IMG/VR virus record: IMGVR_UViG_3300032334_000945
Location: 1-28,787 of that record
Strand: one strand, 5' to 3'
Length of the DNA stretch: 28,787 bases
From: a virus
Each line of letters opens with the position of its first letter. The stretch's first letter is position 1. Below are positions 1 through 28,787 of this stretch, in pieces. The translations under genes were made by a program, and so were the position numbers. The notes beneath the pieces are model-generated. The model worked only from the letters and a program-made list of their open reading frames with translations. It made no database searches and was not told where the DNA came from.

Positions 1-1638
1 AATGATGATGTTGTCCGCCTTGTTGTTCCACATCGCCCCATCGGCAAGATCAAATACCTCTGGGCATGGGTAGTTTCCGTCGTCTCCCTTTCTCATCTTG
101 TGCGGGTGGACTACGATGTCAAAGTAAACGTTGTTCTTTCGGGCAAACCGTGTGCAGTCAGACAGGAATGTTTCAAGGTACTTGTCGCTGCGCCCACCGC
201 CCTTGGTATAGTCGTTCGCCATCTGGTTGAATGGGTCGATAATCACACGATCCACCCCATGTTTGATAATCATGCTGAGGAAAACCTCTTTCACGTAATC
301 GGGAGTTGGGCTTACGTTCTTGGGGTACACCATAAAAATATGTTCACCAATCATCTTGTACACTTTCATGTACGCATCATAACTCGGTCTGTTGTAATTG
401 CTTGGCGTACAGTCTTTTCCGAAATAAATTTCCACCAAGTCGTGGTAGAATTGTTCCGCTGGTAATTCTTCAGGGGTGAAGATGGCCACCTTCTCTCCAA
501 ACTTGACCATGCGGAATATCATCTCCCACTTCATAAATGATGACTTACCATAGTTTCCTATTCCGGAAACAATTGTTAATTCGCCTTTAACTCTTTTGAA
601 GTGCTTGTCGAGTAACGGAACGCCAAGTGGCATAGCGGCCTGATATCCCTTCAAGTAAATCTCGGACGCCTGTTCCATTACTTCCTCAGCGTATATTACA
701 TCCTCTTTGCTTATCTCTTCGAGGTCCTGCTCGGTGAGTTCAATCTTAACCTCGGTGTGGTTACTCTTTGTAACCAGTTGGTCTTTGGTAAACTCAGCCG
801 TATTCCACTGATTCATGTTGGCGCGGTACGCACTGCGGATGGCTTGACGGCACTCCTTCTGACTAAAACTGGAATCAGGAGTGACGTGCATCATCATTAG
901 GTTGTAACACGTCTCCTCAAGCATCCCAAACCTACAGCAGCTTGCGGCCAACTTAAACACGAAGTGGTTCCTTTCCCCCTCGCGGAATGCGTCTCCCTTG
1001 GATGTCATCCACGTCAATAGGTTTTGGAATATCTTGTCGTCATCGCTAATGGTCTCGGTAGTTGTCTGTTGGGGCAATCTCCTGTCGGCTTTCTTTACGG
1101 GCAATTTCTTGTAGGTTTCCGCGTTCGGATTGTAGTAAAGTTCGGGATCATACGACTCAAAGCATAGGCGAGAAACATTTCGACCCGTCTTGTCGATGTC
1201 GAGCATCTCGCTCATTAAGGAATCGAAGTGTTCCTTATGCATGGTTTTCCACTCAATTTGGACGAGCGCTTTTAAGCCCTTTCCTGAAGGCGAAACCCAA
1301 ACTGCGGTAATATACTCAACAGAACACAATTCGCTTCGTTTTTGGTCCATATCCGCAACATTATCAAAGTCCAAAACGATATATCCGGAGTGTTCAAGCA
1401 GTTCAGAGTCCTTTCTTTTGGAAAAAGTGCCACTAAAACATACAGCGGGTAGTTTCTTTTTTAACTCATCCGCCTCTTTCTTGGTTTTGGCTTCCCTCGC
1501 CTTCTCAACAAGTGTCTTTGATTTTCCAGCCCTAATTCGTTCAAGTGCGCCCAGTACACTAATTGTGTACCCTTGCAGGTCGTTGAAATCTTTGTAGATG
1601 GATACCTTACCATTTATTCCTTGGGTCATTTGGGTCAT
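1..1638 (-). CDS. Primase-helicase (BT4734-like primase domain + SF4/DnaB-type helicase), 3' end cut by window
   Basis: Minus-strand frame open from the ATG at 1638 to the window edge (546 codons; C-terminus missing). Residues about 80-170 look like the BT4734/BF3469-type N-terminal domain of Bacteroidota primases: VLDFDN (88-93), SPSGKGLK (116-123) and DKTGRNVSRLCFESYDP (149-165). Residues about 335-546 are a RecA-fold helicase with a P-loop SGIGNYGKS (358-366), a Walker B-like strand VIIDPFNQM (465-473), VVHPHK (509-514) and a DnaB/Twinkle-like H3 segment DGAMWNNKADN (533-543). The arginine-bearing H4 motif would lie beyond the edge. It would prime and unwind phage DNA at the fork. The ATG lies 32 nt inside the upstream initiator gene, so the two are probably translationally coupled; a second ATG three codons on (1629) is an alternative start. 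Third positions are more GC-rich than in much of the right arm. The fusion is confident; the start is less so. Confidence 0.85.
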   Translation of the reverse strand, partial: MTQMTQGINGKVSIYKDFNDLQGYTISVLGALERIRAGKSKTLVEKAREAKTKKEADELKKKLPAVCFSGTFSKRKDSELLEHSGYIVLDFDNVADMDQKRSELCSVEYITAVWVSPSGKGLKALVQIEWKTMHKEHFDSLMSEMLDIDKTGRNVSRLCFESYDPELYYNPNAETYKKLPVKKADRRLPQQTTTETISDDDKIFQNLLTWMTSKGDAFREGERNHFVFKLAASCCRFGMLEETCYNLMMMHVTPDSSFSQKECRQAIRSAYRANMNQWNTAEFTKDQLVTKSNHTEVKIELTEQDLEEISKEDVIYAEEVMEQASEIYLKGYQAAMPLGVPLLDKHFKRVKGELTIVSGIGNYGKSSFMKWEMIFRMVKFGEKVAIFTPEELPAEQFYHDLVEIYFGKDCTPSNYNRPSYDAYMKVYKMIGEHIFMVYPKNVSPTPDYVKEVFLSMIIKHGVDRVIIDPFNQMANDYTKGGGRSDKYLETFLSDCTRFARKNNVYFDIVVHPHKMRKGDDGNYPCPEVFDLADGAMWNNKADNIII

Positions 1639-2266
1639 AGTTGTAATTAGTTTGTTTTGTATTTGTATTCGTATTCGTTGTTTCGTCTTCCCACCTCCTA
1701 TCGCGAAGATAGCGTATCGGGTCCTTCCAGTATTTGCGCTCGCGGCCATTCTTGTGGTTTCCCATGCCTTCTACTGCAAGTATCCGGTCCTCAGAGGATA
1801 GTTTGTTCCATACAGCAAGGGTTTGTTTTTTGTCCACCTTCTTGTCATATGCAAGCCAAAAATCCTCAAAGGTGTATTTATATGTTATTTCTTTCTTTGT
1901 ATTGTCTATATATGTAGTGGCGGGTTTTCGGATATCGGGTTTTCCGCTTTCCGTTAAACCGCTTTCGGTTGGCTCGTAGTAGACGATATAATTAAACCCT
2001 CTTGACAAGCCATCGTTACCAACAATTCTAACAGAGTGTATGTATCCAAGCAATTCTAATTCATCCCAAGCGCTAGAGATCGAATCCTTTCCATCTAAGA
2101 AATAATCAGTCAACTTACTTTTGTATATGACCCAATCATGCGGGAGGGAAAGTAAAAAAGAGAGCAACCCTTTTGCCTTTAGGCTAACCGATTTGTCTCT
2201 CAGAAATTCAGTAGGAACCATTGCGAATGGCACGTTCCTGGTTTTAACAATTTGTCCTGTATTCAT
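1607..2266 (-). CDS. Winged-helix replication initiator / helicase-loader-like protein
   Basis: 219 aa from the ATG at 2266. The frame is open further upstream, but the extension would be encoded by the terminator hairpin, so 2266 is preferred. Residues about 10-95 resemble the helix-turn-helix domain of phage replisome organisers (VSLKAKGLLSFLLSLPHDW, then a recognition-helix region and a beta-wing). A polar linker follows (about 100-130). The C-terminal part (YTFEDFWLAYDKKVDKKQTL, then W, DPIRYL and RRW elements) resembles the tail domain of phage DnaD/O-like initiators that bind or load helicase. The tail is Thr/Asn-rich and coded by a hexanucleotide repeat. Position directly before the primase-helicase fits an origin-binding or helicase-loading role. 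There is no Shine-Dalgarno; the ATG lies about 6 nt after a T-tract. The family is recognised by pattern only, and the DNA target is unknown. Confidence 0.7.
   Translation of the reverse strand: MNTGQIVKTRNVPFAMVPTEFLRDKSVSLKAKGLLSFLLSLPHDWVIYKSKLTDYFLDGKDSISSAWDELELLGYIHSVRIVGNDGLSRGFNYIVYYEPTESGLTESGKPDIRKPATTYIDNTKKEITYKYTFEDFWLAYDKKVDKKQTLAVWNKLSSEDRILAVEGMGNHKNGRERKYWKDPIRYLRDRRWEDETTNTNTNTKQTNYNYDPNDPRNKW
1655..1678 (-). repeat. Hexanucleotide repeat, ACRAAT x about 4
   Basis: On the minus strand the sequence is ACGAAT, ACGAAT, ACAAAT, ACAAAA. It encodes the alternating Thr-Asn tail of the initiator and ends 17 nt before the primase-helicase ATG. Unit gain or loss would stay in frame for the initiator but would change the distance to the coupled start. 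Confidence 0.7.
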
Positions 2267-2271
2267 AAAAT

Positions 2272-2307
2272 AAAAAAAAGCTCGCAAGAACCACTTTGCG
2301 AGCTTTT
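2272..2307 (-). terminator. Intrinsic terminator (hairpin A) immediately before the replication operon
   Basis: Arms at 2276-2287 and 2296-2307 pair perfectly over 12 bp (core GCTCGCAA / TTGCGAGC) around an 8-nt loop, GAACCACT on the plus strand. Read on the minus strand, the stem runs into eight consecutive T (2279-2272), the classic form of an intrinsic terminator for leftward transcripts. It ends only about 6 nt before the ATG at 2266. It would therefore stop leftward transcripts before the initiator and primase genes unless it is bypassed. On the plus strand only four T follow, so action is expected mainly leftward. Confidence 0.8.
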
Positions 2308-2340
2308 GGATTGGTAAGAGCAAATCATTTACCTTCCAAC

Positions 2341-2372
2341 CCTCGTTTACTGTGGTTCGATAGCAAACGAGG
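2341..2372 (-). repeat. Inverted repeat, hairpin B of the leader
   Basis: CCTCGTTT (2341-2348) pairs perfectly with AAACGAGG (2365-2372). Two more pairs (CT/AG, 2350-2351 with 2362-2363) can form past one mismatch, leaving a 10-nt loop that includes GTGGTTC. There is no T-tract on either strand, so it is not itself a terminator. Confidence 0.75.
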
Positions 2373-2374
2373 AG

Positions 2375-2386
2375 TGAAATATTTCA
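2375..2386. promoter_or_regulatory. Perfect 12-bp palindrome, candidate operator
   Basis: TGAAATATTTCA is its own reverse complement. It starts one base beyond the -7 box of the leftward promoter (2388-2395), so it covers the expected transcription start. A dimeric repressor bound here would block initiation. No regulator is identified in the window; the winged-helix initiator just downstream is one autoregulation candidate. Confidence 0.5.
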
Positions 2387-2387
2387 G

Positions 2388-2418
2388 CAAACATAAAACA
2401 AACACGCGAGGTTGTCAA
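2388..2418 (-). promoter_or_regulatory. Bacteroidota-type promoter of the replication operon leader
   Basis: On the minus strand TTG (2418-2416, within CTTGACA) is followed by a 20-nt spacer and TATGTTTG (2395-2388), matching the known Bacteroidota consensus TTG-N19-21-TAnnTTTG. The TTG overlaps the stop codon of the small gene at 2415. The expected start is about 2382-2385, giving a leader of about 115 nt before the ATG at 2266. Confidence 0.65.
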
Positions 2419-2606
2419 GTGTTTTCTTCATTATTTTTTATATGCCATGTTTCGCAGTCCCAGCACATATATGGATATTGATCGTAATCACAATGTTCTT
2501 TTGCCTCATTTCGAGTCTTATAACACCTTTTGCCACAGCCATATATGGAGTTTTTAATCATAAATCCAAGCGATATAATGACGAGTATGATTGAGCAGAT
2601 AAACAT
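2415..2606 (-). CDS. Small membrane-anchored zinc-ribbon-like protein
   Basis: 63 aa. Residues 2-17 form a hydrophobic segment (ICSIILVIISLGF), probably a membrane anchor or signal. The rest is short and Cys-rich: Cys24, Cys28, Cys39, Cys48, Cys51 and His55, with the pairs CGKRC and CWDCETWH. The pattern of an R/K-rich YKTRNEA helix followed by Y-x-C-x-x-C-x-x-W-H recalls small phage zinc-ribbon proteins whose function is unknown. The ATG at 2606 is supported by a consensus promoter whose -7 box ends 4 nt upstream, implying a leaderless mRNA; a later Met16 start would lose the anchor. It is the first gene of the leftward side and overlaps the next promoter at its stop. Metal binding is an inference. 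Confidence 0.7.
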   Translation of the reverse strand: MFICSIILVIISLGFMIKNSIYGCGKRCYKTRNEAKEHCDYDQYPYMCWDCETWHIKNNEENT

Positions 2607-2610
2607 AGTG

Positions 2611-2640
2611 CAAATTTAAGTAAAATAGTGTTGTTTACAA
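2611..2640 (-). promoter_or_regulatory. Leftward leaderless promoter
   Basis: On the minus strand TTG (2640-2638), a 19-nt spacer, TAAATTTG (2618-2611), four bases (CACT), then ATG at 2606. The expected start is at or within a few bases of the ATG. It is the mirror partner of the rightward promoter at 2649-2678. Confidence 0.75.
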
Positions 2641-2648
2641 GCAAGAAC

Positions 2649-2678
2649 TTGACACTGTGTGATTTTTTTGTATATTTG
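2649..2678 (+). promoter_or_regulatory. Rightward leaderless promoter of the structural arm
   Basis: TTG (2649-2651, within CTTGACA), a 19-nt spacer, TATATTTG (2671-2678), four bases (CATC), then ATG at 2683. It is an exact match to the Bacteroidota -33/-7 consensus and has the same geometry as the divergent promoter. Its two -33 elements are only 8 nt apart from the leftward ones, so both could be bound by one regulator. Confidence 0.8.
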
Positions 2679-2682
2679 CATC

Positions 2683-2904
2683 ATGGCAAATTTAAGACCA
2701 CCAGACGGACGAGTGTTCGTTAGAATAGATAAGATTCACGGCAAACAAGTGGACGCCACGATATTGGCAATTGGAAACGATGTTAATGTTGAGGTTGGGC
2801 AAAAGGTTTGCGTTCTTGGTAAACTTGAAAAAGTTGAGATACAAGACGCTGAAACTTATTCTGTCCACGAAAAAAACATAGCATTTGTATATGAACAAAA
2901 TTGA
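2683..2904 (+). CDS. Short GroES-like co-chaperonin homologue lacking the mobile loop
   Basis: 73 aa from the ATG at 2683, chosen because the promoter places the mRNA start there. It begins MANLRPPDGRVFVRID, like the first strand of GroES (RPLHDRVxV), and continues with ILAIGNDVNVEVGQKVCVL, matching the GroES barrel (VLAVGNG, then a V-GD-V strand). It ends in a strand like the GroES C-terminal ESDILAIV. Normal GroES is about 95 aa. The shortage is in the region of the mobile loop that contacts GroEL, between residues about 14 and 22. By family knowledge GroES caps the GroEL chamber; phages such as T4 (gp31) carry their own version for capsid protein folding. Without the loop this copy may not bind GroEL by itself. 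It is the first gene of the rightward operon and overlaps the next by 14 nt. Confidence 0.7.
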   Translation: MANLRPPDGRVFVRIDKIHGKQVDATILAIGNDVNVEVGQKVCVLGKLEKVEIQDAETYSVHEKNIAFVYEQN

Positions 2905-3193
2905 TAACTGGAATAGAGCAATAAGTCTTATCCAACGTATGATGGATGAGAAGATAGAAATATACGAGGTGATGCGAATTTTTACACCTATGTCAACAAA
3001 AGCTAGAAGAAAGATTCTTTATTGTGACCCCAATATAACGAGCGATGATTTGGACCAGGTTGAGTTGGCTGTAACCAGATACAATAAAACACTTGAAGAA
3101 ATAACAAGCACTCAGGTAGAAAAGCGAATACGAAGATCGGCTTATTTCCAAACACTTAAAGAACACTATGATAAGAACAAAGACAAAAAATAA
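2891..3193 (+). CDS. Small helical protein, unknown
   Basis: 100 aa from the ATG at 2891, 14 nt inside the GroES-like gene (an upstream in-frame TTG at 2885 is less likely). Charged and predicted largely helical, with ARRKILYCDPNITSDDLDQV in the middle and a Lys-rich end (HYDKNKDKK). No motif was recognised. It lies between two GroES-like genes in a tightly overlapping group, so an early or assembly role is possible, but nothing in the sequence defines it. Confidence 0.65.
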   Translation: MNKIDNWNRAISLIQRMMDEKIEIYEVMRIFTPMSTKARRKILYCDPNITSDDLDQVELAVTRYNKTLEEITSTQVEKRIRRSAYFQTLKEHYDKNKDKK

Positions 3194-3416
3194 CTATCTA
3201 AAAATCATAGAGGTTTACCAATATTACCTAGAAAGGGAAAAAACAGATATGAACAAGATCGAGTCTCTGATGAGTAATTGGGACGCCATTAATCTGTTTG
3301 GCACGTATTCGTCATTGCGCCGAGGAGTAAATAAGATAAAGAAAAAGACTCCGGTTGGTAAGAAGAATTTCGAAACTCAAAAACAACTGTTTGAAATATA
3401 CAAAAAAACTATTTGA
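3168..3416 (+). CDS. Small basic helical protein, unknown
   Basis: 82 aa from the ATG at 3168, overlapping the preceding gene by 26 nt. A later Met28 (3249) would remove the overlap and is an alternative start. The body is basic, with a Lys-rich stretch (VNKIKKKTPVGKK) that could contact nucleic acid. The stop TGA shares its A with the ATG of the next gene (TGATG), which indicates translational coupling to the large GroES-like gene. The family is not recognised. Confidence 0.6.
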   Translation: MIRTKTKNNYLKIIEVYQYYLEREKTDMNKIESLMSNWDAINLFGTYSSLRRGVNKIKKKTPVGKKNFETQKQLFEIYKKTI

Positions 3417-4219
3417 TGGATTATAGCGACGTAGACATAGATAAGCTCCGACTTATTAATGGCGAGTGTTTAATTGAGGTTCAGACATGGACGGAGAACG
3501 AAGTTAAGTTCAATAATGGAACCTTGGTAATCGTCAATAAGCTAAAGGGCATGATAGATAAACCGGGAAGAGAAGATATCAATTCGCTTGTTAAGTCAAT
3601 GAAGAAAGGGCGATACAAGGACGAAAAGGCCATGAAAGAATACATGAGAATGGCCGGAGAACAACATCGCCAGTACGATGAAGATAAGCAGGACATAGAG
3701 GCTATGCAAGCAGTTAGAAGAGGCAAGTTGATTAAACTTCCTGAAAAACTTGGAGACAAGAGCAGATGGGACTTTGAGTGTGAGTTTGATGGCTTGGAGG
3801 GAGACGATGTATGGTTTGACGCTACTTATACCCGTCAAAAAATTCAAGACGACGAAAATGGATTTGAGAGGGATGGTAAAAGATATTTGTTGATTCCAAG
3901 AAACGCAATATTTGCTGCTAGAAGAAATGATGAAATTATAAGTTTAAACGGATATATACTTGGAGAAGTTCTTTCAAATGAAAGAAAACATGGAGGTATA
4001 TTTATGCCGGATAGTTTAATCAATAGAGTTAGAGTAGAAGTGGCTCCCGCTCATGAACCCAAGTTTCCAGTCCAAGGTGTTTGGACAAACACTAAATTAA
4101 AAAAGGGGGACATTGTTTGCGTTAGAGATCAGTTCGTGGTTCCTCTTGATTCTACATTGGCTCAATCTACAAACTTGGTCCGTTTTCAATCTAGAGTAAT
4201 ACTCGCAATAGAGGAATGA
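3416..4219 (+). CDS. Double-domain GroES-like co-chaperonin
   Basis: 267 aa from the ATG at 3416 (a TTG one codon earlier is in frame but less likely). The N-terminal half has GroES-like strands (INGECLIEVQT, then NNGTLVIVN), a charged helical insertion at about 40-110, and a closing EGDDVWFDA ... YLLIPRNAIFAA segment. The C-terminal half starts NGYILGEV and contains KHGGIFMPDS (191-200), which matches the GroES mobile loop (GGI-hydrophobic-hydrophobic) that docks on GroEL. It then has KKGDIVCVRD and ends in RVILAIEE, like the GroES terminus. Two barrels in one chain would give a ring with doubled subunits, a layout known for chloroplast Cpn20. The probable role is helping host GroEL fold the capsid protein, as T4 gp31 does. 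No groEL gene is present in the window. Its stop overlaps the next start (ATGA). Confidence 0.7.
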   Translation: MDYSDVDIDKLRLINGECLIEVQTWTENEVKFNNGTLVIVNKLKGMIDKPGREDINSLVKSMKKGRYKDEKAMKEYMRMAGEQHRQYDEDKQDIEAMQAVRRGKLIKLPEKLGDKSRWDFECEFDGLEGDDVWFDATYTRQKIQDDENGFERDGKRYLLIPRNAIFAARRNDEIISLNGYILGEVLSNERKHGGIFMPDSLINRVRVEVAPAHEPKFPVQGVWTNTKLKKGDIVCVRDQFVVPLDSTLAQSTNLVRFQSRVILAIEE

Positions 4220-4869
4220 TAAAATTAGACTTTAGTAAAATATCGTACAACATTGAAAGCATTCCAGATGACGAGTCGGTAATATACCGTTTCTCGGACT
4301 TGGCTAGTCAAGCCCATATTCTTGATAGGTCTGACGATCTTCCTGAAGGGGTTAGCGCGGACAAAGTTGTACGCTATCTCATATATATGTTTGCTCCAGG
4401 AACACCTGTAAAGGATGCGTATCCTGACATTAACCAACGAAAGCGATACACGCTAAACAAGCTGAATATCCAGGTTGATGATACGGACTCTGATAACGGG
4501 TACGCCCAGCTCTGCATGATGAATGTGGACTGGGCGGTGGAGCGATACATCACGTTCACACGTTTACAATGCTCGGAGGATTATTCGATCATGTGTACCG
4601 CCGATATAAGAATAGCTGCTTTGCAAAGAGCGTTGTTAACTCAGCCAGTAGATAGGTCAAACGATGATAAGAACTTCCAAGCTGGTCTTGAGAGTTGGAG
4701 GCAGACCCTGGTGGATGCCCGCACCCGAATCATGAATGATGAGACAAGCATTACCTTGCAAAAGGCGATTACATTTTCAGTTCGTGCGGAGAATCTTGGA
4801 ATACAACCAGAACACTACTCTCGTATCTGGCGTGAGAAGAAAGAAATATTCCCGGAGATTATACCATAA
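4216..4869 (+). CDS. Unknown protein upstream of large terminase; possible small terminase subunit
   Basis: 217 aa, coupled to the GroES-like gene by an ATGA overlap. Acidic N-terminal third; then PDINQRKRYTLNKLNI (about 74-89) and DYSIMCTADIRIAALQRALL; helical C-terminus ending WREKKEIFPEIIP. No clear helix-turn-helix is seen. The location just before terL is where small terminase subunits often lie, and the size fits, but no sequence motif confirms it. It ends in the first copy of the 15-nt tandem duplication that also forms the terL start. Confidence 0.6.
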   Translation: MIKLDFSKISYNIESIPDDESVIYRFSDLASQAHILDRSDDLPEGVSADKVVRYLIYMFAPGTPVKDAYPDINQRKRYTLNKLNIQVDDTDSDNGYAQLCMMNVDWAVERYITFTRLQCSEDYSIMCTADIRIAALQRALLTQPVDRSNDDKNFQAGLESWRQTLVDARTRIMNDETSITLQKAITFSVRAENLGIQPEHYSRIWREKKEIFPEIIP

Positions 4870-4887
4870 AGTATTATACCATGAAGT
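4858..4887 (+). repeat. 15-nt tandem duplication at the terL start
   Basis: ATTATACCATAAAGT (4858-4872) is followed directly by ATTATACCATGAAGT (4873-4887), 14 of 15 identical. The first copy supplies the stop codon of the upstream gene (CCA TAA). The second supplies the terL ATG at the equivalent place. The single difference (A to G) converts ATA to ATG. Confidence 0.85.
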
Positions 4888-7343
4888 ACGAATACGAGGA
4901 GGAAGATAAATATGTTTCATTCCATGAGGATGACGATGAATTAGATACTATTCGTATTCCTCTTCCTCGCCTTGAAAAGTGGTATTCCCATCATTTAAAA
5001 CGTGAGGTCACAAGAGAAGAGGCTCTTGCGTATGTTGATGGTTATGGGTTGGATCCAAAAGAACAGAAGTTTACATATCAAGAAACTCCAGAAAAAATAC
5101 GACTCATCTATGAAGTTGTGTTTAACAAGAAGCACGCAACTAATAAATCCAAGTACAAAGAGGTAGGTGACGTAAGACTTGAGGATATTTACGAAGAGAT
5201 TGAGTCAAACCAGAAGTATTATGCAATGGAGATTGAGTGGATCAAGCTCCAGATTAAACGTAGATATGTTGGTTATTGGTGTTTCATTAAGGGGAAACCA
5301 ACCTATATTAACGGAGCCAATTATTTCTTTTTGAACTTCTGGACAGTAAAGAACTTTGGAAAGAACAACAACCGCCCTGACTACCGGGATTACCAACGCA
5401 AGATGTTCCATTTGTTCATGTATGCTTACACTACAGAAGATGCATTTTATAAGCACAAGATTTTATACAGGGAGGATGGTGTAGTAAAAACAAGGTATTC
5501 AAACCAAGATGTAAAGAATGTTGTTGAGGATATGAACGAACAGGGGTTTGAGTATTATGTTGAACCAAACGTAAATGTTACTGTGGGAAAGGGCAAAAGA
5601 ACGGTTCACGGAATCAACTTTGTATCTGGGCGTCGTATTGCCAAAACAGCAATTGCTTGTTGCTTTTGCACTTGGGGAACACTCAATATGCCGGATCAAA
5701 CCTTTATCATCCAAGCGATGAATGAAGATCAGGCAGTAAACAAGATATTTATAAAACAAATTCAAACACCTGTAAGCAAACTCCCTTTCTTCTTTCGTCC
5801 GTACTATCGTGGTAGGATAGAAGCGAAGGAGGGTTTGCGTTTTCAGTATGAAGGAGCAATCGCATCAGCAGCAAGGGCCGGAATTGTCCCCGAACAAATG
5901 GAATGCTTCATTACGCCACTCCCGTCGACGGAAAAAGCGGCGGATGGAGAAGCGGAAATCGCATTTGTTTACCGTGACGAGCCAGCGAAAAAAACGGACG
6001 CGAAGGCGGCGGACCAAAATATCCCGACGTGGTGGTACAACACGATGAAGCCAGCGATTGAGCGCGGGGAAAACATCCGAGGTTTCTGCATCATGCCGTC
6101 TACCGTGGGTGACATGGATACGGGAGGTGGAGCGCAATTCTTTGATATTGCCAACGACTCACACTTCTCTGACCGCAACGAGAACGGAACAACTCCATCG
6201 GGACTCATCAATTTCTTCCTGCCCGGTTACTACGCGGTAGAGGGATACATTGACGAGTACGGCGCAAGTATTATCGATGATCCTAAGGAGCCAGTTATGT
6301 CCAACGAGGGCAAATGGATTACCAAGGGAGCCAAGTCATACCTACTAAACCAGGCCGATTACTTTGAGCGCAAGCGTGAGTGGCAGAAACTTATTAAGTT
6401 ACAGCAGAACTTCCCTATGAGTTGGAAGCAGGCTTTTGCTGTGATTCCAAAAGATATGGGTATGCCCATCGAGAAGATGCGTGATCGTATATCTGAACTT
6501 AAATTTTCCAGAACTCCTATTACCACAAAAATTAATTTTAAGTGGGCAGGAGATAAGTTTGGAGGAGATGTATATGTAGAGAATGATCCGAAGGGTAGTT
6601 GGACTATGAGCTATTTGCCTCCACAAGAAATGAGAAACAGAAAAACAGTTGTTACTCCAGAAGAAGGCTATATTCCTCCAAAGGAAAGGGGTCCTATATA
6701 TGCTCCAGATCCATCAGTGATGAACAAGTTCTTTTTATGCTGTGACCCGGTAAAGTTTCACAAAAGAAATACTGTGGGTAAAAAGAAGTCGAATGCCGCT
6801 GCTGCGGTATTTTATAAACGGGATAGCCAAGTTGATCCAGATACCAAGCCACGTAATGAGTGGTCAAGTAATGATTGGATTTTGATTTACAATAGACAAA
6901 CTGAAGATAAGGCTGAATATCACGAAGAATGGTTGAAAGCAGCTATATTCCTTGGGGCTTATGTCTATCCAGAGTGGCCCGATGGAGAAGCCCTTGTCGA
7001 ATATTTTAGGGACAACGGCTTTGATGGGTACCTACTCAAAGATTTGGGATCTGATGGAAAGCAGGAGGGAAGACCCGGAGTTTGGGCAGGTGAAGCTGAA
7101 AAAAACGAAATGGCTGGAGATATTATGACTTTCTTCAACAACAATGTTAAGTATGTGAAAATGTGGGAGATAATTGAAGAATGGAGTCAGATGAGAGGGA
7201 TAGACGACCTTACAAACCATGACTTGTGCGCGGCTACAGGTTGGTGTATGAGAGCCATAAAAAGCAGAATGCCAGATCTTTACAAGGAGGTTTATCAGCC
7301 AATAGAAATTACGGGTGGATTTGCAACCTTCGATGTAGACTAA
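4881..7343 (+). CDS. terL: Large terminase subunit
   Basis: 820 aa, the ATP-driven DNA packaging motor and headful or site nuclease. An N-terminal region of about 240 aa precedes the ATPase. The P-loop is SGRRIAKTA (249-257), with Ala254 where most terminases have Gly before the Lys-Thr. Walker B is FVYRDE (362-367; Asp366, Glu367). The C-terminal RuvC/RNase H-like nuclease has FFLCCDP (Asp622) on its first strand, an acidic mid-segment (YPEWPDGEALVEYF) and NHDLCAATGW (Asp781) as the last catalytic motif. It is longer than most TerL proteins (usually 450-650 aa) but in the range of crAss-like ones. The start lies in a tandem duplication with no Shine-Dalgarno. Codons from about 5885 to 6260 are CpG-rich, unlike the flanks. 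Portal follows after 63 nt. Confidence 0.92.
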   Translation: MKYEYEEEDKYVSFHEDDDELDTIRIPLPRLEKWYSHHLKREVTREEALAYVDGYGLDPKEQKFTYQETPEKIRLIYEVVFNKKHATNKSKYKEVGDVRLEDIYEEIESNQKYYAMEIEWIKLQIKRRYVGYWCFIKGKPTYINGANYFFLNFWTVKNFGKNNNRPDYRDYQRKMFHLFMYAYTTEDAFYKHKILYREDGVVKTRYSNQDVKNVVEDMNEQGFEYYVEPNVNVTVGKGKRTVHGINFVSGRRIAKTAIACCFCTWGTLNMPDQTFIIQAMNEDQAVNKIFIKQIQTPVSKLPFFFRPYYRGRIEAKEGLRFQYEGAIASAARAGIVPEQMECFITPLPSTEKAADGEAEIAFVYRDEPAKKTDAKAADQNIPTWWYNTMKPAIERGENIRGFCIMPSTVGDMDTGGGAQFFDIANDSHFSDRNENGTTPSGLINFFLPGYYAVEGYIDEYGASIIDDPKEPVMSNEGKWITKGAKSYLLNQADYFERKREWQKLIKLQQNFPMSWKQAFAVIPKDMGMPIEKMRDRISELKFSRTPITTKINFKWAGDKFGGDVYVENDPKGSWTMSYLPPQEMRNRKTVVTPEEGYIPPKERGPIYAPDPSVMNKFFLCCDPVKFHKRNTVGKKKSNAAAAVFYKRDSQVDPDTKPRNEWSSNDWILIYNRQTEDKAEYHEEWLKAAIFLGAYVYPEWPDGEALVEYFRDNGFDGYLLKDLGSDGKQEGRPGVWAGEAEKNEMAGDIMTFFNNNVKYVKMWEIIEEWSQMRGIDDLTNHDLCAATGWCMRAIKSRMPDLYKEVYQPIEITGGFATFDVD

Positions 7344-7373
7344 TTGTTTTCAGCTATTTAATAAAAAATTTAC

Positions 7374-7400
7374 TACATTTGTCGTGGTTAACTAAATTTG
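7374..7400 (+). promoter_or_regulatory. Possible promoter elements before portal
   Basis: Two TAnnTTTG matches, TACATTTG (7374-7381) and TAAATTTG (7393-7400), lie in the 63-nt gap before portal. The second ends 6 nt before the ATG at 7407, close to the leaderless geometry seen elsewhere. Neither has a TTG at the right distance, and the motif is common in AT-rich DNA, so support is weak. Confidence 0.3.
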
Positions 7401-7406
7401 TACGAT

Positions 7407-9803
7407 ATGCTACTGCCTCAAATGGCTGGAGGGGTGTTGTTTCCCAATGACAACATTCCAGAAAGCGATAAATTAAAACCAGACTTTGGACTCCGATGTG
7501 CAAGAGCGTTATATTCTCGTTTTTGTGCAGGAGGCACTTATTTTTCTTTTAGCCAACTTCCTGAAATGCAGGAGGTAAGAAATTATGGTGGTGGAGTTCA
7601 GTCTCCTGAAAAATATAAAAATTGGTTTACCAACGGATCTCCAACGGGATCTAAGTCTTCGCCAAATAGCGAGGCCGCCGGTATAACTAGGGGAATGACT
7701 AGGGGCCAAAGAAAGGCCATGACTAACATTAGTTATGATATCTTCTCTCCAATGAGAAAGCTGTCGAATGTTCTTCTATCAATTCTTTCAGATAACGATT
7801 ATAAACTTGATTGTGTTTCTCTTGATAAAAACATCATCAATAAAAAGAAGCGTAAAAAATATGATTTGTACGCTAAGGCAAATTATACAAACCCTTTAGC
7901 AAAAGAGTTAGGTCTTCCAGAGTTTAAGTTGCCTTTTGTGCCTAAGGACGAGACAATGCTTGAGATGGCAGATCGTTTTGGTTTTTTTAAAACTAAATAT
8001 GAGGTAGCTCTTGAGAAATTGGCGGAGTCTGGATTTCGTGCATCTGACTGGTCATCTCAACGTATGAATTTTAACCGAGATGCTATTGATTTTCATTTTA
8101 GGGCTGCTAAACTTTACAATGATCCAATAACTGGTCAAGTAAAATTTAACTATGTAGATCCAGCCAGAATGATTATGCTTTGGAATGAAGATAATCAAGA
8201 AGAACCAACAGCTATAGGCCACATCGAAGTTGAGACAATTCAATCCATATACAGCAAGTTAATTGATGCTGGGTTTTCTGAAGCTCAAATTCAGTCTATG
8301 GCTAAGTCATACGTTCCGTATCAGACTACATTGTCTTCAATTCCGCAATGGGCATTTGAGCGTAAGGACGCTACCACAAACCGTTGGGTTTGGATGGACT
8401 TTAAAGTTTATGTGTTGAAGTTTGAGTATTTATCTACAGACTACAAGCAATATGTAGAACGAACAAACAAACAGGGTTATGCAAGTTATTTGCGTAACAA
8501 CAAGCCTGTAGAAGAAAAAAAGAAGAACCCAAGCGATACTTATGATGAAGTAAGTTGCAATTATTGGTACGAGGGTTCATACATAATTTCAGGAACAGGT
8601 CAAGACCGCATTTACGAATGGAAGAAGAAGCCCAATCAAATGCAGAAGGGCCTTTCTCCAATGAGTTCATATGTAATCCACCGAATTAATGGTCAATCAC
8701 CAACACGAAGCGTTCGTGGTTTGCTGGATGATTTAATGTTTGCTGTATTGAAATTACGTGCAGCTGTTTGGGCTGCTGCGCCAAAAGGATATAGAATTGA
8801 TGTGGGCGAAGCCGCAAACATTAAGATTGGAGGTGTAGAGTACGACCTGTTCGACCTCATGCATATCCACCGTCAAAACGGTATTCAGATTGTCGCTACT
8901 AAGTTTAACGCGGCAACAGGTAAGTATGTGTCTCAGCCATTGACAGAAATGGATAACGGTCTTGGTCCACAAGGCCAAGAATGGCTTGCTCAAATAGCCA
9001 ATATCCAAATGATGATTAAAGATCTCATGGGTATTCCGGACGCAATGGCCGCAAGCCCTGATCAGTCAGCGGAGCGTTTGGTTGGAGTGATGGAAGCCGA
9101 CTATGTTGCTGGTAACCATGCTAACTGGCCTCTTCGCGAATCTGAGCGTCAATTCAAGCAAAAAATTGGTGAAAGAATTATTCACCAGGCTCGAATAGAT
9201 ATTGAATACGATCCTAAGATTCGTGAGTTTTATGAGAGCGTTATTGGCGAAAATATGATTAACGCACTTGATGAACTTGAAGGGTTATCGTTAGATCAAC
9301 TAGCGATATCTTGTAAGGTTCTTCCAAACGAGAAAGAGAAGAGCGCTATTCTTCAACGCGCTATGCAAATGTCTCAGATGCCAACAAAGGATGGCGCCGT
9401 ATTGTTAAGCCCTTCAAGCGTGGAACGTGTAGCCCAACTTTTGAAGAACGGAGATGTGGATGAAGCGCTTTGGTTTATGGCGACTGAAGAAACAGAGGCT
9501 CGTCAGCGAGAGGAACAACACGCACAAATGATGTTGCAGCAGACAATTCAAGGTCAGCAACAATCTGCAATTATGACTGAAGAAGCCAAGCGTCAAACTG
9601 CAATGCAACTTGCTCAGATCGAAATTATGAAACAGCGTGAGATGGCCAACATGGAACTTATGAAAGAACAGGAGATGGCCAAGATTAAAGCTGATTCGAA
9701 CTATCAAGTTCAGCTATTGAAAGGAAAACAAGTATTGGAACAAATACAGCTTGAGGCAACCCTCGAAGCTCAAATGGGAAATGAAATAACAGGTAGAGTA
9801 TAA
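7407..9803 (+). CDS. Portal protein
   Basis: 798 aa from the ATG at 7407; a TTG at 7398 is in frame but less likely, and Met6 of this frame (7422) is another option. Portal proteins form the dodecameric DNA gate at one capsid vertex and dock the terminase. Supporting signs are size, position directly after terL, and a portal-like core: a repeated crown/wing-type alpha-beta region (KFNYVDPARMIMLWN, about 250-264), a stem-type MIKDLMGIPDAMAASPDQSA segment (about 535-555) and an AERLVGVMEA helix. The C-terminal 110 residues are Gln/Met-rich and predicted to be a long coiled coil (EETEARQREEQHAQMMLQQ onwards), fitting the extended helical barrel of some podovirus portals. The identification rests on context and pattern, not on a catalytic motif. 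Confidence 0.82.
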   Translation: MLLPQMAGGVLFPNDNIPESDKLKPDFGLRCARALYSRFCAGGTYFSFSQLPEMQEVRNYGGGVQSPEKYKNWFTNGSPTGSKSSPNSEAAGITRGMTRGQRKAMTNISYDIFSPMRKLSNVLLSILSDNDYKLDCVSLDKNIINKKKRKKYDLYAKANYTNPLAKELGLPEFKLPFVPKDETMLEMADRFGFFKTKYEVALEKLAESGFRASDWSSQRMNFNRDAIDFHFRAAKLYNDPITGQVKFNYVDPARMIMLWNEDNQEEPTAIGHIEVETIQSIYSKLIDAGFSEAQIQSMAKSYVPYQTTLSSIPQWAFERKDATTNRWVWMDFKVYVLKFEYLSTDYKQYVERTNKQGYASYLRNNKPVEEKKKNPSDTYDEVSCNYWYEGSYIISGTGQDRIYEWKKKPNQMQKGLSPMSSYVIHRINGQSPTRSVRGLLDDLMFAVLKLRAAVWAAAPKGYRIDVGEAANIKIGGVEYDLFDLMHIHRQNGIQIVATKFNAATGKYVSQPLTEMDNGLGPQGQEWLAQIANIQMMIKDLMGIPDAMAASPDQSAERLVGVMEADYVAGNHANWPLRESERQFKQKIGERIIHQARIDIEYDPKIREFYESVIGENMINALDELEGLSLDQLAISCKVLPNEKEKSAILQRAMQMSQMPTKDGAVLLSPSSVERVAQLLKNGDVDEALWFMATEETEARQREEQHAQMMLQQTIQGQQQSAIMTEEAKRQTAMQLAQIEIMKQREMANMELMKEQEMAKIKADSNYQVQLLKGKQVLEQIQLEATLEAQMGNEITGRV

Positions 9804-9808
9804 AACAT

Positions 9809-10882
9809 ATGGAAAACAACGAATTGAACAATCAAGAGGAATTGGTTAACGAGCAGGTAACCGATCAAGTAAATGAACAGTCAACTGAGCAAGTAGATGC
9901 GGCAGATATTCCGTGGTTTGCTGCTTATGGCTATGAAAATGAAGACTCGTTTAAGAGCGAATTTGAACAACTCCGTTCATATAAAAGTCTTGCAGACGAG
10001 TTAACTCATAAGCAAAGGGAGATAGAAGAGGGTTTTGCTTTGTTGCAAGATGCTGATGATCCATTTGGCGGAATTGAGGAAGCTAAGACAATTGTTGCGT
10101 TTGGTAAAAAAGGCATTAATTCATCTATAGCCAACCAAATTGTTTCTTCTAATCCGGAAAGTTTGATGGAGGACCCACTCAAGGCACTTGTGCTTGCTGA
10201 GGCGGTAAAGAATCCAGATAAATTCAAGCGACTTGGCCAATCAACTATTGAGGAAGCCATTCGTGAAAAATATAACTTAGGTGAAGGCGAATATTACGCT
10301 ACAGCTCTTTTAAAGTCTGATGCAATCGATGCAATTGAAATGATTGAAAAGACTAAAAAAGATGTTGAAATAGTAAAAAATCCTTTTACCTTTGCAAAAG
10401 AGCTGAAGAGCCAAAATCAAAAACAGATTGCGGAAAGACAGAATATAGCACTTACCGAGGCAGAGTCTTACGGTAAACAGCTAAAGGAGGTCCCCTACAA
10501 ATTCGGCGATACGGAAGTTTCGTTACAAGTTTCAAACGAAGAGGTCGAATCGATTTTGAAGTCGCAATATGCTGGCTATTTAGGCCAAGCCTTTGATACT
10601 ACCACAAAGGAAGGTAAACAAGCGGTACGTGAATGGCTAAAGAACCAAATCCTCATTCATAAGGTTCAGTCTGGGGATCTCGGAGTTCAAATAGCTAAGT
10701 CACTTACGGCTCAAACCGAAAAAAAGGTGGTAAAAGAAGTCTACAACGGTCAGCCTAAAACGGTAAATCGTGTAGGCAAAAATGATGCTGATGGAGGTAA
10801 GTTAAGTTTCGCACAAAGAGACTTGCTTGAGAGAAATCAACCAGTGCCATCGCAACAGTTAAAAAATATTGGTAACGATTAA
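9809..10882 (+). CDS. Scaffold-like protein
   Basis: 357 aa. Acidic, Gln/Asn/Glu-rich N-terminus with repeated NEQ elements (NEQVTDQVNEQSTEQ), a helical charged middle (about 40-230), and a basic C-terminus (KKVVKEV ... KNIGND). Internal scaffolding proteins are typically helical, low in aromatics and have a basic C-terminal capsid-binding tail. Placement between portal and major capsid protein is the standard position. No protease motif (Ser-His-Asp) was seen, so it looks like a scaffold without a fused protease. Separated from portal by 5 nt. Confidence 0.7.
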   Translation: MENNELNNQEELVNEQVTDQVNEQSTEQVDAADIPWFAAYGYENEDSFKSEFEQLRSYKSLADELTHKQREIEEGFALLQDADDPFGGIEEAKTIVAFGKKGINSSIANQIVSSNPESLMEDPLKALVLAEAVKNPDKFKRLGQSTIEEAIREKYNLGEGEYYATALLKSDAIDAIEMIEKTKKDVEIVKNPFTFAKELKSQNQKQIAERQNIALTEAESYGKQLKEVPYKFGDTEVSLQVSNEEVESILKSQYAGYLGQAFDTTTKEGKQAVREWLKNQILIHKVQSGDLGVQIAKSLTAQTEKKVVKEVYNGQPKTVNRVGKNDADGGKLSFAQRDLLERNQPVPSQQLKNIGND

Positions 10883-10896
10883 AAAATCTTAAAAAA

Positions 10897-12336
10897 ATGG
10901 CAAATTTAATTAATCAGGCGATTCCTGGTGGTATTACATACGGTACCATCAAGAATAACTGGGACGCATTGAAGGCTGACTTCGATGCGGTAGCATACCT
11001 GCCCTTCGGTGACGAGTACTGGGATGCTATGAACCAAATCATTAATGGTATTGGTAACCGTGAAATTGCAACTCAACAAGTTGTTAACTGGTTTGAAATG
11101 AACCGCATGGAGGTTCCTTTCACTTGTGAAAACGGTCCTGTTTCTCCATCAAGTGGTAGTTACAGTGTAAACCTTCCATCTACAGAAGTTGACCAAACTA
11201 CAGGTTACTCATTCCCTATTGTGAATGAAATCTATCGTGCGGCTACAACTGGCGCTCTGTTTCAAGTAATTTCTAAAACAGCAGCTACTACTTCTCCTTT
11301 CTTGACCACATTAGTATTGCGTCCACTTTTGACAACTACTACTGCTGCAATTCCTGACAACGAGAAATTCTTCTTCGTAGGTGTATCTGTTCCTGAAAAC
11401 TCTGGCGCACAAGATCCAAAGTTTGTATTTGACACCAAATACAGCTCAAATCTTCAGACTTTCCGTACAGACTCTCTCGCATCTTCAGAAGCTCTTTACA
11501 ACAAGTTGTGGTACGATCAACTTGAGAATGGCGTTCAAACTCCATACTCTAACTCACGCGACATTATCTATATGCAACGTGAACACCAAGTTGGTATCGT
11601 AAACACTTTCTTGGCTGGTCAACAATTCGACAACACTGGATTGACAGCGTTCCAAACCACACAAGGTTTGATTCCTGCAATTCTCGGTCCTTCTGGTACA
11701 GGCGGATCTGGTCCTGGCACTGGAAACGGTGGTGTGGTTGTAGACGTTGCTGGTGCTTTTGAAATTGCAGATATGTATACTTTGGAGCAAGGTCTTGCCA
11801 AGCAAGATGGTTCTGTGAAGAATTACATGGTGTGGACTTCAGGTGTTAGCCAGTCTATTCTGGAGCAAGGTTTGCTTGAGTACAATAAGAATGCTAACAT
11901 TAGCATCAACAAAGTACAGATGGAAAAAACCTTCTGGGGTGAGGGCGCTTACGCTGATTTGATGTCTTCAACTTACTCATTCAACAATGTAGTGTTCAAT
12001 AACAAGAACTTTGCATTTGTTCGTATGGGTATTTTTGATAATCCTCAAACTTTCAACGTAACATCAACCGCAGGTACTAATCCTTGGCCTGGTTACGCAG
12101 TATTCCTGCCAATGACCTCTCAGGGTGTTGATGATGGTTTGGGTAACATGGGTAAATATATCCGTCTTGCTCACAAGCCAGAAGCATTCATGAATATGTG
12201 GCAAACAGGTGGCCGTGCGATGTCTAACAAGACAGACAAGTGGCAGTTGGGTGTTCACATTGTTTCTGAAATCGCGTTCAAATTCATCAACCGTAACAAG
12301 TACGGTATGTTCAAGGGGGTTACAGCTCTTGCATAA
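10897..12336 (+). CDS. Major capsid protein
   Basis: 479 aa, following the scaffold-like gene and followed by a strong hairpin. Composition fits an HK97-fold shell protein: an N-terminal helix segment (YGTIKNNWDALKADFDAVA), beta-rich hydrophobic stretches, an aromatic EMNRMEVPF motif (about 68-76) and a C-terminal FKFINRNKYGMFKGVTAL tail. A Gly-rich loop (about 267-283, GPSGTGGSGPGTGNGG) may be a surface-exposed insertion. Codon use is more uniform than in neighbours and favours codons such as GGT, AAC and TTC, as expected of a highly expressed gene. The ATG is preceded by an A-rich stretch, in line with Bacteroidota initiation without Shine-Dalgarno pairing. No fold motif is diagnostic, so the call relies on order, size and codon use. 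Confidence 0.82.
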   Translation: MANLINQAIPGGITYGTIKNNWDALKADFDAVAYLPFGDEYWDAMNQIINGIGNREIATQQVVNWFEMNRMEVPFTCENGPVSPSSGSYSVNLPSTEVDQTTGYSFPIVNEIYRAATTGALFQVISKTAATTSPFLTTLVLRPLLTTTTAAIPDNEKFFFVGVSVPENSGAQDPKFVFDTKYSSNLQTFRTDSLASSEALYNKLWYDQLENGVQTPYSNSRDIIYMQREHQVGIVNTFLAGQQFDNTGLTAFQTTQGLIPAILGPSGTGGSGPGTGNGGVVVDVAGAFEIADMYTLEQGLAKQDGSVKNYMVWTSGVSQSILEQGLLEYNKNANISINKVQMEKTFWGEGAYADLMSSTYSFNNVVFNNKNFAFVRMGIFDNPQTFNVTSTAGTNPWPGYAVFLPMTSQGVDDGLGNMGKYIRLAHKPEAFMNMWQTGGRAMSNKTDKWQLGVHIVSEIAFKFINRNKYGMFKGVTALA

Positions 12337-12353
12337 TCTTAATTAGTAAATCA

Positions 12354-12385
12354 GAAAACGGGGGGTCAAAAGCCCCCTTGTTTTC
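12354..12385 (+). terminator. Hairpin terminator after the major capsid gene
   Basis: GAAAAC (12354-12359) pairs with GTTTTC (12380-12385), and GGGGG (12361-12365) pairs with CCCCC (12373-12377) around the loop TCAAAAG, with a small bulge. It lies 18 nt after the capsid stop codon and 17 nt before the next ATG. The U-tract is broken (TTGTTTT), so termination may be partial. It could also protect the 3' end of the capsid mRNA. Confidence 0.7.
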
Positions 12386-12402
12386 ACAAAACCAAATACG
12401 TT

Positions 12403-13326
12403 ATGCTTTTCGATATAAGTACAGGTGCGTCCATACCTGTTCCAACCTGGGCAGTGGAAATTCTAGAAGAAGATTTCCCGGATTTTTTTAATGGTAAGCC
12501 GGTTAAGATATCGGTACTACCTCACAAAATGGCTCGCAATTACAAAGTGGGTTCAAATGACAAATCAATGACTCCGCGTCTTGTAATTGAGCCTCCAATC
12601 GGCACTGTTAGAAAGGCTCGCGGTTATGTGCTTGACCCGGAGACCGGTCAACAGGTTATGTTGCAATATTCAACGTCTTACCCTAGAAACACTAGTAGCG
12701 GGATTTCGTTCCCCTTTCCGGGTGGATATGTAACACTTGAGCATGGAATGACAATACAACCAAGTCAACTTGATTTGTTGTTTTACGTTCATTTCTTGTG
12801 TCCAAGCGTAGAAGGTAATATGTGCGAATATGCAGATCATAGTCCATTCTACAAATACGACAGACCAGATGTTGATGCTAAGACTAAGATAGAAAAAGTT
12901 AAGAAGGAGAGAAACCTTGAGAACTTGATTTATTTTGACACGCCTTATGATTCTATTCTAAAGGCAATCAATGGATTAGGCTTGAAAACAAAGGAAACTG
13001 AAGAGGAAAACCGCGTTATGCTGCACGACGCTATGAGTCGTGGAACTGAAACATTTAGAAACAACGCGTTTGAAATTCTGAATTCAACACAAAAGAAACA
13101 AGAAGTAAAAAGTGAAGAAACTATCCACGAGTTAGTTAATCGACTTTCTTCTGAAGGTTTTATTAAAAATGAAGACGGAATTTGGTATCTTCGCGACCGT
13201 AGAGGTGATGGAACAAAATGGCTAAAGAATCCATTCTTTGAATCAACCGGAGAAAAGGATGCGTTTGCCTTGATTGATCACCTCAAGGTAAATGAAGAAT
13301 TATTAGGTAAATTAAGAAAACTATAA
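12403..13326 (+). CDS. Unknown structural-region protein
   Basis: 307 aa. The N-terminal half is beta-rich (VKISVLPHKMA, then YVLDPETGQQVMLQY and PGGYVTLEHGMTIQPSQLDL). The C-terminal half is helical and charged, with a coiled-coil-like segment (AKTKIEKVKKERNLENL) and a closing FIKNEDGIWYLRDRRGDGTKWL unit that looks like a compact terminal domain. No family was recognised. Its location directly after the capsid gene, behind the hairpin, is usual for a head decoration, head completion or connector protein. It is separated from the next gene by 4 nt. Confidence 0.65.
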   Translation: MLFDISTGASIPVPTWAVEILEEDFPDFFNGKPVKISVLPHKMARNYKVGSNDKSMTPRLVIEPPIGTVRKARGYVLDPETGQQVMLQYSTSYPRNTSSGISFPFPGGYVTLEHGMTIQPSQLDLLFYVHFLCPSVEGNMCEYADHSPFYKYDRPDVDAKTKIEKVKKERNLENLIYFDTPYDSILKAINGLGLKTKETEEENRVMLHDAMSRGTETFRNNAFEILNSTQKKQEVKSEETIHELVNRLSSEGFIKNEDGIWYLRDRRGDGTKWLKNPFFESTGEKDAFALIDHLKVNEELLGKLRKL

Positions 13327-13330
13327 AAAG

Positions 13331-15679
13331 ATGATTAGCACCGTAACCCTTACGTTTGATCTAACATACGTTGATCCACTTACAAATACAGTGGTTCCGC
13401 GAGGCATAGTAACAGATTCAACAAATTACTCAGGACCTGGTGGTATCGGAATTGACCTTAATATCAATCAGGCAAAGGGGGTAGGTGTAATTACTTTTAA
13501 TGGAGATGTAATTGTTGACTTGAATGATCCTTCAAGCAATGATACAACCATGATAAATCTGCAAGATTGGGAGTCTCAGCATTCAGGCGAGACTCCTTAT
13601 TTTGCTTTTAATTTACCATTAGACGTAAACGGAAACGTAGCTAATGGCGTGTACACTTTGCTATATAGACTTCGCTTGACAGGTCTTTGTGATTTCCAGT
13701 CGATTACACTGCCAAGTACTGCTGTTTCTGATAGTTTCCAATTTGCCGGATTTTTAGAAGCTGGAAATAGTTTAACTATGGATCCTAGCGGTGATCCGGT
13801 AGTAATCGTCTCTGTAGGAGAAGTTTCTGGGGGCGAGTTTCCAATTACTCTTTCTGGACTACAGAATGACACAGACAGCTCTTCTTCATTTGATATAACC
13901 AACGTACAATTAAATGGCGTTTACACTTATTCAGGATGTGTTCAATCAGCAGCTGATGTAACATTTTCATATGACTGCGAGGTGGGAACAAATGGCACAT
14001 GGGCGGTAGCAAATTCAACTGTATTAAACGGCCAGACAATTACAAGTCTAAGTGCCGCAATTAACTACCCTGCTTGGACAAGTTTAACCCCGACGTTTAA
14101 CTCTCAGATTATAACGAACACGCTTCCGTATAGCAACAATGTGCTTGCTACTGGAACATTTAGTGTTTCATTGAGTCAAACAATTCAAAAGGTACAGACC
14201 GATGGATTGATTCTTCAATATATATCATCTGGAAGCCAAGAGTTTGTAGTTAGTTGCGCGGGTTCTCTTTGTGGGCTTATCCCTTGCATCGAAAGTCTTC
14301 GTAATGCTCACGCTACAGAACTTCAGCGTAATCGAATTTCTAAGTATCAAGTATTTGTAGATAACGTATTGCTCTACTACACTTTGGCTCAAAATTACCG
14401 TTCTTGTGGTGATATTGAGAACTATCGCAGAACATTAGCTCTTATTGAAGGTCAACTAGACGCTTCTGGATGCGAATGTGGATGCTGCGATCCAGATACT
14501 TATCAGTGGGTAAACAATAACGCTGCGTCTACAATTGATACACTTATCAATGCAATTCAGTTTAGACTTTTTAATGCCGATCCTGTAGGTCCGGGATCTC
14601 CATTGTCAACTAATGACGTAACACAAGGAGTCCAGGTAGGAGCATTGTGGGAAAATGTAGAGACTCAAGTAATATACATCTGCTTGACTAATGGTCAGGG
14701 TACTGCTACTTGGGAAGAATATTATGGCCCAGGTCAAATTCCAACGGCGTCTGAAATTCCGGCAACTCCAAGTGCTATTTTAACATCTGGGTTTGTTCAG
14801 GGACAATTAGACCAAGTGGACGCCCTTGCCGTGTTTGATGGTATTAATGGACTGAACAAGGTTGGCAATGACGTTAGACTGGGTGGTACGCTTGATGGTG
14901 TTACTTTAATAGATGTTGACGGAAATGATTTTATTATACAGAGCGATGACACTTCATTAGAAGTTATTGCCACAGCTGGAGTTCCACTACTTTGTAATGT
15001 AAATCAAAACTCATCAGCTTTGGGAACGAATCTCGTTCTTCAAACGCTAAACAGCTCTGGCGTAGGAGCCAATGGAATAGGTTCTTCAATACAATTCTCA
15101 GCAGCAACAGCATCGGGATCAGCGGCCCCAACGTCTAATATTAAAAGTACGTGGGTTAACGCAACCACACAAAGTTCTAATTTACAAATAACCACAAAAA
15201 ATTCTGGAGTAGAAAATCCAGCGATTACCTTAAACTTTGATGGTTCTGTAACACTGAATGAATATGGCCAAACTCCGGCAGCCTTCTCTGGCGCCCCACA
15301 ATATCTTCTTGGTGTAGATAATAACGGGTTAGTTACGGAAACCGTTTCTGCTATTTATAGTATGGCGGTAATTCGAATTACTCAATCCGGATCAGGCGCT
15401 CCAACCCTTGTTCAGACTGTCTATAATAACACTGGAGCTACGTTTTCATTCCAATATGGAGGCGTTGGTCAGTATAGATTGTCGTTGGGGTCTTTGATTA
15501 ATGATTTAAAGACATCAGTTGTAATCAACAATGGTAATGCTGGGTCGCGAGTTGGTTTTGTTTATGCTGAACCTGTTTCCGCTGGATATGTTGCCATAAG
15601 AACTTATGACTACGACACAGCCACATTGCAAGATGGTATTTTGAATAATGCTACTGTTGAAATCAAGATATTTGCATAA
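13331..15679 (+). CDS. Large beta-rich virion protein with cysteine cluster (candidate fibre or head-fibre protein)
   Basis: 782 aa. Residues 1-300 are Ser/Thr/Asn-rich beta repeats like Ig-type modules (LDVNGNVANGVYTLLYRLRL; GVYTYSGCVQ). Residues 309-386 hold eight cysteines: 309, 314, 319, 359, 381, 383, 385 and 386, ending CECGCC, around a helical pair (AHATELQRNRISKYQVF). Residues about 470-782 resemble trimeric fibre shafts and tips (SGFVQGQLDQVDALAVFDG; GVDNNGLVTETVSA; a beta-rich C-terminus ending VEIKIFA). Such proteins usually recognise or adhere to host surfaces. It lies early, between head and connector genes, so a head fibre or decoration role is also possible. The stop TAA overlaps the next ATG by one base. 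Confidence 0.6.
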   Translation: MISTVTLTFDLTYVDPLTNTVVPRGIVTDSTNYSGPGGIGIDLNINQAKGVGVITFNGDVIVDLNDPSSNDTTMINLQDWESQHSGETPYFAFNLPLDVNGNVANGVYTLLYRLRLTGLCDFQSITLPSTAVSDSFQFAGFLEAGNSLTMDPSGDPVVIVSVGEVSGGEFPITLSGLQNDTDSSSSFDITNVQLNGVYTYSGCVQSAADVTFSYDCEVGTNGTWAVANSTVLNGQTITSLSAAINYPAWTSLTPTFNSQIITNTLPYSNNVLATGTFSVSLSQTIQKVQTDGLILQYISSGSQEFVVSCAGSLCGLIPCIESLRNAHATELQRNRISKYQVFVDNVLLYYTLAQNYRSCGDIENYRRTLALIEGQLDASGCECGCCDPDTYQWVNNNAASTIDTLINAIQFRLFNADPVGPGSPLSTNDVTQGVQVGALWENVETQVIYICLTNGQGTATWEEYYGPGQIPTASEIPATPSAILTSGFVQGQLDQVDALAVFDGINGLNKVGNDVRLGGTLDGVTLIDVDGNDFIIQSDDTSLEVIATAGVPLLCNVNQNSSALGTNLVLQTLNSSGVGANGIGSSIQFSAATASGSAAPTSNIKSTWVNATTQSSNLQITTKNSGVENPAITLNFDGSVTLNEYGQTPAAFSGAPQYLLGVDNNGLVTETVSAIYSMAVIRITQSGSGAPTLVQTVYNNTGATFSFQYGGVGQYRLSLGSLINDLKTSVVINNGNAGSRVGFVYAEPVSAGYVAIRTYDYDTATLQDGILNNATVEIKIFA

Positions 15680-16428
15680 TGACCACTAACCTTGGCCAAA
15701 TATATAGCGACCTTCTCTTCAGGGCCGGAAAGGACCTGAGGGGTGGCTATATTACGCCCGATACTTTTAACAAGGCTATTAACGCAGTGAATCAGAGATA
15801 TCTGAACACGCTTGTAGATAACTTTGAAAAGAATCGCGAGGTTACAAGTGACTTGCAGACGTTCATTAAGACATTGGGTTCACCTCAATATCCAGCCCTT
15901 GCATTCACCCCCGTGCTGCAAGGACGCCCCGAACGTGGTGGTTACGCTACAATCCCTGCTGATCTTTGGTATCAAGCAAATTCAAGTTATCTTGAAGTTT
16001 TGAACGTAAACTGCGGATACGAAACCAATTATCGTAGTGTAGAGTTTGTTAGTCAACATGAGTTCGACGCTAAAATGCGTAACTCAATTACAAGTCCCGT
16101 AGACAATCCTCAGGAAAATGATCCTGTAATTGTTACAAGAAACGACAAATATTACATCTACCCGTACATCACGCGGATTACGTTTACATACATAAGAACT
16201 CCTGAAGTTCCTTACTTTGACTACGATATTATTAACGGAATTCCCGTATATTTACCACCGGGAGAAGTTCATACAACGGGACCAAATACTGGAGACCCAA
16301 GTTTGAGCGTTGAATTTGAATACCCCGAAAGCTGTGTTGACCATTTGATTGAGATGATCAAGACCTATGTTGGAATTGGAAACCAAGATCAGTGGGATAT
16401 TCAGACTCAAATGCCAAGTAAAGTATGA
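15679..16428 (+). CDS. Head-tail connector / ring-type protein
   Basis: 249 aa, first of three overlapping genes of similar style. N-terminal helix pair (MTTNLGQIYSDLLFRAGKDL; FNKAINAVNQRYLNTLVDNF), then beta-rich middle (YYIYPYITRITFTYIRTPEV) and a helical end (SCVDHLIEMIKTYVGIG). The plan of a helical start, beta core and C-terminal helix is typical of head-completion or tail-tube adaptor proteins of podoviruses. The identification is by context and shape only. Coupled upstream by TAATG and downstream by ATGA. Confidence 0.6.
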   Translation: MTTNLGQIYSDLLFRAGKDLRGGYITPDTFNKAINAVNQRYLNTLVDNFEKNREVTSDLQTFIKTLGSPQYPALAFTPVLQGRPERGGYATIPADLWYQANSSYLEVLNVNCGYETNYRSVEFVSQHEFDAKMRNSITSPVDNPQENDPVIVTRNDKYYIYPYITRITFTYIRTPEVPYFDYDIINGIPVYLPPGEVHTTGPNTGDPSLSVEFEYPESCVDHLIEMIKTYVGIGNQDQWDIQTQMPSKV

Positions 16429-17024
16429 TCACGAAACGTCAAGCCATTGAATTAATACAACACAGGTTGACCGGGGGCGATGTCCCTGAGGACTTGCGCC
16501 GTTTGTATCCTCGTTCGATTATTTCTCGTGTACTTAACTTAGCCCTTGCCGACATTGTATCACGCAATCCCTATGAGGCAAGTGACATGGCGGTTCCCTA
16601 TACCTTCACTCCCGCTACTGACGCCAATGGTTACTATGTAACTCTCAGTCCACAGCCAATTGCGGGGACTATGGCAATCTTTAGTGTAGAAGACCAATCA
16701 ACTGGGGATAATGGTTACATTGTTCAAAGCAAGGCAGAGGCTACGGCCATAAATATACTGCGTGGAGGAAACAACTCAGCGGCCATCCTTTTTAAGGATA
16801 AGTTGCGTTTCAATAGGAAGCCAGAGGGTGATGTTACGGTTACAATGGTTCCCAACGTATATCAAATGGCTGATGACGATGTTTTGATTATCCCTAGCGA
16901 CGAAACAGGGAAGGGTGAAACAATGCTGTTCCAGGCGTGTATGCAATTGCTTTCAACCCAAGGATTCCAAGACGACTTGAATAATGATGGTATTGACGCT
17001 CAATCACAAAGGACTCAAGGATGA
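16425..17024 (+). CDS. Connector / adaptor-type structural protein
   Basis: 199 aa. It starts MITKRQAIELIQHRLTGGDV with a helical domain and RVLNLALADIV, then a beta-rich region (NGYYVTLSPQPIAGTMAIFS; RKPEGDVTVTMVP) and the helix GETMLFQACMQLL. It is shorter than its two neighbours but has the same helix-beta-helix layout, so all three may be stacked ring components between portal and tail. No specific family was recognised. ATGA overlaps at both ends indicate strict translational coupling. Confidence 0.6.
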   Translation: MITKRQAIELIQHRLTGGDVPEDLRRLYPRSIISRVLNLALADIVSRNPYEASDMAVPYTFTPATDANGYYVTLSPQPIAGTMAIFSVEDQSTGDNGYIVQSKAEATAINILRGGNNSAAILFKDKLRFNRKPEGDVTVTMVPNVYQMADDDVLIIPSDETGKGETMLFQACMQLLSTQGFQDDLNNDGIDAQSQRTQG

Positions 17025-17752
17025 CAATAAAGAATATAAAATATATCGCAACGTCCGCGTTATACCGCTTGGGCAAGAACCCAGTTGGTCGTGAACTTAC
17101 TTGGATGACTCAGGTGGCCATTGACTATTTAAGTGAGAAGAGTCCGCTTGATGGTAACGTATCACTTAAAACTATAAATGGAAGTATTGATACTGGCGCT
17201 CGCGTTTTTACTATGCCATCAGATTGCATTAGGATATCAAAGGTGGGATTGAGATCTGGTAGAAGGGTTTATACCTTAACTCCTGATAATACTCTTGCAT
17301 ATCCAGAAGAGTTTTTTATGTGCGAAAGTGATTCATCGGATCCAGTGGTATTGGATGGTTTTTTCCCATTTGGTTATTTTGGTTATTTCTACAATATGCC
17401 AAACTATACCATTGGCGGTGGACGCAATGAGAACTACTACCGTATCGATGGCAACAACATTATTTTCGATCACAATATTCCAGACGGGCAATTGGTAATC
17501 GAATACTTTTCCAATGGCGCGGAAGTCAATGAAAACACAATGATTGATACGGCTTATGCCGAGCCATTCCGTTTATACTTGATGAGCGAATACTGCTTGC
17601 ATAAAGGCGGAAGTGAAGACAAGGCTAAGTATAAAGAATTGCAGATGCAGTACGAGGCTGCACAGTGGAGCGCCAACCTTTTGGTTAAGGCTCCTCGCTT
17701 GAGTGAGATGATTGACGCACTTGCACAAAGTTCAGAATTTAACTTAGGATAA
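17021..17752 (+). CDS. Tail tubular / ring-type protein
   Basis: 243 aa. N-terminal helices (YIATSALYRLGKNP; TQVAIDYLSEK), beta strands TGARVFTMPSDCIRISKVGL and QLVIEYFSNGAEV, and a helical end (FRLYLMSEYCLHKGG; AKYKELQMQYEAAQWSAN). The PSDCIRISKVGL stretch resembles the 'P-x-D-hydrophobic' strand seen in podovirus tail tubular A/gp4-like adaptors. The C-terminal helix-rich region fits packing under the portal. The assignment is by pattern. Its TAA shares a base with the ATG of the following 1456-aa gene. Confidence 0.6.
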   Translation: MTIKNIKYIATSALYRLGKNPVGRELTWMTQVAIDYLSEKSPLDGNVSLKTINGSIDTGARVFTMPSDCIRISKVGLRSGRRVYTLTPDNTLAYPEEFFMCESDSSDPVVLDGFFPFGYFGYFYNMPNYTIGGGRNENYYRIDGNNIIFDHNIPDGQLVIEYFSNGAEVNENTMIDTAYAEPFRLYLMSEYCLHKGGSEDKAKYKELQMQYEAAQWSANLLVKAPRLSEMIDALAQSSEFNLG

Positions 17753-20700
17753 TGGAGTTTAACGAGGTCATAGTTTTTGAAGGCGGAATAAACACCGACG
17801 ACACGCCACAGGCAGTCCCCAAGGGGGATTACCGCGATTTCTCGTATTGCCGATTAGGATACAATGCGGGTAATGCCATGGCGGTTACAACTTCAAATGG
17901 AACTATCGTTATTCCCAATCTTGACATAGCCATCCAAGATCAAATACTTGGCGCTACTCAGTGGCAAAAAAGAAATTCAATCGTTTACTTTGTTTACAAG
18001 GCGGATTTGAATCACCAGATTTGGGTGTATGACATTACAAATCAAACGCATACTGTTGCGCTTGAGTCACCTGAATTAAACTTTAGCCGCGATTGGCCAG
18101 TTTATCACGCCAACGTAATTGATGATATTTTGAAGTGGACTGACGGTCGTTGGGACCCACAGATGTATGAGTCAGATGGAACCCGTCTGTTCAATCCTCC
18201 ATATCAAATCAACCTTGCAAAGGCGCTTGAATCGCCCAGCCCGAACGGGTACTACACGCTAGTTGATCTGCAAACAATAGACGCCATTAAGTGGCCTTTA
18301 GATCCTCCGCGAGTTAGTTATTTCACTGACCCCAACAGGAATGACAACAAGCTCAGAAATAAACTTTTTAAGTTTATCATTCAGCCTATCTATGAAAATG
18401 GTGAGATAGGTGTTTGGTCAATGTATTCAAACTTGGATTTGCCAGAGCAGTCAGAGCTTGTAAGCGGAACCAATTGGATGTTCCCAAATAATAGTAATGG
18501 TATAAATATTCAATTTTATACCGAAGGTAAGATTGTCCGCAAGTTCAATCTGGCCGTACAGCAATTTGATAAAGATGCTTTTGGTACGGAGCCTCCATTT
18601 GCGGTTTTTCTTCAACTAGATAAAGACCAAGACAATATACAGGACGACGTGTATCACACGATTCAGTTCTATGGTTTATCTGCTACCGCTCCTGCTACAG
18701 ATGTATTTAAAAACTACGATAGACTCCCAATCACATCGTATTGTCAAGAATATCTTCCAACGAATCAAATTGTCTATACCAACTTTCGCGAAGGTTACGA
18801 CAAACCTTCTGAGACATACGAACAACTTGATGTTCAAGTAGACTATGAGTTAAGCGAAATAGTTTGGAATCCAATCGGTGGCCAAGCATTAGTTTTCGAA
18901 CCAAACGGCACGTTCGGGTCTCCCACATATCAAACTTGGCTTTACTTTGATTATATATGGAATTTTGATAATATAGGTACAGCATTCGCATTTTCTCCAA
19001 ATACTACATATAGCATTAACCTGCCCGGATATGGAAACTTTTCTTATACCATATCTTATCAGGATATTCAAAATGCTTTAGTGCTTCCAACCGTATCGGA
19101 TCAAAACTTATATATGTGGGAAAATATAGGAGATAATTTCAGTATACAACTCGGCATCCCGCTTGGAAGTATAGTCCCTGTTGCTGATCCTCCAAATAAT
19201 TATTATGTTTACACTTGGGGTTCTGGACCCTTTGCGCCTCACAGCACTGTTTTAGATTTAACTACGATAACATCGTACACGCAAAAAACAACAGGCGCAA
19301 CACCTTCTTTGAAAGCCGGGGCGACGCATGAATTTGGAATAGTGTATGGAGATAGGGCGTATAGGGATAGTACTGTTTACACGGTGGATTCTATGAATCT
19401 TTTTGTTCCTTGGTTTTACGATATAGATAGATCCGCTTTTAATAATCCAGACAATCCTTTTACTATAACTCCAAAATTTACTATAGATCACATACCGCCT
19501 ATTTGGGCTACAAAATATTGGATAGTATCAAAGCCGGCAACTACAATACAAAGTTTTGGACAATACACAACGAATATAACGCAAACTACTCCAGGCACTT
19601 ATGTTTCATCAATAGTACTAGATAACGTTACCAATAATAGGTATATCATATACCTTGATGATTACTATGAGAAAAAGAATATTGGAGCTAAAATAAATCA
19701 TGAAATAAAAGTCGGGGACAAGGTTAGATTTATAAGACGACGCGCTGACGTAGCCGCTGATAACGCTTCAGAGGTTGCGTACTTACCATACCTTGAACTT
19801 GACGTTATTGATTACGATCCGGTGGGTGGTCCAGGACAAAGAAGGGCTGTATATGTAAACATATTTGATACAAGTCAAATAGAGTTTTTCTTTAGCAGCG
19901 TTCAAAATCAGCTTTTTGGCCAACTTATTGAAATTTACACACCTCAACCATCAGTTGATGACACTGGGAATATTTTTGTATCCACATGGAAAGATGTAAG
20001 TGAGGCTATTGAAATAAGAAATCCTCACAAAAGTGGTCGATCACATGGAGCGCCTCCTAAGTATTATTTGAACGTTGGAATACCTCCAGGATTATTTGCG
20101 ATTGCTATCTACATAAGTGGTGATTATACATTTTTAGACGGGACAAACCAAGACATAACAGTTCATTATGACGATGGAAGTGCGGACTTCCCTATAGGAG
20201 TTAGTGTAAACGTTATCAAATACAACCCATCATCTAACATTACAACGCTTACACTGTCTGGAGTGACTCCAGATAGTTCAATGTCTTACATAACAATCGA
20301 TAACCAATATCAGGTTGTAAATAATTTATCCTCTGTTAGTCCGGCTGAATTTTCTCTTAATTATGGGGATGTATATATAAGACAAAGAAATTATGGGACA
20401 GGACTAGCTCCCCCATCCCAAGTTTATTACTATTACATAGAAGATTCTAGTTATTCAGATTATTGGATAAGTGATGTTCACAACACGGGTCGCACAAGGG
20501 TTGAAGACCAAAACGCAAAGATGACCCATCGTCAGGCGACGGCTATTCACTCTGATTCTTTTATTTTTGGAACCCAGGTAAACGGCTTGTCTTCATTTGC
20601 ACTTGACAACACCAATATTGAGGACATGAATCCAACGTTTGGAGGTGTTGTTAGAGCTTATATGTCTGGGCGCGAGGGTAAGACTCTTAAATGTCTTCAA

Positions 20701-22122
20701 CCAAAGAAGGAGAACTCAATTTATATTCAATTCTATCCCAATGAAGTTGGATCAGACTCGACGGTTCGTGTATCGAATAGGACGTTTGCCTCGTGGTTTG
20801 ATTACAAGAGTCTTTTGGGCTGTTCTAATTCTGGTGCTACAGCTATTTTGCCTAATGGCTCTACAATGTATTTTGACAATAACACAGGGGTGTTTGTATA
20901 TTCGGGATCAAACGGCCAAATTCAAGTAAGTGAAATAGATCCAGATAGCGGAAAGGACTATAAGTTCAGAACCAAAACAAAGGCTTTGGCAAAGGCTTAC
21001 AACGAAAGTTCCAATCCAATGGTTCGTACATACGTAAATGAATCCGTTGGAGAGGTAGGTTTTGCTTTTAGATTTGACGTCCCCTATACCGGCGCGGCCT
21101 ATGGAGCGTTTAATCCTCCAATAGTTGATACTGAATATTTCAGAATCAATGGAGATGTAGAATATCTGTACGGTTACAGCATCGTAATCACTTTCCCTCC
21201 ACCTGAAGAAGGAAGTGGCAACGTTTATCAAGGAGTAATTAATTATGTTCAATACGATCCCATACTTGATTACACTTTGATAGGTATTGAAGATGTATTA
21301 CCAAGCCCAGATGATTTTAACGTAGAAGGATATTATTTTACTACAAGCGGGTTGAGCTATGACCACGTGGTGTTTGACTACGTTAATATGAGATGGAGGT
21401 CAACCTATGATTATAACTTTAAACAGTTCTGCAACTTTGGGCAAACACTTGTGGGATGGGGCTTAAATAATCAAATGTATCTCCACAATCAGCCCGGAAG
21501 CTGGGAGTTTCATGGTCAGCCATTCATTCAGAAGATTTCTTTTGTATCAAACGAAAATCCGTTGATGCTTAAAAGGTATCAGGATATAACTTTGGTTTCT
21601 GATGATACGTTTTCAATTGAGGCTTATTCAGAGTCAAACAAAAGTTATCCGCTTGGAATGAAGACGTCAATGCCAACAAATATTGTAAACATATACGAAG
21701 GATATGGCAAGACGTACTATAGGAAAAACTTATATGACCCTAGATTTTTTAATACAGGAACATCAACCGTAAGTAATTACGAACCAATTACTTATCCTGT
21801 AAATGGATGGCTTGTTCCCGGTGACCAGCAGTTTTTGAATAATGAAAATATAACCATAATTCAAAACGATGGCAGCATATTTTCAGGTAGGGTTGTGTCT
21901 GCGGTATACGACACAGTAAATGACAATACTTTGATTGAGCTTTTCAATCAAGGGCCTGGCACTTATGGTGTAACTGGATACTGGTACAATAGCGATAGAG
22001 CGATGTTGAACGGTGAAGATATCAGGGCAAATGCTTTAACCCATAATCTTTACTTTGATCCGTCACTGGCAAATCAGTCATCTGTTCTTTTCTCAGTTGG
22101 AATAAAGGGCATTTTATCTTAA
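17752..22122 (+). CDS. Large tail stabilisation / tail hub-like protein
   Basis: 1456 aa. It begins MEFNEVIVFEGGINTDDTPQ followed by PKGDYRDFSYCRLGYNAGNA. This GG-x-N-TDD ... PKGDYRD opening is like the N-terminus of the P22 gp10-type tail stabilisation proteins of crAss-like phages. The rest is almost entirely beta strand with high Tyr/Asn/Asp/Gly, as expected of a multidomain tail hub built of repeated beta-propeller or barrel modules. A FRTKTKALAKAYNESSNP region (about 1070) and a receptor-like C-terminus (GVTGYWYNSDRAMLNGE) follow. It probably plugs and extends the tail tube and may carry the tail fibres. The last bases of the gene contain the promoter for the next gene. Confidence 0.7.
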   Translation: MEFNEVIVFEGGINTDDTPQAVPKGDYRDFSYCRLGYNAGNAMAVTTSNGTIVIPNLDIAIQDQILGATQWQKRNSIVYFVYKADLNHQIWVYDITNQTHTVALESPELNFSRDWPVYHANVIDDILKWTDGRWDPQMYESDGTRLFNPPYQINLAKALESPSPNGYYTLVDLQTIDAIKWPLDPPRVSYFTDPNRNDNKLRNKLFKFIIQPIYENGEIGVWSMYSNLDLPEQSELVSGTNWMFPNNSNGINIQFYTEGKIVRKFNLAVQQFDKDAFGTEPPFAVFLQLDKDQDNIQDDVYHTIQFYGLSATAPATDVFKNYDRLPITSYCQEYLPTNQIVYTNFREGYDKPSETYEQLDVQVDYELSEIVWNPIGGQALVFEPNGTFGSPTYQTWLYFDYIWNFDNIGTAFAFSPNTTYSINLPGYGNFSYTISYQDIQNALVLPTVSDQNLYMWENIGDNFSIQLGIPLGSIVPVADPPNNYYVYTWGSGPFAPHSTVLDLTTITSYTQKTTGATPSLKAGATHEFGIVYGDRAYRDSTVYTVDSMNLFVPWFYDIDRSAFNNPDNPFTITPKFTIDHIPPIWATKYWIVSKPATTIQSFGQYTTNITQTTPGTYVSSIVLDNVTNNRYIIYLDDYYEKKNIGAKINHEIKVGDKVRFIRRRADVAADNASEVAYLPYLELDVIDYDPVGGPGQRRAVYVNIFDTSQIEFFFSSVQNQLFGQLIEIYTPQPSVDDTGNIFVSTWKDVSEAIEIRNPHKSGRSHGAPPKYYLNVGIPPGLFAIAIYISGDYTFLDGTNQDITVHYDDGSADFPIGVSVNVIKYNPSSNITTLTLSGVTPDSSMSYITIDNQYQVVNNLSSVSPAEFSLNYGDVYIRQRNYGTGLAPPSQVYYYYIEDSSYSDYWISDVHNTGRTRVEDQNAKMTHRQATAIHSDSFIFGTQVNGLSSFALDNTNIEDMNPTFGGVVRAYMSGREGKTLKCLQPKKENSIYIQFYPNEVGSDSTVRVSNRTFASWFDYKSLLGCSNSGATAILPNGSTMYFDNNTGVFVYSGSNGQIQVSEIDPDSGKDYKFRTKTKALAKAYNESSNPMVRTYVNESVGEVGFAFRFDVPYTGAAYGAFNPPIVDTEYFRINGDVEYLYGYSIVITFPPPEEGSGNVYQGVINYVQYDPILDYTLIGIEDVLPSPDDFNVEGYYFTTSGLSYDHVVFDYVNMRWRSTYDYNFKQFCNFGQTLVGWGLNNQMYLHNQPGSWEFHGQPFIQKISFVSNENPLMLKRYQDITLVSDDTFSIEAYSESNKSYPLGMKTSMPTNIVNIYEGYGKTYYRKNLYDPRFFNTGTSTVSNYEPITYPVNGWLVPGDQQFLNNENITIIQNDGSIFSGRVVSAVYDTVNDNTLIELFNQGPGTYGVTGYWYNSDRAMLNGEDIRANALTHNLYFDPSLANQSSVLFSVGIKGILS

Positions 22123-22127
22123 ATTTG
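22097..22127 (+). promoter_or_regulatory. Leaderless promoter before the acetyltransferase-like gene
   Basis: TTG (22097-22099), a 20-nt spacer, TAAATTTG (22120-22127), five bases (CCACT), then ATG at 22133. The segment TTAAATTTGCCACTATG is nearly identical to TTAAATTTGCACTATG at the leftward promoter (2611-2618). It overlaps the end of the 1456-aa gene, so the ejection-protein genes may have their own start of transcription. Confidence 0.65.
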
Positions 22128-22132
22128 CCACT

Positions 22133-22609
22133 ATGGACAAAATCTCTTATGAGGCTATAAAGTTAGCCTTTGTTGGAGACTCAGAAATACAATACAATTG
22201 CGATCCCGATAATCCGGACAAGTCTGAAATTGGAATTGTAGACGACGTGTATAAAAAGTTGATTGAGTATGAGGATTTGTTCATTGGTAATTTTGTTGTA
22301 TTGAATGATGGCGGGAAGGATGTTGGGTTTATATATTGTTTGCCAAATCTTCTTGTTAGTTTTGGAGTGAACAAATTACATAGGACTAAGGAGTTTTTGC
22401 CGAAAGTTTTTGAAACCATACAGAAGGTTGCGGGGGATGAATTTGAAGTTTATATGTGGAGCAGAAACAAAAGGGCGATTAAGTGGTTGAAAAGATGTGG
22501 GATGCAAGAACAGTATTTTGAAAACAAAGAAATTAAAAAATTAAGATACAATGCCAGTTACAATAGGCTTAATAGCGGCAGGGGGATCGGCACTTTATCA
22601 GGGGATTAA
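22133..22609 (+). CDS. GNAT-type acetyltransferase-like protein
   Basis: 158 aa. Central strands IGNFVVLNDGGKDVGFIYCL, then SFGVNKLHRTKEFLPKVFET and the closing RNKRAIKWLKRCGM, match the layout of GNAT-fold phage proteins: a strand before the acetyl-CoA site, a helix, and a final 'N-x-R-A-x-x-x-x-x-x-x-G' motif. Related proteins sit among internal virion genes in many podoviruses (for example the T7 gp13 region), where their role in assembly is not well understood. The canonical acetyl-CoA loop (Q/R-x-x-G-x-G/A) is not obvious, so catalysis is uncertain. A promoter precedes the ATG. The 3' end overlaps the next gene by 59 nt, unusually long for this phage. Confidence 0.65.
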   Translation: MDKISYEAIKLAFVGDSEIQYNCDPDNPDKSEIGIVDDVYKKLIEYEDLFIGNFVVLNDGGKDVGFIYCLPNLLVSFGVNKLHRTKEFLPKVFETIQKVAGDEFEVYMWSRNKRAIKWLKRCGMQEQYFENKEIKKLRYNASYNRLNSGRGIGTLSGD

Positions 22610-23300
22610 AGGTGTTCAACAAACCCGTCAAGCTAAAGAGATGCAGAAAAATCTTGGCCCAAGGGTTAATTACCAAATACCCGAAGAAGCTAAAAAGGCC
22701 CTTGCTCTTTATCAAAACATGGCGGCATCCCAGACCATGCCCGGTCAGCAATTGATGCAAAACATGATTAACCTAGAGCAATCTAAGGCGTTAGGTCAAA
22801 TGAGTCGAGTTGGCAACGCGCAAGATGCCGCTGGATTAATACAAAGCCTTGGCGAAGCAGGTATGCAACAGCAACAAGAACTTGGTTTGGCTGCTGCTCA
22901 AAATTATATTCAACGTCAACAGAATTTAGCTGGGGCCTTAGGCACTATGGCTGGATATCAAGAAAAGGTGACTACTGACAAGCAACAGGACTGGTATGAA
23001 CGCGCAGCTGCTGCAAGAGAGATGAGAGAGGCTGGACTTCAAAATACTATGGGTGCTGTTCAGGGTGTAGGCCAGATGGGAATGATGGGTCTTATGGGTG
23101 GATTTGGAGAACCAACGCCAAGGGAGCCAATTGGAGATATTCCTAAAATGGAATATAGATCAATGCCAACCTCTATTCCAAGTTTGACATTTTCGCAACC
23201 TAGCGGATTAATGCCTTCTAAAATTTATAACTTAAACACTGGAGCTTCAATGCCCCTTAGAGATCTTCAGAATTCTCTTAATATGGTTAAATACTGGTAA
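22551..23300 (+). CDS. Internal virion / ejection-type protein
   Basis: 249 aa from the ATG at 22551. A hydrophobic glycine-rich N-terminus (TIGLIAAGGSALYQGIKG, 4-21) could insert into membrane. The middle is Gln/Ala/Met-rich and helical, with GMQQQQELGLAAAQNYIQRQ and a Met/Gly-rich segment GAVQGVGQMGMMGLMGG (168-184). Small ejection proteins with these features (T7 gp14 class) form part of the channel that carries phage DNA across the host envelope. This role is an inference from composition and from position before two larger ejection-type genes. The start lies 59 nt inside the preceding gene, in another frame. Confidence 0.6.
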   Translation: MPVTIGLIAAGGSALYQGIKGVQQTRQAKEMQKNLGPRVNYQIPEEAKKALALYQNMAASQTMPGQQLMQNMINLEQSKALGQMSRVGNAQDAAGLIQSLGEAGMQQQQELGLAAAQNYIQRQQNLAGALGTMAGYQEKVTTDKQQDWYERAAAAREMREAGLQNTMGAVQGVGQMGMMGLMGGFGEPTPREPIGDIPKMEYRSMPTSIPSLTFSQPSGLMPSKIYNLNTGASMPLRDLQNSLNMVKYW

Positions 23301-23302
23301 TC

Positions 23303-24529
23303 ATGGCAGAAATAGCAAGTCAAGGTAGAGTAGGAGAGCAAGGCGGCGGAGAGGCGGTCGTATTCGACACGTCTGGTTTCTTCCAGGATGTATACAATAT
23401 ACAAAAGGATTTGTATGCGCGTCAGGAAAAGAAGAAGGAGGAATTAAAACGCCAGCAAGCCACATGGAATGCCTATCTCGACGATATGCCGGATGTTTGG
23501 CAATCTGACTATGAATACGTAAACAAGGCTCTTAACGAATACAATGACTACATAGTTGATTTGAAGACTCAAGGTTTGGATCCAGAAAACCTGGACCCAA
23601 CCATTATGCGAAAGATTAAAGAACTTCAGAATAAAGTAGCAAAAGAAACGTCAAGAGCTAAGGACAATGAAACGTATTCTAACCAAGCGTTTCAGGTGTT
23701 GAATAACGACAAGACGAATAAGTACAATAAAGACCATGCTACTCAATGGCTCAGGGATTATAGCGATCCTACCAAGAGTCCAGAGCAAAGAGCCAAGATG
23801 CGTATTGAGTCTAATCCGTTTAAGTTAAACTACGATCTAATAGAATTTATTGACGAAACGATTCCTGAGGAAACAGTTGTTGATAAAGGTCGTGAGAAAA
23901 TAACTTCGAGGAACAAGGAGGCTCATCGCTCACTGGTGCTTGACTATATCACAAATGATGAGATGGGTCGGGATATGTATGAGTCTTTGAAGAAGCCAAA
24001 CGAGACTGAGATTCAATTTTCAGAGCGTATTGCTGAAGAGGGCCAGAAAAGATATCCGGCTAAACAAGATAAACAACCTGCTCCAACCGGTGGAGGTGGA
24101 AGTGGTTCAGGCGGTGGCTCAAAAAAGGAGCCTGATGTTCTTATTACAGGACAAAGCAAAGAAACCGACCCACAATGGGACCAGTCTTATAGCGTCAACA
24201 AAATAGCTCTTGGTAAAACAAAGCCGGTATATGTTTCTGGTAACGATGGAAAGCCGGTTATGAATTTTGTTCCTGCTGATGGATTTTATCTAAAGCCCGG
24301 TGGAGCTGTAGCCGCAAAAGGGTATGGAACTATTGAAGAAGTTCAACTAGATGGCACCAAGCTCGCTAAACAGATTGCCATTACAGTTGATTACGATAAA
24401 AACAAAGGAAACTTTGATGCTCAGGGATATCCCAATATCTTTGACGAGTTTAGGACAAGGACGGGAGTAACCAGTCCTACGGGAGTAACATATACAGGTG
24501 TACCAACAGGAGGATTTAATGGACAGTAA
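23303..24529 (+). CDS. Ejection-type virion protein with Gly/Ser linker
   Basis: 408 aa. Residues 1-60 are Gly/Glu-rich, then charged and helical (YARQEKKKEELKRQQATWNA). Residues about 60-255 are helical and polar. A Gly/Ser linker (263-273, GGGGSGSGGGS) joins a C-terminal beta-rich domain (DVLITGQSKETDPQ, then GNDGKPVMNFVPADGFYLKP and IAITVDYDKNKGN). The two-lobe architecture suits a protein packed in the capsid and unfolded on ejection, but no family was recognised. The last 11 nt overlap the giant downstream gene. Confidence 0.55.
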   Translation: MAEIASQGRVGEQGGGEAVVFDTSGFFQDVYNIQKDLYARQEKKKEELKRQQATWNAYLDDMPDVWQSDYEYVNKALNEYNDYIVDLKTQGLDPENLDPTIMRKIKELQNKVAKETSRAKDNETYSNQAFQVLNNDKTNKYNKDHATQWLRDYSDPTKSPEQRAKMRIESNPFKLNYDLIEFIDETIPEETVVDKGREKITSRNKEAHRSLVLDYITNDEMGRDMYESLKKPNETEIQFSERIAEEGQKRYPAKQDKQPAPTGGGGSGSGGGSKKEPDVLITGQSKETDPQWDQSYSVNKIALGKTKPVYVSGNDGKPVMNFVPADGFYLKPGGAVAAKGYGTIEEVQLDGTKLAKQIAITVDYDKNKGNFDAQGYPNIFDEFRTRTGVTSPTGVTYTGVPTGGFNGQ

Positions 24530-27500
24530 CCCTATCTATAAGTTCATGAAAGAAAATAATCTCACCCAAATGGATGAGGCTTCTTTCATTAAGGCGTATT
24601 CAAACCCACAAAAGTCTGCTGAAATTCACAAATTTATGGTTGACAATAAGTTAACCAATTTGGATGCAACCGCATTTCATTCGGCATATTTTGATACTTC
24701 AAAAAAAAAAGTATCTACAGATTCTTCAGAGCCTGCCGAGCAGCCTGGTCAGCCTTCTGCGCCGAGTACAGGTCAAACAGCATTTGATACATGGAATCCA
24801 GCGTTTAAAAAAGCTGAACCTGAAACTGAGGTAGAGGTACAACGTGAATCAAAATTCGCTCCTAAGCAACTTGATGGCGCTTACGATACATGGAGAAAAT
24901 CTATAACAAAAGAGGCTAAGGATTATGCATTGCAAATTGGTTATGAAAAAGCTCCAGAAGAAGACGAGGTTTCTTCGCTAAGAAAGGCTGCGTCAGATCA
25001 GCTTGGTAAAAAGTCTTATACCCCTGAAGAGCAGGATCAAATACAGGAGATTGAAGATAAGATAAAAAAGGGAGAGAAAATAGAGATGTTGAAACCTGAA
25101 ATGGGAGTAGGCACTGGATGGAGGCTCGGAGAATTTTCTTTGAATAATAGTCCTGAAGACGTATCTAATTTTTACAAAAAGGCATCTGAGTTAGGACTGG
25201 ATGAGGATAGTACTAATATACTCAATTTAACCAATAAAAAGGCCGAGGGCAGTCTTTATGGTGAGATTCAGATTGCATCAAGAAACTATGCTGAAAAAGC
25301 CGCTAATTTATGGTTTGATTTGGTTTCGGAAAAAAATCCAAGTAAAGCAGAGTATTTAAGAGAAAAATACAATAAGATAAAGTCAATTCCAGAAAACGAA
25401 AGAAGTTCGGACGACGAAAAGTTTTTAAGAGATACCGAGGGTCGGGCTATAGAATTACACGCTGCCGGAAAGAGTTTCCGATTAAATAGGGTTGTTGAAA
25501 GAATAAACGACTTGAACGGCAGGGCGGTAACTGATGAGCAAAAATTAGAGCTTGACAATTTGTTTGAAGAGTATGGAAAGTTAGATACTTCTTTGACGGG
25601 AATGGAAAAGGCCGACAAGCTCAATCGTATGCAATATGGTTATATAAGCAGAGTTGAGGCGGCTGAGGATGAATGGAAGCAAGATCGATATAATAAGATG
25701 TCTCAGGGAGATGGTAAGCTATCTCAGTTTTTCCAGTCTGCCCTAGGCGCAATAGTTCGTGGGGGTATAAGCATTGGACAGGTCCCTAAAGTTTTTGGCG
25801 ACTTGATTGGCGATAAAGACTATGACTATTGGGACGAAACATACGATTCCATCGAAGGGACTAAACGCGGAGTATCTTCTTTCTACAACGATCTACCACA
25901 AGGAAAAAAATCAAGCGATCTTCCGTTTACGGCAAGATTAGCGTTGGTTGGAGGTAACGCTGTTGGTAGTGCATCATTATTTATCGGAGGTGGTATTTTA
26001 GGTGGAGCGTCTAGGGTTGGTCAAACAGCTGCCACGTTTGGCACGGCATTTTTGACTAGCGAATCAGACTACTATCAAGAAGCACTTGACGCTGGAATGG
26101 ACAGTCAATCAGCGGCTTTGTTTGGCACTTACCTGGCCACTCAAAGTGCAGTTCTTGAATCTATTATCCCTGATGTAAAATATCTTAAAACACCAGAATT
26201 TAGAAGGAGCGTAAGAAACTCCATAATGAAACGATTCAATTCAGGAATGCCACTAAAGGAGTCCATGAAATTTGGATATAAAGATGCTCTAAAAACACTG
26301 GGTGAGTCTGGACTTTCTTATGCTAAAACAGGAACAAAGGAGGCTTTTATAGAAGAACTCCCAACTACATTAGCAGAAGATCTTTCAAAAACAGCAGCTA
26401 ATGCGATTGGTCAAAAGAAATATTTCAATGACACTTTTGATGGGGATGCTTATGTTGATGCCATACTTGGATCATTTGTGGCTGGTCCGGCCATGAATTT
26501 GTTATCAAGACCAGACTCAAAAAGTCCTGTTCAGGAAGAAGTTATTCGAGAGATTGCCGAGAGGAAAGATAAATTACTTAAAAAGGGAACGGCTTCAGAT
26601 AAAGCCGCTGAACCAGACAGCAAAGGGGAAATAGAAGATACTGCTGAAATTCTTAATGGGATGAAAGCACACTCTGGATGGAATAATATGTCCAGAGAGG
26701 AGCAGAATCATGCGCTTGCTACAGCTCAACAGATTGAGGTGATCAAGAAGGAGCAGGAAAAAATGAAGAAAATTGGCATTGAGGACGAGACCAAAAACGA
26801 GCAAATAAAACAGCTTGAGAATGAGGTCAACGAAATGTTCTCAATGCAGCTTGATCGTCAAAAGCAGGCAGCATATGATGCAAAACTCAAGGCAATTGAG
26901 GACGAGTTCAACAAGTCTATTGAGGGAGAAGAGTATCCGGTTCAGGAGGATGAACGTGACCAAGAAATCGTAGAGCTTCAAAAGCAGCGTGAGGAACGAG
27001 GTGTTAACGAACTTGACACGTTCTTCGGTGACATGAAACCAATGGTTCCATTCGCGGTAGAAAGAACGGAGCAGGGACAGCCAGTGGCTCAGTCTGTAAA
27101 GCAGGCTGCGTCAAATTACCTGTATAAGAAATACAAAGAATTGACGGATATGAAGTCAAATCCAAACCGGATGATGACCCGTCAACAGATTGCAAATGTT
27201 CAAAAACAACTTGAGCAGGACATTCGTACACTCGAAGGAACTGCCGAGGTAAAACCACAAATCAATGATCAAGAAAACATCCAAGGGGTACCAAGTGAAG
27301 TCGGAAAAGGGCAAGAACCTGTCACAACCCAACCTATCGAAGTCACAAGCGAAGAAACGCCTGCAACAGGTGGAGTACTTCAAGCACAAGAAGAAGTAGT
27401 AACTCCACAGGTTACAGAAGAACCCGCTCCTAAGCCAGCCCGTAAGACTCGACTTGCCAAGATGTTTGAAACATCTGAAGGTGAGACGGCTGCCGGCAAG

Positions 27501-28787
27501 GTTGCAGACTTCTTGAAGGAATCAAACATCGGTGTTGAGGTTCTCGACACAAAGGCGTTTGAGGAAACAGGCAAGCAGCGTAACTTCGAGGGAGGTGCCG
27601 ACGGGGTGTTCCTAGTTGACAACAACACAGGAAAAATATATTTAAACCAGGAGAAGATAAAGACCGCTGAGGGTAAAACCATCGCATTCCACGAGGGTAT
27701 TCACCCAGTAGTAAACATCATCCGCAACACCAATCCAAAGCAGTACCAAGCGATCGTACAAGGTCTGAAGGCGGAGGCTGCAAAGAATAACGCCGTGGCT
27801 GAGGCCGCTGCTGCCGTTGCCGCTTCTGAATATTACCAGGAGCAGGGTCCTTTGGCTATTGAAGACGAGACCGTTGTTGAAACCATGGCTCGTGTGGCTG
27901 CTGGGGATATTGACATCGATACGTTCGAGCCTACCTTCCGCGAGAAGTTCATCGACTTCATGAATAAGCTGGCTAAGATGCTTGGTCTAAACCCGATCGC
28001 GGTAAACTCTCCACGAGTTGAGGTGAAGCGTTTTGCTGATCAACTTAGCAAGGCGTTGAATGAAGGAGGTAAGATCAGCGATATTGTAGGGAAAAAAAAT
28101 GTAAAAGAATTCCAATCTACTGAAGCTGCTCAAAAAAGAGCTGTTAGCATTGCTAAGGGTAAGGAAAGTCTTCTCAAATATGGTTTGAAGAAAGGTGTAA
28201 ATACGACCAGAAAAATTGGAGAGGCACTTGAGAAAAGATCAAGGGAGTTATATGGCATCATAGCTAGAGATGATAGATCTGAAAAAGCGTTAAAGGCCAT
28301 ATCTTCATTCATGGCTGATGAGGTTAGATTCTTTGTGGAAGAGTTTGGTGAAAACAGTGGTAAGGGATGGTATGGAGAGAAGTTTCAGAAAGGACTTGAT
28401 GCTATGGCAGCAGTCTTTCCGGAAATGAAAGATGATCAAAATGCAAGGGATTTGTTTACCATGTTGGTAGCTATAACTTCAGATGGAACTGAGGTTATGC
28501 AAAATTTCCAACAGGCAAGTTTGGCTTATAAAAATTATAAGGAAACTGGTAAAATGCCTACCACAGCAAAGGCTCAACGCGCTGATTCTTACATGGTCAA
28601 TTTCAGAAACATACAACAACTGCTTGATAAATACAATGGAGACATTCAAGCAATTAAAAAAGAGCTGTTGACCGTAGGATCCATATCAGATTTGAATCAG
28701 CAAAGAAAGGCTCAGGGTCTTGATAAACTTGATACAAAATGGCCGGCCTCATTTAAAGTTCCGTTGGCCGCTTCAATTTTTGGACCT
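24519..28787 (+). CDS. Giant ejection-type polyvalent protein with zincin metallopeptidase domain, 3' end cut by window
   Basis: Open for 1423 codons without a stop; C-terminus missing. Start ATG at 24519, preceded by AGGAGG at 24509-24514, one of the few Shine-Dalgarno-like sequences here. Residues 6-27 and 36-57 form two copies of I-x-x-F-M-x-x-N-x-L-T-x-x-D-x-x-x-F-x-x-A-Y, 30 residues apart. A Pro/Ser linker and paired (F/Y)DTW motifs (89-92, 122-125) follow. Residues 401-430 are amphipathic and 474-497 Gly-rich and hydrophobic (SLFIGGGILGGAS), likely membrane-interacting. Residues about 725-835 are coiled coil. A zincin site HEGIH lies at 1058-1062 (Glu1059 catalytic), with Glu1121 a candidate third ligand. 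A helical domain with ENSGKGWYGEKF follows. Known large phage ejection proteins carry such enzyme domains to open the cell envelope. The zincin could cut host or virion proteins; its target is unknown. Confidence 0.75.
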   Translation, partial: MDSNPIYKFMKENNLTQMDEASFIKAYSNPQKSAEIHKFMVDNKLTNLDATAFHSAYFDTSKKKVSTDSSEPAEQPGQPSAPSTGQTAFDTWNPAFKKAEPETEVEVQRESKFAPKQLDGAYDTWRKSITKEAKDYALQIGYEKAPEEDEVSSLRKAASDQLGKKSYTPEEQDQIQEIEDKIKKGEKIEMLKPEMGVGTGWRLGEFSLNNSPEDVSNFYKKASELGLDEDSTNILNLTNKKAEGSLYGEIQIASRNYAEKAANLWFDLVSEKNPSKAEYLREKYNKIKSIPENERSSDDEKFLRDTEGRAIELHAAGKSFRLNRVVERINDLNGRAVTDEQKLELDNLFEEYGKLDTSLTGMEKADKLNRMQYGYISRVEAAEDEWKQDRYNKMSQGDGKLSQFFQSALGAIVRGGISIGQVPKVFGDLIGDKDYDYWDETYDSIEGTKRGVSSFYNDLPQGKKSSDLPFTARLALVGGNAVGSASLFIGGGILGGASRVGQTAATFGTAFLTSESDYYQEALDAGMDSQSAALFGTYLATQSAVLESIIPDVKYLKTPEFRRSVRNSIMKRFNSGMPLKESMKFGYKDALKTLGESGLSYAKTGTKEAFIEELPTTLAEDLSKTAANAIGQKKYFNDTFDGDAYVDAILGSFVAGPAMNLLSRPDSKSPVQEEVIREIAERKDKLLKKGTASDKAAEPDSKGEIEDTAEILNGMKAHSGWNNMSREEQNHALATAQQIEVIKKEQEKMKKIGIEDETKNEQIKQLENEVNEMFSMQLDRQKQAAYDAKLKAIEDEFNKSIEGEEYPVQEDERDQEIVELQKQREERGVNELDTFFGDMKPMVPFAVERTEQGQPVAQSVKQAASNYLYKKYKELTDMKSNPNRMMTRQQIANVQKQLEQDIRTLEGTAEVKPQINDQENIQGVPSEVGKGQEPVTTQPIEVTSEETPATGGVLQAQEEVVTPQVTEEPAPKPARKTRLAKMFETSEGETAAGKVADFLKESNIGVEVLDTKAFEETGKQRNFEGGADGVFLVDNNTGKIYLNQEKIKTAEGKTIAFHEGIHPVVNIIRNTNPKQYQAIVQGLKAEAAKNNAVAEAAAAVAASEYYQEQGPLAIEDETVVETMARVAAGDIDIDTFEPTFREKFIDFMNKLAKMLGLNPIAVNSPRVEVKRFADQLSKALNEGGKISDIVGKKNVKEFQSTEAAQKRAVSIAKGKESLLKYGLKKGVNTTRKIGEALEKRSRELYGIIARDDRSEKALKAISSFMADEVRFFVEEFGENSGKGWYGEKFQKGLDAMAAVFPEMKDDQNARDLFTMLVAITSDGTEVMQNFQQASLAYKNYKETGKMPTTAKAQRADSYMVNFRNIQQLLDKYNGDIQAIKKELLTVGSISDLNQQRKAQGLDKLDTKWPASFKVPLAASIFGP

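Follow-up and report, generated by a model that had tools for sequence, protein, structure and literature searches.

The CI RNA of P4 and the c4 RNAs of P1 and P7 are phage leader RNAs whose pairing controls their own downstream genes, and in P4 this control operates by termination within the replication operon. The pT181 and pIP501 attenuators have a terminator in the leader of the replication initiator, employ loop–loop contacts and occur as orthogonal specificity types. In the IncB/IncIalpha repZ leader pseudoknot, a hairpin loop pairs with an element just upstream of the replication gene, and the pairing activates translation. In the cobalamin riboswitch, the L5–L13 kissing loop links an upstream domain with the expression platform, and the pRNA of phi29 is a phage RNA with complementary loops. 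IsrK of prophage Gifsy-1 derives from a single promoter that yields a small RNA by termination and an mRNA by read-through (PMC4825925), and GOLLD and ROOL RNAs are described as RNA-only homo-oligomers (PMC12286853).

The window analysed here is a 28,787-nt stretch of viral DNA (IMG/VR record IMGVR_UViG_3300032334_000945). The leader of its replication operon carries two hairpins with complementary loops, the second of which is an intrinsic terminator. No similar element was described in the open-access papers that were searched, in agreement with the sequence-only reading, which knew of no such phage element; the kissing-loop RNA is apparently undescribed.

Anatomy of the leader and its downstream genes

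The features of the leader and of the operon are as follows.

2388–2418, minus strand: Bacteroidota-type promoter (−33/−7 type), with TTGAC at 2418–2414 and the −7 box TATGTTTG at 2395–2388
2334–2379, minus strand: 5′ hairpin at the 5′ end of the RNA, core stem 2372–2362/2351–2341, lower extension to 2379/2334
2352–2358, minus strand: kissing sequence 1, GAACCAC, borne by the 5′ hairpin loop, pairing with 2288–2294 in 41 of 41 leaders
2310–2340, minus strand: middle hairpin or linker, whose length and sequence vary; other families have an A-rich single strand here
2272–2307, minus strand: intrinsic terminator with a covarying 12-bp stem (2307–2296/2287–2276), an 8-nt loop and U8
2288–2294, minus strand: kissing sequence 2, GTGGTTC, borne by the loop of the terminator, pairing with 2352–2358
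1607–2266, minus strand: replication initiation protein (MNTGQIVK...), encoded by the operon's first gene (PHROG 270, E = 3.2e-19)
1–1638, minus strand: primase/helicase (BT4734-like_N and PriCT_1), truncated by the end of the window

The Bacteroidota promoter consensus comes with a spacing rule, by which transcription starts 5 nt past the G of the −7 box (PMC6847099); applied to TATGTTTG, it gives a predicted RNA start at 2383. The G at −9 in this box deviates from the refined TAHHTTTG consensus. The core of the 5′ hairpin (2372–2341) has 11 bp, is extendable to 2379–2334 and carries the loop AUCGAACCAC. At 2272–2307, a G+C-rich hairpin with the loop AGUGGUUC (2295–2288) is followed directly by the U tract (2279–2272), as expected of an intrinsic terminator, and a gap of 5 nt separates its end from the ATG at 2266. 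The terminator lies between the promoter and the first gene of the replication operon, which is the position of an attenuator. The predicted fold of the leader has an energy of −40.6 kcal/mol (z = −4.9), and 0 of 200 shuffled sequences folded equally low. The minus-strand sequence and this z-score bear out the anatomy first proposed for the leader, namely a promoter, hairpins and a 12-bp/U8 terminator near the ATG. The perfect 7-nt complementarity of the loops also stands; the letters originally given were those of the plus strand, and on the RNA the 5′ hairpin loop bears GAACCAC and the terminator loop GUGGUUC.

Residues 1–8 of the replication protein, MNTGQI[VI]K (window 2243–2266, minus strand), are near-invariant in homologues and the remainder is far more variable, although the profile search was seeded with this stretch and the sample is therefore biased toward it. 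Either the nucleic acid or the start region is possibly under constraint here. In L043–L053, the same leader precedes replication genes with an unrelated N-terminus (MHNQYSIIPAS...); therefore, the leader and the first domain of the gene are exchanged independently. On the plus strand of the window, a small gene at 2659–2904 (ATG at 2683, MANLRPPDGRVFVRIDKIHGK...) resembles, by eye, a phage GroES-type co-chaperonin, and searches with Pfam and PHROG gave no match for it. A TATATTTG box is located just upstream of this gene.

Covariation and loop alleles in family I

The homologue sample consisted of 79 viral loci from a replication-protein scan and 80 from a family-profile scan, many of them common to both. 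The leader type of the window, designated family I, comprises about 42 distinct sequences, and the kissing-helix alignment contains 41 leaders. The 7-bp kissing helix is Watson–Crick paired in 287 of 287 cells, and three of its seven pairs have changed on both sides without G–U intermediates. Only three types of loop pair are present: GAACCAC/GTGGTTC, GAGCAAC/GTTGCTC and GAGTCAC/GTGACTC. When the partner was shifted by one column, the pairing fell to 36–43%. For the 5′ hairpin, 94% of the cells are paired, against 100% for the kissing helix, and 7 of 17 pairs have changes on both sides; the terminator stem covaries too. Covariance among homologous leaders had been named beforehand as the check on the element, and it revealed strong compensatory changes in the 5′ hairpin, the terminator and the kissing helix. 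Complementarity of at least 6 nt between two hairpin loops, together with compensatory evolution, characterizes the contact as a kissing loop.

In every family I leader, the U tract begins 8–14 nt upstream of the replication-gene ATG. Conservation along the leader is lowest in the middle hairpin, and its earlier inclusion as a component of the plan did not hold: the segment is variable, and other families have an A-rich single strand in its place. Both the base of the middle hairpin and the lower extension of the 5′ hairpin compete for GGUUGGA. Since the extended 5′ hairpin is dominant in most relatives and the middle hairpin is favoured in only a subset, which includes the window, there is no conserved switch, and a conserved riboswitch-like alternative fold was rejected.

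On the tree of the neighbouring helicase, the family I loop types underwent 13 changes, compared with a mean of 12.9 for shuffled labels. L044 and L045 differ in both loops and in the terminator stems, and L011 and L053 differ in both loops, with the promoter and the middle part nearly unchanged within each pair. Either very fast recombination and compensation or selection for a different loop type would account for this allele switching. The oddest aspect of the element is that closely related leaders switch freely between orthogonal loop alleles. Extended loop words gave no clear allele-following extra copies elsewhere in the genomes, and a trans target bearing the loop word at another genomic site was rejected on this ground.

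Other leader families, second units and cultured phages

The leaders of relatives with more distant N-termini show no recognisable similarity, yet they retain the same order of elements: a TAnnTTTG-type box (at the matching place in most of these families), a 5′ hairpin, a linker that is often an A-rich single strand, a terminator and the ATG. The loops are GGGAAAC, GTGGAAC and GGGGAAC in family II; GTCGCAG, GTAGCAG, GTAGAGG and GTCGAGG in family III; GTGGCTT, ATGCAG and GTGTCAG in family IV; GTGCAG and GTACAG in family V; GTAGTATG and GTAGTGTG in family VI; and GTGGAGT in family VII, each with a complementary partner, and in these families, too, the partners vary in step. All 20 distinct loop pairs are complementary to their own partner over 6–8 nt and to swapped partners over at most 5 nt, and their kissing helices span a narrow range of energies, most of them close to −9 kcal/mol. 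The kissing helix is 100% paired in the alignments of families III and II, with three and two doubly changed pairs, respectively. The pair counts of the family IV alignment, in which L142 and L123 are misplaced, understate the pairing read by eye. In family V (L061, L122 and L080), a GAGUA/GAAA internal loop below the kissing loop of the terminator hairpin resembles, by eye, the loop E (bulged-G) motif.

Terminator-like sites with a partner of at least 7 nt were found at 33 of 49 positions before a replication gene and at 12 of 689 positions elsewhere in the loci. Eight of these 12 are leaders of the same kind before replication genes with a variant N-terminus or of other organisms; the remainder comprise the reverse strand of one leader and three A+T-rich matches. 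A loose promoter-anchored scan had a background of about 25 matches per million shuffled bases, and therefore only its strong matches were used. Gut phages in which the replication gene is internal to an operon had no such leader. Replication-protein homologues in bacterial genomes are distant, and most lack the leader; the exception is a Cytophagaceae contig with a 7-nt pair (CCCTTAC/GTAAGGG) in a weaker context.

Many of the same 65–70 kb phages carry a second RNA of the same plan, with a promoter (TACATTTG or TACTTTTG), a 5′ hairpin, a middle hairpin and a terminator (GCCCTCGG...CGAGGGC and a T tract). Its kissing pairs are TCTGGCTGG/CCAGCCAGA, TCTGGTAG/CTACCAGA, TCTGGTAC/GTACCAGA, CTGGCACC/GGTGCCAG, TTGGAGAG/CTCTCCAA and, with one G–U, TTTGGCGG/CCGCCAGA. 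Phages of ~35 kb have another second unit, with the pairs GATGCAA/TTGCATC, ATTACGG/CCGTAAT and TTCGCAGT/ACTGCGAA. The sites are as follows.

L244 near 5226, minus strand: second kissing RNA
L248 15007–15118: second kissing RNA
L256 near 17112: second kissing RNA
L234 7819–7932, minus strand: second kissing RNA
L270 near 12819: second unit of ~35-kb phages
L272 near 18993, minus strand: second unit of ~35-kb phages
L266 near 3529, minus strand: second unit of ~35-kb phages

A possible start codon immediately follows the second unit in L234, L281, L284 and L286. In other phages, the sequence after the second unit is conserved but holds no evident gene, and the neighbours are on the opposite strand. 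In the group of L244, L248, L256 and L234, the stretch after the unit (CCGAATCAGCCCTGTCGGTGC...) is often conserved without an evident gene, and the flanks of the unit in the ~35-kb phages (L270, L272 and L266) are similar to one another (AGTCAATCCGA...TTCGGG). Because second units occur at other loci, the device is not tied to one gene.

Cultured phages carry the element as well. The pair before the replication gene is GTGGAGG/CCTCCAC in Flavobacterium phage elemoF, TGAGAGC/GCTCTCA in elemoA, GTGAGACG/CGTCTCAC in lillamy9-5 and hattifnatt9-1, also Flavobacterium phages, and GTGGTGG/CCACCAC in Olleya phage Harreka_1. Tenacibaculum phage JQ has a 10-nt pair (AGCATCCTAC/GTAGGATGCT) before its replication gene, and in Flavobacterium phage 11b the pair spans 8 nt (CGGGCAGG/CCTGCCCG) and precedes a cluster of unnamed genes. 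The scanned first half of Cellulophaga phi38:1 gave nothing convincing. Homologues that keep the gene and lose the pairing had been put forward as evidence against the element; none was found among relatives with a promoter and terminator leader of their own, except possibly Maribacter phage Panino, in which a terminator is present at the site of the replication-gene leader and a kissing partner was not found.

Proposed mechanism, alternatives and known systems

The 5′ hairpin loop and the terminator loop stay complementary over 6–10 nt across phages. Judged by sequence comparison, a loop–loop pairing that has been kept while its letters changed many times is a real control element, recurrent in many Bacteroidota-infecting phages, and the support for the kissing interaction between the 5′ hairpin and the terminator is as good as such comparison allows. 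We lean towards the reading that the leader is a transcription attenuator of the replication operon acting through the kissing helix; its position and the conserved terminator argue for attenuation of this operon, in which the kissing helix would help to decide the outcome. RNA polymerase would make the 5′ hairpin first, and its loop would catch the loop of the emerging terminator hairpin to form a compact clamp, which may affect the timely folding and the stability of the terminator stem. Expression of the initiator and the primase/helicase would then be set by the share of polymerases that read through. In solved kissing complexes, an unpaired residue is located on the 5′ side of the loop. 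The paired letters here sit in a loop that the full terminator stem can close, with the unpaired residue mostly on its 5′ side, so kissing and a finished terminator should be compatible; this compatibility favours a clamp that supports termination, the sign being a guess. Read-through would require an opener of the clamp, for which we can only guess at a phage or host factor, the ribosome or a competing RNA. Of the kissing-loop attenuator proposed in the sequence-only reading, the kissing pairing is upheld by compensatory loop changes and the attenuator role is plausible from the sequence, although the same plan is also found away from downstream genes. A pure attenuator does not account for the second units, which often have no directly downstream gene; the lack of a conserved switch between two exclusive structures and the Panino terminator without a kissing partner also count against the attenuator reading.

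These second units, several of them without an immediate downstream gene, would fit better if the product were a small RNA of ~110 nt made by termination, whose kissing end hairpins yield a stable, compact molecule acting in trans on host or phage targets or on proteins, with the replication gene living on read-through. The conservation of the kissing helix exceeds that of the 5′ stem, and IsrK offers a precedent for an RNA that is both a small RNA and a leader (PMC4825925). We nevertheless regard this explanation as fairly unlikely, because the location of the U tract 8–14 nt before the replication-gene ATG throughout family I, and the recurrence of this position in unrelated leaders, indicate a conserved link with the gene. 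Trans control of copy number or superinfection appears distinctly unlikely. Terminated leader RNAs would pair with new leaders of the same type, and only phages with the same allele would repress each other, as in plasmid incompatibility RNAs. The orthogonality of the loop alleles, their lack of linkage to the helicase tree and the close leaders that differ in their loops and little elsewhere (in L044/L045 also in the terminator stem) are in line with this. Against it, the cis partner is always at a high local concentration, extended loop words have no clear allele-following further copies, and no antisense promoter was found: TAHHTTTG is present on the opposite strand in 1 of 42 leaders, and an antisense-RNA attenuator of the pT181 type, which has convergent promoters, was rejected. 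The tyrosine integrase family PF00589, the only integrase family searched, is absent from the 29 phage contigs, many of which are fragments, and present in 14 of 14 control genomes; therefore, lysogenic immunity is unlikely, and a P4-type immunity RNA was rejected.

Kissing loops couple domains in cobalamin and lysine riboswitches, and a riboswitch-like leader, in which a ligand or protein binds the form with the 5′ hairpin docked on the terminator, could also make use of the contact; the loop E-like internal loop of family V points in the same direction. Such a leader is improbable, as the families share only the pairing and no sequence core, and a riboswitch with a conserved aptamer core was rejected. 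No Rfam match at gathering score was obtained, nor any match in 140 kb of relatives, and known families including c4 RNA and amino-acid leaders were rejected (best hit, Trp_leader, 22.9 bits against a gathering score of 41). Chance or an inverted-repeat artefact has hardly any probability left: the earlier figure of about 0.1% for a 7-nt loop match is reasonable as an estimate for one window, and the compensatory changes in many families make chance untenable.

A bolder proposal would take the RNAs as a new class of phage regulatory RNA, with a 5′ hairpin and a terminator locked by a kissing helix, in which the loop letters serve as interchangeable orthogonal specificity types in replication leaders and in one second unit per genome. 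The types would be read out in trans between co-infecting phages or by RNA self-assembly, and the loop type would define a phage incompatibility group. We consider this proposal unlikely.

The element adds a widespread, apparently undescribed RNA to the phages of Bacteroidota, and little is known of how the phages of this phylum control their genes. The element is a clean test case for the control of termination by kissing to a terminator loop, and the cultured carriers (elemo, lillamy, hattifnatt, Harreka_1, JQ and 11b) make it directly testable. If the attenuation mechanism holds, the orthogonal loop pairs, which are almost equally strong, would be natural attenuator parts.

Among known systems, P4 CI and the c4 RNAs (RF01695) of P1 and P7 are alike in being phage leader RNAs with pairing and their own downstream genes; they come from temperate elements, are processed and pair in trans with transcript sites, whereas here the 5′ loop pairs with the terminator loop, and neither an Rfam match nor a tyrosine integrase was found. 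The cobalamin riboswitch also couples an upstream domain to expression by a kissing loop, whereas the present families have no aptamer core and no shared sequence. IsrK shares the terminated small RNA and the read-through mRNA and differs in its trans action on translation; its abstract mentions no kissing between a 5′ hairpin and a terminator (PMC4825925). The phi29 pRNA, GOLLD and ROOL have a different fold, and the present RNA stands in a leader, has a pair that can close within one molecule and is much smaller than GOLLD and ROOL. The pT181 and pIP501 systems resemble it in the leader terminator of a replication initiator gene, the loop–loop contacts and the orthogonal types; here no countertranscript promoter was found and both partners lie within one RNA. 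The IncB/IncIalpha repZ leader likewise has a hairpin loop that pairs with a second element close upstream of the replication gene; its pseudoknot partner is not a terminator loop, whereas here the partner is the loop of the intrinsic terminator itself.
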